A DNA stretch of 64,000 nt from Truepera sp. (GTDB lineage: Bacteria > Deinococcota > Deinococci > Deinococcales > Trueperaceae): NCBI GenBank assembly GCA_032027045.1, contig JAVSMU010000001.1, positions 934,646-998,645 of the forward strand, written 5' to 3'. The stretch's first letter is position 1, and each line of letters opens with the position of its first letter. The position numbers and the translations under genes are program-made. Of this stretch, positions 1 through 64,000 are shown one piece after another. Below the pieces are notes generated by a model. That model was not told the DNA's origin and searched no databases. It saw only the letters and a program-made list of their open reading frames with translations.

Positions 1-286
1 CGGCGAGGTCGCCGGGCCAGATGACGTCGATCTGGAACACGTCCACGTCCGAGGACTTGGCTTCGAACATCTGCAGGTACAGGGCGAGGCGGTTGTCGGT
101 AAGGTCCGGCGTCTCGAGCACTTTGACGGTGACGTCGGGATGGGCCTTCATGTAGCGGTCCGCCGCGGCCTTGGTGAGCTCGAGCTCCTGCCCGACGGCC
201 CCCGCAGCCACTGTTATCACTGTCTGAGCGCTGGCTACTGCGCCCATGACCAACACGGCGAACAGGAGACTGAGAAGTTTCCTCAC
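1..286 (-). CDS. Extracellular solute-binding protein (family 1, sugar type), N-terminal part
   Basis: Only the first 95 codons are present; the gene runs off the left edge. Translation of the reverse strand from the GTG at 286 gives a typical Sec signal peptide (Met-Arg-Lys-Leu-Leu, a hydrophobic core, then Ala-Ser-Ala) followed by ITVAAGAVGQELELTK and a segment ending VDVFQIDVIWPGDLA. That pattern (TVAAG... early, then DVFQIDVIWPG) is the start of MalE/TMBP-like family 1 binding proteins of trehalose/maltose-type ABC importers, so this is probably the lipid- or wall-side receptor of a sugar importer whose permeases lie beyond the window. A GAGGTGAC ribosome site stands 4 nt before the GTG. 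The substrate cannot be judged from this fragment. Confidence 0.8.
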   Translation of the reverse strand, partial: MRKLLSLLFAVLVMGAVASAQTVITVAAGAVGQELELTKAAADRYMKAHPDVTVKVLETPDLTDNRLALYLQMFEAKSSDVDVFQIDVIWPGDLA

Positions 287-423
287 GAATGTCACCTCTC
301 TCTTCGGCGCTACCGCGAAGAAGCGGCGGCGCGCCGACCATACACGCGACTGCCACGGGGCGAGTGGGAGGGACGGGTCCCTACCTGAAGCTGATGTTCC
401 GTACCACCGCACGAAGTCGCGTT

Positions 424-460
424 GCCGGGCAGTATACCAGCGGTGCCGGAAGCGCCTTCC
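424..460 (-). promoter_or_regulatory. Candidate promoter and operator-like repeat for the solute-binding protein gene
   Basis: On the minus strand an extended -10 box, TGGTATACT, covers 439-431 (TATACT at 436-431). No good -35 is present. In its place lies an inverted repeat, GGAAG-CGC-CTTCC, at 448-460, where a regulator could bind. The 5' leader to the GTG at 286 would be about 137 nt. This fits a regulated sugar-uptake gene but is inferred from sequence only. Confidence 0.4.
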
Positions 461-517
461 TGCAGGCGTCACCACCAAGTTACACCCGCGTCACGCCCAC
501 ACTTAATGAGACGTGAG

Positions 518-531
518 GAGGCCGGCGCCTC
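518..531 (-). terminator. Weak hairpin after the DUF4388 gene
   Basis: GAGGC-CGGC-GCCTC forms a 5-bp stem with a four-base loop just beyond the stop of the minus-strand DUF4388 gene. No T-run follows, so if it acts in termination it is weak or Rho-assisted. Confidence 0.2.
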
Positions 532-560
532 ATGGGGCCGACAGTCGTGGGCCCTCGGCC

Positions 561-1622
561 TCAGGCGTGCTTGGGGTCGCCGACGAGCTTGGTGACCTCT
601 TGTTGGAGCTTGAGTTCGTGGAAAGGCTTGACGAGCCAGTCGGCCTTGGGCAGGGGCCTGAACAACGAGCCCCGCGGCTCCTTCTCAACCAGCACGAGTA
701 CGGGAAGATGCCCCTGCTGAGCGCTCTTGCGCAGCGCCCGCACGAAGTCCCAGGCCGAGCCGTCATCGTCCAGCACCAGCGCGCGAGGATGGTGCTCGTT
801 GATGCCCTCGAACACGCTGGCGAAGTCGGCAACACGGGCGGTGCGAAGGCCCGTCCGCTGGAGCGCCAGTTTGATGAGCCTGTCGAGTGCGCCGCTCGCG
901 GTGACGACGAGCACGACGGGCTCGTCGGCCGGGTACGGCGACCGCTCGACCACGCCCAGGGTCTCGAGTTCCCCCAGCACGGCCAGGGCCCTGCGTTCCG
1001 GCATGTCGAGCTCGGCCGCGATGGTCCGCGCCGAGCGCCGGCCGTCCACCTGACCGAGGACCTCCCAGGCGCCGTCCGGCAGGTCGACGAGGGTCGGGTC
1101 GCCCAGGCGCGCGTAGACGGCGTCCGGTGGCGCGCCATGCTCCTTGAACGCCTCGAGACCTTGGACGACGCGCATGAGGAGCATTGCGGCGTCGAAGCCA
1201 TGACCCAAAGGTACCTGAGAGGCGTTCGCCGTCACCTCGCCGAACTCGAACGCGCCATCGGACCATGACAGCAACTCGGTGATCACGTCGAACGCCTGTG
1301 CCTCCACGGCCCGCGCCAGGTCCGCTTCGGCGAGGATGCCCTTCTCCACGGCAACGCGCCCCAGGAGGGTCCCCGGGTTCTCGCGCTGCTGATCCATGAG
1401 GATCTCCTGTACTTCGCGGGCGGTGAGGAGGTCGAGGCGCACGAGCATCTCGCCGAGGTGGGCACCCGAAGTCATGTGCGCGTACGCCACGCGGCCCTGG
1501 TCGAAGTAGATGCGCGCGCGGGCGCCCCCGCGTTCGACCGTCAAGAGGCCCGTCTTCTGGCTCATGGCCACCAGCTGGAACACGTCACCCAGCGGAACGC
1601 TCTTCAGGCTGCCGCTGATCAT
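561..1622 (-). CDS. DUF4388 protein with degenerate receiver-like C-terminus
   Basis: 353 residues from the ATG at 1622 (a GTG 15 bases upstream is also possible). The N-terminus MISGSLKSVPLGDVFQLVAM and the following TGLLTVERGG...ARIYFDQGRVAYA are hallmarks of the DUF4388 (PatA-type) domain, which is common in two-component and gliding/pilus regulators. A middle region (about 60-230) is helical and resembles GspE N-terminal-like segments. Residues about 236-353 look like a receiver fold: LVLDDD near 285 and WLVKPF near 331 mimic the phospho-acceptor Asp and conserved Lys. There is no output domain. It lies 41 bp downstream of ruvB on the same strand and is probably co-transcribed. A signalling or scaffold role is inferred; the partner is unknown. 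Confidence 0.75.
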   Translation of the reverse strand: MISGSLKSVPLGDVFQLVAMSQKTGLLTVERGGARARIYFDQGRVAYAHMTSGAHLGEMLVRLDLLTAREVQEILMDQQRENPGTLLGRVAVEKGILAEADLARAVEAQAFDVITELLSWSDGAFEFGEVTANASQVPLGHGFDAAMLLMRVVQGLEAFKEHGAPPDAVYARLGDPTLVDLPDGAWEVLGQVDGRRSARTIAAELDMPERRALAVLGELETLGVVERSPYPADEPVVLVVTASGALDRLIKLALQRTGLRTARVADFASVFEGINEHHPRALVLDDDGSAWDFVRALRKSAQQGHLPVLVLVEKEPRGSLFRPLPKADWLVKPFHELKLQQEVTKLVGDPKHA

Positions 1623-1663
1623 CCGGCGTTCACCCACCTGTCCATCCGGCGCTCACCCCCGCG

Positions 1664-2677
1664 TCAAGCTTGCCGCTCGGGGGCGGCGCCTTCACCGAAC
1701 AGGGGCGCCTCGCCGAGGGTTCCGACCGGCACGGGAAGGCCGAGGTGGCGGTAGGTGGCCGGCGTGGCCATGCGACCGCGCTGGGTGCGCATGAGCAGGC
1801 CCCGCTGGATGAGGAACGGTTCGTACACTTCCTCCAGCGTGGCCCGGTCCTCCGAGACGGCGGTAGCGAGCGTGTCGAGCCCGACCGGGCCGCCGGCGAA
1901 GCGTTCCACCAGTGCGCCGAGGATGGCGCGGTCGCGGCGGTCCAGGCCCGCGTCGTCGATGTCGAGGGCGTCCAGCGCATGCTTGGCGCGGGCCAGGTCG
2001 ATGGCCTCGTCGCCGGCCACCTGCGCGTAGTCGCGTACGCGGCGCAGCAGGCGCTTGGCGATGCGCATGGTGCCCCGCGAGCGCTGGCCGATCTCGAGCG
2101 CCGCGTCGTCGCTCAGCTTGTATCCGAGCCGCTGGGCGTCGTGCCTGACGGACGTGGCGAGTTCCGCATCGGAATAGTAGTCGAGGTGCTCGAGGATCCC
2201 GAAGCGGCTGCGGAGCGGCCCCGTGATGAGGCCCGGCCTCGTGGTGGCGCCGATCAGGGTGAACCGTGGGAGCTCCAGCCGGATGGAGCGGGCGGCGGGC
2301 CCCTGGCCCAGCACGATGTCGATCTTGAACTCCTCCATGGCAGGATAGAGGTGCTCCTCGGCCACTCGGCCCAGGCGGTGGATCTCGTCGATGAAGAGGA
2401 CGTCACCGGGTTCGAGCGAGTTGGTGAGGATGGCAGCCAGGTCCCCGGGCTTCTCGATGGCCGGACCCGAGGTCACGCGGATGCCCACGCCCAGCTCGGC
2501 GGCGATGATGTGCGCCAGCGTGGTCTTCCCGAGGCCGGGCGGTCCGTAGAGCAGGACGTGGTCGAGCGCCTCGCGGCGGTCGCGGGCGGCCTCGAGGTAG
2601 ACCTCGAGCTTCCGCTTGAGCCGCGTCTGGCCGACGTAATCCGCCAGCGAGGCGGGCCTCAGGTGCACTTCCTCCAC
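1664..2677 (-). CDS. ruvB: Holliday junction branch-migration ATPase RuvB
   Basis: 337 residues. RuvB is the hexameric AAA+ motor that, with RuvA, drives branch migration of Holliday junctions in recombinational repair. Walker [10 protein letters not shown] lies near 45-53, Walker B DEIH at 97-100, sensor 1 LIGATTRPG near 141-149, and the arginine-finger region GPLRSRFG near 153-160. The C-terminal winged helix (ending near [10 protein letters not shown]) is complete. I chose the GTG at 2677 because it gives the family N-terminus [17 protein letters not shown] and sits 7 nt after an extended -10 box, as expected for a leaderless mRNA; GTG codons at 2683 and 2731 are alternatives. No ruvA or ruvC is next to it. 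Confidence 0.95.
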
Positions 2678-2684
2678 GGGCACG

Positions 2685-2693
2685 AGCGTACCA
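2685..2693 (-). promoter_or_regulatory. Extended -10 box of leaderless ruvB
   Basis: On the minus strand TGGTACGCT (TACGCT at 2690-2685) ends 7 nt before the GTG at 2677. A start point at or next to the start codon follows, with no room for a ribosome-binding site. Confidence 0.55.
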
Positions 2694-2825
2694 CGCGCCC
2701 CGGTTGGCCCAAGAACCGTGCGGGAGCACACTGCGGTAGTGTATGGGCCGTCCAGGGGCCCGCACCGCGGAAGGGTCCCGCACCGACCGGCCGCGGCGCA
2801 CCGAGCGCGGCCGGGACTCGAGGCC

Positions 2826-2855
2826 GGCGCCTACTAGGGCGCCTCCTCAGGAGGC
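2826..2855 (+). promoter_or_regulatory. Two mutually exclusive hairpins over the phosphoribosyltransferase ribosome site
   Basis: Hairpin A is GGCGCC-tactag-GGCGCC (2826-2843). Hairpin B is GCCTCC-TCA-GGAGGC (2841-2855), which contains the whole AGGAGG ribosome-binding site (2849-2854). The two share bases 2841-2843, so forming A disrupts the base of B. This layout could control translation of the following gene. Confidence 0.45.
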
Positions 2856-2861
2856 ATGATT

Positions 2862-3410
2862 ATGCAAAGCCACCGGGTTCGCGTGGGAGACCAGGAGCGC
2901 GAGCTGAAGGTCGTCAACGTCGGAGCCGTGTCCGTCGCGCTGCTCAACCTCTTGGGCGACACCGCGCTCACCGAGGCAGCCGCTGACGAGTTGGTGAGGC
3001 GTCTGCCGCACGGCGTCCAGACGCTGGTCACGCCCGAGGTGAAGGCCGTGCCGCTGGCGCACGCCATGAGCGTCCGGAGTGGCCTGCCGTACGTGGTGGC
3101 CCGCAAGACCGAGAAACCCTACATGGTCGATTCGATCACGAGGTCCGTCATGTCAATCACGACAGGCAAGCCCCAGCTCCTCGTGATAGACGGGGCCGAC
3201 CTGCATAAGTTGCGCGGCAAGCGCGTTGCCATAGTGGACGACGTCGTCTCCACGGGCGGGACCCTCAACGGTCTGATCGGCATCTTGGAAGAGGTCGGCG
3301 CGGAGGTCGTGGCCACCATGGTCGTCTTCACGGAGGGATCCGAGCGCGAGGACGTGATAGCGCTTGGGCACCTGCCGCTCTACCCGGCGGAGCAGGGCGC
3401 GCATGACTGA
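2862..3410 (+). CDS. Phosphoribosyltransferase (adenine PRTase-like)
   Basis: 182 residues. The PRPP-binding motif [13 protein letters not shown] is at about 122-134 and the upstream [14 protein letters not shown] segment matches type I phosphoribosyltransferases of the Apt/Xpt group, which join a purine base to PRPP in salvage. The base cannot be told from sequence; adenine is the best guess. The ATG at 2862 was chosen over 2856 because the AGGAGG at 2849-2854 is 7 nt from the former and only 1 nt from the latter. That ribosome site lies inside a hairpin. The gene is divergent from ruvB and precedes dnaG. Confidence 0.75.
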
Positions 3411-3465
3411 CCCGGACCAGCGCCGGGCGTAACCTGGTGGCCAAGGTGAGTCAGGAGTTCGGGTG

Positions 3466-5304
3466 ATGGCCGGTGACGCCAAGGAACTGATCAAGGACCG
3501 CCTGAACCTGGCCGACGTCGTCGGAGAGGTGGTGGCGCTCAAGCCCGCGGGGAGGGGTCAGCTCAAGGGGCTGTGCCCGTTCCATGCCGAGAAGACGCCG
3601 AGCTTCCACGTCCACGTGGACCGCGGGTTCTACTACTGCTTCGGCTGCCACGCCAAGGGCGACGTCTTCGACTTCGTGATGAACACCCAGGCGCTGAGCT
3701 TTCCCGATGCGCTGCGCTTGTTGGGCGCCAGGGCCGGGGTCGAGGTGGAGCCGGCCGGCCGCAAGGAACCGCACCGCCGCGACCTCTACGACGTCAACCA
3801 GCTCGCCCTCGAGTACTTCCGCACGCACCTGGAGGGAGCGCCACTCGATTACCTCCGCGGACGCGGCATCGCCACGGAGACGGTGGACGCCTTCGAGGTC
3901 GGGTTCGCTCCGGCCGGCTGGGACGGCCTGCTACGACATGCGCTCGGCAAGGGCGTGCGCGAGGCCGACCTGGTGACGCTGGGCCTCGTGATCGAGAACG
4001 AACGCGGCAGGCGCTACGACCGCTTCAGGGAGCGCATCGTGTTCCCGATCCGCGACGGCCTCTCTCGGCTGGTCGGCTTCGCGGGGCGCGTGCTCGACGA
4101 CTCGATGCCTAAGTACCTGAACAGCCCCGAGTCGGAGCTCTTCAACAAGGGCGGGCTCCTCTACGGCCTCGACAAGGCGCGCTCGGAGATCAGGCGCTCG
4201 GGCGAGGTGCTGGTGGTCGAGGGTTACATGGACGTCATGGCCCTGCACCAGGCGGGCATGAAGAACGCCGTGGCAGCGCTCGGGGCGACCCTCACCGCCG
4301 AGCAGGGCGACGCCCTGGCGCGGCTCGACGTCCACTCCGTCAAGCTGGCGTTCGACGCCGACGAGGCCGGGCAGCGAGCCGTGTTGGCGGGGCTCGACCA
4401 GGCGGTGGGGCGCAGGTTCGTCGTGAGCGCGGTAACGATACCGTTCGGCAAGGACCCGGCCGAGGCGGTGCTTGGCGGGCACCTGAGCGAGTTCCAGGCC
4501 GCCCTGTCGCAGGGCGTGAACGAGGTCGAGTTCCGCTTCCGCCGCGTACTCGAACGCTACGACCCCGCCAGCGTCGAGGGCCAACGTTCGGTGCTGGAGG
4601 AGTTGCAGGGCGTGTTGCGGCCGCGGGGGGTGTTCGATCCGGTGGCGACCGAGATGCGCAGGCTCGTGATCGAACACCTGAAGATCGACGGTGCGCGCTT
4701 GGATGACTGGTTGGCCGGCAAAGCCCGTCGCGCTCCGTCGACGACCGAGATGAAGGGTCTGAGGCGCCAGCGCCTCGAACTAGGCCAGGCGCGAAGGCTG
4801 GAGCTCGAAGCGGTGGCCCTGCTACTGATGGAGCCGCGCCGGCTGAGGGAGAGGCTGGAGCGGGTGATGGGCGGGGTCCCCGCTCACGGCGCCGGTTCGG
4901 CGCTCGTCGACTTCGCGCGCTACTGCTCGGAGTTCGACTACGACGCTGGGGCGGTCCTCGCGAACTATCAACGGCTCGACGAGGGGGCGGTCGTGCTCGA
5001 ACGACTGCTGCGGGCCGATGGCGAGGAAGACGGCCGCATCGACATCGAGGTGCAGCTCGTCAAGACCATGTCGCGATTACGAGAGGTGCTCCTCGAGGAG
5101 CAGAAGGAGGCCGGGAGGGCGCGCTTGCTGGCGCGCAGGGCCGAGCTGGCGGCCGGGCTGACGGACGCCGATGCGGGAGAGGCGGGCCTGGCCGAGCTTT
5201 ATGATGAACTGCAGGAGATTCAGGGGGTTCTCGCGGCGCGCGACGCGGAACGCCGCTTGAGGGTGCCGGAGGCGTACACGAAGCAACGTAAGAAGAGGGG
5301 TTGA
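3466..5304 (+). CDS. dnaG: DNA primase DnaG
   Basis: 612 residues, normal for bacterial primase, which makes RNA primers at the replication fork. The N-terminal CHC2 zinc ribbon is intact (Cys37, His40, Cys58, Cys61 in CPFHAEKTPSFHVH...YYCFGCHAKGD). The catalytic core and Toprim fold follow: EVLVVEGYMDVMALHQAG near 246-263 and LAFDADEAGQRA near 294-305 carry the acidic metal ligands. The C-terminal third is helical, as in the helicase-binding domain, but weakly conserved. An AGGAG at 3453-3457 lies 8 nt before the ATG at 3466; a GTG one codon earlier is possible. A neighbouring sigma factor gene, common elsewhere, is absent. Confidence 0.95.
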   Translation: MAGDAKELIKDRLNLADVVGEVVALKPAGRGQLKGLCPFHAEKTPSFHVHVDRGFYYCFGCHAKGDVFDFVMNTQALSFPDALRLLGARAGVEVEPAGRKEPHRRDLYDVNQLALEYFRTHLEGAPLDYLRGRGIATETVDAFEVGFAPAGWDGLLRHALGKGVREADLVTLGLVIENERGRRYDRFRERIVFPIRDGLSRLVGFAGRVLDDSMPKYLNSPESELFNKGGLLYGLDKARSEIRRSGEVLVVEGYMDVMALHQAGMKNAVAALGATLTAEQGDALARLDVHSVKLAFDADEAGQRAVLAGLDQAVGRRFVVSAVTIPFGKDPAEAVLGGHLSEFQAALSQGVNEVEFRFRRVLERYDPASVEGQRSVLEELQGVLRPRGVFDPVATEMRRLVIEHLKIDGARLDDWLAGKARRAPSTTEMKGLRRQRLELGQARRLELEAVALLLMEPRRLRERLERVMGGVPAHGAGSALVDFARYCSEFDYDAGAVLANYQRLDEGAVVLERLLRADGEEDGRIDIEVQLVKTMSRLREVLLEEQKEAGRARLLARRAELAAGLTDADAGEAGLAELYDELQEIQGVLAARDAERRLRVPEAYTKQRKKRG

Positions 5305-5367
5305 CCGGCCCCGAGAGCGTCCGGCCTCTGGCGGGCACATCGTCGCGGTCGGGACGAATGTCCTTGA

Positions 5368-5396
5368 TTGACACCCCCATGATGCCTTGGTATGTT
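5368..5396 (+). promoter_or_regulatory. Promoter of the V-ATPase operon
   Basis: A perfect -35 TTGACA (5368-5373), a 17-bp spacer and a -10 TATGTT (5391-5396) predict a start near 5403. The roughly 130-nt leader has a GCGTGG-TTCA-CCACGC hairpin at 5417-5432. This is the best housekeeping-type promoter in the window. Confidence 0.75.
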
Positions 5397-5530
5397 TGGG
5401 CAGAAACGCGTCAGGGGCGTGGTTCACCACGCGGCGGCGCCTTCTGTGTAGGTACTCGCAACGAACGTTTCCCACGACATCAGGCCCGATACTTGGTGCC
5501 GGTGCTGCAGTGTGACGGAAGGAGGGCCGC

Positions 5531-5851
5531 TTGGAAGCTCGAGGAGAACGACTGCTCCAAGACCTCGTGACCCAGGAGAAGAACCTGGTACGTAAGGTGG
5601 AGGAGGCCAAGGCCAAGGCCAAGGCGATCGTCGAACAGGCGGCGGCGGACGCTGCCAAACTCGTCGCCGAGGGCAAGGCGCGGGCGGAGGGCGCGGCCAA
5701 GAGCGACCTCGAGGCCGCGACCAAGCAGGCCGAGGCCGCACGCAACGAGATCTTGCATAACGCACGCGACGCCGCCGGGTTGCTCAACGACAAGGCCAAC
5801 AACAACGCGGGCCGCGCCGCTACCATGGTGCTGGAGAAGGTCTTGCCATGA
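5531..5851 (+). CDS. V-type ATP synthase subunit G (peripheral stalk)
   Basis: 106 residues, first gene of the V/A-type ATP synthase operon. The sequence is almost wholly charged heptad coiled coil rich in Ala, Lys and Glu (VEEAKAKAKAIVEQAAADAA), as expected for the EG stalk that ties the catalytic head to subunit I. It starts at a TTG; the AAGGAGG at 5519-5525 sits 5 nt upstream and no better start is available. Its TGA overlaps the ATG of the subunit I gene (ATGA). The operon order G-I-L-E-C-F-A-B-D matches Thermus, where the enzyme works mainly as an ATP synthase. Confidence 0.88.
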   Translation: MEARGERLLQDLVTQEKNLVRKVEEAKAKAKAIVEQAAADAAKLVAEGKARAEGAAKSDLEAATKQAEAARNEILHNARDAAGLLNDKANNNAGRAATMVLEKVLP

Positions 5852-7836
5852 TCGCCACGATGGACCAGGTGTTGGTGGTCGGTAGGCGCAGCCGCGCCAA
5901 GGAAGTCCTGATCAGCCTTCAGAACCTGGGTGTGGTGCAGGTCGAGACGCTCAACCCCGACTCCACGCAAGATTCCATCCGCCGACTGAGACTGGAAGGC
6001 GCGGACCTGGAGGCCAAGGAGAGCTGGGACCGACTGGTGGCGCGTTCTGCGTACCTCATCGGCCAGCTCCAAGTAGACCCCGAATCGCAAGCGCGCGTGG
6101 AGGTCGGCTCGGATCCAGCGGCCATCGAACGCGACCTTTCGGAAGTCGCCGAGCAGGTGGACCGGCTGGTGGCGGAGCGCGGCGAGTTGAGCGACGAGCT
6201 CGAGCTCATCCACAGCTACCTACCCCTACTTCGTGACCTCGCACCCCTGCTGGGCCCCCTCGACGACGCCAGGTACCTTGCCGGCGTCGGCTTCTTCATC
6301 GAGGAGGGCGGGCTGGAGACGCTGGAGCCGGTCGTGACGGAGGCCCTGGGCGGGGCCGTCATGTTCGCGAGCCGCCCCTACCGCAACGGCCGCCTGGTCG
6401 CCACGGTGACCCTGCGCCGCTTACTGGCCGACTTGCGCAGCGCGCTCGCCAAGCAGGGCGTTTCGGAGATCGTGCTGCCCGACAAGTACGCCGGTCTCGG
6501 CGTTGCCAAGGCCGCCCACATGATGGAGGAGCGTGCGCGCGTACTGCCGCAACGGCTCGAGAACATCGGCGCCGACCTCCGCAAGATCGGGGCGCAGCAC
6601 GGTGCGCGCCTCGCTTCACTCGACCGCGCCGCACGCAACCATCAGGAGCGCTACGCGCGCTACCAGGACCTGGCGGAGGGCCGCTACGGCTTCGCGCTGC
6701 TAGGTTGGGTGCCCAGCGCCGACCGACCCAACGTGGTGGCGTCGCTTAGTAAGCAGTTCGGTGGCGACATCATCGTCGAGACCCGCGAGGCGGACGTCCA
6801 CCACGACGAGAAGGTGCCCGTCAAGTTCGAGAACGCGGCCTGGGTACGACCGTTCACGGGCCTGCTGGCGCTCTTCGCGCCGCCCAAGTACGGCAGCTTC
6901 GACCCGTCGTGGACCCTCGCCGTGTTCTTCCCGCTCTACTTCGGCCTGGTCGTCGGCGACATGGGCTTCGCCATCTTGTTCGCCGTCATCGCCTGGCTGC
7001 TGCGCAAACGTGGCGAGGCGGGCAAGAAGCTCGACATGGGTCCGTTGAACATCGTCGTTCCGGCGCAGGCCCTCAAGCCCATCAGCACCGTCATCTTCTG
7101 GTGCGCCGCTTGGGCGTTCGCCTGGGGCTTCGTGTACGGCGAGTTCCTCGGGAACTTCCTCGAGCGCTTCCCGGCGGGCCGGCCGATCTTCTACACGACG
7201 GCGCATCACGAGGTGGGTTACGGCCTCATCAACGTCCCGCTGCTGCGCATCGAGGTCTTCACGCCCCTCTTGCTCCTCACAATCGCCTTCGGCGTGCTGC
7301 AGGTCGTGGGCGGCTGGTTGATCCGCATCGTCTTCGGCTTCAGGCACCAAGACATGAAACACGTCTTCGAGGGCGTCGGGATGGCCTCGGGCCTGATCGG
7401 CATCGTGATCTTCGCCTGGGCGTTCCTCAACGACTCGGTGGGCCCCCTGGTCTTGGGCATCGTCGGGGTACTGCTGCTCGTGTTCCTGATAAACGCCGTG
7501 TTGGCCAAGATGCCCCTGATGCTCGTCGAGCTCATCTCCAACTCCGGCAACATCCTCAGTTTCCTGCGACTCTTCGCGGTGGGTCTGTCCGCCGCTCTGG
7601 TGGCCAACCTGGTCACCGACCTGGGCTTCGCGATAGGCGGCACGCTGCCCATCCTCGGCCCCATCCTGGGTATCGCCCTCGGGTTGACGATCCACCTGTT
7701 GGCGCTGGCCCTCACGATCATCGGACATGCACTGCAGCCTCTGCGTTTGCAGTATGTCGAGTTCTTCACCAAGTTCGGCTACTACGACGAGAGCGGCCGA
7801 CCGTATAGACCGTTCAAGCTACTAGGAGGAAAGTGA
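5848..7836 (+). CDS. atpI: V-type ATP synthase subunit I (membrane stator)
   Basis: 662 residues. The N-terminal half (about 1-340) is soluble with helical arms that hold the peripheral stalks; the C-terminal half has seven to eight membrane spans forming the proton half-channels next to the L ring. Arg574, in the motif SGNILSFLRLFAVGLS, is the likely essential channel arginine. The ATG at 5848 overlaps the stop of subunit G; a second ATG four codons on (MDQVLVVGRR) is also plausible. The stop overlaps the ATG of the proteolipid gene by one base. Confidence 0.95.
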   Translation: MIATMDQVLVVGRRSRAKEVLISLQNLGVVQVETLNPDSTQDSIRRLRLEGADLEAKESWDRLVARSAYLIGQLQVDPESQARVEVGSDPAAIERDLSEVAEQVDRLVAERGELSDELELIHSYLPLLRDLAPLLGPLDDARYLAGVGFFIEEGGLETLEPVVTEALGGAVMFASRPYRNGRLVATVTLRRLLADLRSALAKQGVSEIVLPDKYAGLGVAKAAHMMEERARVLPQRLENIGADLRKIGAQHGARLASLDRAARNHQERYARYQDLAEGRYGFALLGWVPSADRPNVVASLSKQFGGDIIVETREADVHHDEKVPVKFENAAWVRPFTGLLALFAPPKYGSFDPSWTLAVFFPLYFGLVVGDMGFAILFAVIAWLLRKRGEAGKKLDMGPLNIVVPAQALKPISTVIFWCAAWAFAWGFVYGEFLGNFLERFPAGRPIFYTTAHHEVGYGLINVPLLRIEVFTPLLLLTIAFGVLQVVGGWLIRIVFGFRHQDMKHVFEGVGMASGLIGIVIFAWAFLNDSVGPLVLGIVGVLLLVFLINAVLAKMPLMLVELISNSGNILSFLRLFAVGLSAALVANLVTDLGFAIGGTLPILGPILGIALGLTIHLLALALTIIGHALQPLRLQYVEFFTKFGYYDESGRPYRPFKLLGGK

Positions 7837-8147
7837 TGATCAAGGCAGTTCGCGTTCTCTCGGCAATCTCCCTCTTCGCCCTCTTCGGTGCAGTCGCCTT
7901 CGCCCAGTCGGTCAGCGGCCCCGGGCTCGGGGCGGGCCTCATCGCCCTCGGCGCCGGCCTCGCCATCGGCCTTGCCGCGATCGCCGTGGGCATCGCCCAG
8001 GCCGCCATCGGCAGCGCCGGCGCGGGTCTGCTCGCCGAGCGCCCCGAGGCCTTCGGACAGATCCTGATCTACCTCGTGATCCCCGAAACGCTCATCATCT
8101 TCGGCTTCGTCATCGCGTTCTTCCTGAACAACCAGATCGGCGGGTAA
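7836..8147 (+). CDS. V-type ATP synthase proteolipid subunit L/K
   Basis: 103 residues with an N-terminal hydrophobic signal-like segment ending AVAFA near residue 23, then two membrane helices of the rotor-ring subunit. The first is very Gly/Ala rich (GLGAGLIALGAGLAIGLAAI) and the second carries the ion-binding Glu84 in LVIPETLIIFGFVIAFFL. Sequence around the site suits proton rather than sodium transport, though that is not certain. The two-helix form matches Thermus, not the four-helix eukaryotic or Enterococcus form. AGGAGG precedes the ATG, which overlaps the subunit I stop codon. Confidence 0.93.
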   Translation: MIKAVRVLSAISLFALFGAVAFAQSVSGPGLGAGLIALGAGLAIGLAAIAVGIAQAAIGSAGAGLLAERPEAFGQILIYLVIPETLIIFGFVIAFFLNNQIGG

Positions 8148-8149
8148 GC

Positions 8150-8740
8150 GTGGCTGAGCTTTCGGCTCTCCTCGAGCAAGAGGCGAGCTCGGAAATCGAG
8201 ACGATCATCTCCGAGGCGCAAAGTCGCGCCTCGGAGATGATCGCGAACGCGAAGACGGAGGTCGAGACCTTGACGGCCAGCCACGCGCGCGCCGCGAAGG
8301 CGCAGGGCGAAGCGGCCCTGGTGCGCGCGAAGTCGGCCGCGCAGCTGGAAGCGTCCGCGTTGCGCCTCAGGGCCCAGCACGACGGGGTCGAGAGCGTCTT
8401 CGCGGCGGCGCGCGACAAGCTCGACAAGCTGCTCAGCGATCCGGAAGAGTACGCTCCCGTGTTCTCGAAGCTCCTGAGCGAAGCGGTCGCGGCAGCGGGC
8501 ACGCAATCACTGCAGGCCGTCATCGTCGGTCCACAGGACCGGGAACTCGCCGAGAAGGCCGTTGCGGCCGCCGGCCTCACCGTCCCGGTCGAAACGGCCG
8601 CTGACGTCAAGGGCGGCATGCGCCTGCGCACCGCCAACCGCAGCGTCATCGCGAACACCCTCTACGGTCGGCTCGAGGCGTTGCGCGGTGAGCTTGCCTC
8701 GGAGGTCTCGACGGCGCTCTTCGGCGCCAAGGCAGGTTGA
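8150..8740 (+). CDS. atpE: V-type ATP synthase subunit E (peripheral stalk)
   Basis: 196 residues. Residues about 1-100 form a long charged coiled coil (EASSEIETIISEAQSRASEMI) that pairs with subunit G, and the C-terminal part (LQAVIVGPQDRELAEKAV, then MRLRTANRSVIANTLYGRLE) is the globular head that binds the top of the A3B3 ring. The GTG start lies 2 nt after the proteolipid stop, so translation is likely coupled. Confidence 0.9.
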   Translation: MAELSALLEQEASSEIETIISEAQSRASEMIANAKTEVETLTASHARAAKAQGEAALVRAKSAAQLEASALRLRAQHDGVESVFAAARDKLDKLLSDPEEYAPVFSKLLSEAVAAAGTQSLQAVIVGPQDRELAEKAVAAAGLTVPVETAADVKGGMRLRTANRSVIANTLYGRLEALRGELASEVSTALFGAKAG

Positions 8741-8746
8741 GGGCGC

Positions 8747-9775
8747 ATGTCCAGTGATTACGGCTACATCAACGCGCGCGTGCGCGGGATGAGGGCGAAG
8801 CTCCTGGGCCCACCCTTCTATCAAGCGGCGCTCGACGCCAGCGATTTTCGCGCCTTCACCTCCAGCCTGGCACAGACCCCGTACGTCAAAGAGTTGGAAG
8901 AGGCGCAGGCGCGTAGCACCGGCCTGGCCGCCGTGGACCACGCCGTGGCCAGGAACGTCTACCACACGGCGCATAGCCTCTTGACCTTCTCGGACGGGCA
9001 ACCCCGGGAACTCATCGGCCTGCTCCTCATGCGGTTCGACCTGGCCAACGTGAAGGCCATAGCCCGGGGCAAGCACGCGGGGAAGGGCCTGGAGGAGATC
9101 GAGGGCTCGCTGTTCCCCGCCGGTGAGTTGCGGCCCAGCCTGCTCGAGCAGGCCGCCATGGCCAGCGACATGGCCGCGGCCGCGCAGGTCCTGGCCGTCG
9201 CGCGCAGCGAAGTGACTTCGGCCTTCGTAAGGGCGGCTCGCCGCTATCAGAGCGACCCCGACCTCTACGCGCTCGAAGTGGCGCTCGACCAGGCTTACTA
9301 CGCGGCCATCCTCTCGCGCGCCGACGCCGCCGACGTGCCCAAGGCGCTCAAGCGCTACCTGCAACTCGAGGTGGACGCCGCCAACCTGCGCACGGCCCTC
9401 AAGATCCGCGGCAGGGCCCCCCAAGCGGCCGCCGACCTGTTCATCCGCGGGGGGCACGAGATCAAGCGCGCTGCCTTCGACGCCATCGTCAACGACCCCG
9501 AGGGCGCCGCTCTTGGCGTGCTGGCAGGCGGGTCGTTCGCCGCCGTCGCCGCCGCTGCTGCCGGCGAGAGCGGCCTGGGCGCCGCGGAGGCCGAGATCCG
9601 CAAGGTCCTCGACGCAAGCGCGCACCGCCTCTCGCTTGCCCCACTGAACATCGGCGTGGTCGTCGACTACTTGCGCCGGAAAGAGGCCGAGGCGGCGCAG
9701 CTGCGCCTCCTCGCGCGGGGCAAGTTCTACGGCGTCCCACGCGAGACGCTCGAACGGGAGCTGGCACATGCCTAA
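8747..9775 (+). CDS. atpC: V-type ATP synthase subunit C
   Basis: 342 residues, helical throughout. It opens with SSDYGYINARVRGMRAKLL, the usual start of the archaeal/Thermus C (AC39/d-like) subunit, a funnel-shaped socket linking the central stalk (D, F) to the L ring. A repeated three-lobed pattern is visible, with LLLMRFDLANVKAIARGKHAG and the similar YLQLEVDAANLRTALKIRGR. The 3' end overlaps the subunit F gene by 8 bases. Confidence 0.92.
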   Translation: MSSDYGYINARVRGMRAKLLGPPFYQAALDASDFRAFTSSLAQTPYVKELEEAQARSTGLAAVDHAVARNVYHTAHSLLTFSDGQPRELIGLLLMRFDLANVKAIARGKHAGKGLEEIEGSLFPAGELRPSLLEQAAMASDMAAAAQVLAVARSEVTSAFVRAARRYQSDPDLYALEVALDQAYYAAILSRADAADVPKALKRYLQLEVDAANLRTALKIRGRAPQAAADLFIRGGHEIKRAAFDAIVNDPEGAALGVLAGGSFAAVAAAAAGESGLGAAEAEIRKVLDASAHRLSLAPLNIGVVVDYLRRKEAEAAQLRLLARGKFYGVPRETLERELAHA

Positions 9776-10094
9776 GTTGCTCGTCCTGACCGACGCGGAG
9801 ACAGCCATCGGCTACCGGCTGGCCGGCGTAGAGGTGCGCGAGAGCGTCCCCGAGGACGCAGTCCACGCCTTGGAAGAGATCATCCACGACGACGCCTACG
9901 GACTGGTGGTGGTCGACGAGGGGCTCATCCACGACCCCGTGAAGGTCAGCGAGCGCGCCATGCGCGGCCGCGACCTGCCGGTGCTCCTCAGCGTGCCCAG
10001 CCTGGGCGCCGCGTTCGGCGCCGGCGACGACGCCGTCACCTACATCAAGGACCTGGTGCGAAGCGCCATCGGCTTCGACATCAAGTTGGAATAG
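9768..10094 (+). CDS. atpF: V-type ATP synthase subunit F
   Basis: 108 residues. The N-terminal part (MPKLLVLTDAETAIGYRLAGVEV) is the Rossmann-like half of the rotor subunit, followed by IIHDDAYGLVVVDEGL and a C-terminal helix that contacts subunit D in the central shaft and can regulate activity. It overlaps subunit C by 8 bases and is followed 15 nt later by the catalytic subunit gene. Confidence 0.93.
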   Translation: MPKLLVLTDAETAIGYRLAGVEVRESVPEDAVHALEEIIHDDAYGLVVVDEGLIHDPVKVSERAMRGRDLPVLLSVPSLGAAFGAGDDAVTYIKDLVRSAIGFDIKLE

Positions 10095-10109
10095 CGGGAG
10101 AAACGATAA

Positions 10110-11849
<1,740 letters not shown>

Positions 11850-11862
11850 GGCTAGGAGAGAG

Positions 11863-13287
11863 ATGAGCAGCAACTTACTCAAGAAGGTCTACAGCGAGGT
11901 CAGCTACGTCTCGGGGCCTCTACTGTTCCTGCAGAACGCCCCCGACCTCTCGTACAACGCCATCGTCCAGATCGAGGACGGAACGGGCCGCCTGCGCGGC
12001 GGCCAGGTCATCGAGGTCTCCAAGGAGTACACGGTGCTGCAGGTCTTCGAGGAGACCTCCGGCATCGACCTGTCGAGCACCACGGTCAGCCTGGTCGAGA
12101 ACGTCGCGCGCCTCGGCGTGGCCCGCGAGATGATCGGTCGGCGCTTCAACGGCGCCGGCAACCCCATCGACGGCCTGCCGCCCGTGATCGCCGACGAACG
12201 CCTTCCCATCGGCGGGGCCCCCATCAACCCCGTCGCGCGCAGCAAGCCCGAGGAGTTCATCCAGACGGGCATCTCCACCATCGACACCCTCATCAGCCTC
12301 GTGCGTGGCCAGAAGCTGCCCATCTTCTCGGGCTCCGGCCTCCCCGCCAACGAACTGGCGGCGCAGATCGCGCGGCAGGCCACCGTCATCGGCGAGGACA
12401 CCGAGTTCGCCGTGGTGTTCGCGGCCATGGGCGTCACGCAGCGCGAGCTGACGTTCTTCACCCAGGAGTTCGAGCGCACGGGCGCGCTGGCGCGCTCGGT
12501 CCTATTCCTGAACAAGGCGGACGACCCGGCGGTGGAGCGGCTCCTCACCCCGAAGATGGCCCTCACCGCCGCCGAGTACCTGGCGTTCGAGCACGGCTAC
12601 CACGTGCTGGTCATCCTCACCGACATGACCAACTACTGCGAGGCCCTCCGCGAGATCGGCGGGGCGCGCGAGGAGATCCCCGGACGCCGCGGTTACCCCG
12701 GCTACATGTACACGGACCTGGCGTCCATCTACGAACGCGCCGGCGTGGTCGAGGGGCTCAAGGGCTCCATCACCCAGCTGCCCATCCTCACCATGCCCGA
12801 CGACGACGTCACCCACCCCATCCCAGACCTCACGGGCTACATCACCGAGGGCCAGATCTACCTGGCGCGGCCGCTTCACAACAAGGGCGTCTACCCGCCC
12901 ATCAACCCGGGGCCTTCCCTCAGCCGACTGATGAACAACGGCATCGGCGAGGGCAAGACGCGCAAGGACCACAAGAACGTGGCCGACCAGCTCCAGGCCG
13001 CCTACGCCAACGGCCTCGACCTCAGGCGCCTCGTGGCCATCACGGGGGAGGACGCGCTCTCGGAGAACGACAAGCTCTACCTCGCGTTCGCCGACGAGTT
13101 CGAGCGCCGCTTCATCAACCAGGGCGGGGAGAACCGCTCCATCGAGGATTCGCTCGCCATCGCCTGGGCCATCCTGTCGCGGCTCCCGAAGAGCGAACTG
13201 ACGCGCCTCGCCAACGACCAGATCGACAAGTACTACGGGGCCAAGATGGACGAGCTGTGGGGCACGCTGCGCCAGGACAGGATCTGA
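11863..13287 (+). CDS. atpB: V-type ATP synthase non-catalytic subunit B
   Basis: 474 residues. The P-loop position reads [16 protein letters not shown], so the Lys-Ser/Thr pair is missing, as expected for the regulatory B subunit; Arg in the [22 protein letters not shown] region serves the neighbouring A site. Ribosome site AGGAGAG lies before the ATG. It follows subunit A by 13 nt. Confidence 0.97.
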
Positions 13288-13304
13288 GACGGAGGAGGTA
13301 GGCC

Positions 13305-13940
13305 ATGGCTGAGAACATCGCCCCGACCAGATCGAACCTCCTGCAGAGGCGCGACCAGGTCAAGCTCGCCATCCGCGGGGCAGACCTGCTCAAGCGCAAG
13401 CGAGACGCGCTGGTCGGCGAGTTCTTCGCGCTCGTCAAGTCGTCGCTCGAGGCCCGTCGCGAGCTTACCCGGGCGAGCCGCGAGGCGTACTTCGCCCTCT
13501 TCCTCGCGAACGCCTGGGACGGCCCGGAGGCGGTCGGCAGCCTGGCGCTTGCCCAGGAGAAGCACCTCGAGATCGAGCTCAAGATGGAGAACATCTTCGG
13601 CGTGAAGGTCCCGCTCGTGCAGCCCCCGACCTTCGACGACGCGCTGCCGTTCTCCCCCGTGGGGGCCGGCGCCTCCACCCTCGAGGCCGCACGCCAGTTC
13701 CGCAAGCTGGTGGAGGCCCTCGCCACGGTGGCGGCCACGGAGACGCGGCTGCGCAAGATCGGCGAAGAGATCAAGAAGACCAACCGGCGCGTGAACGCGC
13801 TCGAACAGCTGGTCATCCCCGGGATCAACTACGAGATCCGCCACATCCAGTCCGTGCTCGAGCAGCGCGCGCTGGAGGAAGTCACGACCCTCAAGCGCAT
13901 CAAGGCGAAGCTCGAAGCGCGCAACGAGGCGAGGGCCTGA
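13305..13940 (+). CDS. atpD: V-type ATP synthase subunit D (central shaft)
   Basis: 211 residues, two long helices that form the rotor shaft inside A3B3. The N-terminus IAPTRSNLLQRRDQVKLAIRGADLLKRKRDAL and C-terminal VNALEQLVIPGINYEIRHIQSVLEQRALEEVTTLKRIKAK (shown here in part) match the family. AGGAGG precedes the ATG. It is the last gene of the operon; an intrinsic terminator starts 57 nt downstream. Confidence 0.95.
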   Translation: MAENIAPTRSNLLQRRDQVKLAIRGADLLKRKRDALVGEFFALVKSSLEARRELTRASREAYFALFLANAWDGPEAVGSLALAQEKHLEIELKMENIFGVKVPLVQPPTFDDALPFSPVGAGASTLEAARQFRKLVEALATVAATETRLRKIGEEIKKTNRRVNALEQLVIPGINYEIRHIQSVLEQRALEEVTTLKRIKAKLEARNEARA

Positions 13941-13997
13941 ACTCTCGCGCCGGTGTAGTGCCGATTGAGTCGGCCGTCGTGATCGGTTCAGGTACGA

Positions 13998-14030
13998 GGA
14001 GCGCCCTTCGCTGGGCGCTCCCGGTTTTTT
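13998..14030 (+). terminator. Intrinsic terminator of the V-ATPase operon
   Basis: A perfect 9-bp stem, GGAGCGCCC / GGGCGCTCC with a six-base loop (13998-14021), is followed by CGG and six T residues (14025-14030). Confidence 0.88.
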
Positions 14031-14087
14031 GGCTGCCGATCTGGACGTACCGACCCGCCTGGCGACGGTGGCGCCTCGCCACGTTCT

Positions 14088-14115
14088 TTGACAGGACCAT
14101 GGGGTTCCGGATAAA
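14088..14115 (+). promoter_or_regulatory. Promoter of the amino-acid ABC transporter operon
   Basis: A perfect -35 TTGACA (14088-14093), a 16-bp spacer and a -10 GATAAA (14110-14115). The predicted start is near 14122, about 70 nt before the binding-protein gene. Confidence 0.6.
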
Positions 14116-14193
14116 GTTCGTTGGACCCCTCCAAACTCCCTTGGTAGGGGAGTCGAAAATCTAGTTCTCGCTTGACCCCAGGAAGGTGGATTC

Positions 14194-15219
14194 ATGGTTA
14201 GAACCATCCGTATCCTCGTCGCGCTAGCCCTATTGGTTGGTGCCAGTGCCGTATTCGCTGAGGGCCGACTCCAGGCCATCAAGGACCGTGGCGAGCTCCG
14301 CTGCGGCGTCAACTCCTCGCTCGCGGGCTTCGGCGTTCCCGATGCCCAAGGTAACTACCAGGGCTTCGACATCGACTTCTGCAAGGCCATCGCCGCGGCC
14401 GTCTTCGGCGACGCCTCCAAGGTCGTCTACCGTCCCCTCACCGCAGGCGAGCGCCCCACGGCCCTCCAGTCGGGCGAGATCGACGTGCTGATCCGCAACA
14501 CCACCCGCACGAGCAGCCGCGACACCGACTGGGGCGCCAACTTCGCCCCCACCACCTACTACGACGGCCAGGGTTTCATGGTGCGCAAGGACTCCGGCAT
14601 CAACAACCTCCAAGACTTCGAGGGCCGCTCCATCTGCGTGCAGTCCGGCACCACGACCGAGACCAACTTGGGCACCACCCTCGCCGGCCTCGGCGTGCAG
14701 TTCACGCCGGTCATCTTCGAGACCGCCCCGGTGCTCATCAAGGCCTACGACGACGGCCAGTGCGACGGTTGGACCACCGACACCTCGGGCCTCGTCTCCT
14801 ACCAGCTGAGCCTCCGCCAGCCGGACGATCACAAGATCCTCCCGATCGTCATCTCGAAGGAGCCCCTCGGGCCGGCCGTCCTCCACGGCGATGACCAGTG
14901 GTTCGACGTCGTCACCTGGACCGTCTTCGCCCTCTTCAACGCCGAGGAGTACGGCGTCACGCAGGCCAACGTCGACGAGATGCTGATCAGCGCCAAGGAC
15001 CCGCAGATCCTGCGCCTCCTGGGCGCCCCCGGCTCCGAGAGCTACGTGCAGGCCTTCGGCCTGAGCGCCGACGCCTTCTACCAGGCCATCAAGGCCGTGG
15101 GTAACTACGGCGAGATGTTCGAGCGCAACCTGGGCGCCGGCTCGGTGTTCGGGCTCGACCGTGGCCTCAACGCTCAGTACTACGAGGGCGGCCTCATCTA
15201 CGGCTACCCCTTCAACTAA
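14194..15219 (+). CDS. aapJ: General amino-acid ABC transporter, binding protein (AapJ-like)
   Basis: 341 residues with a signal peptide ending AVFA near residue 22, so the protein acts outside the membrane. RLQAIKDRGELRCGVNSSLAGFGVPDAQGNYQGFDIDFCKAIA is the typical opening of SBP family 3; the later DVLIRNTTRTSSRDTDWG and GRSICVQSGTTTETNL match the broad-specificity AapJ/BztA group. A strong ribosome site (AGGAAGGTGG) precedes the ATG. It heads an operon with two permeases and an ATPase, and a large hairpin follows its stop, a layout that usually allows more binding protein than membrane parts. Confidence 0.93.
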   Translation: MVRTIRILVALALLVGASAVFAEGRLQAIKDRGELRCGVNSSLAGFGVPDAQGNYQGFDIDFCKAIAAAVFGDASKVVYRPLTAGERPTALQSGEIDVLIRNTTRTSSRDTDWGANFAPTTYYDGQGFMVRKDSGINNLQDFEGRSICVQSGTTTETNLGTTLAGLGVQFTPVIFETAPVLIKAYDDGQCDGWTTDTSGLVSYQLSLRQPDDHKILPIVISKEPLGPAVLHGDDQWFDVVTWTVFALFNAEEYGVTQANVDEMLISAKDPQILRLLGAPGSESYVQAFGLSADAFYQAIKAVGNYGEMFERNLGAGSVFGLDRGLNAQYYEGGLIYGYPFN

Positions 15220-15232
15220 GGCCGGCTAGGTA

Positions 15233-15282
15233 ACCGCGGCGCCCGCGCGCGCAGCTTGAAACGCTCGCGCGGGCCCCGCGGT
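15233..15282 (+). promoter_or_regulatory. Large hairpin between binding-protein and permease genes
   Basis: ACCGCGG pairs with CCGCGGT (15233-15239 / 15276-15282) and GCCCGCGCG with CGCGCGGGC (15241-15249 / 15266-15274): 16 pairs with one C-C mismatch. Only a weak T-rich stretch follows (CCTTTGATT). It may protect the aapJ mRNA 3' end or end part of the transcripts. Confidence 0.7.
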
Positions 15283-15302
15283 CCTTTGATTGTCACCGGC
15301 AT

Positions 15303-15336
15303 CGTTGACCGAGCACCAGCGTTGATCGAGCACCAA
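15303..15336 (+). repeat. Two tandem 17-bp repeats
   Basis: CGTTGACCGAGCACCAG (15303-15319) is followed directly by CGTTGATCGAGCACCAA (15320-15336), with two differences. They lie between the hairpin and the first permease start; role unknown. Confidence 0.6.
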
Positions 15337-15380
15337 CGAATCATGACCGAACCGAAACCTAGCACCAGGGAAGCGAACCG

Positions 15381-17192
15381 ATGGTAGACGCACAACTGCC
15401 GCGCCGCTCCAAAGAGACGAGCGTGCCGTTCTGGCGCAACGTCAAGGTCATAGGCCTGCTGGCGCAGATAATCTTCGTCCTCGCCATCGTGGCCGGCATC
15501 GGTGTGCTGGTGAACAACGTCGTCACGGCCCTCGCCGCGGCGAATCTGCCGGCGGACTTCTCGTTCCTCACGAAGCCCGCGGGCATCCCCATCGCCGAGC
15601 GGCCCATCCCGTACGAGGTCACCGACACCTACGGCAGGGCACTGCTCATCGGCTTCCTCAACACGCTGAAGGTCGCCGTCGTCGGCGTGGTCGTAGCTAC
15701 TTTCCTGGGCGTGCTGTTCGGCGTCATGCGGCTTTCCACCAACTGGCTCACCCGCAACATCGCCAGCGTCTATATCGAGGTTCTGCGCAACATCCCCCTC
15801 GCCGTCCAGATCGTCTTCTGGTACTCGGCTATCTTGCTGCCTTTCCCGCCGCGCATCAGCGACCCCACGTCGCTGCCGGGCGGTATCTTGCTGTCGAACA
15901 TCGGGCTGGCGTTCCCCGCGCTCTACCCGACGTATCGCTTCTCCACGTGGATCCCATACCTCATCGCCGGCGTCTTACTGGCGGTCTTGGCCGCACTCTG
16001 GCGCCGCAACCGGCTCAGGCGCCTCGACGTCGTGGGCCGCGTCTGGCCCTACCCGGTCGTGACGTTCCTGCTCGTGGCCGGGGTCGGCCTAGGGCTGAGC
16101 TACGTGAATCCGAGCGTGCCCGACAACCTCGAGTTCACCTTCGAGGCCGACCGCGGACGCGGCACGACGGCCTTCGTCGAAGACGGCAAGAGCCGGGCGG
16201 CCGCCTTCGTTCCCGTGACCATCACGCTGCCGGAAGCAACGCTGACCACCACCAGCCAGAACCTGGTCGAGAGCCGCAAGGTCGTTCCCGGCACCGTCCG
16301 CTTCCCGCTGATAGGCAAGGACGAGGCGTCGTCGTTCGACGTGGCGTTCGCCGACCCAGCGGCGGCGGAGGAGAAGGGCCTGAAGCTGGCGTTCACCGAC
16401 TACCCCTCCATCGGCGCCGTCTACGCCGACCGCAACGGCAACGACAAGCTCGACCCGGGTGAGGACATCGATCCCGAGACGGGCCGCGGTTACGGCGGCG
16501 TGTCGGTGGTGATGACGCTCACCGACTTCCACCGCACGCTCGTCTCGGACCGCGACGGTCAGGTGCGGACGCCCCTCTTCAAGGCGGCCGCGGTGGCGCA
16601 GCAAGCCGACACGGGCCAGAGCGGCCTGCCGCGACCTGGCACGCGCTTCTCGGCCTTCGGGCCGCAGGCGGCCGAGGTGGAGAAGGCCAACCTCACCGCG
16701 GAAACTGAGATCCTGCCCGTGGGCGCGCTCGTCTGGAGCCGGGTGTACGTGCCGGTGACCAACTACGAGGGCGGCATGCGCTTCACGGTCAACTACCTGG
16801 CGCTGCTCCTCGCGCTCGTGATCTACACTTCGGCCTTCATCGCCGAGATCGTGCGCGGCGGCATCCTCGCCGTGCCCAAGGGCCAGCGGGAGGCCGCGCG
16901 CGCCATCGGCCTCTCCGGGTATCAGACGTTCACGCTCATCATCTTCCCGCAGGCCATGCGCATCGTGCTGCCACCCATGATCAGCCAGTACCTGAACCTC
17001 ACCAAGAACTCGTCGCTAGCCGCCCTGGCCGGTTACGCGGAACTCTTCGTCATCGCCAGCGTCATCAGCAACCAGACCGGCGCCGCCATCCCCATCGCCC
17101 TGCTGCTCGTCGGCGCCTACCTGAGCATCAGCCTCGCCTTCTCCGTGGTCCTCAACCAGGTCAACGCGCGGTTGGCCATCGTGGAGCGCTGA
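15381..17192 (+). CDS. aapQ: Amino-acid ABC transporter permease AapQ with inserted extracytoplasmic domain
   Basis: 603 residues, far longer than the roughly 400 usual for AapQ/BztB. The N-terminal membrane part (about 24-240) and the C-terminal part (about 459-603) with the ATPase-contact loop AEIVRGGILAVPKGQREAARAIGLSGYQTF are normal. Between them, residues about 240-458 form a hydrophilic domain that replaces a short loop. Within it, near residue 349, DRNGNDKLDPGED resembles an EF-hand/dockerin calcium loop (D-x-N-x-N-x-x-L-D-x-G-E). By topology this domain lies outside the membrane. The reading frame is continuous with normal codon use, so it is a real insertion rather than an assembly error. 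The ribosome site is weak (AGGGAAGCG). Confidence 0.9.
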   Translation: MVDAQLPRRSKETSVPFWRNVKVIGLLAQIIFVLAIVAGIGVLVNNVVTALAAANLPADFSFLTKPAGIPIAERPIPYEVTDTYGRALLIGFLNTLKVAVVGVVVATFLGVLFGVMRLSTNWLTRNIASVYIEVLRNIPLAVQIVFWYSAILLPFPPRISDPTSLPGGILLSNIGLAFPALYPTYRFSTWIPYLIAGVLLAVLAALWRRNRLRRLDVVGRVWPYPVVTFLLVAGVGLGLSYVNPSVPDNLEFTFEADRGRGTTAFVEDGKSRAAAFVPVTITLPEATLTTTSQNLVESRKVVPGTVRFPLIGKDEASSFDVAFADPAAAEEKGLKLAFTDYPSIGAVYADRNGNDKLDPGEDIDPETGRGYGGVSVVMTLTDFHRTLVSDRDGQVRTPLFKAAAVAQQADTGQSGLPRPGTRFSAFGPQAAEVEKANLTAETEILPVGALVWSRVYVPVTNYEGGMRFTVNYLALLLALVIYTSAFIAEIVRGGILAVPKGQREAARAIGLSGYQTFTLIIFPQAMRIVLPPMISQYLNLTKNSSLAALAGYAELFVIASVISNQTGAAIPIALLLVGAYLSISLAFSVVLNQVNARLAIVER

Positions 17193-17193
17193 T

Positions 17194-18411
17194 ATGACCG
17201 GCATGATCCCTCCCCGCCAGCCACCCGTAAAGACGCGGGGCTTCAGTTACTGGTTGCGCCACAACCTCTTCGACGGTCCCTTCAACTCGGTGCTCACCAT
17301 CTTGTCGGCCGCCATCGTCGCCTGGGCCGCCTACAACCTGGTCATGTTCATCTTCGTAGAGGCGTCCTGGGGTCAGGTCTGGCGCAACATGAAGCTCTTC
17401 GGCGTGTACCGCTACCCCATGGAGTTCCTCTGGCGACCGCTACTAGCCGTCGGGGTCATGATGGGCCTGATGGGCGTCATGGCGGGTGCCGGGGGGCGCA
17501 AGTCGATCGTCGGCAGCGCCTTCGTGGCCCTGCAGGGCTTCCTCGCGCTGGTCTCCATCGTGGCCATCATCTTCTGGCCTTCCGTGCGCTACTTGTGGCC
17601 CATGACGGTGGTCCTGGGCGGCATCGGCTACCTGCTCGGCGCGCGCTGGCCGCGGAGCACGACCAAACAGCTTCCATGGGCCTGGGGCGCCTGGCTCGTG
17701 TTGGGCTACCTGGTGCTCGCCGGCGTGTCCGGCGCCGGTCCGCTGACCAAGGTGCCCGTGCGCGACTGGGGCGGTTTCCTGCTCACGCTCATCCTCTTCA
17801 CCGGCATCGTGCCAAGCTTCCCCCTAGGCATCGCGCTGGCCCTGGGGCGCAACAGCAAGCTGCCGGCCATCAAGTACATCTGCATCGGCTTCATCGAGGT
17901 CGTCCGTGGCGCGCCGCTGATCATGTGGCTCTTCATCGCGTCACTGCTGCTTCCCCTGATCCTGAACGTCGACGCGCAGGCGCTACCGGCCATCATGCGC
18001 GCCTACGTGGCCATCACGCTGTTCTCGGCCGCCTACATGGCGGAGAACGTTCGCGGCGGCCTCCAGGCGGTGCCGCGCGGCCAGAGCGAGGCAGCGAGAG
18101 CGCTCGGCCTGTCTGGTTGGCAGACGATGCTGCTCATCGTCTTGCCCCAGGCCCTGCGCGCGGTGATACCGGCCATCGTCGGCCAGGCCATCGGGCTCTT
18201 CAAGGACACCTCGCTCGTCTTCATCGTCGGCCTCATCGACTTCTTCAAGGTGGGCGACATCGTTTCGGTTCAGCCGGAGGCACTCCTCGTTACGGGGGGC
18301 GTCAAACTCGAAGTGTTCTTGTTCATCGCGGCCATCTACTTCTTCTTCGCCTACCGCATGTCGATAGCCAGTCGGCAACTCGAGCGCAGGCTCGGCGTCG
18401 GGGAGCGATGA
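17194..18411 (+). CDS. aapM: Amino-acid ABC transporter permease AapM
   Basis: 405 residues, close to the usual AapM/BztC length, with about eight membrane helices. The coupling loop is AENVRGGLQAVPRGQSEAARALGLSGWQTM and the nearby GFIEVVRGAPLIMWLFIAS is the family signature. It forms the heterodimeric channel with AapQ for broad-range L-amino acids. Its ATG is 1 nt after the aapQ stop, so translation is probably coupled. Confidence 0.93.
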   Translation: MTGMIPPRQPPVKTRGFSYWLRHNLFDGPFNSVLTILSAAIVAWAAYNLVMFIFVEASWGQVWRNMKLFGVYRYPMEFLWRPLLAVGVMMGLMGVMAGAGGRKSIVGSAFVALQGFLALVSIVAIIFWPSVRYLWPMTVVLGGIGYLLGARWPRSTTKQLPWAWGAWLVLGYLVLAGVSGAGPLTKVPVRDWGGFLLTLILFTGIVPSFPLGIALALGRNSKLPAIKYICIGFIEVVRGAPLIMWLFIASLLLPLILNVDAQALPAIMRAYVAITLFSAAYMAENVRGGLQAVPRGQSEAARALGLSGWQTMLLIVLPQALRAVIPAIVGQAIGLFKDTSLVFIVGLIDFFKVGDIVSVQPEALLVTGGVKLEVFLFIAAIYFFFAYRMSIASRQLERRLGVGER

Positions 18412-18445
18412 GCGCTACAACAGCATCCAACGAGGGAGGTAACAC

Positions 18446-19231
<786 letters not shown>

Positions 19232-19283
19232 CGCCGACGTCTCGCCGAGCAGTTCATCACACCGGCCTTGCGCGCGGAAAACC

Positions 19284-19289
19284 TAGACT
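19284..19289 (+). promoter_or_regulatory. -10 box before the PilT/PilU leader ORF
   Basis: TAGACT is followed by 6 nt and then the ATG of a ten-codon ORF at 19296. The spacing predicts a leaderless transcript. No good -35 is seen. Confidence 0.45.
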
Positions 19290-19295
19290 AGGGTC

Positions 19296-19324
19296 ATGAG
19301 ACCAGTGACAGGAGGTGGGTCCCG

Positions 19325-19328
<4 letters not shown>
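19296..19328 (+). CDS. Short leaderless ORF coupled to the PilT/PilU gene
   Basis: ATG-initiated ORF of ten codons (MRPVTGGGSR). Its TGA overlaps the GTG start of the next gene (GTGA at 19325-19328), and its own sequence carries the AGGAGG ribosome site for that gene. A ribosome loading on the leaderless 5' end would finish exactly at the pilT start. It is too short to judge by coding statistics; existence is inferred from layout. Confidence 0.4.
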
Positions 19329-20491
<1,163 letters not shown>

Positions 20492-20495
20492 GCCC

Positions 20496-20560
20496 AGCCT
20501 GCAGGAGCCTAGCCTGCAGGAGCCTAGCCTGCAGGAGCCTGGCCTGCAGGAGCCTGGCCT
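20496..20560 (+). repeat. 15-bp minisatellite between pilT/pilU and folC
   Basis: Four 15-bp units, (A/G)GCCTGCAGGAGCCT, run from 20496 to 20555, with a partial fifth to 20560. The first three begin with A, the last two with G. Each unit contains the 8-bp palindrome CCTGCAGG. Read on the minus strand they encode the C-terminal Gln-Ala-Pro-Ala-Gly repeats of FolC and its stop codon. Confidence 0.9.
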
Positions 20561-21951
20561 GGGGCCAGCTCCCACGGGTCGGCCAGGCGCGTTCCGCGCG
20601 CCCTCAACAGCGGCCTCACCAGCCCGGCGAGGTAGAGCGACCCGGCGACCAGCACGGTAGCGGCGTCGTCACCTCCCTGCTGGGCGCCGTCGCCTCCCTG
20701 GGTGGTGGCGGTGCCTCCCTGCTCGGCGGCGGTGGCGATGGCGGCATCGAGCGCCGCGGCTGTGTCTGCAACGAAGGTGCTGCCCGCCGGCGTCCACGCC
20801 GCCCCTTCGCCGGGGGCGGCCTCGGTGACCAGCACGGCTGCGGCGCCCACCAGCAGGCGCTCGAGCACCAGCGCGCCCTGCTTGCGCGCCAGCGCACCGA
20901 AGAGGAGAACGTACCCGGGCTGTACCTCGAGCGCGAGGCGCGCTGCGGCCGCGGGGTCGTGCGCCCCGTCCAGGACCACCATGACGTCGCGGCCATGGGG
21001 ACCCGCGACCCGGAAGCGCTCAAGGCGTCCGGGCAGGGCCGGCGCCCTCAGCCCGGCGGCCACGGCGGCCTCGTCTACGCCCAGGAGCCGCAAAGCCGCG
21101 GCCGCCAGCCGGGCGTTGGCCCGGCGGTTGGCGTGGCGCTTCGCCACCCCCTGCGACGCTCCGGCGCGCAGCGCCAGCTCGATCTCGGCCGGCAGCGCGA
21201 AGAGGCCCGTCGGCGACGACCCGAGGGGCGCGTCCGGAAGGTCCGGCTGCGTGAACGGGTCGAGGTAGAAGGGAGCGCCGAGCGACTCGGCGACCTCCGC
21301 GGCGATCGCCACGACGCCGGGCTGCGTGGCCCCGCACACCACGGGCACGCCCTCCCGGAAGGCCCCTGCCTTGGAGCGAGCGATCAGCTCGAGGGTGGGG
21401 CCGAGCACTTCCATGTGATCGAGGTCGACGTTCGTGAGCACGGTGAGGGCTACGGGCTGGGTGGCGTGGGTGGCGTCATCGAGGCCCCCGACGCCGGCCT
21501 CGAGGACGCAACTCTCGACGCCGGTGCGTTCGAACTCCGTCAACGCCAGTGCCAGGGTCCAATCGAAGAACGCCGGGCGGGTCTCCTCCCCGAACGGCCA
21601 CTCGTCGCTCAAGCGCTTCGCGGCCTGCACGAACCGGATCACCGCCGCCGGGTCGAGCGGCACGCCGTCAACCGCGACGCGCTCGCCGAACTCCTCCACG
21701 TGGGGGGAGAGGAAGCGGCCGGTGCGCCTGCCGGCCGCGCTCAGGCCCCGAGCCATCATCGTCGTCACGCTGCCCTTGCCGTTGGTGCCGACGACGACGG
21801 CCGTCTGGCGCGGGGCCGCCAGGCCCATGGCGCCGAGGAGACGGCGGGCGCGCTCGTCGCCGCGCGGCGCGCCGGCCCGCGTGCGTGAGAACAGCCAGGC
21901 GAGCGCGGCAGCGTGATCCTGGGAGAGTTGCCGCGCCGCGCTCACCACCAC
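20524..21951 (-). CDS. folC: Folylpolyglutamate/dihydrofolate synthase FolC
   Basis: 475 residues. FolC adds glutamate to dihydropteroate and to reduced folates. The Mur-ligase-type P-loop VVGTNGKGSVTTMM, the FolC signature GRFLSPHVEEFGERV, LEAGVGGLDDATH and TNVDLDHMEVLG, and the later VVLDGAHDPAAAARL are all present. Three GTG codons in a row (21951, 21948, 21945) can serve as start. The C-terminus ends in two GQAPA-type pentapeptides encoded by a 15-bp minisatellite; this tail is beyond the conserved fold. It lies 8 nt after the unknown gene 21960-22664 and converges on the PilT/PilU gene. Confidence 0.93.
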   Translation of the reverse strand: MVVSAARQLSQDHAAALAWLFSRTRAGAPRGDERARRLLGAMGLAAPRQTAVVVGTNGKGSVTTMMARGLSAAGRRTGRFLSPHVEEFGERVAVDGVPLDPAAVIRFVQAAKRLSDEWPFGEETRPAFFDWTLALALTEFERTGVESCVLEAGVGGLDDATHATQPVALTVLTNVDLDHMEVLGPTLELIARSKAGAFREGVPVVCGATQPGVVAIAAEVAESLGAPFYLDPFTQPDLPDAPLGSSPTGLFALPAEIELALRAGASQGVAKRHANRRANARLAAAALRLLGVDEAAVAAGLRAPALPGRLERFRVAGPHGRDVMVVLDGAHDPAAAARLALEVQPGYVLLFGALARKQGALVLERLLVGAAAVLVTEAAPGEGAAWTPAGSTFVADTAAALDAAIATAAEQGGTATTQGGDGAQQGGDDAATVLVAGSLYLAGLVRPLLRARGTRLADPWELAPGQAPAGQAPAG

Positions 21952-21959
21952 CGGTCTGC

Positions 21960-22664
21960 TCAGCTGCGGCGGCGTCTGCGGGGACGGCGCTTGGACGACC
22001 GCTCGCCCTTGCCCCTGCCTCCCCGCGAGCGGCGTTGCCCGCCCGCGGCGCCGAAGGGCTCCAGTGGGCCCTCGCTCGCGACGCGCACCAGCAGGGCGTC
22101 GACATGCCCCTCGGCCAGGCGTTGCGTGAGCTTGAGGATGTAGTGAGGCGCCTCTACGTCCACGTATACGACGCTCTGCCCCGGATGCAACAGGTACGCG
22201 CGGGCGCGCTTCTTGCCGAGCGCCGTGTCGAGCTCGACCGTACCCGCGAACTGCACGCTCACGTTCTTGCCGAGCATCGGGACCTCCGCCGGCTCGGTCG
22301 GCTCGTCCATGCTGCGCAGCTCGCGTAGCAGGCCGAGCGGGTCGCGGAACGGCAGGACGTAAGGCATGCTGGCCTGGTCCTTGGAGCCCTTAGCGGCCGT
22401 GACGAGCCCGGTCTGGGCGTCGAAGGTGACGTCGAAGGCGCGGTTGTCGTTGCGCTCCTGCGTCTCTTCCAAGTACCTCAGCGAGAAGAAGTGCTGCGCG
22501 TGGCTGCGGCTGCGCTGGACGACCGTCGCGTTCCCGAGCGGCCCGGAGAACTGCGAGCGCCCCTCGAGCTGCGCGTGCCTGCCCTGTTCCTCGGTCTTGA
22601 GAACTTGCGTGCCGGCGGGCTTCCCGCGGTACGTGAGGCGAAAGCTCATGACCTCGACCGACAT
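21960..22664 (-). CDS. Unknown protein with Arg-rich C-terminal tail
   Basis: 234 residues that I do not recognise with confidence. Residues about 1-200 look like a soluble beta-rich domain (SFRLTYRGKPAGTQVLKTEE, later DVTFDAQTGLVTAAKGSKDQ), somewhat like DUF3108-type proteins but without a signal peptide. The last 35 or so residues are strongly basic (GGQRRSRGGRGKGERSSKRR and more), of the kind that binds RNA, DNA or membrane phosphates. The ATG at 22664 lies 6 nt after a TAGATT -10 box, so the mRNA is probably leaderless. folC follows 8 nt downstream and is likely co-transcribed. Confidence 0.7.
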   Translation of the reverse strand: MSVEVMSFRLTYRGKPAGTQVLKTEEQGRHAQLEGRSQFSGPLGNATVVQRSRSHAQHFFSLRYLEETQERNDNRAFDVTFDAQTGLVTAAKGSKDQASMPYVLPFRDPLGLLRELRSMDEPTEPAEVPMLGKNVSVQFAGTVELDTALGKKRARAYLLHPGQSVVYVDVEAPHYILKLTQRLAEGHVDALLVRVASEGPLEPFGAAGGQRRSRGGRGKGERSSKRRPRRRRRS

Positions 22665-22670
22665 GGCGCT

Positions 22671-22676
22671 AATCTA
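22671..22676 (-). promoter_or_regulatory. -10 box of leaderless gene 21960-22664
   Basis: TAGATT on the minus strand, 6 nt before the ATG at 22664. It lies in the 49-bp gap after the HD-GYP gene. Confidence 0.5.
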
Positions 22677-22713
22677 CCACCCGGCGCGGGAGCTACCGGA
22701 GTAGCCCACGTGC

Positions 22714-23808
22714 CTAGAACGGCAAGTCGTCGTCGTTCAACCGACTCAGTTCCTGGGTGTTGCGCCCCTGCCTCAGTACGTTCATCAGTAGCGAGACGAT
22801 GGCCGGGTCGAGGCTCTTGCCGGAGTGGGCCTCGAGCGCCTTCTCGACGTCGCGCAGCGGGAGGGCCTGGCCGCGCTCGCTGCTGAGCAGGTCGAACGTG
22901 TCGGCCACCGCCACTATCCTCGCCAGCAGCGGGATGTCCTCCTTGCGCAGGCCGTCGGGGAAGCCGGTCCCGTCCCACGCCTCGTGGTGGTGCCTGACGC
23001 CCTCCGCCGCCGGCGCCAGCAGCTCGGAGACGGCCACCATGTTGGCGCCGCGTTGAGGGTGCTCCAGATCCTCGATGCTGGGGTCCAGTCCGTTGCCCAG
23101 CTTGCCGATGTCGTGGAGCATGGCGGCGAAGTAGAGGTCGGCCAGCCGCGCCCTCGACAGGCCCATCGCCCTGCCCATGGCCAGGGCGTAGGCCGTGACG
23201 CGCTCGCCGTGCCCAAGCTGCGCGAAGTCCGACGACTCGAACGCCTGCACGAACGCCCGCGTGAACTGCACGAGGCTGAGCTTCGCCATCCGCAACTCGA
23301 GCGCCTGGCCGTGGGCGTCACCTAGGACCGCGGCCCAGCGGGCGGCCAGCTTGACGTCGTCGTCGTTGAAGGCGGGGCTCCCGTGGCGCTGTAAGACCAG
23401 GGCGCCATGCCGCTCGTAACGGCCGACGACCGGCACGACGAGAGCAGTGGTGGCCCCACGCATCCCCAGGTCGCCGTAGTTGGCACGCGCCTCGGGGTCG
23501 TTGCTGGTGAAGAGCTCCGCCACCAGGTTCGGGACCACTCGTGGCCCTACGCTGCGCCACGGGCCGTTGCCGGCGGGAAGGTCGAGCAGAGCGTCGTCGT
23601 AGCCCACCTGCGCCTCGAAGTGGTAGCCCGCCGTGTCGTCGCCGGCCACGACGTAGCCGCGAACGTCGCCGGCGAGGGCGTTCTTGAGCGCCTTCAAGAC
23701 TTCCTCCGCCTGGGCTTTGGCGCCGCGGGCGCGGGTCAGCCCCTCGCTCACGCTGAGGGCGTCGGGCGCGGGGGCGCGGGCATCGGTCGCGAACAAGCGT
23801 TTGAACAC
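22714..23808 (-). CDS. GAF-like and HD-GYP domain protein (putative cyclic di-GMP phosphodiesterase)
   Basis: 364 residues. Residues about 30-180 resemble a GAF sensor (GYVVAGDDTAGYHFEAQVGY, VVPVVGRYERHGALVLQRHG). The C-terminal half is an HD-GYP domain: LGHGERVTAYALAMGRAMG, the HDIGK motif at 232-236, HPQRGANM, and HHHEAWDGTGFPDGL, where the GYP triplet reads GFP. All metal-binding His/Asp residues appear kept, so activity on cyclic di-GMP or a related dinucleotide is likely though not certain. GTG start with AGGTGAG just upstream. No membrane segment. It is divergent from serS. Confidence 0.85.
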   Translation of the reverse strand: MFKRLFATDARAPAPDALSVSEGLTRARGAKAQAEEVLKALKNALAGDVRGYVVAGDDTAGYHFEAQVGYDDALLDLPAGNGPWRSVGPRVVPNLVAELFTSNDPEARANYGDLGMRGATTALVVPVVGRYERHGALVLQRHGSPAFNDDDVKLAARWAAVLGDAHGQALELRMAKLSLVQFTRAFVQAFESSDFAQLGHGERVTAYALAMGRAMGLSRARLADLYFAAMLHDIGKLGNGLDPSIEDLEHPQRGANMVAVSELLAPAAEGVRHHHEAWDGTGFPDGLRKEDIPLLARIVAVADTFDLLSSERGQALPLRDVEKALEAHSGKSLDPAIVSLLMNVLRQGRNTQELSRLNDDDLPF

Positions 23809-23933
23809 TTCTCACCTATCGTCGGGCGGGCTTGGACCACGGTTCGCCCGGAACGTTCGTCGAGCATAACCGCACGCCGGTCGGGCGCGGTGCGAGGAAC
23901 TGGTCATCTGCTCGGTCGGCACCCGAGCCTCGT

Positions 23934-23939
23934 TAGAAT
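23934..23939 (+). promoter_or_regulatory. -10 box of leaderless serS
   Basis: TAGAAT lies 7 nt before the ATG at 23947, which gives the standard SerRS N-terminus. The context TAGAATGGCCGGCATG closely resembles the response-regulator promoter at 31633. Confidence 0.5.
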
Positions 23940-23946
23940 GGCCGGC

Positions 23947-25227
23947 ATGCTCGAGCTGCGGTTCATACGAGAGAATGCGGCGGCCGTGCGGCGCGCCATA
24001 GAAGCCAAACGGATGCCCGACGCACTGGAGAAGCTCGACCGGCTCCTCGTGCTGGATGAGGAGTTCAGGGTCATGAAGCGCGAGCTCGAGGAGCTGCAGG
24101 CGGAACGGAACGCGGGCGCCCGGCTCGTGGGCCGGCTGAAGCGCGAGGGAGCCGATGCCGACGAGTCGATGGCCGCCATGGCCGCCCTGTCGGCCGACGT
24201 GAAGCGGTTGGAGGACCGCGAACGCTCGCTTCAGGCCCAACTCGACGAGCTCCTGCGCGAGATCCCGAACCCGCCGCATGAGAGCGTTCCCTACGGTGAG
24301 AGCGAGCACGACAGCGTCGTCGTCAAGGAGTGGGGAGCGAAGCGCGAGTTCGACTTCGCGCCCAAGCCGCACTGGGAGCTGCTGAGCGCTCGCGGCTGGG
24401 TCGACTTCGAGGCCGGCGTGAAGGTCACAGGTGCCGGCTTCCCGGTCTTCAAGGGCGTCGGTTCGCGGCTCGTGAGGGCGCTGCGCAGCTACTTCCTCGA
24501 CACCCTGGTCGCTGCCGGTTACGTCGAGGTCGCGCCGCCGCTGATGGTGAACGCCGCGTCGGCGATGGGCACCGGCCAGCTCCCCGACAAGGAAGGGCAG
24601 ATGTACGAGGTCACCGACGGCTTCTTCCTCATCCCCACCTCGGAGGTGCCGGTCACGAACCTGCACCGCGACGACATCCTGGCGCTCGAGTCGCTGCCCA
24701 TCAAGTACACGGCGTTCACGCCGTGCTTCCGCCGCGAGGCCGGCAGCCACGGCAAGGACGTCCGCGGGCTGAACCGGATCCACCAGTTCGACAAGGTGGA
24801 GATGGTGCAGTTCGTGGCGCCCTCGGCTTCCTACGACGCTTTGGAGGAGATGACGCGCCAGGCGGAGGGCCTGATCGAGGGGCTCGGCCTGCCGTACCGG
24901 CGCCTGCTGCTCTGCACGGGAGACATGGGGTTCACCCAGGCCAAGACGTACGACCTCGAGCTCTGGAGCCCCGGTCAGGAGCGCTGGCTGGAGGTCTCGA
25001 GCGTGAGCAACATGGAGGCGTTCCAGGCGACGCGGCTCAAGACGCGCGCGCGGCCGGGCGGCGCCGCGGGCAAGGGCAAGACCGAGGCGGTGCACACGCT
25101 GAACGGCAGCGCGTTGGCGTTCCCCCGCACCATAGCGGCGCTGGTCGAGACGTACCAGGAGGAAGACGGCAGCGTACGCGTGCCCGAGCCGCTCAGGCCC
25201 TACCTGGGAACCGACCTCTTGCCGTAG
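23947..25227 (+). CDS. serS: Serine-tRNA ligase
   Basis: 426 residues, a normal SerRS length. The enzyme charges tRNA-Ser. Residues about 1-105 form the antiparallel coiled-coil tRNA arm (MLELRFIRENAAAVRRAI...), followed by the class II core: motif 2 TPCFRREAGSHGKDVRGLNRIHQFDKVEMV (shown in pieces: FRREAGSHGKDVRGL), and motif 3 with NGSALAFPRTIAALVETYQ. I start it at 23947; the open frame extends upstream to 23407 without family similarity. An ATG at 23938 overlaps the -10 box and is less likely. Confidence 0.96.
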   Translation: MLELRFIRENAAAVRRAIEAKRMPDALEKLDRLLVLDEEFRVMKRELEELQAERNAGARLVGRLKREGADADESMAAMAALSADVKRLEDRERSLQAQLDELLREIPNPPHESVPYGESEHDSVVVKEWGAKREFDFAPKPHWELLSARGWVDFEAGVKVTGAGFPVFKGVGSRLVRALRSYFLDTLVAAGYVEVAPPLMVNAASAMGTGQLPDKEGQMYEVTDGFFLIPTSEVPVTNLHRDDILALESLPIKYTAFTPCFRREAGSHGKDVRGLNRIHQFDKVEMVQFVAPSASYDALEEMTRQAEGLIEGLGLPYRRLLLCTGDMGFTQAKTYDLELWSPGQERWLEVSSVSNMEAFQATRLKTRARPGGAAGKGKTEAVHTLNGSALAFPRTIAALVETYQEEDGSVRVPEPLRPYLGTDLLP

Positions 25228-25306
25228 CGCCAAGTCGCCATCTTCGACCCTCAGCGGTCTTGCCATCGCCCGCGGTCGTGGTGATCCAGCGCTTGGTGTT
25301 CAGCGC

Positions 25307-25600
25307 TCAGTCGTCGTCGACGGTGCGCGGCACCCTGAAGAAGCCGTCCTGTACGTTCGGCGCCAGGCCCAACGCCACCGAGGTGTCCAGTGACGGGGCG
25401 ACCACGTCGGACCGTAACGCCCTCGTGGGGGCCAAGGGAGGCGTCCACTCGGGCTCCCCCTCCACGTCCACGGCCTGCAGCCTCTCGAGGTAGCCGATGA
25501 GCAGTTCGAGGTCCGCGGAGACCGCCTCGGCCTCGCCCGGCCCGAGCTCGAGGCGTGCCAGTCGCTGGAGGTGCTCCACCCGTTCGTCGCGCGCTTTCAC
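25307..25600 (-). CDS. gatC: Asp/Glu-tRNA amidotransferase subunit C
   Basis: 97 residues. ERVEHLQRLARLELGPGEAEAV is the conserved N-terminal helix of GatC, and the end GFFRVPRTV is the family signature. GatC stabilises the GatA-GatB complex that turns misacylated Glu-tRNA-Gln or Asp-tRNA-Asn into the right product. gatA and gatB are not in this window. The GTG at 25600 lies 8 nt after a TAGCAT box; a GTG at 25624 would add eight residues with no similarity. It follows the DUF554 gene by 20 nt. Confidence 0.9.
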   Translation of the reverse strand: MKARDERVEHLQRLARLELGPGEAEAVSADLELLIGYLERLQAVDVEGEPEWTPPLAPTRALRSDVVAPSLDTSVALGLAPNVQDGFFRVPRTVDDD

Positions 25601-25608
25601 GTCCCGAG

Positions 25609-25614
25609 ATGCTA
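25609..25614 (-). promoter_or_regulatory. -10 box of leaderless gatC
   Basis: TAGCAT on the minus strand, 8 nt before the GTG at 25600, within the 20-bp gap after the DUF554 gene. Confidence 0.4.
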
Positions 25615-25620
25615 GCACGC

Positions 25621-26352
25621 TCACCAGAACAGGCCCGCCACCCAGTAGAAGAGTATCGCCAGCGGCAGGGCGGGCAACATGGCGGCGACCTTCAGGCGCT
25701 TGATCTCGAGGAGCCCGAGCCCCAGCGCGACGATCATGAGACCGCCCACCCCGTTCACCAGCAGCACGCGCGGGTCGGCCGCCGGGTTCGGGACGAGGCT
25801 CGCGAAGGCGCCCGCGGCCAGTGACAGCCCGCCCTGGTAGACGAGGATCACGAGCGTGGACGCCGCCACGCCGAAGCCGAGGCTGGTGGCGAGCGCGAGT
25901 GCCGAGAAGCCGTCCAGCGACGACTTCAGGACCAGGAACCCCGCCTCGCCGGTCAGCCCGTTCTGCACGCTGCCCAGTAGCGCCAGCGGCCCCACGCAGA
26001 AGAGGAGCGAGGCCGCCACGAAGCCTTCCGTGAAGCGCCCACGGCCGCGCAGTCGACGCTTCAAGACGTCACCGAAACGCTCCAGGGCGGGCTCTATGCG
26101 CCACCACTCGCCCAGGGCCGCCCCCACGGCCAGGGCCATCAGGCCGACGATCACGCCGGGAGGTTCGGTCACCTTCCCGAGGTCGAAGGCGTTCGCCACG
26201 CCGATGTAGAGGGTGACGAGCCCGATGGCCTGCATGACGGCCTCGGTCACGCGAGGGGGCAGTTTGCCCTGGAGCGCGAGGCCGATGGCGGAACCCACGA
26301 GCACCGTCGCGATGTTCAGGAGGGTGCCCCACGTCTGCTCGAAGAGCGTCAC
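25621..26352 (-). CDS. DUF554 family integral membrane protein
   Basis: 243 residues with about six to seven membrane helices. TLLNIATVLVGSAIGLALQG, then MQAIGLVTLYIGVANAF and FVAASLLFCVGPLALLGSVQ, are typical of DUF554 (YdfK-like), a family with no proven function, possibly a transporter. The GTG at 26352 overlaps the previous stop as GTGA. Last gene of the envelope operon. Confidence 0.85.
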   Translation of the reverse strand: MTLFEQTWGTLLNIATVLVGSAIGLALQGKLPPRVTEAVMQAIGLVTLYIGVANAFDLGKVTEPPGVIVGLMALAVGAALGEWWRIEPALERFGDVLKRRLRGRGRFTEGFVAASLLFCVGPLALLGSVQNGLTGEAGFLVLKSSLDGFSALALATSLGFGVAASTLVILVYQGGLSLAAGAFASLVPNPAADPRVLLVNGVGGLMIVALGLGLLEIKRLKVAAMLPALPLAILFYWVAGLFW

Positions 26353-27035
26353 CCGCCGGTCTCCTCGCCCTTCCGCTCGCTCGGCTCGCCCTCGCTCGGC
26401 TCGCCCTCGGCCGGCGTCTTCCGCAGCACCAGTAAGGTGGTGATCACACCAACGAGCAGCGGCAGACCGACCAACCACACGAGCCAGGTCGAGAGCGACT
26501 TGGGCCCGATCGGGGTCGGCGGCAGTACGAAGTCGATTACGCCGTTGGGCGCACCGCCCACCACGAGTGAGACGTTCGCGACGGCCTCCTCGTCCATGAA
26601 CGTGGTGTCGCGCACGCTCAGCGTGTACGCGCCGGCCGCCGGCGCCGTTATGCGGCCCAGGTAGGTGCCCTTGACAGGTGCCTCCGAGAAGCGCCCCGAA
26701 CTCACGAGGGGCTCGGTGCTCAGGAACTCGGTCGCTTCGCTGCCGACCGCGCTCGCCGGCACTCCGGGCTCCCCGACGTCGACGTCGCGCAGCTCGATGC
26801 GCACGTGCGCCTTCTCCACCGGTGTGAGGAGGGTGTCCTCGAGGCGCAGGCGGATCTCGAGCTGTGCGCCGGGCAACGGGGGATCGGGCGAGAACTGCAG
26901 GTTACCGATCACGAGCGTGGCGTGGGCGCCGGCGGCCTGGAGCAGCGCCGGCCAGATGATCAGGAGGCCCAACGCCAATGCCTTGCCAACGGGCCGCGCA
27001 GCGTGGCCCGGCCGGCGTGGCCGCTCAGTCGTCAT
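26349..27035 (-). CDS. Exported protein with C-terminal membrane anchor, unknown
   Basis: 228 residues. An N-terminal signal segment (ALALGLLIIWPALLQAAGAHA) is followed by a beta-sandwich-like region of about 140 residues (LVIGNLQFSPDPPLPGAQLE; AHVRIELRDVDVGEP; GTYLGRITAPAAGAYTLSV) and a single transmembrane helix near 185-207, then a charged Glu-rich tail in the cytoplasm. The beta region resembles FixH/YtkA-like or Ig-like domains and echoes the lipoprotein at the other end of the operon. Its ATG overlaps the end of the VanY-type gene by 11 bases. Function unknown. Confidence 0.7.
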   Translation of the reverse strand: MTTERPRRPGHAARPVGKALALGLLIIWPALLQAAGAHATLVIGNLQFSPDPPLPGAQLEIRLRLEDTLLTPVEKAHVRIELRDVDVGEPGVPASAVGSEATEFLSTEPLVSSGRFSEAPVKGTYLGRITAPAAGAYTLSVRDTTFMDEEAVANVSLVVGGAPNGVIDFVLPPTPIGPKSLSTWLVWLVGLPLLVGVITTLLVLRKTPAEGEPSEGEPSERKGEETGG

Positions 27036-27924
27036 CTGCCGCCACCAGTAGGTTCCACAGGTACTCGCGCGGCGCGAGCCCCGACGCGTGGACGGCGGCG
27101 GCGAGCTCGCGCCCGAGGTAGCGGTAGTGCCACGGCTCGTACACGTAACACGTCACGTTCTCCTTGCCCGGCGGGTAGCTCATCACGAAGCCGAAGTGCC
27201 AGGCGTTGGCGGCCATCCAGGCGCCCTCCGGGGTACTCGCCCAGTCGTCCAAGTCCCAGGGCGGTGGACCACCGCGGGACTTGACGTCGAATACCGTGCC
27301 GAGCTGGTGCTCGGAGTGCCCGGCGCGGGCGCTCGACCTGAGGGCGGCGTCGTAGCCGTCCCTGGCGACCCAACCGTCGAAGACCGTGCGCTGATACTCG
27401 TAGGAACGATAGGCGGACTGGATCTCGAGCGGCGCCCCGGCGGCCTCGGCCGCCCTGACGAGCAGGACGAGGTCAGTTACCAGGACGGCCCGCAGCCTAG
27501 CGCCCTTGGGCGCGACGTAGGGCGCAACGCCGTCCAGCGCCGTGGCCAGGTCCACCAGGTCGGGGGGTGCGTAGTCGGCGGGAAGCATGAAACGGGTGTC
27601 GAGCACCGTGTAACGCCACTCGTCCAAGGCGGCGCGAGGCGCAGGCTCGTCGGCAACCGCGCAACTCGGGAGCGCCGGTGGCTGCGCTGCAGGGCTCATC
27701 GGTGGGTCCTCCTCGGGCGGCGGCTTGGGTGCGGGCGCGTGGGCGGTCGCGGCGGACGCTGGGGCCGCTGACCCTAAGGGTCCGGGGTCAGTGGCCTCGG
27801 GGGTTCCTCGGGCCCCGACGGCGCCCGCGCTGTCGCCTTCGCGCGGCCCGGCGGCCAGCACCGCCCAGACGGCGACCAGCGCGATGAGCGTCAAGCCCGC
27901 GGCGCGGCGCACCCTCTTCTTCAC
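27025..27924 (-). CDS. VanY-type D-alanyl-D-alanine carboxypeptidase
   Basis: 299 residues. N-terminal membrane anchor (AAGLTLIALVAVWAVLAAG), a Pro/Ala-rich linker, then a peptidase M15B/VanY domain: QSAYRSYEYQRTVFDGW, the zinc motif AGHSEHQLGTVFDV (His and Asp ligands), and EPWHYRYLG (catalytic Glu and third ligand His). It trims the terminal D-Ala of peptidoglycan stem peptides outside the membrane. The GTG at 27924 overlaps the polyferredoxin stop as GTGA. The longer frame upstream lies inside that gene. Confidence 0.88.
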   Translation of the reverse strand: MKKRVRRAAGLTLIALVAVWAVLAAGPREGDSAGAVGARGTPEATDPGPLGSAAPASAATAHAPAPKPPPEEDPPMSPAAQPPALPSCAVADEPAPRAALDEWRYTVLDTRFMLPADYAPPDLVDLATALDGVAPYVAPKGARLRAVLVTDLVLLVRAAEAAGAPLEIQSAYRSYEYQRTVFDGWVARDGYDAALRSSARAGHSEHQLGTVFDVKSRGGPPPWDLDDWASTPEGAWMAANAWHFGFVMSYPPGKENVTCYVYEPWHYRYLGRELAAAVHASGLAPREYLWNLLVAADDD

Positions 27925-29465
27925 GGTAAGGGTCCGAGCACCGTGCCGCGCATCTCCATCGGCTGCGCCAGGATGAGGAGTTGGAGCGCCGTGAACGCTA
28001 GAACGTACAGGGCCATGGGCCACATGGCCAGCACCCAGTTGCGGGCGCCGAAATCGCGGCGCGCGATGCGCACGGCCGTCACGAGCCCCAGGGACATGTA
28101 GAGCGCGCCGATCCCGGCCTGGATGGGGAAGAGCCAGCGCGTGGGCACCATCTGCGCGAGCCGCCAGTTGGGATCCAGGGCGAAGCCGCGATACTCGAAG
28201 AAGTGCTGGAACACTGGCACCGCACTGAGCGCGCCCGTCAGGAAGTGGAAGACGTAGTGAGCGCCCCAGAAGCCGAAGCCGAGGGCCAGGGTCACGTAAC
28301 CCCAGCGTTTCACCGCCGTGACGGCGCTCGTTCGCTTGCCGCCGAGCCTATCGGCGAGCACCGCCGCGCCCAGGGTCAACCCGGTACCCAGCAACGTGGC
28401 CAGCAGGTACACGGCGCTCAGGAGCAAGAACTCGTTGCGCGTGCCCAGTAGGTCTGCGAGACGCGCGGCGAACGCGTAGAAGGGCGTGATCATCGCCAGG
28501 GCGTTGACCACGCCCCAGATAGTGAGCAAGACGCCGAGCGCGGTTGCCGGGAGGCCGAAGCGCTTTGCCCACGGCTCTTTCGACAGTTCGCGGCCGGGGG
28601 CCCGGACGCTCAGGGCCACGTTGTCGTACGGGCAGGCCCTGACGCAGTTGAAGCAGTAGGTGCAGTCGAGGTTGGAGGTGATGGTCGGTACCAGGAGGTC
28701 GCTTTCACAGCCGGGGAAGAAGCCGGTGCCGTTGGGCGCGGTTATCTCGGCGAGGGGGATGAAGGCCGCCCTGCCGGCCCCAGCGGGCGCCGTCTCGTAG
28801 GTCTCGCGGCCGTGCAGGCACGGTTTATGTGCACAGGCGCGGCAGACGTCGGGGTCGACGGCCACCACTTGCGTGGGCGACACGGTGCTCAAGGCGAAGT
28901 TGAAGTTCCCCAGCGGGCACACGTAACGGCAGAAGGTGCCGGCTGGGAACAGTGTGTCGACGACCAGTGCGGCACCGAAGTAACCAATCACGAGCCACGC
29001 CGTCAGCCACGGGGAGGCCCAAAGGTCGAAGGCCTCGTAGGTGATGAAGTAGACCAGGGTGATCCCCAGCACCAACCACTTGTTGCGCAAGAAGCGCGGG
29101 AAGGTAAGGGAGTGGCCCAGCAGGCGCTTGAGGCCGCGCGACGCCCCCCGCGTGAGCATCAGCGGGCAGGCGGCGCAGAACGCGTTCCCGAACAGGGCGA
29201 GCGCCAGCACGACGAGCCCCCGGTAATGCAGCCAGGTGGCCGTCGTGGCCACGTTGCGAGGCGCCAGTTGCCGCCCGGTCAGCCCGTCGACGATCACGAA
29301 GAGCACCAACACGAGGAGGGGCAGCTGGAAGACCAGCCGGCCGTACTTCCAGCGTGCCAACCGCCTGAGGCCCGGCAGGCGGAACAGGTCGAGGCCACGT
29401 GGCTGGTCCACGAACGGCCCGCCGGCGCGGGCCGGGGACGTGCCGTGACCCGCCCGCGTGGTCAC
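27921..29465 (-). CDS. Membrane polyferredoxin (NapH/NosR/CcoG-like)
   Basis: 514 residues. About nine membrane helices surround cysteine clusters: GNAFCAACPLM, GTFCRYVCPLGNFN, then DVCRACAHKPCLHG and LDCTYCFNCVRACPYDN, the last two forming two 4Fe-4S ferredoxin-type sites on a soluble loop. This matches proteins such as NapH, the NosR C-terminus and CcoG/FixG that pass electrons across the membrane or help copper-enzyme assembly. The C-terminal part has His pairs in GAHYVFHFLTG and a QPMEMRG motif. A FixH/YtkA-like lipoprotein precedes it, as FixH accompanies FixG elsewhere, but no oxidase genes are nearby. GTG at 29465 overlaps the lipoprotein stop. Confidence 0.82.
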   Translation of the reverse strand: MTTRAGHGTSPARAGGPFVDQPRGLDLFRLPGLRRLARWKYGRLVFQLPLLVLVLFVIVDGLTGRQLAPRNVATTATWLHYRGLVVLALALFGNAFCAACPLMLTRGASRGLKRLLGHSLTFPRFLRNKWLVLGITLVYFITYEAFDLWASPWLTAWLVIGYFGAALVVDTLFPAGTFCRYVCPLGNFNFALSTVSPTQVVAVDPDVCRACAHKPCLHGRETYETAPAGAGRAAFIPLAEITAPNGTGFFPGCESDLLVPTITSNLDCTYCFNCVRACPYDNVALSVRAPGRELSKEPWAKRFGLPATALGVLLTIWGVVNALAMITPFYAFAARLADLLGTRNEFLLLSAVYLLATLLGTGLTLGAAVLADRLGGKRTSAVTAVKRWGYVTLALGFGFWGAHYVFHFLTGALSAVPVFQHFFEYRGFALDPNWRLAQMVPTRWLFPIQAGIGALYMSLGLVTAVRIARRDFGARNWVLAMWPMALYVLAFTALQLLILAQPMEMRGTVLGPLP

Positions 29466-29875
29466 CGCGAGGCTACGGTCGTGAAGAGCTCCCCACGCGC
29501 CCTCGCGCCGGAAGCGGTGGTGACGTCGACCGTGATGATCCAATCACCAGCCATGCTGAACTCGAAGTCACCCGCCCGGTAGGTGCCCTCGCCTACTTCG
29601 GCCGCGGTGATGAGCACCGGTTGCATGCCGGCGTGCGTCATGTCGCCCGTGACCTTGACCGTGGCGCCCGTCACCGGGCCGGCGGGACCGGTAAGCTCCA
29701 CCACCACGGGCACCGCACCCACCGTGGGCGCGCCGTCCAGGCGCACCGCGACGGCCAGGCTCGAGCTGCTGCTGGGCTTGGCCTCCGGCGGCCGGCAGGC
29801 CGTGATCATGAACGCTGCCAGTAGTGTGAGGGTGCTGAACAGGTACGGGGCGGCCGGGGACGAACGCTTGCGCAT
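29462..29875 (-). CDS. FixH/YtkA-like lipoprotein
   Basis: 137 residues. A lipoprotein signal peptide (LTLLAAFMITAC, Cys27 as lipid site) is followed by a small Ser-rich linker and a YtkA/FixH-like beta domain: PVVVELTGPAGPVTGATVKV, GDMTHAGMQPVL and AGDFEFSMAGDWIITVDV. The Met/His pattern in GDMTHAGM is typical of this family and may bind copper. Next gene is the polyferredoxin, overlapping by GTGA. The ATG at 29875 is 12 nt after the amidase stop. Confidence 0.75.
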   Translation of the reverse strand: MRKRSSPAAPYLFSTLTLLAAFMITACRPPEAKPSSSSSLAVAVRLDGAPTVGAVPVVVELTGPAGPVTGATVKVTGDMTHAGMQPVLITAAEVGEGTYRAGDFEFSMAGDWIITVDVTTASGARARGELFTTVASR

Positions 29876-29887
29876 CGGTCCCGCAGA

Positions 29888-30790
29888 CTACCACGCCTCT
29901 GGGACGCGTCCGACGGTTCGAAGGTACGCTAGGGCGCCGGCCTCGAGCGCGGCCGCCAGGCTGTCGGGAGCGGTGAGCAGGCGCCGGTCGCCGGGGTTGG
30001 ACAGGTAACCGAGCTCGACCAGCAGTGCGGGCGTGCGCGGGGCCACGGCGTGCCTGAAGCGCCGGTCGTCGAAGGCGTAGTACTCGAACATGTTGCCGGA
30101 GACGTTGGCGTCATCGTCACGCAGCCCGGTGAGGGCGAAGACCGCACGGTCGACGCTCAGCTTCAGCAGTGCCTCGCCGGCGTTGCGTGCGGGCCAGAAG
30201 TGCGCGCTCTTGTAGCCGTTCCTGGAGGCGTCGGAGTTCGCGTCGGCGTGGACCGAGAGCACCAGGTCAGCGCGGTAGCCCGGCGGGATGGTGGCGGGCA
30301 GTACGTCGACTTCGGCGCCCCGCGCCCGCAACCGCGCGGCCAGGGCCTCGACGACGGCGGCGTTGACGTCCACCTCGTCAAGGCCCTCATAGTGAGCGCC
30401 CGTGCTGTAGCGGAGGTTGGCGAGCTCGGCCGGCTGGGAGCCCGCTGCCAGGTGGCCGACCTGCAGGCCGATGCGCACGGGCCCCCTTAGCCGGTTGGCG
30501 AGCCAGCGGATGGGCCCGGCGCGGTACACGCGCACGTAGTGCGAACGGGGCAGGGCGCGTTCGAGGCGGTGCCAGCCCGCGCTCAGGCCGCCGCCGACGG
30601 CCCCCACGACCCCACCACCGGTGCCGTCGACGGCGGCCCTCACGTTGAGGCCAAGTAGCACCACCAACGCCACCAGGAACCCGCGGCCCAGCAACCGGCG
30701 CCGCCTGCGCCGCCCACGCTCTGCGGCTACCTCCGGCGGGTCCTCGCCAGGCTCTCGGTGCCATCTGGGTTCGTCGCCGTCACCTTGCAC
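29888..30790 (-). CDS. N-acetylmuramoyl-L-alanine amidase (Amidase_3)
   Basis: 300 residues. A basic N-terminus with one membrane anchor (GRGFLVALVVLLGLNVRAAV) exports the catalytic domain. Zinc ligands are visible: His in RIGLQVGHLAAG, Glu in YEGLDEVDVN, and His in LVLSVHADANSD; the catalytic Glu is in ALLVELGYLSN. It cleaves the bond between MurNAc and L-Ala in peptidoglycan. The GTG at 30790 lies 6 nt after a TAGCAT box, so it probably heads, as a leaderless mRNA, the operon reaching to 25621. Confidence 0.9.
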   Translation of the reverse strand: MQGDGDEPRWHREPGEDPPEVAAERGRRRRRRLLGRGFLVALVVLLGLNVRAAVDGTGGGVVGAVGGGLSAGWHRLERALPRSHYVRVYRAGPIRWLANRLRGPVRIGLQVGHLAAGSQPAELANLRYSTGAHYEGLDEVDVNAAVVEALAARLRARGAEVDVLPATIPPGYRADLVLSVHADANSDASRNGYKSAHFWPARNAGEALLKLSVDRAVFALTGLRDDDANVSGNMFEYYAFDDRRFRHAVAPRTPALLVELGYLSNPGDRRLLTAPDSLAAALEAGALAYLRTVGRVPEAW

Positions 30791-30796
30791 GCGTCG

Positions 30797-30802
30797 ATGC
30801 TA
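30797..30802 (-). promoter_or_regulatory. -10 box of the leaderless amidase-led operon
   Basis: TAGCAT on the minus strand, 6 nt before the GTG at 30790. Confidence 0.5.
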
Positions 30803-30861
30803 CCCAGCGGCAGGGGTCCGCTCAAGCAGCGACGCTCCACGCACCGGCGGCGTGCGAAACG

Positions 30862-31515
30862 TCACAAGCGGACGGCCTCGAGCCAGAAGATGATGTGCTC
30901 GTTCACGTTCTCGAGGTGATCGCCGAGGCGCTCCAGGTACCGCGCCACAGCCGCCAGGTCGCTGGCGCGGCCGATCGTGCTCGTGTCCGCCAGCATGTAG
31001 GTGAGGAGTTCGCGCTGTATCTGGTCGTAGAGGTCGTCGATCTCCGAGTCGAGCGCGTGGGCGCGCCTGGCCGCCGCCGCGTCGCCCTCGGCGAAGGCCT
31101 TCGTGGTGGTGTCGATCATGACGAACAGCACCTCGAAGATCCGCTGCATGTCGAGGTACTTCTTTATCGGAGGCTGCTGAGCCAAGCGCTCGCCCACCGA
31201 GGCGACGTGCTCCGCGTAATCGCCGGCGCGCTCGATGTCGGCGAGGGCCTGCAGCGCGGCCCCGAGGAAACGCAGGTCGCGGGCCGCCGGCTGGCGCCGC
31301 GCGATGACGGTAAGGATCCGCATCTCGAGGCTCGCCTGGATGGCGTCGATCTCGGCGTCCAACTTGGCGCAGTGCGCCGCCGCGCCGGGCTCGGCCTCGA
31401 TGAGGGCCCGCCGGGCCCACTCGCAACTCTCGCGAACGAGGCTCAGCATGCGCACGAGGTCGCCGGTTATCGCCTGGAGGTCGAGTTCGAGTGGCGTGGC
31501 TGTCGAGTCCGTCAT
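30862..31515 (-). CDS. phoU: Phosphate signalling protein PhoU
   Basis: 217 residues, two repeats of a three-helix bundle. The metal-binding acidic motifs of PhoU are recognisable in EPGAAAHCAKLDAEIDAIQ and LDSEIDDLYDQIQREL, with DIERAGDYAEHVASVGERL and YLERLGDHLENVNEHIIFWL as the paired E/DxxxD segments. PhoU links the PstSCAB transporter to the PhoR kinase and represses Pho signalling when phosphate is ample. Here no pst genes are beside it, but a response regulator and kinase are divergent from it. A GGGAG ribosome site precedes the ATG. Confidence 0.92.
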   Translation of the reverse strand: MTDSTATPLELDLQAITGDLVRMLSLVRESCEWARRALIEAEPGAAAHCAKLDAEIDAIQASLEMRILTVIARRQPAARDLRFLGAALQALADIERAGDYAEHVASVGERLAQQPPIKKYLDMQRIFEVLFVMIDTTTKAFAEGDAAAARRAHALDSEIDDLYDQIQRELLTYMLADTSTIGRASDLAAVARYLERLGDHLENVNEHIIFWLEAVRL

Positions 31516-31615
31516 CTGGCTCCCAAGCGTAGCGCGTCGCGGGGGCGCCTGGGGGCGAGCCGGCAGCGGGCCGCGCCCGGGAACTCAGCAGCGAGGGGTC
31601 CAGCGCGACCGCTGA

Positions 31616-31653
31616 GCGCCACATGCCGCCGCTAGAATGGCGGCATGTGGCGC
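31616..31653 (+). promoter_or_regulatory. Perfect 15-bp inverted repeat framing the -10 box of the response-regulator promoter
   Basis: Left arm GCGCCACATGCCGCC (31616-31630), 8-bp centre GCTAGAAT, right arm GGCGGCATGTGGCGC (31639-31653). The arms match perfectly. The centre contains the -10 box TAGAAT (31633-31638), and the right arm holds the predicted start point and an ATG at 31645. A protein binding both arms would cover the promoter. Confidence 0.8.
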
Positions 31654-31701
31654 AAGGCCCCGAGGGCCGCCCAACCTCTGGCGAGAACGGGTCTCGCGTG
31701 A
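31645..31701 (+). CDS. Short leaderless ORF coupled to the response regulator
   Basis: ATG 6 nt after the TAGAAT box opens an 18-codon ORF (MWRKAPRAAQPLARTGLA). Its TGA overlaps the regulator's GTG as GTGA at 31698-31701. The peptide is basic and has no known match. Coding status is inferred from the leaderless position and exact overlap. Confidence 0.4.
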   Translation: MWRKAPRAAQPLARTGLA

Positions 31702-32366
31702 GCAGCTCCGTCGTCTTGGTGATAGAGGACGACGATGCCTTGCGTGAGGTGATCGCCTTCCACCTCGCCGCCGCCGGCTTCCGGGTCAGCGAGGCCGCGA
31801 CCGCGAGCGCCGGGTGGGAGAGCGTCCCCACGGCGTCGCTCGTCGTGCTCGACTGGATGCTTCCCGACGAGAGCGGGTTGAGCTTCCTCCGCCGCCTGCG
31901 GACGTCCGCCGCCGCCAAGCTGCCGGTGCTCATGCTCACGGCGCGGGCGCGTGAGGCGGAGCGCGTCGAGGGGCTCGAAGCGGGCGCCGACGACTACCTC
32001 ACCAAGCCGTTCTCCGCCGCCGAGTTCGTGGCCCGCGTCAGGGCGTTGCTGCGGCGCGTCGAGCCGGCGAGGCGCGTGGTGGTCGGTGCGTTGGTCGTCG
32101 ATCTCGACGCCCGTGAGGCGTCGTGGCGCGGCGAGAAGTGCGACCTGACGCGGCGGGAGTTCGAGCTCCTGCGCTTCCTCGCGGCCAACCCGGGGCGCGT
32201 CTACGACCGCTTCGAGCTCCTGGACAGGGTCTGGGGCCCTGAGTTCGAGGGCACCGGCCGCACCGTCGATCAGCACGTCGCCCAACTGCGCAGAGCCACC
32301 GCCGATGAGGTGGTCGTGACGGTCCGCGGGCTCGGCTATCGCCTGGGCGACCTCGAGGAGCGCTGA
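31698..32366 (+). CDS. OmpR/PhoB-family response regulator
   Basis: 222 residues. Receiver domain 1-120: acidic pair in VIEDDDALREV, phospho-acceptor Asp in LVVLDWMLPDESG, Thr in VLMLTARAREAE and Lys in DDYLTKPFSAAEF. The C-terminal winged helix (about 130-222) has CDLTRREFELLRFLAANPGRVYDRFELLDRVWG and TVDQHVAQLRRA, with VRGLGYRLG at the end. PhoU is divergent and a kinase follows, so PhoB is the likely role. The GTG at 31698 puts the start just before the receiver; a longer frame reaches 31623 but its first part lies across the inverted repeat. Confidence 0.85.
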   Translation: MSSSVVLVIEDDDALREVIAFHLAAAGFRVSEAATASAGWESVPTASLVVLDWMLPDESGLSFLRRLRTSAAAKLPVLMLTARAREAERVEGLEAGADDYLTKPFSAAEFVARVRALLRRVEPARRVVVGALVVDLDAREASWRGEKCDLTRREFELLRFLAANPGRVYDRFELLDRVWGPEFEGTGRTVDQHVAQLRRATADEVVVTVRGLGYRLGDLEER

Positions 32367-33335
32367 GTGGAGCGCACTGGAACGGGCTGGTGGGACTTCC
32401 TCACGGAGGGCGTCGTGCTGCTGGAGGGCGACCGGGTGCTCGAACTGAACCGCGCCGCCGCCGCCCTCCTCGACGTAGACCCGGTGAGGGCCCGGGGGGC
32501 GGTGGCCATATCCGTGCTGCGCGACCACCGACTCGAAGAGATGTGGCGCTCTGGTTCGAGCGGCGAACTGCACCTGCGCACGCGCACCGTGGCCGTCACG
32601 GTCACGCCGTTCGGCCTGATCCTTCACGACAAGACGGAGTTGAGAGGCGAGCAGGAGGCCGCCCGTGAACTGCTCGCCGTCCTCTCGCACGAGCTGCGCA
32701 CGCCGGTCAGCACCATGAGGGGCGTGATCGAGGCCCTCGAGGCCGGCTCCAGCGGCGCTCCCGGACCGACGGCCGGGGAGGCGCGCCGTTTCCTCGCCCG
32801 CGCCCGCTCGGAAGCGGAGCGCCTCACGCGGCTGCTGGACGACCTCACCGTCGAGGCGCGGCCGCCGCGCGAGCGCAGCGTTCCGGTGGCGCCGGTCGTG
32901 AGCCGCGCCATCACCCTCATGCAACCGCAGTTGCAGCTAAGTGGCGCGACCGTCACCACCGAGGTCGGCGACCTGGTGGCTTGGGTGGACGAGGACAAGT
33001 TGCTGCAAGTGATCGTCAACCTCCTCGAGAACGCCGCCGTGCACGGTCCGGCTGGGGGGCGCGTGGTGGTCGCCGCCTGGCGTGACGGCGGCGTGGGGCG
33101 CCTGGAGATCCGCGACGACGGGCCACCGCTGGCTGCCGCTGTCGTCCCGGGGCTGTTCGCGCCGCACGCCCAGGGTGGCTCCAAGGCCAGGGGCGCCGGG
33201 CTCGGCCTGCATATCGTCAGCTCGATCGCGAAGCGCTGGGGCGGCGAGGCGTGGGGCGGACCTTACCCGGCACCGGGAGCGGCCGCCCGTGGCAACGCCT
33301 TCGGAGTGTCCCTTCCGTTGCCGCCCCGCGGCTGA
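32367..33335 (+). CDS. PhoR-like sensor histidine kinase without membrane segments
   Basis: 322 residues. PAS-like sensor (about 5-95: WDFLTEGVVLLEGDRVLELN), then the H-box LLAVLSHELRTPVSTMRG, N-box LLQVIVNLLENAAVHGP, G1 LEIRDDGPP and G2 GAGLGLHIVSSI. No hydrophobic stretch long enough to span a membrane is present, unlike most PhoR proteins, so it is cytoplasmic and probably senses through a partner such as PhoU. The GTG start directly follows the regulator stop. Its stop codon lies within a palindrome shared with the convergent gene. Confidence 0.88.
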   Translation: MERTGTGWWDFLTEGVVLLEGDRVLELNRAAAALLDVDPVRARGAVAISVLRDHRLEEMWRSGSSGELHLRTRTVAVTVTPFGLILHDKTELRGEQEAARELLAVLSHELRTPVSTMRGVIEALEAGSSGAPGPTAGEARRFLARARSEAERLTRLLDDLTVEARPPRERSVPVAPVVSRAITLMQPQLQLSGATVTTEVGDLVAWVDEDKLLQVIVNLLENAAVHGPAGGRVVVAAWRDGGVGRLEIRDDGPPLAAAVVPGLFAPHAQGGSKARGAGLGLHIVSSIAKRWGGEAWGGPYPAPGAAARGNAFGVSLPLPPRG

Positions 33336-33344
33336 ATTCAGCCG
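33329..33344. terminator. Palindrome shared by two convergent stop codons
   Basis: CGGCTGAATTCAGCCG is a perfect 16-bp palindrome. It contains the TGA of the kinase (33333-33335) and, on the other strand, the TGA of the membrane protein (33340-33338). It could act as a short bidirectional stop signal; no T-run is present. Confidence 0.35.
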
Positions 33345-34162
33345 TTGGGGTCCTCATGCCTGAAGTGCGGAACCGGGAGCTCGCCGCGCTTGCGCGGGGG
33401 CCGCTGCCGCTCGCTCGTCAGGAAGACGTCGTCTGGCGCCGGAGGAGCGAGGGTTGCGCGTGGGTCACGGCGCCCCAGGGCGCTCTTGGTATCGGGCGCG
33501 ATGCGCGAGTGCGGGAAGGCAGCGCCGTACCAGCGGGGTGCGATCAGGTAAAGCGCGACGGCCGCCACCAACAACCCCCACGGCCAGCGACTGCTGGACT
33601 CGACCAGGCCGGCGAGGCTCACCTCACCGTCACGCAGCGTGAGCCACGCGACCCCGCCGGTGCCCCACGTCAGTGTCCGCGCCATCACCATGTCGAAGGG
33701 ACCGGCCCAACGTGCCAGGCGTGGCGACGGGTAGATGGCGAGCCAGCCCAGCACGACCAGCTCGAAGGCGAAGAGGGCCTCTGCCGGCCCCGGGAACTCG
33801 CCACCGGCAGTCGCCGCCGCGAAGAGCGCCCCGGCGAACAGCCCCACGCTGGGGCCGAACGCGAGCGCGACCACGTAGAGCGGCACGCGGGCGAGGGCGC
33901 GGAGCAGTCCTGCGGGCCAGTGCGCCGTGGCGGCGCCACCGAGCCACTCCGCCGCAACGGCGAGTAGGAAGCCGAGCAGCACGGCGCCGAGCACGCGTAA
34001 CGCCAGGCGTGGACGGAAGAGGACCAGCACGTCACCGCGCAGTAGTCCGGTGACGAGGGAGACGAGGGCGAGCAGGAGTCCGGCGCAGGCCGAGTAGAAG
34101 ACCACGGGGTCGGCCGCCAACCGTTGCCAGGTGAGCGGTTCGCTGCCGATCATGATCACCAT
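33338..34162 (-). CDS. Unknown integral membrane protein
   Basis: 274 residues, not recognised. Five to six membrane helices occupy about 20-210 (FYSACAGLLLALVSLVTGLL; VLGAVLLGFLLAVAAEWLGG; ARVPLYVVALAFGPSVGLFA; ALFAFELVVLGWLAIYP; WPWGLLVAAVALYLIA), followed by a hydrophilic tail of about 60 residues rich in Arg and Pro. The spacing of GxxxG-type helices resembles ECF transporter S components only loosely. Starts at 34162 (ATG), 34159 (GTG) and 34153 (ATG) are all possible; the first two overlap the glycosyltransferase stop, so the pair is likely coupled. Confidence 0.65.
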   Translation of the reverse strand: MVIMIGSEPLTWQRLAADPVVFYSACAGLLLALVSLVTGLLRGDVLVLFRPRLALRVLGAVLLGFLLAVAAEWLGGAATAHWPAGLLRALARVPLYVVALAFGPSVGLFAGALFAAATAGGEFPGPAEALFAFELVVLGWLAIYPSPRLARWAGPFDMVMARTLTWGTGGVAWLTLRDGEVSLAGLVESSSRWPWGLLVAAVALYLIAPRWYGAAFPHSRIAPDTKSALGRRDPRATLAPPAPDDVFLTSERQRPPRKRGELPVPHFRHEDPNG

Positions 34163-35061
34163 TCGGGCCTGTCGTCGAGGGTCGCACCGAACGGGCTGGT
34201 GCTCAGGTCGCCCGTGCGCGCCATGCGCAGGAGCTCCGCCTGGGCCGCCCGCTCGCCGGGGCTTCGCCCCAGGACGCTGCGGCCGGCCGCCTCGAGGCCG
34301 ACCAACCCGCGCTGCAACGCGTAGAGAGCGGCCGGGTAGTGACGCCGACCGACGATCAGCCCGCCCCGTCGCCCCTCGACGCCGAACGCGGGGTGAGCAG
34401 GCGTGGAGCTGCCACCCAGGTGCACCACGGGCGAGTCGACCAGGAGGCTGTGGCGCCCGGTCGCGGCCAGCCGGAGGCCGAAGTCCAGGTCCTCGTTCCA
34501 GAAGCGGAAGGTCTCGTCGTAGCCTCCCAGCGCGAGCCAATCGGCGCGCCTGATCAGGTGCAAGCAGCCCGACAGCCAGGGCACCACCACGCTCGCCGGC
34601 CCTCTCGAACCGCGGGTGGCCTGAGCGCGGCGGGCCAGGGCCCGGTAGTGCCGCCCGTACCAGACCCCGAGGGACTGCGGTCTTCCGCTCTCGTCCTTGG
34701 GCAGTGGCCCGGCGGCGCCGGCGCCCGGGTCACTCGCCAGCGCACCCGTCAGGTCGGTGAACGTGCGCGCGCTCACCATGACGTCGGCGTTCATCAGCGC
34801 CAGGTAATCGGTGTCCGCGTCGGCCAGGCCCGTGTTCACCGCATGGGCGTAGGAGTGGTTGGCACACGGCACGTAGGTGACCGCCCCGTAGGCGACCGCG
34901 ATCTCGCGCTCGAACGTAGCGGTAGGGTCCGTGTCGACCAGCCTCACGTCGGCATGCGGGGCGGCCGCCAGCACGAGGCCCAGGCACTCGAGCGTCAGCT
35001 TGGGCGTGCGGTAGTTGACGACCGCTACCGCCAGGCGCGTTTCAGCCATGCTGAACAGCAT
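34156..35061 (-). CDS. Family 2 glycosyltransferase (rhamnosyltransferase-like)
   Basis: 301 residues, or 297 from the second ATG at 35049. GT-A fold: AVAVVNYRTPKLTLECL at the nucleotide-sugar site, metal-binding NADVMVSARTF, and the acceptor-side motif GGYDETFRFWNEDLDFGLRLAATG typical of GT2 rhamnosyl/galactofuranosyl transferases. It probably adds a sugar to a surface glycan. No -10 box or ribosome site is clear. Overlaps the following membrane-protein gene, which may act with it. Confidence 0.85.
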   Translation of the reverse strand: MLFSMAETRLAVAVVNYRTPKLTLECLGLVLAAAPHADVRLVDTDPTATFEREIAVAYGAVTYVPCANHSYAHAVNTGLADADTDYLALMNADVMVSARTFTDLTGALASDPGAGAAGPLPKDESGRPQSLGVWYGRHYRALARRAQATRGSRGPASVVVPWLSGCLHLIRRADWLALGGYDETFRFWNEDLDFGLRLAATGRHSLLVDSPVVHLGGSSTPAHPAFGVEGRRGGLIVGRRHYPAALYALQRGLVGLEAAGRSVLGRSPGERAAQAELLRMARTGDLSTSPFGATLDDRPEW

Positions 35062-35135
35062 GCCACGAGCGGACGGCCGTCACCGCCGCCTCGCGGCGGC
35101 ACATGCGTCTCATGCGCGAGGAAGTAACATGCTTC

Positions 35136-36068
35136 GTGCCAAGTCCCGACCCTCTCCACCGCTCCTCGCGCGAGCTCCTCGATCGCCCCCCTCGCCTGGG
35201 CGTGGCGCTCGGCGGCGGCAGCGCCCGCGGTTACGCTCACTTAGGCGCCCTAGCCAGCCTGGAGCGCAACGGCCTCGTTCCCGACGTCATCGCCGGCACC
35301 AGCTTCGGGGCGGTCGTCGGCGCGCTCTACGCCACCGGCAGGCCCCTGCCCGAGCTCCTCGAGCAGGCCGAGGCCATGCGCAGGCGCGACGTGTTTCCCT
35401 ACGTGGCCGACTTCGGCCTTCACCGAGCGGCCCTGTTCCGCGGCAGGCGCCTCGAGGCGTTCTTCGACCGCTTGCTGGAGGGCCGTGACTTCGACGACCT
35501 ACAGAAGCGCCTGGTGGTCGTCACCACCGACATCGATTCGGGGGAGACCGTTCTCCTGCAGCGCGGCCCGCTGGCGCTCGCCCTGCGCGCCAGCACTGCT
35601 ATCCCAGGAGTCTTCGCCCCCGCGATCGTGGACGGTCGGCGGCTCATCGATGGCGGCATCGGTTCGCCGGTGCCGCTGAGCACGCTCGACGATCTCGAGG
35701 TAGACGTAGCCATCGGCATCGGCGCGGGCATGGAGGCGGCCGACTCCAGCGCCATCCGGCTGGCGCGGCGCATCCTCGCCTCGGACGGCGCTCAGCGCTG
35801 GCAGTCGCGTGCAGCAAGCGCGACTCCGAAGGGTGCCTTCGGGCGCCTGGGCCGGGCCCTGGCCTTCGCGGCCGGCGGTTGGGCGGTTGCAGGCGGAGAG
35901 AACCACGACCCGGAGCCAGAAGGGCAGACCTGCCGGCATTTCGAGGTGCACACCCGGCCGCCCATCCACTGGCTGAACTTCAACCGCGCGGGTGAGGCCA
36001 TCCGCGCCGGCGACGCGGCGCTGAGCCGACTGATGCCCACGCTGCAACTCGCCATGGCGCAAGTCTGA
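35136..36068 (+). CDS. Patatin-like phospholipase (RssA type)
   Basis: 310 residues. The oxyanion loop GVALGGGSARGYAHLG, nucleophile elbow AGTSFGAVVGALYATG with its Ser, and the dyad Asp in LIDGGIGSPVPL are intact, so it should be an active lipid acyl hydrolase. No signal peptide. GTG at 35136 is chosen because TAACAT lies 5 nt upstream; an ATG at 35103 would add 11 residues. Divergent from the glycosyltransferase and convergent with arginase. Confidence 0.85.
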   Translation: MPSPDPLHRSSRELLDRPPRLGVALGGGSARGYAHLGALASLERNGLVPDVIAGTSFGAVVGALYATGRPLPELLEQAEAMRRRDVFPYVADFGLHRAALFRGRRLEAFFDRLLEGRDFDDLQKRLVVVTTDIDSGETVLLQRGPLALALRASTAIPGVFAPAIVDGRRLIDGGIGSPVPLSTLDDLEVDVAIGIGAGMEAADSSAIRLARRILASDGAQRWQSRAASATPKGAFGRLGRALAFAAGGWAVAGGENHDPEPEGQTCRHFEVHTRPPIHWLNFNRAGEAIRAGDAALSRLMPTLQLAMAQV

Positions 36069-36082
36069 GCCCGCGCTCGGGC
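36069..36082. terminator. Small hairpin between patatin and arginase genes
   Basis: GCCCG-CGCT-CGGGC fills most of the 18-bp gap between the two convergent genes. The stem has 5 pairs and no T-run; a weak bidirectional terminator at best. Confidence 0.3.
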
Positions 36083-36086
36083 ACGG

Positions 36087-36980
36087 TCAGAGGATCCGCT
36101 TACCCAGCAAGCTGGCCGCCATCTCCACCAAGATGGCGGCCGTCTCGTTGGCCCTGTCGACGATGGGGTTGACCTCGACCAGGTCGAGGCTCGTCACCCG
36201 CTCGGAGTCGGCCAGCAGTTCCATGAGCAGGTGCGCCTCGCGGTACGAGAGGCCGCCGGGCTCGGGGGTCCCGACCCCGGGCGCGATGCTCGGGTCGAGG
36301 GCATCGGCGTCGAAGGACACGTGGAGGCGCTCCAGGCGCCCCAGCTGTTCCAGGGCCGCGGACGCCAGGTACGCGACGCCGTGCAGGTCGACGTCCTTCA
36401 TCGTGAAGGCCGTGACGCCGAGTTCCGCCAGGAGCTGGCGTTCGCCGGGATCCACGCTGCGAAGCCCGAAGTAGACCACGTGCTCGGGTCTGACCACGGC
36501 CCCACCGCCCCACATGGACGTGAAGCGTTCGTCGCCCAGCCCCAGCAGGTGTGCCACCGGCATGCCATGGACGTTGCCCGACGGGCTGGTGGCCGGGGTG
36601 TTGATGTCGGCGTGGGCGTCGACCCATAGGAGGCCGGTGTCGTGACCGTGGCTGAGCCCCGCCACCGTGCCCATGCTGATCGAGTGATCGCCACCGAGCG
36701 TGACCACGAAGTCGCTGGCCGGCAGGCCCCTCAGCGTGCGCAGAACGGTGGTGCACGTGGCGGCTATCGCGTCCGCGTGGTGCGGCCCGGCCAGGGACGG
36801 TAGGTGCTCGGAGGCCTCGGCGAGCGGCGTGTCGACGTTGCCCAGGTCGACGACCTCGAGGCTCAACTCCCGCAGGGCCGGGGCCAATCGGGCGAGGCGC
36901 AGGGCGCTCGGGCCCATGTCTACACCGCGGCGGCCCGCTCCTAAGTCCATGGGCACGCCCAATACTTTGACTTTCCGCAT
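36087..36980 (-). CDS. rocF: Arginase
   Basis: 297 residues. Arginase splits L-arginine into ornithine and urea. Manganese ligands sit in VVTLGGDHSISMG, LLWVDAHADINTP and VSFDADALDPSIAPG; SPSGNVHGMPVAHLLG is the substrate loop typical of true arginase. The ATG at 36980 gives the family N-terminus MRKVKVLGVPMDLGAGRRGV and lies 7 nt after a TAGCGT box. No urease or other arginine genes are adjacent. Confidence 0.93.
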   Translation of the reverse strand: MRKVKVLGVPMDLGAGRRGVDMGPSALRLARLAPALRELSLEVVDLGNVDTPLAEASEHLPSLAGPHHADAIAATCTTVLRTLRGLPASDFVVTLGGDHSISMGTVAGLSHGHDTGLLWVDAHADINTPATSPSGNVHGMPVAHLLGLGDERFTSMWGGGAVVRPEHVVYFGLRSVDPGERQLLAELGVTAFTMKDVDLHGVAYLASAALEQLGRLERLHVSFDADALDPSIAPGVGTPEPGGLSYREAHLLMELLADSERVTSLDLVEVNPIVDRANETAAILVEMAASLLGKRIL

Positions 36981-36987
36981 GTGGGTC

Positions 36988-36993
36988 ACGCTA
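36988..36993 (-). promoter_or_regulatory. -10 box of leaderless arginase gene
   Basis: TAGCGT on the minus strand, 7 nt before the ATG at 36980. Confidence 0.45.
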
Positions 36994-37022
36994 GCATGGG
37001 CGCCCCGCAAGCACGGGCCCGG

Positions 37023-38564
37023 TCAGCGCTTGACGCCGGCGGGCCGCTTCCAACTCCGGCCGGCTTCCTCGAGGAGCGCGTAGGCGGCGTGCGGACCCAT
37101 GCCCCCCGCCTCGTAGAACTCGGGCGTGGGTTTGCGGAAGTCGATGTAATCGATGATCGGGTCGATTATCCGCCACTGCGCCTCGACCTCGTCGGCACGC
37201 ATGAACAGCGTCGGGTCGCCCTCCATGACGTCGAGCAGGAGCGTCTCGTAGGCCTCCGGGACGCTGCCCTCGAAGCTGGTCTGATAGGTGAAGTCGAGGC
37301 CGATCCGGTCCAGCTCGACCCGCTGCCCCGGCCGCTTGCCGTTGAAGCGGATGGTCATGCCCTCGTTCGGGACGATGCGCAAGACGAGCCGGTCCGTGTT
37401 GACGGGAGCCGACAGCTTGAAGGGCACGTGCGGGGGCGCCTTGTACTGCAGCACTATCTCGCTCGCCTTGGCCTCGAGGCGCTTGCCGGAGCGCAGGTAG
37501 AAGGGCACTCCGGCCCAACGCCAGTTCTCGACGTTGAGCTGCATGGCGGCGAACGTGGCCTGCTTGGAGCTGGGGTCGACCTCCGGCTCCTGCCTGTAAC
37601 CCACCATGCCGTTGCCGCTGACGTACTGGCCCAGAACGGTTGACTCGGGGTGAGGGCAGGCAACCGCGCTGAAGAGCTTGACCTTCTCGTCGCGCACGTT
37701 GCGCGCGTCGAACCGGACGGGCGGCTCCATGGCCACGAGCGCGAGGAGCTGCAGGAGGTGGTTCTGGAAGACGTCGCGGAGTACCCCGGCGGCCTCGTAG
37801 AACTCGCCGCGGCCCTCGACGCCCATCGGCTCGATCATCGTTATCTGAACGTGGTCTATGAACCGGTTGTTCCAGATGGGCTCGAACATGGTGTTCGCGA
37901 AGCGCAAGACGCCCAGGTTCTGGGCGGTCTCCTTCGCCAGGTAGTGGTCGATCCGGTAGATCTGCTTCTCGTCGAAGTGCTTCAGCAGCTCGGCGTTCAG
38001 CGCCTTGGCCGAGTCCTCGTCCTCGCCGAAGGGCTTCTCTACGACCAGCCGCGTGAACTTGCCGTCGGAGGCGGGCTTGGTCAGCCCGGCCTCCTCGAGC
38101 GACCTGGCTATGCGGCTGTAGACCTCTGGAGGCGTTGCCATGTAGAACACGGTTCCGGGCAGGTCCAGATCGTGCAGCTTTGCCGCTAGCTTCACGAAGC
38201 CGTCGTCGCTCTGGTAATCGCCCTGGACGTAGGTCATGCGAGACGCCAGGGCGTCCCAGGCGGCTTGGTCGATGTCCGGCAGTTCCTTGGCGATCTCCTG
38301 CCCCAGCAGGTCGCGCATGCCGTCGTCCGTCAGGTCGCGGCGGGCATGGCCGATGATGACGCTGTGCTCGTTGAGCTCGCCCTTGACGTGGAGCTGATAG
38401 AGGGCGGGGATCAGCTTGCGGGCGGTCAGGTCGCCGGTGACGCCGAAGATCACGAACGCGCAGGCGGGAGCGGGCCGGGAGAGCGCCACCGTGTCCGGCG
38501 CTCCCGGTTCCGCCAGGCGCTCCCTCCTTCTGGCGTCAGGCTCGCCCTTCGCGGCGCTGCTCAT
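37023..38564 (-). CDS. zwf: Glucose-6-phosphate 1-dehydrogenase
   Basis: 513 residues. First enzyme of the oxidative pentose phosphate route; makes NADPH and 6-phosphogluconolactone. NADP site FVIFGVTGDLTARKLIPALY, substrate site YRIDHYLAKETAQNL (the RIDHYLGK motif with Ala for Gly), and the later GKRLEAKASEIVLQY are present. The ATG overlaps the gnd stop (TGATGA), which fixes the start; the frame extends upstream inside gnd without similarity. Gene order gnd-zwf suggests joint regulation. Confidence 0.96.
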   Translation of the reverse strand: MSSAAKGEPDARRRERLAEPGAPDTVALSRPAPACAFVIFGVTGDLTARKLIPALYQLHVKGELNEHSVIIGHARRDLTDDGMRDLLGQEIAKELPDIDQAAWDALASRMTYVQGDYQSDDGFVKLAAKLHDLDLPGTVFYMATPPEVYSRIARSLEEAGLTKPASDGKFTRLVVEKPFGEDEDSAKALNAELLKHFDEKQIYRIDHYLAKETAQNLGVLRFANTMFEPIWNNRFIDHVQITMIEPMGVEGRGEFYEAAGVLRDVFQNHLLQLLALVAMEPPVRFDARNVRDEKVKLFSAVACPHPESTVLGQYVSGNGMVGYRQEPEVDPSSKQATFAAMQLNVENWRWAGVPFYLRSGKRLEAKASEIVLQYKAPPHVPFKLSAPVNTDRLVLRIVPNEGMTIRFNGKRPGQRVELDRIGLDFTYQTSFEGSVPEAYETLLLDVMEGDPTLFMRADEVEAQWRIIDPIIDYIDFRKPTPEFYEAGGMGPHAAYALLEEAGRSWKRPAGVKR

Positions 38565-39466
38565 CAGCCGGCCTTCTTGGTCTTGTGGCCGCCGAACTGG
38601 TGGCGCAGCGCCGCTATGGCCCTGTTCGAGAAGGCGTCCTTCTCGCGGCTGGCGAAGCGCGCGTAGAGGGCGGCCGTCACCGCCGGCATCGGGACGGCGT
38701 TGGCCACGGCGAAGTCGACGGTCCAACGACCCATGCCGCTGTCGGCCACGTAGCCCTCGAGGTGCTCCAGGCGCGGGTCGTCGTGAAGGGCGTGCGCGAG
38801 GAGCTCCAGCAGCCACGACCGCACGACGGCCCCGTGGCCCCACAGGTCGGCTATGGCCGGCAGGTCGAGGTCGTGATGCGGGTACGTGGCCAGCGCCTCG
38901 AACCCCTCGCCGTACGCCTGCAGCATGCCGTACTCGATGCCGTTATGGATCATCTTGACGAAGTGACCGGTGCCCTCTGGGCCGACATGGGCCAGCCCCC
39001 CCTCGGGGGCGAGCGTCTCGAGGATGGGTTTGGCGATCTCGAACGCCTCGTCTTTACCGCCGACCATCAGGCAGTAGCCTTCTTCGAGCCCCCACACGCC
39101 GCCCGAGACGCCGGCATCGAGCCACAACACGCCCGCCTTCTCGGCCTGGGCGGCGCGGCGCTGCGAGTCCTCCCAGTTGGAGTTGGCGCCGTCGACGAGG
39201 ACGTCCCCGGGCGAGAGTGCGGAGAGGGCCTGCTGGACCACCTGCTCGGTGGCGTCGCCCGAGGGCACCATGCACCACACCACGCGCGGGGCCTTCAGCT
39301 GAGCAACGGCCTCGGCCACGCTCGCTGCGCCGCGGGCGCCTTCCTCTACGAGTTCCTGGACCGGCGCAGCGGCCAGGTCCGTCACCACGGGTGCGTGTCC
39401 GCCCTGCATCAGCCGGCGACTCATGTCGGCGCCCATACGTCCAAGTCCGACGATCGCGAGTTCCAT
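38564..39466 (-). CDS. gnd: 6-phosphogluconate dehydrogenase, short form
   Basis: 300 residues, the short class (often NAD-linked or dual) rather than the 470-residue form. The N-terminal Rossmann motif is LAIVGLGRMGADMSRRL, followed by the substrate loop LDAGVSGGVWGLEEGYCLMVGG and catalytic Lys in HFVKMIHNGIEYGMLQAYGE. It oxidises 6-phosphogluconate to ribulose-5-phosphate and CO2. TAGGAGGT precedes the ATG. Cofactor choice cannot be settled by eye. Confidence 0.93.
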   Translation of the reverse strand: MELAIVGLGRMGADMSRRLMQGGHAPVVTDLAAAPVQELVEEGARGAASVAEAVAQLKAPRVVWCMVPSGDATEQVVQQALSALSPGDVLVDGANSNWEDSQRRAAQAEKAGVLWLDAGVSGGVWGLEEGYCLMVGGKDEAFEIAKPILETLAPEGGLAHVGPEGTGHFVKMIHNGIEYGMLQAYGEGFEALATYPHHDLDLPAIADLWGHGAVVRSWLLELLAHALHDDPRLEHLEGYVADSGMGRWTVDFAVANAVPMPAVTAALYARFASREKDAFSNRAIAALRHQFGGHKTKKAG

Positions 39467-39506
39467 GAGGTACCTCCTAGCGCGCCCTTCCCGGCGCGCA
39501 CCGCCT

Positions 39507-39535
39507 TTGATGCTAGCAGGGGAGCGTGATAAACT
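39507..39535 (+). promoter_or_regulatory. Promoter of tyrS
   Basis: -35 TTGATG (39507-39512), 17-bp spacer, extended -10 TGATAAACT (TAAACT at 39530-39535). Start near 39542, giving a leader of about 80 nt. Confidence 0.65.
39510..39518 (-). promoter_or_regulatory. Extended -10 box of gnd-zwf, overlapping the tyrS -35
   Basis: On the minus strand TGCTAGCAT (TAGCAT at 39515-39510). It shares bases with the tyrS -35 box on the other strand, so the two promoters cannot be occupied together. A good -35 is not seen. Confidence 0.5.
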
Positions 39536-39577
39536 GCGCGCCGTTGACGCACGCCGGTCTCGTGGGGGACGCTTTAG

Positions 39578-40876
<1,299 letters not shown>

Positions 40877-40945
40877 GCCCCACCCGGCGCGGTCCCGGGG
40901 GCGCAACCTGCGCTTAGGGCCCCGCTCTGCGAGGGCTTCTCGACC

Positions 40946-41923
40946 TCAGACGGCGAGGACGTAGGCGATCTCGAGGAGTTCGCGGTCTATGTCCTTCGGG
41001 TACTTTTCGAGCTCCATGAACGGGATCTTGACGACCTCGCGCCTGTTGGTGCCCACCATCACGCCCCGGTGGCCGGCGACCAGCGTGCGCACGGAGTGGT
41101 AGCCGAGACGCGAAGCGAGGACGCGGTCGCGGGCGTTCGGGCTGCCGCCGCGCTGCGTGTGGCCCAGGATGACGGTGCGCACGTCGTAGCCGCACGAGTC
41201 CTCGATGGCCTTCTGCAGGCCGACCGCACCGCCGTCGAACGCCCCCTCCGCCACCACGACGATGCTGGACGTCTTGCCCCGCTCCTCCGCCCGCTGGAGG
41301 AGGTCGACCACCTCGTCCGACCCGACGGGCGCTTCGGGTACGAGGATCACCTCGGCGCCCCCGGCCACCCCCACGGCCAGGGCGATGTGGCCGGCGCGGC
41401 GCCCCATCACCTCGATGAGGAAGAGGCGGTCGTGACTGGCGGCCGTGTCGCGCAGGCGGTCGACGGCGTCGAGCGCCACGTCCAGCGCGGTGCTGAAGCC
41501 GATGGAGACGTCGGTGCCGTTGATGTCGTTGTCGATGGTCGCCGGGATGCCGACGGTGGCGACCCCCTGCTCCTCATGGATGAGTTGAGCGCCCCTGAAG
41601 CTGCCGTCGCCGCCGATGACGACGAGCCCGTCGACGGCGTGGCGCCTCAAGGTGTCGGCCGCCACCGCCCGGCCTTCGGGGGTGTAGAACGCCTCACAGC
41701 GCGCCGTGCGCAAGACGGTGCCCCCACGCTGCAAGATGTTGGCCACCGCGCGCGGGCCGAGTTCGGCCATGTCGTCCTCGACGAGGCCCTCGAAACCGCG
41801 CTGGATGCCGCTGACCCTGATGTCGCCGTGGACGGCCGTACGAACGACCGCGCGGATGGCGGCGTTCATGCCCGGCGCGTCCCCCCCGCTGGTAAGCACG
41901 GCGATATGTTTGACGACGTTCAC
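40946..41923 (-). CDS. pfkA: ATP-dependent 6-phosphofructokinase
   Basis: 325 residues. KHIAVLTSGGDAPGMNAAIR is the nucleotide site, VIGGDGSFRGAQLIHEE the phosphate loop with GGDGS (ATP type), and the catalytic segment reads ATIDNDINGTDVSIGFSTA. Commits fructose-6-phosphate to glycolysis. The start at GTG 41923 (VNVVKHIAV) is placed 8 nt after a TATACT box; the GTG two codons earlier overlaps the promoter. Convergent with tyrS. Confidence 0.95.
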   Translation of the reverse strand: MNVVKHIAVLTSGGDAPGMNAAIRAVVRTAVHGDIRVSGIQRGFEGLVEDDMAELGPRAVANILQRGGTVLRTARCEAFYTPEGRAVAADTLRRHAVDGLVVIGGDGSFRGAQLIHEEQGVATVGIPATIDNDINGTDVSIGFSTALDVALDAVDRLRDTAASHDRLFLIEVMGRRAGHIALAVGVAGGAEVILVPEAPVGSDEVVDLLQRAEERGKTSSIVVVAEGAFDGGAVGLQKAIEDSCGYDVRTVILGHTQRGGSPNARDRVLASRLGYHSVRTLVAGHRGVMVGTNRREVVKIPFMELEKYPKDIDRELLEIAYVLAV

Positions 41924-41931
41924 GAGCACCG

Positions 41932-41937
41932 AGTATA
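41932..41937 (-). promoter_or_regulatory. -10 box of leaderless pfkA
   Basis: TATACT on the minus strand, 8 nt before the GTG at 41923. It is the closest match to the -10 consensus among the leaderless set. Confidence 0.5.
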
Positions 41938-42015
41938 GCCCCGCCAGTTCGTGCTTCTCACAGGGACGGGTGCCCCGGGCGCCGCGCGTTACGTACGTGC
42001 AAAGATGAACGACGT

Positions 42016-43158
42016 ATGAATATCGTCGCGTTGAAGGAAACCGTAAGCGGTGAGCGGAGAACTCCCATCACCCCTCAGGTGGCCGACAAGCTCGTGAAGC
42101 TGGGCGCCACTGTCACCTTGGAGCCCGGAGTGGGCGCGAGTTCCTACTTCGGTGACGAGGAGTACGCCAAGGCCGGCGCCACCTTCGAGCCCGACCGTGG
42201 CAAGCTGCTGGAAGCGGCCGACTTGTTCCTCGCGGTGCAGCCGCCGGCGCTGGAAACGGTCGAGGGCCTGAAGCGAGGGGCGCGGGTGGCCGGATTCCTC
42301 GACCCGTTCTTCAACCACGACCTGGTGCGCGCCCTGGCCGCCAAGGGCGTAGATGCGCTCTGCATGGAGCTCATCCCGCGCACGACCTACGCGCAGAAGA
42401 TGGACGCGCTCTCGAGCCAGGCCAGCCTTGCCGGCTACGCCGCCGTGATCCTGGCAGCGGAGCGCTCGGTCAAGGCGTTCCCCATGATGAGCACGCCCGC
42501 CGGCACCATCCCGCCGGCGCGCGTGTTCGTGGTGGGAGCGGGCGTCGCCGGGCTGCAAGCGATAGCCACCGCCAAGCGCCTTGGCGCCAGGGTGGAGGCC
42601 TACGACACGCGGCCGGTCGTCAAGGAGCAGGTGCAGTCGCTGGGCGCCAGGTTCGTCGAGATAGACGTCGGCGACACGGGCCAGACGGAGCAGGGCTACG
42701 CGAAGGAGATGACGGCCGAACAGCTCGAGTCGCAGCGCAAGCAGATGGCCAAGGTCTGCGCCGGCTCCGACGTCATCGTCACGACGGCCCAGGTGTTCGG
42801 CCGGCGGGCGCCTGTCATCATCAGCGCCGACATGGTCGCAGGCATGCGCGCCGGCAGCGTAATCGTCGATCTCGCCGCCAGCACCGGGGGCAACGTGGAG
42901 GGTTCCAGTTCGGGCGAGGAGGTCGTCACCGCCAACGGCGTGCGCATCGTCGGCCTCGCCAACATGCCCGCCGAGGTGGCCAAGGACGCCAGTCAGGTCT
43001 ACGCCAACAACTTGTACCTGCTCCTCGAGCACGCCTGGGACAAAGAAGCCAAGACCCTGCGCCTCGACGTGGAAGACGACGTCGTGGGCGCGTGCCTGCT
43101 CATCGCCAACGGTGAGATCCGCGACGCTCGGGTGCGCACCGCGCTCGGGGAAGGTTGA
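42016..43158 (+). CDS. pntA: NAD(P) transhydrogenase subunit alpha, part 1 (PntAA)
   Basis: 380 residues, the soluble NAD(H)-binding domain I. The N-terminus MNIVALKETVSGERRTPITP matches the alanine dehydrogenase/PNT family, and the Rossmann site is VFVVGAGVAGLQAIATAKRLGA. It joins with the two following genes to pass hydride between NADH and NADP+ coupled to proton movement. In this organism the alpha subunit is split in two genes, as in Thermus and Rhodospirillum. No clear ribosome site; a five-codon ORF (ATG at 42005) ends overlapping the ATG. Confidence 0.94.
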   Translation: MNIVALKETVSGERRTPITPQVADKLVKLGATVTLEPGVGASSYFGDEEYAKAGATFEPDRGKLLEAADLFLAVQPPALETVEGLKRGARVAGFLDPFFNHDLVRALAAKGVDALCMELIPRTTYAQKMDALSSQASLAGYAAVILAAERSVKAFPMMSTPAGTIPPARVFVVGAGVAGLQAIATAKRLGARVEAYDTRPVVKEQVQSLGARFVEIDVGDTGQTEQGYAKEMTAEQLESQRKQMAKVCAGSDVIVTTAQVFGRRAPVIISADMVAGMRAGSVIVDLAASTGGNVEGSSSGEEVVTANGVRIVGLANMPAEVAKDASQVYANNLYLLLEHAWDKEAKTLRLDVEDDVVGACLLIANGEIRDARVRTALGEG

Positions 43159-43163
43159 CCGTC

Positions 43164-43439
43164 ATGCTGCTCCTACTTGCCTTCGTACTCTCCGTCTTCT
43201 TGGGCTTCGAGCTCATCAACAAGGTGCCGTCGCAGCTGCACACGCCGCTGATGTCGGGCTCCAACGCCATCTCAGGCATCACCATCGTGGCCGCCCTCGC
43301 CGCCACGGCGGTGGAGGGCACGCTCGGCACCGTGCTCGCGCTCCTGGCCATCATCGCGGCCACCGTCAACATCGTCGGCGGCTACCTGGTGACCGACCGC
43401 ATGCTGGGCATGTTCCGCGCCGGCGACAAGGACAAGTGA
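43164..43439 (+). CDS. NAD(P) transhydrogenase subunit alpha, part 2 (PntAB)
   Basis: 91 residues, three membrane helices of domain II (LLLLAFVLSVFLGFELINKV; GITIVAALAATAVEGTLG; LALLAIIAATVNIVGGYLVT). The motif KVPSQLHTPLMSGSNAISG is diagnostic. ATG at 43164 is used; a TTG at 43155 overlaps the pntA stop. pntB follows after 7 nt. Confidence 0.93.
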   Translation: MLLLLAFVLSVFLGFELINKVPSQLHTPLMSGSNAISGITIVAALAATAVEGTLGTVLALLAIIAATVNIVGGYLVTDRMLGMFRAGDKDK

Positions 43440-43446
43440 GACGGCC

Positions 43447-44814
<1,368 letters not shown>

Positions 44815-44840
44815 GCCCCGCGGTTCCGTAATGCGCGCTC

Positions 44841-44870
44841 CTCGGCGCCACCCAAGAAGGTGGCGCCGAG
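44841..44870 (+). terminator. Hairpin terminator after pntB
   Basis: CTCGGCGCCACC / GGTGGCGCCGAG make a perfect 12-bp stem with loop CAAGAA. The following TGTCATCT is only weakly T-rich. Confidence 0.7.
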
Positions 44871-44918
44871 TGTCATCTCGGGCCTCGAACGCCACCGGCG
44901 CTTGACGTGATAAGAAAA

Positions 44919-44949
44919 GTTGACAACAAGAGACTCAAGTCACTATCAT
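44919..44949 (+). promoter_or_regulatory. Leaderless clpB promoter with HAIR-like (HspR) operator
   Basis: -35 TTGACA (44920-44925), 18-bp spacer, -10 TATCAT (44944-44949), then 6 nt to the ATG at 44956. Over the -35 and spacer lies GTTGACA-N7-ACTCAAG (44919-44939), where the right half is a perfect HspR half-site and the left matches 4 of 7 bases of CTTGAGT. Confidence 0.65.
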
Positions 44950-44955
44950 CGTCGC

Positions 44956-47541
44956 ATGGATGCCGAACGCTTCACCGAGGCCGCGCTTCAACTCGTCGCT
45001 AGCGCCCAACAGGTGGCGCGCACCCGCCAGAACCAGCAAGTAGGCCCGCTGCACCTGGCGGCCTCGCTGCTCGCCGATCCCTCCGGGCTCCCGAGCCGCG
45101 TCGTAGAACGCGCGGGGGCGGACCCCGAGGCCGCGCGGGCGACGATAGACGCGGGCCTCGCCAAACTTCCCGTCGTGAGCGGGGCCGACGGACAGTTCAT
45201 GAGCCCCGTGCTCGGCAACGCGTTCACGCGGGCGGAGGAGTTGGCCAAGGAGTGGCAGGACGCCTTCGTCGCGGCCGACACGCTCCTCGTCGCGTTGCGC
45301 GACACGGCCGGCAAGGAACTCGACGCGCTGCCTCCCGCCAGGGCGCTCGAGGAGGCCGCCAAGGCCATAAGGGGCGGCCAGAACGTGGACAGCCGCACCG
45401 CCGAGAGCACCTTCGAGGCGCTCGAGACCTACGGCATAGACCTCACGCAGCGCGCTCGCGAGGGCAAGCTCGACCCCGTCATAGGGCGCGACGAGGAGAT
45501 CCGCCGCGCCGTGCAGATCCTCCTGCGCCGGACCAAGAACAACCCGGTGCTGATAGGCGAGCCCGGCGTCGGCAAGACCGCCATCGCCGAGGGGCTGGCG
45601 CTTCGCATCGTCAACAAGGACGTGCCGCAAGGGCTGCAGAACAAGCGCATAGTCCAGCTCGACATGGGCAGCCTCCTTGCTGGGGCCAAGTACCGGGGTG
45701 AGTTCGAGGAGCGGCTCAAGGCGGTCATCGAGGAGACCGCCAGGTCGGCCGGCGACATCGTCTTGTTCATCGACGAGCTGCACACGATCGTCGGCGCCGG
45801 CAAGGCCGAGGGGGCCGTCGACGCCGGGAACATGCTGAAGCCGTCGTTGGCGCGCGGCGAGCTGCGCATGATCGGCGCCACCACGCTGGAGGAGTACCGC
45901 ACCATCGAGAAGGATGCCGCCCTGGAGCGGCGGTTCCAGCCCATCTTCGTGGACGAGCCCACGGTGGAGGAGACCATCTCCATCCTCCGCGGCATCAAGG
46001 ATAAGTACGAGGTGCACCACGGCGTCGGCATCACCGACGTGGCCATCATCGCGGCCGCCACCATGGCGCACCGCTACATCTCCGATCGGCGCCTGCCCGA
46101 CTCGGCCATCGACCTGATCGACGAGGCCGCCAGCCGCATCCGCGTTCAGCTCGACTCGCTTCCCGAGGAGATCGACGACCTGCGGCGCCGCAAGCTGCAA
46201 CTCGAGATAGAGCACGAGGCGGTGAAGCGCGAGTCCGACCCGGACTCCGCGGCGCGCATCCTGCGCATCGAGGAGGAGTTGAAGGTGATCGCCGATCAGA
46301 TCGGCCAGGCCCAGGCCGACTGGGAGGCCGAGCGGGGCGTGCTCGAGGAGTGGCGCGCGGACCAGGAGGAGCTCGACCGCGTGCGCACCCAGATCGAGGC
46401 AGCCGAACGCGACTACGACCTCGCCACCGCCGCCAAGCTCCGCTACGGCGAGCTGCCGAAGCTGGAGGCGGAGGTCAAGCGCCTCGCCGAGAAGCTCGAC
46501 GACGCGCGCTACGTGCGCCTCGAGGTAGGTGAGGAGGAGGTGGCGCAGGTCGTGGCGCGCGCCACGCGCATCCCGGTGGCACGGCTGTTGGAGGGCGAGC
46601 GCGAGAAGCTCCTCCGACTCGAGGACGAACTGCACGTGCGCGTGGTCGGTCAGGACGAGGCCATCACGGCGGTGGCGGACGCCATCCGCCGCTCCCGCGC
46701 CGGGCTCGCGGACCCCAACCGCCCGATCGGGTCCTTCATCTTCTTGGGCCCCACCGGTGTCGGCAAGACCGAGACCGCCAAGGCCCTGGCCGCCCAGCTC
46801 TTCGACAGCGAAGACAAGCTGATCCGACTCGACATGTCGGAGTACATGGAGCGCCACAACGTCGCCAAGCTGATAGGCGCCCCTCCCGGCTACGTCGGCT
46901 ACGAGGAGGGCGGCCAACTCACCGAGGCCGTCCGCCGCCAGCCCTACTCGGTGATCCTCTTGGACGAGATAGAGAAGGCCCACGTGGACGTGTTCAACAC
47001 GCTGTTGCAGGTGCTCGACGACGGCCGTCTCACCGACGCTCAGGGGCGCACCGTCGACTTCCGCAACACGGTGGTCATAATGACGAGCAACATCGGCTCG
47101 CCGCAGATCCTCGAAGCCGGCAGGCTGGGCGCCGATCACGAGACGCTCAAGACCACGGTGGTCGCTGAGTTGCGCAACCACTTCCGGCCCGAGTTCTTGA
47201 ACCGCGTGGACGAGGTCATCGTCTTCCACGCCCTCGACCAGGGGCAGATCCGCACGATCGCGACCTTGCAGGTCGAGCGCTTGCAGCACCGGCTCGACGA
47301 GCGCCGGATAACGCTGGCGCTCTCGGAGGCGGCCCTCGACGAGCTGGCCCGCGTCGGTTTCGACCCGGTCTTCGGCGCCCGCCCCCTGAAGCGGGCCGTG
47401 AGGGACTACCTCGAGACCCCGCTCGCCCGCGAGATCCTCGCCGGGCGCATAGCGGATGGCGATACGGTCGAGGTGGAACCGGGCCTCGAGCCCGGTGCGC
47501 CGTTCAGGTTCGAGGTGCGCGAACTGGCGCCGGCGAACTGA
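44956..47541 (+). CDS. clpB: Chaperone ClpB (protein disaggregase)
   Basis: 861 residues, full length. Clp_N repeats (1-145), NBD1 with Walker A GEPGVGKT near 202 and Walker [15 protein letters not shown], the long coiled-coil middle domain (about 400-520, [17 protein letters not shown]...) that marks ClpB rather than ClpA/C, and NBD2 with Walker [15 protein letters not shown] and Walker [11 protein letters not shown]. It works with DnaK to rescue aggregated protein. The ATG at 44956 sits 6 nt after the -10 box, so the mRNA is leaderless and the start is well set. Likely heat-induced through HspR. Confidence 0.97.
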
Positions 47542-47570
47542 GGGGCAGGCCCGGTCCGCCCCCTGGCTGG

Positions 47571-49283
47571 TCAGCCGGACTGCCTGGCAAGCTGCCGTTC
47601 GCGCGCTACCTCGATGGCCAGCTCCGTCGTCACGAAGTCGGCCGCGCCGTCGCGGGTGATCTCCTCGTAGACGCCCATGCGCTTCAGCAGGGCCTTGGGT
47701 TGAGGCTGGAGTCCGGAGATGAGCAACGCGATGCCGCGGCGCGAGAGCCTATCGTGGATCGCCCGCAGCGCGGTCACGCCCGTGGCGTCCATGACGGGCA
47801 CGCGCTTCAGACGCAAGACCACCACCTTGATGCCCTTGTCGACTTTCACGAGCTGGTCGATGAAGCGCTCGGCGGCGCCGAAGAAGACGGGCCCGTCGAC
47901 GCGGTAGGCGATGACGTGCTTTTCAAGCAGCCGCTGCTCGGCCTCGACGTCCTCGTCGGAGTCGCGGTGCGGCCCGTCGCCCGCGAGCTTTATCGGGTCG
48001 ACGGTGAACATGTTGCTCATGCGCACGATGAACAAGATCGCGGCGGCCACCAGCCCGACCTCGATGGCGAGGATGAGGTCGAACAAGATGGTGACCGTCA
48101 TGGTCAGTAGCAGCACGAACGCGTCCGACTTGGTGCTGCGCATGATTAGCGAGGCGGCCTCGCGCTCGACCATCCGCACCGCGACGACCATGAGGATGCC
48201 GCCGAGGACGGCCAGCGGGATCTGCGAGGCGAGCGGCGCGAGGAAGAGGATCACGACCAGGAGCGTCAGGCCGTGGACTATGCCTGCGAGGCGCGTGCGC
48301 GCGCCCGAGCGCACGTTGACCGCGGTGCGCGCGAGGGCCGCGGTGGAGGGGAGACCGCCGAACAGCCCCGATGCGATGTTCCCCAGGCCCTGGCCGAACA
48401 GCTCGCGGTCCGGGTCGTGCTTCTCGCCGACCGTCATGCCGTCGGCGACCACGGCGCAGAGCAGGCTCTCCAGCGCCGCCAGGACGGCCACGGCGACGGC
48501 GGCCCTCGACAGCTCGACCCACGCCCCCGCCAGCGCGAGGTCGGGCAGCTTGGGCATGGGAAGCGACCTGGGGATCTCGCCGATGCGGGCAACGTCGAGG
48601 AAGGCGGGCATGAGCGACACGAGCGTGACCAGCACGAGCGCGGCCATGCTGGCGGGTATGAAGGAGAGAGCCGGAACGCGCCCCCAGGCGAGCATCGCCA
48701 CGATGGTGATGAGCGCCAGGAGTATGGGCAGGATCTGCGGGGCGGCCACGAACTCGCGCGCGGTCTGGTAAGCGATGAGCACGATGCTCTCCCCGTGCGG
48801 CGCCTTCACGCCGAGCACGTTCGGAAGCTGCTGCAAGAAGATGATGGCGGCGATGCCGTTGGTGAAGCCCGTCACGACCGGCCACGGGATAAACCTCACG
48901 TAGCTGCCGACGCCGGCGAACGCGAGCACGAGCAGCACGAGCCCGGCGCCGATCCCCAGGATCGGTAGCGCTCCTGGCCCATGGTGCGCGACGATGGGAA
49001 GCAGCACGGCCGTCATGGCGCCCGTCGGGCCCGTGACCTGGAAGTTGGAGCCGCCGAAGAACGAGGCCACCACGCCGGCGACGATCGCGGTGACGATACC
49101 CGCCGTCGCGCCGACCCCCGCCGTCACCCCGAACCCGAGAGCCAACGGCAGCGCGACGAAGGCGACCGTGATACCCGCGAGGACGTCCACCCGCACGTAC
49201 TTCGGTCTGTAGTCCCCGGGCCTCGGGAGGAACTTGAGCACGCGCCCGAGCGTTGCGCTTCGCCTGGAGGTTGTCGTCTGCAC
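47571..49283 (-). CDS. SulP family anion transporter with STAS domain
   Basis: 570 residues. About 12-14 membrane helices with the SulP signature near the N-terminus (YVRVDVLAGITVAFVALPLALGFGV), LFGQGLGNIASGLFGGLPST in the middle, and a cytoplasmic STAS domain (about 440-560: VYRVDGPVFFGAAERFIDQL; VVVLRLKRVPVMDATGVTAL). Substrate may be sulfate, bicarbonate or another anion. The GTG has AAGGAGA 7 nt upstream. Convergent with clpB. Confidence 0.92.
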   Translation of the reverse strand: MQTTTSRRSATLGRVLKFLPRPGDYRPKYVRVDVLAGITVAFVALPLALGFGVTAGVGATAGIVTAIVAGVVASFFGGSNFQVTGPTGAMTAVLLPIVAHHGPGALPILGIGAGLVLLVLAFAGVGSYVRFIPWPVVTGFTNGIAAIIFLQQLPNVLGVKAPHGESIVLIAYQTAREFVAAPQILPILLALITIVAMLAWGRVPALSFIPASMAALVLVTLVSLMPAFLDVARIGEIPRSLPMPKLPDLALAGAWVELSRAAVAVAVLAALESLLCAVVADGMTVGEKHDPDRELFGQGLGNIASGLFGGLPSTAALARTAVNVRSGARTRLAGIVHGLTLLVVILFLAPLASQIPLAVLGGILMVVAVRMVEREAASLIMRSTKSDAFVLLLTMTVTILFDLILAIEVGLVAAAILFIVRMSNMFTVDPIKLAGDGPHRDSDEDVEAEQRLLEKHVIAYRVDGPVFFGAAERFIDQLVKVDKGIKVVVLRLKRVPVMDATGVTALRAIHDRLSRRGIALLISGLQPQPKALLKRMGVYEEITRDGAADFVTTELAIEVARERQLARQSG

Positions 49284-49409
49284 CGATGTCTCCTTATCGG
49301 GGTCCGCGCGCCAGGGCGCGAGACCCGCACAGCTCCGTCAACGATGATGCTCCCGTGCGCCCGTTACGGCAAGACCACTGGCGCTTCCGCTGCGGCGCCG
49401 GGGAGGCGG

Positions 49410-49415
49410 TAACGT
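49410..49415 (+). promoter_or_regulatory. -10 box of leaderless PIG-L/LmbE gene
   Basis: TAACGT, 6 nt before the ATG at 49422. Confidence 0.45.
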
Positions 49416-49421
49416 TGACGG

Positions 49422-50177
49422 ATGAGCACCGACTTCCTCACTGACCTACTCCTCGTCGTCCCGCACCCCGACGACGAGGTGTTCGGCTCGGCAGGTATCC
49501 TGGCACGCACGGCGGCCGCCGGGCGCACCGCCACTCTAACGCTCACCCGTGGCGCCGCCGGCCGGACCCTTGGGCTCTGCGCGCGCTCGGAGCTGGCCGA
49601 CAGGCGTGAGAAGGAGCTGCGCGCGTCGCTGGCCGTCCTTGGTGTTCAGGACGTGACCATCCTCGACCACCAAGACTACGTCCCCGACGCGGATCGCGGC
49701 CTGGCGGAACATCCGGGCCTCGCCGGCCTTGATTTCGCTGAGCTGCTCGCCGAAGTCCTCGCCGTGATGAACCGCACCAGGCCTCGGGCGCTGCTCACCT
49801 TCCCACCCAACGGGTCCAATGGGCACCCCGACCATTGCCTCACCCATCGCCTCGCCATAGGTGCGTTCAACGCGGCCGACGTCAAGCCGGAGCGGCTCTA
49901 CTACTTCGCGAGCGCAAGGCGCTTCGAGGGCCCCCAGCGGCCCGGGTTCTTGAGCGAGAGCGAGATGCACGGGCGCTACCTCGCGCCCACGCATGCCGCC
50001 CTCGTGGGCGGCGAGCTCGAGCCCAAGCTCGCCGCCATGGGTTGCCACGAGACGCAGGCCCTGTCCGTCCTCGGGTTCATGCGCAACTCGCCCGGCCGGT
50101 TGCTGGAGGAGACCTTCCACCGCGCACACCCTCCGGTGGCCGCCGGTGCCGAGGTGGAGCACGTCAGCTTCCTCTGA
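49422..50177 (+). CDS. PIG-L/LmbE family deacetylase
   Basis: 251 residues. The zinc motif LLLVVPHPDDEVFGSAG at the N-terminus and NGSNGHPDHCLTH further on give the His-Asp-His metal site of N-acetylglucosaminyl deacetylases. Deinococcota make bacillithiol, so a BshB-type role (deacetylating GlcNAc-malate) is plausible, but detoxifying or antibiotic-conjugate deacetylases share the fold. No bshA or bshC is in the window. Confidence 0.85.
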   Translation: MSTDFLTDLLLVVPHPDDEVFGSAGILARTAAAGRTATLTLTRGAAGRTLGLCARSELADRREKELRASLAVLGVQDVTILDHQDYVPDADRGLAEHPGLAGLDFAELLAEVLAVMNRTRPRALLTFPPNGSNGHPDHCLTHRLAIGAFNAADVKPERLYYFASARRFEGPQRPGFLSESEMHGRYLAPTHAALVGGELEPKLAAMGCHETQALSVLGFMRNSPGRLLEETFHRAHPPVAAGAEVEHVSFL

Positions 50178-50239
50178 GGGAGGCCGCTCGCGTGTGGCAT
50201 CTTCTGCGTGGTGGACGCTAGTCCGTGGTAGCGTTGCTC

Positions 50240-51682
50240 ATGCTATTCAGGCGTCAACGCGCGCCGGACCTGGCACCCGCTCACGAGGCCCTGGCCAAGG
50301 GCCAGTACGAGGTGGCCTTCGCGGTGCTCGAAAGTGCCGTGAAGCGTGGTGGCGCTCGGGGTAACCAGGGTCCCATGTGGCTCCAACTCGCGGAGGTGTA
50401 CGCGCTCTACGGTGACGAGGGCTTGGGGAACGGCCAACCCGCGCTGCGCAGCGCGGTGAGCACCGATCCGAAGCTCGGCTCGCACCCCCTATACCGCGCG
50501 CTCTTCTGGGAGTTCGCGGCCTACCGCGGTGCCGCGCTAAGCGACGTCAAACGCGGGCTCAAGGACGTGCCGGAGAGGCCGCCCGAGGTTCCCGGGGGCG
50601 GCCCGTCGGACGCCTTCGACGCCGTGGCCTCGTATCACGCCGCCGCCGCCCTGTTCGCCGTCGACGCCGCCAAGAGCGCCGGGCGCCGCCTAAGGGCGAT
50701 CGAAGAGGGCGCCCTGCCCGCCTACCTGGAGTGGCGCCGCTGGTCCCTCGTCGGGCAGTGCAGCGAGGCCCTGGGTGAGTGGGAGGGCGCCGCCGACGCG
50801 TTCGCGCGCTCCGTCCAGCTGGCGCCGGAACTGGAGCGCGACGCCGAGCGTTTGAGCCTGGCGGGTGCGCTCGTAGAGCTCTTCCGCACCGAGGAAGCCC
50901 TCGAAAACCTGGCCGCCGTGGAAGCCACGGCTCTACAGGCGGAGGAACTCGCCGTCTACCACTACCTGCAAGGCCGCGCGCACCTCGACCTCGACAACCC
51001 CAACCTCGCCCTCGAGCACCTGCGCGAGGCGGCGTCGGCCGACGCTGAGCTCGGCGGCGCCACCTACAGCGTGGCGTTCGCCACCGCCCAGGCCCTCAGC
51101 GCGGCGGGTCGACCCGAGGAGGCCACCGTGGCCTTCGAGAGGGCGCTCGCCAACGTCCCGGCCGAACACAGGGCCTTCACGCAGCACGAGGCGGCCTACG
51201 CACTCATCGAGTGCGACCGGCTGGAGGAGGCAGGTGCGCTGCTCGGCGAGGTCGTCACCGATCCCACCTACTCGCACCGCGCGGACGCGCTGGCCGACCT
51301 GGCCGACGTTCGCCTGCGCTGCGGCGAGCTCGACTCGGCACGGACCCTCGCACAAGAAGCCCTCGAGCTGGGGGCCACCGCTCCCGCTTGCATCACCCTC
51401 GGCAGCGTCGCGTTCGAGTACTACCACCTCGAGGACGCCGCCGCCTGGTACGAACAGGCGCTCAGCGCCAGCCAGACCGGCGACCCTTTCTGGGTGGCCG
51501 CGCAGCAGATGCTCGCCGACGTCTACGCCCAGATGGGCGACGGTTACGTGGCGCGCGTCCTCCAGCATGCGCGCGCGGCGCTCGAGCACACGGAGGCGGG
51601 CAGCGAGTGGTACCTGCCGCTCAAGCAGTACGTCGACGATGCCAAGAGCCGCCTGGGCGGCTTCGAGCGCGTGCTGAACTGA
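50240..51682 (+). CDS. TPR-repeat protein
   Basis: 480 residues made of helical repeats from near 15 to the end. Units such as AYRGAALSDVKRGLKDV, WSLVGQCSEALGEWEGAADAF, YLQGRAHLDLDNPNLALEHL and ADVYAQMGDGYVARVLQHAR have the tetratricopeptide pattern. No signal peptide or enzyme domain. Probably a scaffold; partner unknown. ATG at 50240 is 5 nt after a TAGCGT box; a GTG at 50225 overlaps that box and is less likely. Confidence 0.8.
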   Translation: MLFRRQRAPDLAPAHEALAKGQYEVAFAVLESAVKRGGARGNQGPMWLQLAEVYALYGDEGLGNGQPALRSAVSTDPKLGSHPLYRALFWEFAAYRGAALSDVKRGLKDVPERPPEVPGGGPSDAFDAVASYHAAAALFAVDAAKSAGRRLRAIEEGALPAYLEWRRWSLVGQCSEALGEWEGAADAFARSVQLAPELERDAERLSLAGALVELFRTEEALENLAAVEATALQAEELAVYHYLQGRAHLDLDNPNLALEHLREAASADAELGGATYSVAFATAQALSAAGRPEEATVAFERALANVPAEHRAFTQHEAAYALIECDRLEEAGALLGEVVTDPTYSHRADALADLADVRLRCGELDSARTLAQEALELGATAPACITLGSVAFEYYHLEDAAAWYEQALSASQTGDPFWVAAQQMLADVYAQMGDGYVARVLQHARAALEHTEAGSEWYLPLKQYVDDAKSRLGGFERVLN

Positions 51683-51710
51683 CCCCGAGAATTACAGTGG
51701 CCGTGAGCTG

Positions 51711-53291
51711 ATGGAAGGCCTTCTCATCGCGGAGCAGCTGCGGGCACTGGCGCCGCTGCTGCCGGCGGAGCGGCTGGCCTGGCGTTTCCCCGACGACCGC
51801 ACGGCCGTGCTACCGCTCCTCGAGGGGCGCTCCCTGTGGTTGGGTAGCCGGCCGCCGCGTCCCTACCTGGCGTTGAAGGAGGGCGCGCCGGAGGCGCTCA
51901 AGCCGCGCACGCCGTTCCAGCAGCAGCTCGCCTCGCGGGCGGTGGGCCCGCTCCTGGCCGCTACCCAACCGGCGCGCGATCGCGTGCTCAGGCTGACCTT
52001 CGGGACGTCCGAGGGGTTCGTGCCGGTGCCGGGCGTCGAGCTGGTGGCGGAGCTTACCGGCAGGAACTCCAACCTGGTCCTCGTCGAGGGCGGCAGGATG
52101 ATCGGGGTGGAGCGCCAGGTTCTCGCCGACCGCAATCGTTACCGCGAGCTCAGGGTCGGCCTCGACTACCGGCCGCCGCCGCCTTACAGCAAACTCGACC
52201 CGATCGGCGCCCCCTTGGAGTCCATCGCCGCGGCGCTGCGCGGGAGCCGGCTCGCCCAGGTGGCGAGTGTGGTCGACGGCGTCGGGCCCGAACTCACGGC
52301 GGCCCTCAAGGCCGCCGCCGCGGCCGATGGCGTGGCCGCCGACACGAAGCTGGACGGCGACGCGCTGGCGCACGCGGCGCACCTGGTCGCGGAGGCGGCG
52401 CAGCGGCCGAGCGCCTTCCTGGCACGCTGGGGCGGAGTGCTCGACCCCATGAACGCGGCCCGCGAGGAGCGTCAGACGTTGGCCCTCGACAAGCTGGAGC
52501 GGCTGCTGAAGAAGGAGCTCAGGCTGGCCAGGCGCAAGGTGTCCGACGCCGTGACCGCCGTCTCGGCCGGTGAGGAGGCAGGCGAGCTGCGGCGCCAGGG
52601 CGACCTCCTCCTGGCGCGGGCGGCGGCCGTGCCGGCCGGGGCCGAGCAGGTCACGCTCCCGGGCTTCGACGGTACGGAGGAGACGCTGACGCTGGACCCA
52701 CGGCTCGACGCCGCCGGCAACGCCAGAGCCCGCTACGACCAGGCCCGCAGGCGCGCGGCGCGGGCACAGCGGGCCCTGCGCGAACTGCCGGCACTGGAGG
52801 CGGCGGCCGCTGCCGCCCAAGCGGCGCTCGAGGCCGCGGCCACGCTGCCTGCCGGGGAGGTGCGTGCCAGGCTGCAAGCGGCCGAGAGCGGCGCCGCCCA
52901 GGCCGACAGGCGTTCAGCCGTGCCGGGCATCAGGTTCCAGGGCCCGCACGGCTTCGAGGTGGTGGTCGGCCGCAATGCCCGCGACAACGACAAGGTGACG
53001 TTCGGGGTCGCGCGCAGCCGCGACCTGTGGTTCCACGCCCAGGGTTACCGGGGCTCGCACGTGGTGGTGCGCTCCGGCGGCAAGGAAGTCCCGTTCGACA
53101 CGGTGCTGTTCGCAGCGAGGCTGGCGGCCGGCCACTCGGAGGCCGGACGCGAGGACCGCGTGGCCGTCGACTATACCGAGCGCAAGAACGTCTGGCGGCC
53201 CAAGGGTGGGGCGCCGGGGGCCGTCAACTTCGCGCACCACCGCACGGTGGTGGTGGCGCCCGCGCGTGACGACGCGGGCGCGAGGGGCTGA
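51711..53291 (+). CDS. rqcH: NFACT family protein RqcH/Rqc2 homologue
   Basis: 526 residues. N-terminal NFACT-N domain: MEGLLIAEQLRALAPLLPAE, then LVAELTGRNSNLVLVEGGRMIGV with the family ELTGR-N pattern. A helix-hairpin and long coiled coil cover about 240-395, and the C-terminal NFACT-R domain follows: GFEVVVGRNARDNDKVTFGV and LWFHAQGYRGSHVVVRS. In bacteria this protein binds stalled 50S subunits and adds alanine tails for degradation. It is also annotated as a fibronectin-binding protein. Starts at the ATG 28 nt after the TPR gene. Confidence 0.92.
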   Translation: MEGLLIAEQLRALAPLLPAERLAWRFPDDRTAVLPLLEGRSLWLGSRPPRPYLALKEGAPEALKPRTPFQQQLASRAVGPLLAATQPARDRVLRLTFGTSEGFVPVPGVELVAELTGRNSNLVLVEGGRMIGVERQVLADRNRYRELRVGLDYRPPPPYSKLDPIGAPLESIAAALRGSRLAQVASVVDGVGPELTAALKAAAAADGVAADTKLDGDALAHAAHLVAEAAQRPSAFLARWGGVLDPMNAAREERQTLALDKLERLLKKELRLARRKVSDAVTAVSAGEEAGELRRQGDLLLARAAAVPAGAEQVTLPGFDGTEETLTLDPRLDAAGNARARYDQARRRAARAQRALRELPALEAAAAAAQAALEAAATLPAGEVRARLQAAESGAAQADRRSAVPGIRFQGPHGFEVVVGRNARDNDKVTFGVARSRDLWFHAQGYRGSHVVVRSGGKEVPFDTVLFAARLAAGHSEAGREDRVAVDYTERKNVWRPKGGAPGAVNFAHHRTVVVAPARDDAGARG

Positions 53292-53346
53292 GGGCCACTG
53301 CCGCGGCCCGCCGTTGCCGCCCGGTTCAGGCGATCCCAGAAGGCCT

Positions 53347-54270
53347 TCAGCCGGCCTTGCCGGCCGAGCCGAATACCCGCATCCGGTCGGCCACGACGCG
53401 CTTCATCTGCTCGCGCGCCGGCCCGAGTATCTTGCGGGGGTCGAACTCCTCCACCCTGTCCCTGAGCACCTCCCGCACGCTCGCCGTGAACGCCAGGCGC
53501 AAGTCGGTGTCGGTGTTGATCTTCGCGATGCCCTCGGTCACGGCCTGCCGCACGTCGTCCTCGTGGATCCCGCTGGCGTCGCCGATCACCCCACCGGCGG
53601 CGCGGAACCGCGTCACCAGCTCGGCCGGCACCCCGGAGGCGCCGTGCATGACGAGCGGAGCCTGCACCAGCTCCGCTATTGCCCTGATGCGGGCGTGGTC
53701 GATGAACGGCCGCCCCTTGCCCTTGTAGGCGCCGTGCGACGTACCGATGGCCACGGCCAGATAGTCGACGCCGCTCTCGGCCACGAAGCGCTGCGCCTCG
53801 TCCGGACGGGTGAGGGCTGCCTCTTCGGCGGTGACTTCGATGTGCTCCTCGATGCCGACCAGGCGCCCGATCTCCGCCTCTACCGTCACCCCGACCGCGT
53901 GAGCCGCCTCGACCACGCGGCGGGTCTCGGCCACGTTCGCGGCCTCGTCCAGGTGCGACATGTCGATCATCACCGACGTGAAACCCATGCGGATGGCGCG
54001 CAGGCACGACGCGTAACTGGAGCCGTGATCGAGGTGGATGGCAACGGGAACGCTCGCCTTACCGGCGAAGTACTTGACGATCTCCGGGAGGCCGGGCCCG
54101 CCGTACTTGAGGGCTCCCTCCGACATGGCGACGATGACGGGGCTGCGGAGCTCCTCCGCCGCTTCGATGATCGCTTGCGTCATCTCGAGGTTGTTGGTGT
54201 TGAACGCGCCCACGCCGTAGCCGGCGGCGCGTGCGGTAGCGAGGATCTCCAGGCCGGTGACTAGTCCCAT
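53347..54270 (-). CDS. fba: Class II fructose-bisphosphate aldolase
   Basis: 307 residues. Zinc-dependent aldolase of glycolysis and gluconeogenesis. AFNTNNLEMTQAIIEAAEEL at the N-terminus, the metal motif VPVAIHLDHGSSYASCLRAI, SHGAYKGKGRPFIDHAR, and the phosphate-binding VMHGASGVPAELVTRF and GVAKINTDTDLR-like GIAKINTDTDLRLAF are all present. ATG at 54270 is 6 nt after TAGAAT, so the mRNA is leaderless. Convergent with rqcH. Confidence 0.96.
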   Translation of the reverse strand: MGLVTGLEILATARAAGYGVGAFNTNNLEMTQAIIEAAEELRSPVIVAMSEGALKYGGPGLPEIVKYFAGKASVPVAIHLDHGSSYASCLRAIRMGFTSVMIDMSHLDEAANVAETRRVVEAAHAVGVTVEAEIGRLVGIEEHIEVTAEEAALTRPDEAQRFVAESGVDYLAVAIGTSHGAYKGKGRPFIDHARIRAIAELVQAPLVMHGASGVPAELVTRFRAAGGVIGDASGIHEDDVRQAVTEGIAKINTDTDLRLAFTASVREVLRDRVEEFDPRKILGPAREQMKRVVADRMRVFGSAGKAG

Positions 54271-54276
54271 GCGCCG

Positions 54277-54282
54277 ATTCTA
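54277..54282 (-). promoter_or_regulatory. -10 box of leaderless fba
   Basis: TAGAAT on the minus strand, 6 nt before the ATG at 54270. The same TAGAAT hexamer serves serS and the response-regulator promoter. Confidence 0.55.
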
Positions 54283-54294
54283 CTTTCAGCAGGC

Positions 54295-54588
54295 CTACTC
54301 GTCGCTCTTGCGGCCGGAGCCCCGGCCCGCCGGTGGCAGCGTCGAGCGTCCGCCCACGAAGCCACCGGCGACTGCCAGGGACAGAGACAGCAGTAGGGTG
54401 ACCGGGTCGTCGCGCTGGAAGAACACGAGTGCCAGCACCAGCAACACGGCCGAACCCAGGCGGCCGATGAACGCGCGGCGCTTGGGCAACAGGCGCCCAG
54501 GGTCGAACGTGAGGATGTGCGTGACCACGTACGTGAGGAGGAGCAGGACGAAGTAGGCCCAGACCGGCACCGCGGCGAGGAGGTCCAT
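54295..54588 (-). CDS. Small membrane protein, unknown
   Basis: 97 residues with three hydrophobic segments (VPVWAYFVLLLLTYVVTHIL; IGRLGSAVLLVLALVFF; LLLSLSLAVAGGFVGG) and a basic, Gly-rich tail. Not recognised. Its ATG overlaps the last base of the nucleosidase stop, so it is likely translated with it. Its end is 24 bp before the fba start. Confidence 0.6.
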   Translation of the reverse strand: MDLLAAVPVWAYFVLLLLTYVVTHILTFDPGRLLPKRRAFIGRLGSAVLLVLALVFFQRDDPVTLLLSLSLAVAGGFVGGRSTLPPAGRGSGRKSDE

Positions 54589-55310
54589 CAGCCGCCCGCC
54601 AGGAGCTCGACGGCCCGCAGGGCGGCGTCACAGGCGTTCGTTATGGCCGCTTTCACCTGCCACCTGCTCTTGTCACGCTCGCCGACGACGTTGCTGACGC
54701 CCCTGATCTCCACCATCGGCACGCCGAACGCCAGCGCCACCTGAGCCACGGCGCCGCCCTCCATCGACTCGATGGCCACGCCGTGCCGTTGGGCGAGCCA
54801 GCGCGCGTGGTCGTCGTCGGCCGTCACCGCCTCGCTCGTTGCGAACGGCACGGCGGCTATGTTCAGGGCGCCGGCCAGCCGGCCCACGAAGCGTTGATCG
54901 AACCAGAGCCGGTTGTAGGTCGGCGGGTCCGTCGTCAGCAGCGGGAAGCCTATGGCGTCCAGGCCCTCCCAGCCGGCGCCGTGGCCCACGCCGCTATCCA
55001 CGTGGGTCTCGCTGGCCGCCGTCGCCACCTGGCCCGGCTCCGGTCCGGTGCCCGGGTAGGCGCCGCCGATCCCCACCAGCAGCAGGTGACGCGGCCTCAG
55101 CTCGGTCAGTGCGATGGCGGTGGCGGCCGCCGCGTTGACCTTGCCCACACCGGTCGTCCCCAGCACTACCTCGACCCCGGCGAGCCGACCCCGTTCGCGG
55201 TTCCACCACGGCACCGGCCGGCCGGGCACGGTCGTTGCCGCGCCGCCCTCGAGCGCCGCCTCCAGCGGGCCCAACTCGCCCCGGGTGGCCGCGAGGACGA
55301 GGACGTTCAC
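54588..55310 (-). CDS. mqnB: Futalosine hydrolase-like nucleosidase (MqnB type)
   Basis: 240 residues of the PNP/UDP fold. NVLVLAATRGELGPLEAALE opens like MTA/SAH nucleosidases, GTTGVGKVNAAAATAIAL is the glycine loop, and VAIESMEGGAVAQVALAFGVP holds the ribose-binding ME motif. The end VEIRGVSNVVGERDKSRW is more like MqnB, which cleaves futalosine in the alternative menaquinone route, than like MTA/SAH nucleosidase; the latter stays possible. GTG 55310 is the last good start; a GTG near 55346 would add about 12 residues. Downstream of ftsY, 55 bp apart. Confidence 0.75.
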   Translation of the reverse strand: MNVLVLAATRGELGPLEAALEGGAATTVPGRPVPWWNRERGRLAGVEVVLGTTGVGKVNAAAATAIALTELRPRHLLLVGIGGAYPGTGPEPGQVATAASETHVDSGVGHGAGWEGLDAIGFPLLTTDPPTYNRLWFDQRFVGRLAGALNIAAVPFATSEAVTADDDHARWLAQRHGVAIESMEGGAVAQVALAFGVPMVEIRGVSNVVGERDKSRWQVKAAITNACDAALRAVELLAGG

Positions 55311-55365
55311 GCCCGCTTCGTCGCCGCGGCCGTGGGCAGGGGCGGGAGAACTCACCGCCAGGACC

Positions 55366-56298
55366 TCAGGCCGCCACGGGCGGCATGTCGAGCAGGGCAC
55401 GCACGAAGGCGGCGGCGTCGTAAGGCTGGAGATCGTCTTGGGCCTCGCCGACGCCGATGAACTTGATGGGGATGCCCAACTCGCGCGTGATGGGCAGCAG
55501 GATGCCACCCTTGGCGGTGCCGTCGAGCTTGGTGACCACGACGCCCGTCAGGGTGACGGCGTCATGGAACTTGCGGGCTTGCTCGAGGCCGTTCTGGCCG
55601 GTCACGGCGTCGAGCACCAACCAGGTGTCACGCGGCTCCCCCGGGTCCGCCTTGGCGATGACCCGCTTCACCTTCTTGAGTTCCTCCATGAGGTTGTGCT
55701 TGGTGTGCAGGCGGCCGGCGGTGTCGACCAGGAGCAGGTCGGTGCCGCGCGCCTTGCGTTGCTGCGCCGCATCGAACGCGACGGCGCCGGGGTCGCCGCC
55801 ATCCGGGCCCGTGACGGTCGGGATGCCGAGGCGCTCGCCCCACACGGCCAACTGCGCGCTGCCGGCCGCGCGGAAGGTGTCGCCCGCCGCGAACATGACG
55901 CTGCGGCCGTGCGAGCGGTAGTAGTTGCCGAGCTTGGCGATGGTCGTCGTCTTGCCCACGCCGTTGACCCCGACGATCATGACGACCTTGCCGTCGGGCG
56001 CAACGACCTTGCGCGTCACGTCGAGGGCGAACCCGACGCGCCGCAACTTCTGGCGCATGCGGTCCGGCTCCAGCTGATCGAGGAGGGCCTTCTCGAGCGC
56101 CTCTCTGAACGAGGTCCCGCGGTCGCGTTCCGCTTTCGCTTCCGCCACGACGGTGGCGGCCAGCTTGGCGCCGACGTCGGCGCCGATCAGCGCCATCTCG
56201 AGGTCCTCCCAGTCCATCTCCCAGGCGGCGCCCTTGCCGCCGAACGTGGCCGCGCGGGTGCGGCCCAGGCCCTCTCGGAGCCTGTCGAACCAACTCAC
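55366..56298 (-). CDS. ftsY: Signal recognition particle receptor FtsY
   Basis: 310 residues. Lacks a long acidic N-domain, as in many non-proteobacterial FtsY. N domain to about 95, then SRP-type GTPase: G1 MIVGVNGVGKTTTIAKLGNYY, DTFRAAGSAQLAVW, DTAGRLHTKHNLMEELKKV, TKLDGTAKGGILL and the closing FIGVGEAQDDLQPYDAAAFV. Brings ribosomes making membrane proteins to SecYEG. GTG 56298 overlaps the gltX stop (GTGA). Confidence 0.96.
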   Translation of the reverse strand: MSWFDRLREGLGRTRAATFGGKGAAWEMDWEDLEMALIGADVGAKLAATVVAEAKAERDRGTSFREALEKALLDQLEPDRMRQKLRRVGFALDVTRKVVAPDGKVVMIVGVNGVGKTTTIAKLGNYYRSHGRSVMFAAGDTFRAAGSAQLAVWGERLGIPTVTGPDGGDPGAVAFDAAQQRKARGTDLLLVDTAGRLHTKHNLMEELKKVKRVIAKADPGEPRDTWLVLDAVTGQNGLEQARKFHDAVTLTGVVVTKLDGTAKGGILLPITRELGIPIKFIGVGEAQDDLQPYDAAAFVRALLDMPPVAA

Positions 56299-57869
56299 TG
56301 GGCGCCGCCCTTGTTCGCGGCCTGCACCGGTGCGCCGTGACTCTTCACCCGGCTCTTCTTGGCCTCCTCGGCGGCGGCCTTGCGGGCACGCTCCTCCTCG
56401 ACGAGGCGCTGGGGATCGTCGTCCGGCAGGCCGGCATCGATGAAGGTGAGGGCCTGGCCGATGCGCTTCAACGACTCGCGCTTGCCGAGGATGACGATCA
56501 GGTCCGTAACGCCCGGCGCTTGCGTGGTGCCGGTGAGGGCGGCACGTAGGGGCATGAGGACCTTGCCCATGGGCACGGCCTGCTCCTGCACGTAGTCGCG
56601 GAGCATGTCGTCCACGCCGTCGTAGTCGAAGAACTCGAGCATCGAGAGCTCGCGCTCGACGTCTTGCAAGAAGGACTGGCCCGCCGCCAGCTGCTTGCGC
56701 GCCGGCTCGTCGTAGCGCAGCGTGCCGGTGAAGAAGTAACGCGCCTGGTCCACGAGCTCGCCCAGCGTTTCGGCCCGCGGACGCAGGACGTCGACGACGT
56801 CGAGCAGGTAGTCCTCGTCGTCGCACAAGTAGCCCTCGTCCTCGAGCAGCGGCCGCACGCGCTGCGCCACGTCCTCGAGTGGCAGGATGTCGCGGAGGTA
56901 CTTGGCGTTGAAGTTGCGCAGCCGCTTGAGGTCGAAGACCGGCCCTCCTAGCGACACGCGATCGATGTCGAACTCCCGGGTCATGTCCGCGACGCTGAAA
57001 TACTCGCGCCCGTCGGGCATGCTCCACCCCATGTTGGCCAGGAAGTTGAGCAGCGCCTCCGGCAAGTACCCCTGCCGGCGGTACGAGTCCACAGAGGTGT
57101 CGAGCTTGCGTTTGCTCACCTTGCTGTGGTCGGGGTTACGCAGCAGCGGCAAGTGGATGAACTCGGGCAGCCGCCAGCCGAAGGCCTGGTAGAGGAGCAC
57201 GTGGATGGGTGTGCTCGTCACCCACTCCTCGGCCCGGATGACGTGGGTGACGCCCATCAGGTGATCGTCGATGACGTTGGCGAGGTGGTAGGTAGGATAA
57301 CCGTCGCTCTTGAGCAGCACCGGGTCGCGGATCTCGCTGTTCGGAATGGTGACGTCGCCGCGAAGGCGGTCTTCGAACGTGGTCGAGCCGTCGTCCGGCG
57401 TCTGCAGGCGCACCACGTTCGGCTCGCCTGCCTCATGCCGCCGGGCCTGCTCGGCCGCCGGCATGCCGCGACCACGCCCGTCGTAACCCAGCGGCTTGCC
57501 GAGGCGCCGCTGGTTGACGCGCATCTCGTCTAGCTCCTCGGGGGTCTCGAAGGCCCTGTAGGCCCGGCCGCCCTCGAGCAGCGTGGCCACGAGGGTTTGG
57601 TAGGTCTCCAGGCGCTCGCTCTGCCGGTAAGGCCCGTTAGGGCCGCCCTTCTCGGGGCTCTCGTCGGGCTCTATGCCCAGCCACTCGAACATCTCGAGGA
57701 TCCTGGCCTCCGCTCCCTCTTGGTAGCGTTGCCGGTCCGTGTCCTCGAGGCGGAAGATGAAGCGCCCACCGTGCCGCCGGGCGAAGACGTAGTTGAAGAG
57801 TCCGACGTAGGCGGTGCCGACGTGAGGGTCTCCGGTCGGCGAGGGTGCGATCCTGGTGACGACTTCCAT
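56295..57869 (-). CDS. gltX: Glutamate-tRNA ligase
   Basis: 524 residues. HIGH-type motif TRIAPSPTGDPHVGTAYVGLFNY and KMSKS-type DHSKVSKRKLDTSV are present, with anticodon-binding domain after about 330. The last 40 residues are Ala/Lys/Glu rich and may be a non-conserved extension. With gatC in the window, this could be a non-discriminating enzyme that also charges tRNA-Gln, but that cannot be read directly. ATG 57869 was chosen for the family start MEVVTRIAPSPTG and because TAGGAGG lies 7 nt upstream, inside the palindrome GGAGGCGCCTCC. Confidence 0.95.
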   Translation of the reverse strand: MEVVTRIAPSPTGDPHVGTAYVGLFNYVFARRHGGRFIFRLEDTDRQRYQEGAEARILEMFEWLGIEPDESPEKGGPNGPYRQSERLETYQTLVATLLEGGRAYRAFETPEELDEMRVNQRRLGKPLGYDGRGRGMPAAEQARRHEAGEPNVVRLQTPDDGSTTFEDRLRGDVTIPNSEIRDPVLLKSDGYPTYHLANVIDDHLMGVTHVIRAEEWVTSTPIHVLLYQAFGWRLPEFIHLPLLRNPDHSKVSKRKLDTSVDSYRRQGYLPEALLNFLANMGWSMPDGREYFSVADMTREFDIDRVSLGGPVFDLKRLRNFNAKYLRDILPLEDVAQRVRPLLEDEGYLCDDEDYLLDVVDVLRPRAETLGELVDQARYFFTGTLRYDEPARKQLAAGQSFLQDVERELSMLEFFDYDGVDDMLRDYVQEQAVPMGKVLMPLRAALTGTTQAPGVTDLIVILGKRESLKRIGQALTFIDAGLPDDDPQRLVEEERARKAAAEEAKKSRVKSHGAPVQAANKGGAQ

Positions 57870-57881
57870 GGAGGCGCCTCC
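57870..57881 (-). promoter_or_regulatory. Palindrome covering the gltX ribosome site
   Basis: GGAGGCGCCTCC is a perfect 12-bp palindrome directly before the gltX ATG, including the AGGAGG. As an RNA hairpin only four pairs fit with a four-base loop, so any effect would be modest; it could also be a DNA site. Confidence 0.35.
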
Positions 57882-57965
57882 TATCTGGGCATCATAGCCC
57901 GGCACCTGCCAGGCGAAACGTCGTTGGCCGCCGTCCACCGCGTGATTTCCAGCGGCCCGCGGGGC

Positions 57966-58769
57966 TCAACCGGCGAAGGCGAGGTAGACGAGCGTGAAGG
58001 CCGAGAGCGCCCACAGGTAGGGCGAGAAGACGCGGAATCGGCCCCGGCGCAGGAGTGCGAACACGACGCGCAGCGCGAGGTAACCGACCGCGAACGATGA
58101 CACCAACATGGCGGCGAGGGGTGCCAGTTCGATGTCGGCGGCCAACACGTCCTTGGCGCCGACCACGGCCACCCCGAAGGAGACGACCAAGTAGAGGAGG
58201 AAGGAGAGCCTGGGCGCTAAGTCCTTGTCGACGCCGCGCCAGAGTAGCGCCGAGATGGTGGAGCCGCTGCGCGAGATGCCCGGGACGACGGCCAGGCCCT
58301 GAGCCACCCCCGCCACGAGCGCGTCCAGGAAGGTGACCTTGCGCACCGCGTGCTTGCCGCCCTCGCGGGGTGCGAACCAGAGGATGAGTCCGGTGACGGC
58401 GAGCGCGATGGCGACGGGCAGCGGCGCGTTAAGGCGCTCGAACACGGGCTTGAGTAGGAGCGCCAGGATGACCGTCGGGACGCTGCCGGCCAGGACGAGG
58501 AGGGCGAGGTGCCAGCCGGGTTCCTGGCGCGCTTCGGCCGAGCCCAGGCCGCGCGCGAACCCCGTGACGGCCGCCCCCACGTCGCGCCGCAGGTAGACCA
58601 GCACGGCCAGCAGGGTGCCGGTGTTGGTCGCGATGTCGACCCATAGCTCCAACGAGTCGCCCCAACCCAGGAAGTAGTGGGCCAGAACCAGGTGGCCCGA
58701 ACTCGACACGGGGAGGAACTCCGTGAGGCCCTGAACGATGCCGAGTAAGGTGGCTTGGATGACGGTCAA
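57966..58769 (-). CDS. uppP: Undecaprenyl-diphosphatase UppP (BacA)
   Basis: 267 residues with about eight membrane helices. ATLLGIVQGLTEFLPVSSSGHLVL carries the (E/Q)xxxE-type motif region and PGSRS-like GISRSGSTISALLW gives the second catalytic block (PGISRSGST). It turns undecaprenyl diphosphate into the monophosphate used for wall synthesis, and can give bacitracin resistance. The start appears to be TTG at 58769; its ribosome site is not clear. A six-codon ORF (ATG at 58787) ends overlapping this TTG. Confidence 0.93.
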   Translation of the reverse strand: MTVIQATLLGIVQGLTEFLPVSSSGHLVLAHYFLGWGDSLELWVDIATNTGTLLAVLVYLRRDVGAAVTGFARGLGSAEARQEPGWHLALLVLAGSVPTVILALLLKPVFERLNAPLPVAIALAVTGLILWFAPREGGKHAVRKVTFLDALVAGVAQGLAVVPGISRSGSTISALLWRGVDKDLAPRLSFLLYLVVSFGVAVVGAKDVLAADIELAPLAAMLVSSFAVGYLALRVVFALLRRGRFRVFSPYLWALSAFTLVYLAFAG

Positions 58770-58823
58770 GTGGCGGCCCGCTTCATGTCCACCGCGCGCG
58801 CCTCACGCGAGCGGTGGGTGGCG

Positions 58824-58859
58824 AAAAGAGAAGCGAGACGCTGCCGGAGCGCCTCGCTT
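58824..58859 (-). terminator. Intrinsic terminator of rplM-rpsI
   Basis: On the minus strand a stem GCGAGGCGCT / AGCGTCTCGC (10 pairs with one G-T, up to 12 with flanking A-T pairs) and loop CCGGC are followed by CTCTTTT. It lies 44 nt past the rpsI stop. Confidence 0.8.
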
Positions 58860-58902
58860 TCGGTGTCGAGTCAGGGCTGGACAGCGTCTCACCCTTCGGC
58901 GG

Positions 58903-59289
58903 TCAGCGCTTGCTGTACTGCGGAGCCTTGCGGGCCTTCTTGAGGCCGTAGAGCTTGCGCTCGACGATGCGCGCGTCGCGCGTGAGGTGGCCCTTGTCCT
59001 TCAGGACGGGGCGGTAATTGGGGTCGATCTTGAGTAGCGCCCGGGCAACGCCGAGCTTGATGGCGTCGGCTTGACCGCTCGGACCGCCACCCTTGACGGT
59101 GATGTAGGCGTCGTAACGACCCGCGGTGTTGGTGTCCTTCAGTGGTTCCAGCGCCTGCACGCCGGCCAGGATGCCGCGGAAGTACTCCTGGAACTCGCGG
59201 CCGTTGACCGAGATGCGACCGTTACCGGGGCGTAAGAACACCCGGGCCACGGCCTCCTTGCGGCGACCGGTACCGTAGAACTGCTCCAT
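58903..59289 (-). CDS. rpsI: 30S ribosomal protein S9
   Basis: 128 residues. [21 protein letters not shown] opens as S9, [20 protein letters not shown] is the core motif, and the C-terminus [12 protein letters not shown] reaches the P-site tRNA. The ATG overlaps the rplM stop (TGATG), the conserved L13-S9 order. Confidence 0.97.
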
Positions 59290-59714
59290 CAAGCCAACTC
59301 CATCTTCCTGGGCTGCTGCGCCTCGTGCGGGTGAGCCTCGCCGGCGTAGACCTTGAGGCGGCGGATGAGGCGGCGCCCCATGCGGGTCTTGGGCAACATG
59401 CCCCACACCGCGTGCTCGAGAACTCGAACGGGATGCTTGTCGAGCATCTCCCGCGCCGTGGTCTCCCTCAGGCCACCCTGGTAGCCCGTGTAGCGGCGGT
59501 AGACCTTCTGATCCAGCTTGTTGCCCGTGAACTGCACCTTCTCGGCGTTGACCACGATGACGAAGTCGCCGCCGGGCTGGTTGGGCGTGTAGCTGGGCTT
59601 GTGCTTACCCTTCAACAGGGAGGCGATCTGCGTTGCGAGCCGGCCCACGCGCTGACCGGCCGCATCGATGACGACCCAGTCGTTGTTGGGCTCGGTTGGA
59701 AAGTAAGTCTTCAC
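59289..59714 (-). CDS. rplM: 50S ribosomal protein L13
   Basis: 141 residues. [41 protein letters not shown] and [20 protein letters not shown] are L13 hallmarks. GTG at 59714 was chosen because AAGGA at 59729-59725 lies 10 nt upstream and the usual start is MKTY; GTG 59723 would be only 1 nt from it. Confidence 0.96.
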
Positions 59715-59743
59715 GTTAGTCACGTCCTTGCGAAGCTTTGCCG

Positions 59744-59773
59744 GTTATCGACGTGGCAAAAGCAACATGCCAA
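59744..59773 (-). promoter_or_regulatory. Candidate promoter of rplM-rpsI
   Basis: On the minus strand -35 TTGGCA (59773-59768), 18-bp spacer, -10 GATAAC (59749-59744), start near 59737. Confidence 0.45.
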
Positions 59774-59916
59774 AGGGGACTCTACCACGGGGCGGCGCGC
59801 CCTGTACAGGCCGCCGCCTCGCGCCGCCATCAGCCGGGTCTCCGCTAAGATGGCGACACTGCCAATCCGGGTCCTGATCCTGCTTCGCTCCAGGCCCGAC
59901 TTCACGGGGTGAGACT

Positions 59917-62310
59917 ATGAGGTTGTTAGGTCGCGTCGTCCTGGTTCTCCTCCTGCTCGTCGTCGTCTTGGTGGCCGGCGGGTACTTCTATCTCCGCACG
60001 TCGTTGCCCAAGGTCTCGGGCGAGGTGAGGGTAAAGGGACTCGAAGGCCCCGTCGAGATCGTAAGGGACGCCGACGCCGTGCCTCACATCTACGCGAGCA
60101 GCCACGCCGACGCCGTCTTCGGGCTCGGCTTCGTTCACGCCCAGGACCGGCTGTGGCAGATGGAGTTCCAGCGCCGCGTGGGTAGTGGACGCCTGTCCGA
60201 GGTGATCGGTGAGGCCACGGTGTCCACCGACCGCTTCATCAGGACGCTCGGCATCGAGCAGGCGGCGGAGAGCGGTCTGGAGGCCCTGTCGCCCGAAGCG
60301 CGCGGCCTCATCGACGCTTACGTGGCGGGCATCAACGCCTACCTCGCCCAGCGGCGGGGCGCGTTGCCCGTCGAGTTCCTGCTGCTCGGCTTCGAACCCG
60401 CGCCGTTCGAGCCCGTGGACGTGCTCGTCTGGGCGAAGATGATGGCCTGGGACCTGGGTGACAACTGGAGCGACGAGCTGCTCCGCGCCCAGCTCGTCAA
60501 GCAGCTGGCGCCCGCCGACGTGAGCGCCATGATCGCCGAACTCTGGCCCGGCTACGACGACGCCGCCACGGTAGTGGTGCCGGAGGGCGCGGCCGAGTAC
60601 CTGAGGGACCTCGACGTGACGGCGCTCCTCGAGCTCGCGGGCCCGCCGAAGCCCGACGGCTACGGCTCCAACAACTGGGTGCTCTCGGGCGACGTCACCG
60701 CGACCGGCAAGCCCATCCTGGCCAACGACCCGCACCTCAGCCTGCAGGCCCCGTCGCTCTGGTACTTCGCGCACCTCGTCGCTCCCGGTGTCAACGTCAT
60801 GGGGGCGACGCTGCCCGGCACCCCGGCCGTGCTGCTCGGACGCACCGACCGTCACGCCTGGGGCTTCACCAACAACGGCGCCGACGTGCAGGACCTGTTC
60901 CTCGAGAGGCTCGACCCCAGCGACGCGGGGCGCTACCTGACCCCCGACGGCTCCGAACCGTTCACCACGCGCCAGGAGGTCATCAAGGTGAAGGGCCAGG
61001 ATGACGTCGTCGTGCAGGTTCGCAGCACGCGTCACGGACCCGTGATCTCCGACGTCGACTCGCGCTCGAGAGAGGTCGCCGGCGGTCCCCTCGGCGGCCC
61101 GGACGAGGTCCTGGCGTTCTCCTGGACCGCGCTGGCGCCGGGCGACCGCACCATCGAAAGCGTGCTCGGGATGAACACGGCCACCAGCTGGGGCGAGTTC
61201 GAAGACGCGCTCGAGCTCTTCGTGGCGCCCATGCAGAACATCGTCTACGCGGACGTGGACGGCGTTGTCGCCTACTACGCCCCGGCCCACGTGCCGATCC
61301 GTGCCGGCGGCATCGGCGCCGTGCCCACGCGCGGCTGGACGGGCGAGGGTGACTGGATCGGCCAGGTGCCGTTCGACGCGCTGCCGCACGTGATCCAGCC
61401 CGCCAGCGGCCGCATCGTCACCGCCAACCAGCGCGTGGTGCCGGAGGACTATCCCTACTACCTGACGCGCGACTGGACGGCTCCGTACCGCGCCGAGCGC
61501 ATCAACGCGCTGCTCGACGGCCAGGAGCGGGCCACCGTCGATTACTCGGTCGCCACTCAACTCGACCAGGTGTCGCTGATGGCCCGCGAGTTCGTCCCGC
61601 TGGCGCAGAACGCTCCGGCCGCCACCGACGGGGCCAAGAAGCTCCAGGCCATGCTCGTGGGCTTCGACGGCGACATGGTCATGGGCTCGCCGGCACCACT
61701 GGCCTTCGCCGCCTGGTACCGGCGGTTCGCGTACTCGCTCTACCAGGACGACCTGGGCGACGTGACCTCGAGCTTCTTCAACCTACGCCCCGACCTCACG
61801 CGCGCCATCTTGGCGGGCGAGCCCGACTGGTGCGACGACAAGAACACCCCCGGCATAGAGACCTGCGAGCAGATGGCGGCGCTCGCGCTCGACTCCGCCT
61901 GGACCGAACTGGTCGCCGCCTTCGGGGCCGACACCTCGAAGTGGAACTGGGGCAAGGCGCACCAGGCGGTTCAGGAGCACGCGGTGTTGGGCAGCACGCC
62001 CTTGGCACCCATCGCCAACCTGCGGGTGCCGAACGGCGGCGACGGCTTCAGCGTCGACGCTGCCGGTTACGGCCTGAAGTTCGGCAACTTCGACCAGACC
62101 CACGGACCGGGCTACCGCGCCGTCTACGACCTCGCCGGCGGCGGCGGCTGGTTCATCCACGGCACGGGCCAGTCGGGCAACCTCCTCTCGAGGCGCTACC
62201 GCGACTTCATGGACAGGTGGCAGCAGGGCGACATGATCCCCATGCGGATGACGCGTGGTGAAGCCGAGAAGGGCGCCGTCGGCACGCTGCGCTTGCAACC
62301 GGGGCAGTGA
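59917..62310 (+). CDS. Penicillin acylase family N-terminal nucleophile hydrolase
   Basis: 797 residues. A membrane-anchor or signal helix (VVLVLLLLVVVLVAGGYFYL) is followed by the alpha chain with VPHIYASSHADAVFGLGFVHAQDRLWQME, a linker, and the self-cleavage site GYG-SNNWVLSG, where Ser251 becomes the N-terminal nucleophile of the beta chain. NDPHLSLQAPSLWY, LGRTDRHAWGFTNNGAD and IVTANQRVVPEDYPYYLT are family motifs. Cuts an amide: beta-lactams, acyl-homoserine lactones or acyl peptides are options; substrate unknown. GGGGTGAG precedes the ATG. nurA starts overlapping its stop. Confidence 0.92.
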   Translation: MRLLGRVVLVLLLLVVVLVAGGYFYLRTSLPKVSGEVRVKGLEGPVEIVRDADAVPHIYASSHADAVFGLGFVHAQDRLWQMEFQRRVGSGRLSEVIGEATVSTDRFIRTLGIEQAAESGLEALSPEARGLIDAYVAGINAYLAQRRGALPVEFLLLGFEPAPFEPVDVLVWAKMMAWDLGDNWSDELLRAQLVKQLAPADVSAMIAELWPGYDDAATVVVPEGAAEYLRDLDVTALLELAGPPKPDGYGSNNWVLSGDVTATGKPILANDPHLSLQAPSLWYFAHLVAPGVNVMGATLPGTPAVLLGRTDRHAWGFTNNGADVQDLFLERLDPSDAGRYLTPDGSEPFTTRQEVIKVKGQDDVVVQVRSTRHGPVISDVDSRSREVAGGPLGGPDEVLAFSWTALAPGDRTIESVLGMNTATSWGEFEDALELFVAPMQNIVYADVDGVVAYYAPAHVPIRAGGIGAVPTRGWTGEGDWIGQVPFDALPHVIQPASGRIVTANQRVVPEDYPYYLTRDWTAPYRAERINALLDGQERATVDYSVATQLDQVSLMAREFVPLAQNAPAATDGAKKLQAMLVGFDGDMVMGSPAPLAFAAWYRRFAYSLYQDDLGDVTSSFFNLRPDLTRAILAGEPDWCDDKNTPGIETCEQMAALALDSAWTELVAAFGADTSKWNWGKAHQAVQEHAVLGSTPLAPIANLRVPNGGDGFSVDAAGYGLKFGNFDQTHGPGYRAVYDLAGGGGWFIHGTGQSGNLLSRRYRDFMDRWQQGDMIPMRMTRGEAEKGAVGTLRLQPGQ

Positions 62311-63393
62311 CCGGGCCCGGCGAGGCGACGAGCGGTCCACGCCGGCGGCTGAGGCTGGAGCCGTGGGGCGTGGGGCACGCCGGATCTCTCCAGGACGGCG
62401 GCGACCCAGGAGTCGACGATCCCGGACCCGACGACGGCGCGACGCTCACCGACGCGGCGGTGTCGGTCGAGCTTCCCCTTGGCGACTGGCGCGGGCTCCG
62501 GCCCGCCGCACCCACGCGCATCGGCCGCGCCCTGTTCCTGGACGGCGTCAGGCGCGTGGAGGCGCGGGGCATGCTCGAAGGCGACCGCCAGGTGTTCGCC
62601 GCCCTCGGTGGCTGCGCCGTCGGCGCGGTCGAGTGCCGGCTCGCAGGCGAGGCGCCCGCGCGCTTCGTGGGCGAGCCCATCATCGAGCGCTGGTGCGTGA
62701 TCGCCACCGACGAGCTGGTCGAACCGGACCTCGAGATCCCCAGCGGTGCCGGCGCCGCGCCGCTGCGCTACCGGGCCGTAGCGGCCGCCGGCACCGACTA
62801 CCAGGCCCCGGTGGAGCACCTGCAGCGGCTCATGCGCGAGGCCGAGGGCCGGCTCGCGTCGAACCTCCGCATCCGCATGGCCGAGGTGGACGGCGCGGAT
62901 CCAAGGGGCGGCACCTCCATCCTGATCTGCGACGGCCCCCGCCCCTTCGTCGGCGCCGACGCGCGCGTCGTGGGTTACCTGAAGACCGTGCAGCGCCAGC
63001 GCCTGCCGGGGGCCGCCTTCGAGGTGGTAAAGCGGCTGGAGGAGGGCGAGCGTTCGCCCATCTACCTGGTGGGGCAGGGCGGCAACGCGCGCTTCGAGTG
63101 GTACGTGCGCTTGCGCGACCCGCGCCCGTGGCTTCACTCGCTGGCCGGCAGCGTGCGCCTCCAGGCCCACGCCGGCGAGCGGCCCGCTGAGCTGTTGGCC
63201 GCCGCGCAGGGCGTGGCCGACTGGAGCGCGGAGCACCTACCCCGCTTCGGCACGCGCGCGCACCAGGACCCCCGCGCGCCGCAACAACTGCTGCCCGTGC
63301 ACGCGTTGGAGGAGACGCTGCGCCGCCGGCTTGGCAGTGCGCCCCTGCTGCGCCGCCGCATCGAGGTGGCGCTGGCCGAGGGGGTGGCGGCTC

Positions 63394-63401
<8 letters not shown>
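62307..63401 (+). CDS. nurA: DNA double-strand-break nuclease NurA
   Basis: 364 residues. NurA-type domain: RIGRALFLDGVRRVEARGML with the catalytic Asp, and ILICDGPRPFVGADARVVGYLKTVQRQRLP (shown as LICDGPRPFVGADARVVGYL) with the second acidic site. NurA works with the HerA helicase in resection of DNA ends. The first 40 or so residues are low in complexity and may be trimmed. The GTG overlaps the acylase stop (GTGA); the gene end overlaps herA by 8 bases. Confidence 0.85.

Positions 63402-64000
<599 letters not shown>

Follow-up and report, generated by a model that had tools for sequence, protein, structure and literature searches.

In Deinococcus-Thermus, leaderless mRNAs carry a TANNNT motif 6–7 nt before the start codon and account for about 30% of ORFs (PMC12340547); that study mentions neither Truepera nor small ORFs nor coupling. 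The design in which a leaderless small ORF is coupled to the gene behind it is already described for mycobacteria. The mycobacterial ORFs start with RTG and overlap the next start codon through an RTGA stop/start; their architecture is conserved, whereas the peptide is not (Shell et al. 2015, PMC4633059). At uPPE2-ppe2, a dependent downstream gene is reached by AUGA termination-reinitiation from an out-of-frame upstream ORF (uORF), which overlaps it by 4 nt (PMC11260477).

We analysed the phoB promoter in a stretch of 64,000 nucleotides from Truepera sp., referred to as the window. Like the −10-adjacent leaderless mRNAs of Deinococcus-Thermus, this genome shows a spacing peak at 6–7 nt; there, however, the main gene comes first, whereas at phoB one tiny ORF owns the first start codon. 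The locus shares the leaderless start, the short ORF and the RTGA overlap with the mycobacterial coupled small ORFs. Different from these, the Trueperaceae belong to another phylum and also use overlaps of 8 and 11 nt, and the comparison made here is of sequence only. The out-of-frame uORF and its 4-nt stop/start overlap are shared with uPPE2-ppe2; however, uPPE2-ppe2 is under SD and riboswitch control, whereas the phoB uORF is leaderless and its coupling is predicted.

The phoB locus and its predicted leaderless start

The phoB-type response regulator gene (31698–32366, plus strand) encodes 222 residues from its GTG and contains receiver and Trans_reg_C domains. It is followed by one phoR-type sensor histidine kinase gene (32367–33335, plus strand; 322 residues); PhoR is the top-scoring model for this gene. 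On the other side, phoU (30862–31515, minus strand) lies divergently and scores over the cut-off of the PhoU model. PhoB (TIGR02154) is the best NCBIfam model for the regulator, but its 214 bits do not reach the equivalog cut-off of 296.2. Despite this score, a PhoB role is supported by the context, because phoR and phoU adjoin the gene and PHO boxes are present in relatives. The first-pass annotation had named a Pho-type regulator, and this name holds: PhoB scores best of all families. Neither an intrinsic terminator nor a classical −35/−10 promoter was found at the locus. A known RNA element was rejected, since the sole match in an Rfam scan (RsmW, 21.6 versus 52 bits) is below threshold.

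Upstream of phoB, TAGAAT (31633–31638) is followed by 6 nt and then by an ATG at 31645, which matches the −10-to-start spacing of leaderless promoters. A count over 354 genes, crudely called in this genome, places TANNNT 6 and 7 nt before the start in 43 and 25 cases, respectively, compared to ∼6 for every other spacing. Judged by its sequence, the anatomy of the phoB promoter is that of a leaderless promoter. The ATG opens a uORF of 18 codons (MWRKAPRAAQPLARTGLA; 31645–31701, plus strand), whose TGA (31699–31701) overlaps the phoB GTG (31698–31700) by 4 nt, giving GTGA. The first-pass annotation had predicted a start near 31645, and this position, still a prediction, fits the spacing between TAGAAT and ATG. 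Its −10 box, start point and small ORF are all retained here; what it missed is the leaderless nature of the promoter and the recurrence of phoB-coupled uORFs in the family.

We propose that RNA polymerase would use TAGAAT and start at or next to A31645, so that the mRNA would begin with AUG. Ribosomes would load on this 5′ AUG and translate the uORF, the sequence of which would matter little; having terminated at its UGA, they would reinitiate at the overlapping phoB GUG. Several points count against this mechanism. The transcription start is predicted only, and the leader RNA is somewhat structured (z −2.8). Moreover, the ATGTG at the head of the uORF contains an alternative GTG start (31647–31697, plus strand), which is in frame with phoB and permits an N-extended protein (+17 residues) without coupling; AUGUG start ambiguity has been demonstrated in E. 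coli (PMC9841429).

The window contains a second candidate for a leaderless-coupled uORF, at 19284–19328. There, TAGACT is followed by 6 nt and by the ATG of a 10-codon ORF (MRPVTGGGSR); the TGA of this ORF and the GTG of one type II/IV secretion ATPase gene (PF00437) overlap. In a genome sample of 463 kb (the window plus 20 stretches), uORF-coupled leaderless genes number ∼8 candidates, which does not clearly exceed the background seen at other spacings.

Putatively coupled uORFs among Trueperaceae phoB genes

A search of 39 genomes gave 30 family phoB loci at E ≤ 1e-60, and all 30 were read. In 17 of them, belonging to nine genera, a uORF of 6–21 codons overlaps the phoB start; the uORF stop lies inside the start region with an overlap of 4 nt (8 loci), 8 nt (4 loci) or 11 nt (5 loci). 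Among these 17, L138 stands out by its weak −10 (TACAAG). In 8 of the 30 loci phoB starts directly after the −10. Among the remaining loci, one uORF stops 7 nt before phoB and four loci have no clear pattern. The uORF peptide sequences are unrelated between lineages, whereas the architecture is kept.

Compared to a composition null, the overlap of uORF and phoB has P values of 0.02–0.27 per locus, and it is found in 11 of 12 lineages. The product of these values, about 1e-11, serves as a guide only, because the lineages are not fully independent and the start codons were chosen by hand. Mapped on the PhoB tree, uORF presence requires 6 changes, compared to 11.7 for shuffled labels; the tree has at least 3–6 gains or losses. 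The readable order-level outgroups mostly show a direct phoB start. As read from these sequences, what evolution retained is the leaderless promoter plus, in many lineages, the coupled uORF; it is not the inverted repeat described below.

Trueperaceae phoB is thus predicted to be expressed from leaderless mRNAs, and nine genera open these with a throwaway uORF of 6–21 codons. This would extend the mycobacterial leaderless-coupled design to another phylum and show repeated switches between ‘direct’ and ‘coupled’ at one gene, and it makes the phoB loci a natural series for asking why leaderless genes gain a coupled uORF. Other arrangements were also observed. In genus g2 (L028 and L029), phoB lacks the leaderless pattern and has a PHO box, a −10 and a longer leader, and L029 contains an SD-like sequence. 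In L041 (genome G010), phoB has no leaderless pattern and apparently lies directly after the end of one pstB-like gene.

The inverted repeat and the missing PHO box

The phoB core promoter of this genome is overlapped by a perfect inverted repeat (IR) at 31616–31653. Direct sequence check agreed with the first reading of the element: the dyad is of 15-8-15 bp, its arms are 100% complementary, and a −10-like TAGAAT lies in the loop. The left arm (GCGCCACATGCCGCC; 31616–31630, plus strand) is located upstream of the −10, at the spot where relatives have a PHO box. The loop (GCTAGAAT; 31631–31638, plus strand) carries TAGAAT, which conforms to the TANNNT-type −10 of leaderless promoters (PMC12340547), and the right arm (GGCGGCATGTGGCGC; 31639–31653, plus strand) holds the predicted transcription start and codons 1–3 of the uORF. 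The dyad is centred on the −10 and spans about −29 to +9 relative to the predicted start. With such a start, the transcript would include just 9 nt of the right arm and no RNA hairpin would form. An RNA hairpin was rejected on this ground, and also because read-through across the IR is unexpected when the neighbouring genes are divergent.

CTGAC-like half-sites, 11 bp apart and with at least 8 of 10 letters matched at −26/−27 from the −10, were found in 23 of 29 loci. These PHO-box promoters of relatives have CTGACN6CTGAC-type repeats ending 10–11 nt upstream of the −10. Different from them, this genome has a PHO box at pstS and none at phoB, where the best match is 7/10 and misplaced (−21). 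Its nearest sister, the uORF-bearing G004, likewise has no PHO box at phoB (6/10). On the phoU side, the counterpart of GTCAGGGCGATGTCAGG, which three genomes of the same genus carry, is GCGGGGGCGCCTGGGGG in this genome. One perfect PHO-box-like repeat, ATGACGGACCCATGAC, is located immediately upstream of the pstS/pstSCAB operon (L176:9130-9145; G000:C1, about 827130). A PHO box is kept at pstSCAB but lost from both the phoB and the phoU side. PhoB itself has an unchanged recognition helix, RTVDQHVAQLR, as in the rest of the family. Because this helix is unchanged and the pstS PHO box is kept, PhoB specificity is probably unaltered and it is the site at phoB that was lost; with that loss, the usual autoregulation of phoB is probably gone.

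In a search allowing up to 3 mismatches, the IR is present in 1 of 111 phylum genomes, namely this one. The best dyads around the −10 of 28 relatives match 7–11 of 15 positions. The IR is neither kept at orthologous promoters nor recurs at other promoters of this genome, one or the other of which would be expected of an operator, and it is most likely a recent change confined to this lineage. The right arm resembles the promoter of sister G004 (GACGGCATG; GACGGCATGGGGCC), and the left arm has no alignable counterpart. The distance from phoU to the −10 is 118 nt here; among five congeners it is 65–85 nt in four and 126 nt in G005. These features fit a recent event in which the right arm was copied, inverted, to the upstream side, and from these sequences we infer such an event. 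Template switching produces perfect hairpins in one event (PMC8794818), and quasipalindrome mutations form an inverted-duplication class (PMC7202029). The phoB IR is a perfect hairpin like those products; however, the closest relative compared has about 73% PhoB identity, from which neither the ancestral state nor the template-switch step can be reconstructed.

To place the IR among others of this genome, perfect repeats were counted in the 463-kb sample, taking arms of 15 bp or more and loops of 3–20. Six were present, compared to 0 in three dinucleotide-model resamples; two of the six are inside or across coding-like ORFs. Extrapolated from the sample, the rate is about 13 per Mb, roughly 38 per genome. 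The phoB IR exceeds a simple chance model, yet it is a member of a class of ∼38 per genome. No second copy of its arms exists in the genome at 0–1 mismatch, and 2-mismatch matches number 47, compared to 44 for a reversed-pattern control. Related palindromes elsewhere in the genome match at control level only, and a regulon of similar palindromes was rejected on that basis.

Readings of the inverted repeat

We hold, with somewhat better than even confidence, that this is a leaderless, uORF-coupled phoB(R) promoter carrying a recent, lineage-specific IR of incidental or mild effect. Short-range template switching would have reverse-copied the start region (right arm) to an upstream position, or chance may have produced the IR; it now occupies the PHO-box place of relatives, with an incidental or mild effect on phoB expression. 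The IR itself is probably of local interest only. It is distinctly unlikely that the IR is pure chance, with neither special origin nor function. If ∼38 perfect IRs fall on a genome that has a few hundred leaderless promoters, ∼0.1 coincidences of a perfect IR with a leaderless −10 are estimated per genome, which leaves room for chance; however, perfect IRs far exceed the dinucleotide model and must owe their number to some process or function. The same estimate shows that ‘very unlikely by chance’, as the first-pass annotation had described the placement on a promoter, was overstated, all the more as the coincidence was chosen post hoc. That annotation had also suggested a mobile hairpin captured as promoter and proposed an arm search in this and related genomes. 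The search found no dispersed-repeat copies: the IR arms are single-copy in the genome at 0–1 mismatch, and the IR is present in 0 of 110 relatives and 0 viral contigs, and a dispersed repeat or mobile hairpin (REP/MITE) was rejected. A captured hairpin, regulatory or mobile, is weakly supported.

A perfect IR centred on the −10 also looks like a repressor operator, which counts against the explanation we favour. In this species, a dimeric or tetrameric repressor on both arms would block polymerase at phoB, and since this promoter has also lost its PHO-box control, replacement control is conceivable. We nevertheless regard an operator as unlikely: a second genomic site is not above control level, the IR is absent from 110 other phylum genomes, its 15 fully matched bases per arm exceed the need of most operators, and perfect IRs of similar size also occur in coding sequence of this genome. 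The more specific sequence of events, in which the PHO box was lost and phoB then came under a new, species-private palindromic operator over the whole leaderless core promoter, bound by a putative repressor, is quite unlikely; if true, this private operator would mean that control of the phosphate regulon itself was recently rewired. That PhoB itself binds the IR as a rewired autoregulatory site, as the first reading had also proposed, is extremely improbable. Although the phoB promoters of relatives have a PhoB site at exactly this position, the recognition helix is that of the family, the direct-repeat PHO box is retained at pstS, and the arms contain no TGAC half-site, in line with the earlier remark that the motif is not a PHO box. 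The IR may instead act as DNA, with cruciform extrusion under supercoiling altering promoter opening. As isolated single-stranded DNA it folds at −22 kcal/mol (z about −7); however, nucleation requires melting of a G+C-rich stem and the IR is not conserved, and we consider such an effect very unlikely.

Other perfect IRs were observed in this genome. The window contains one at 8202–8243, with 18-bp arms and a 6-bp loop, in the V-type ATPase (ATP synthase) E-subunit gene; it is longer than the phoB-promoter IR and lies within coding sequence. Three more, of 16–17 bp, are located at L191:12753-12790, L193:8365-8400 and L195:6031-6073; one of these is in a GYPYG-repeat coding region, and the rest are without a convincing ORF.
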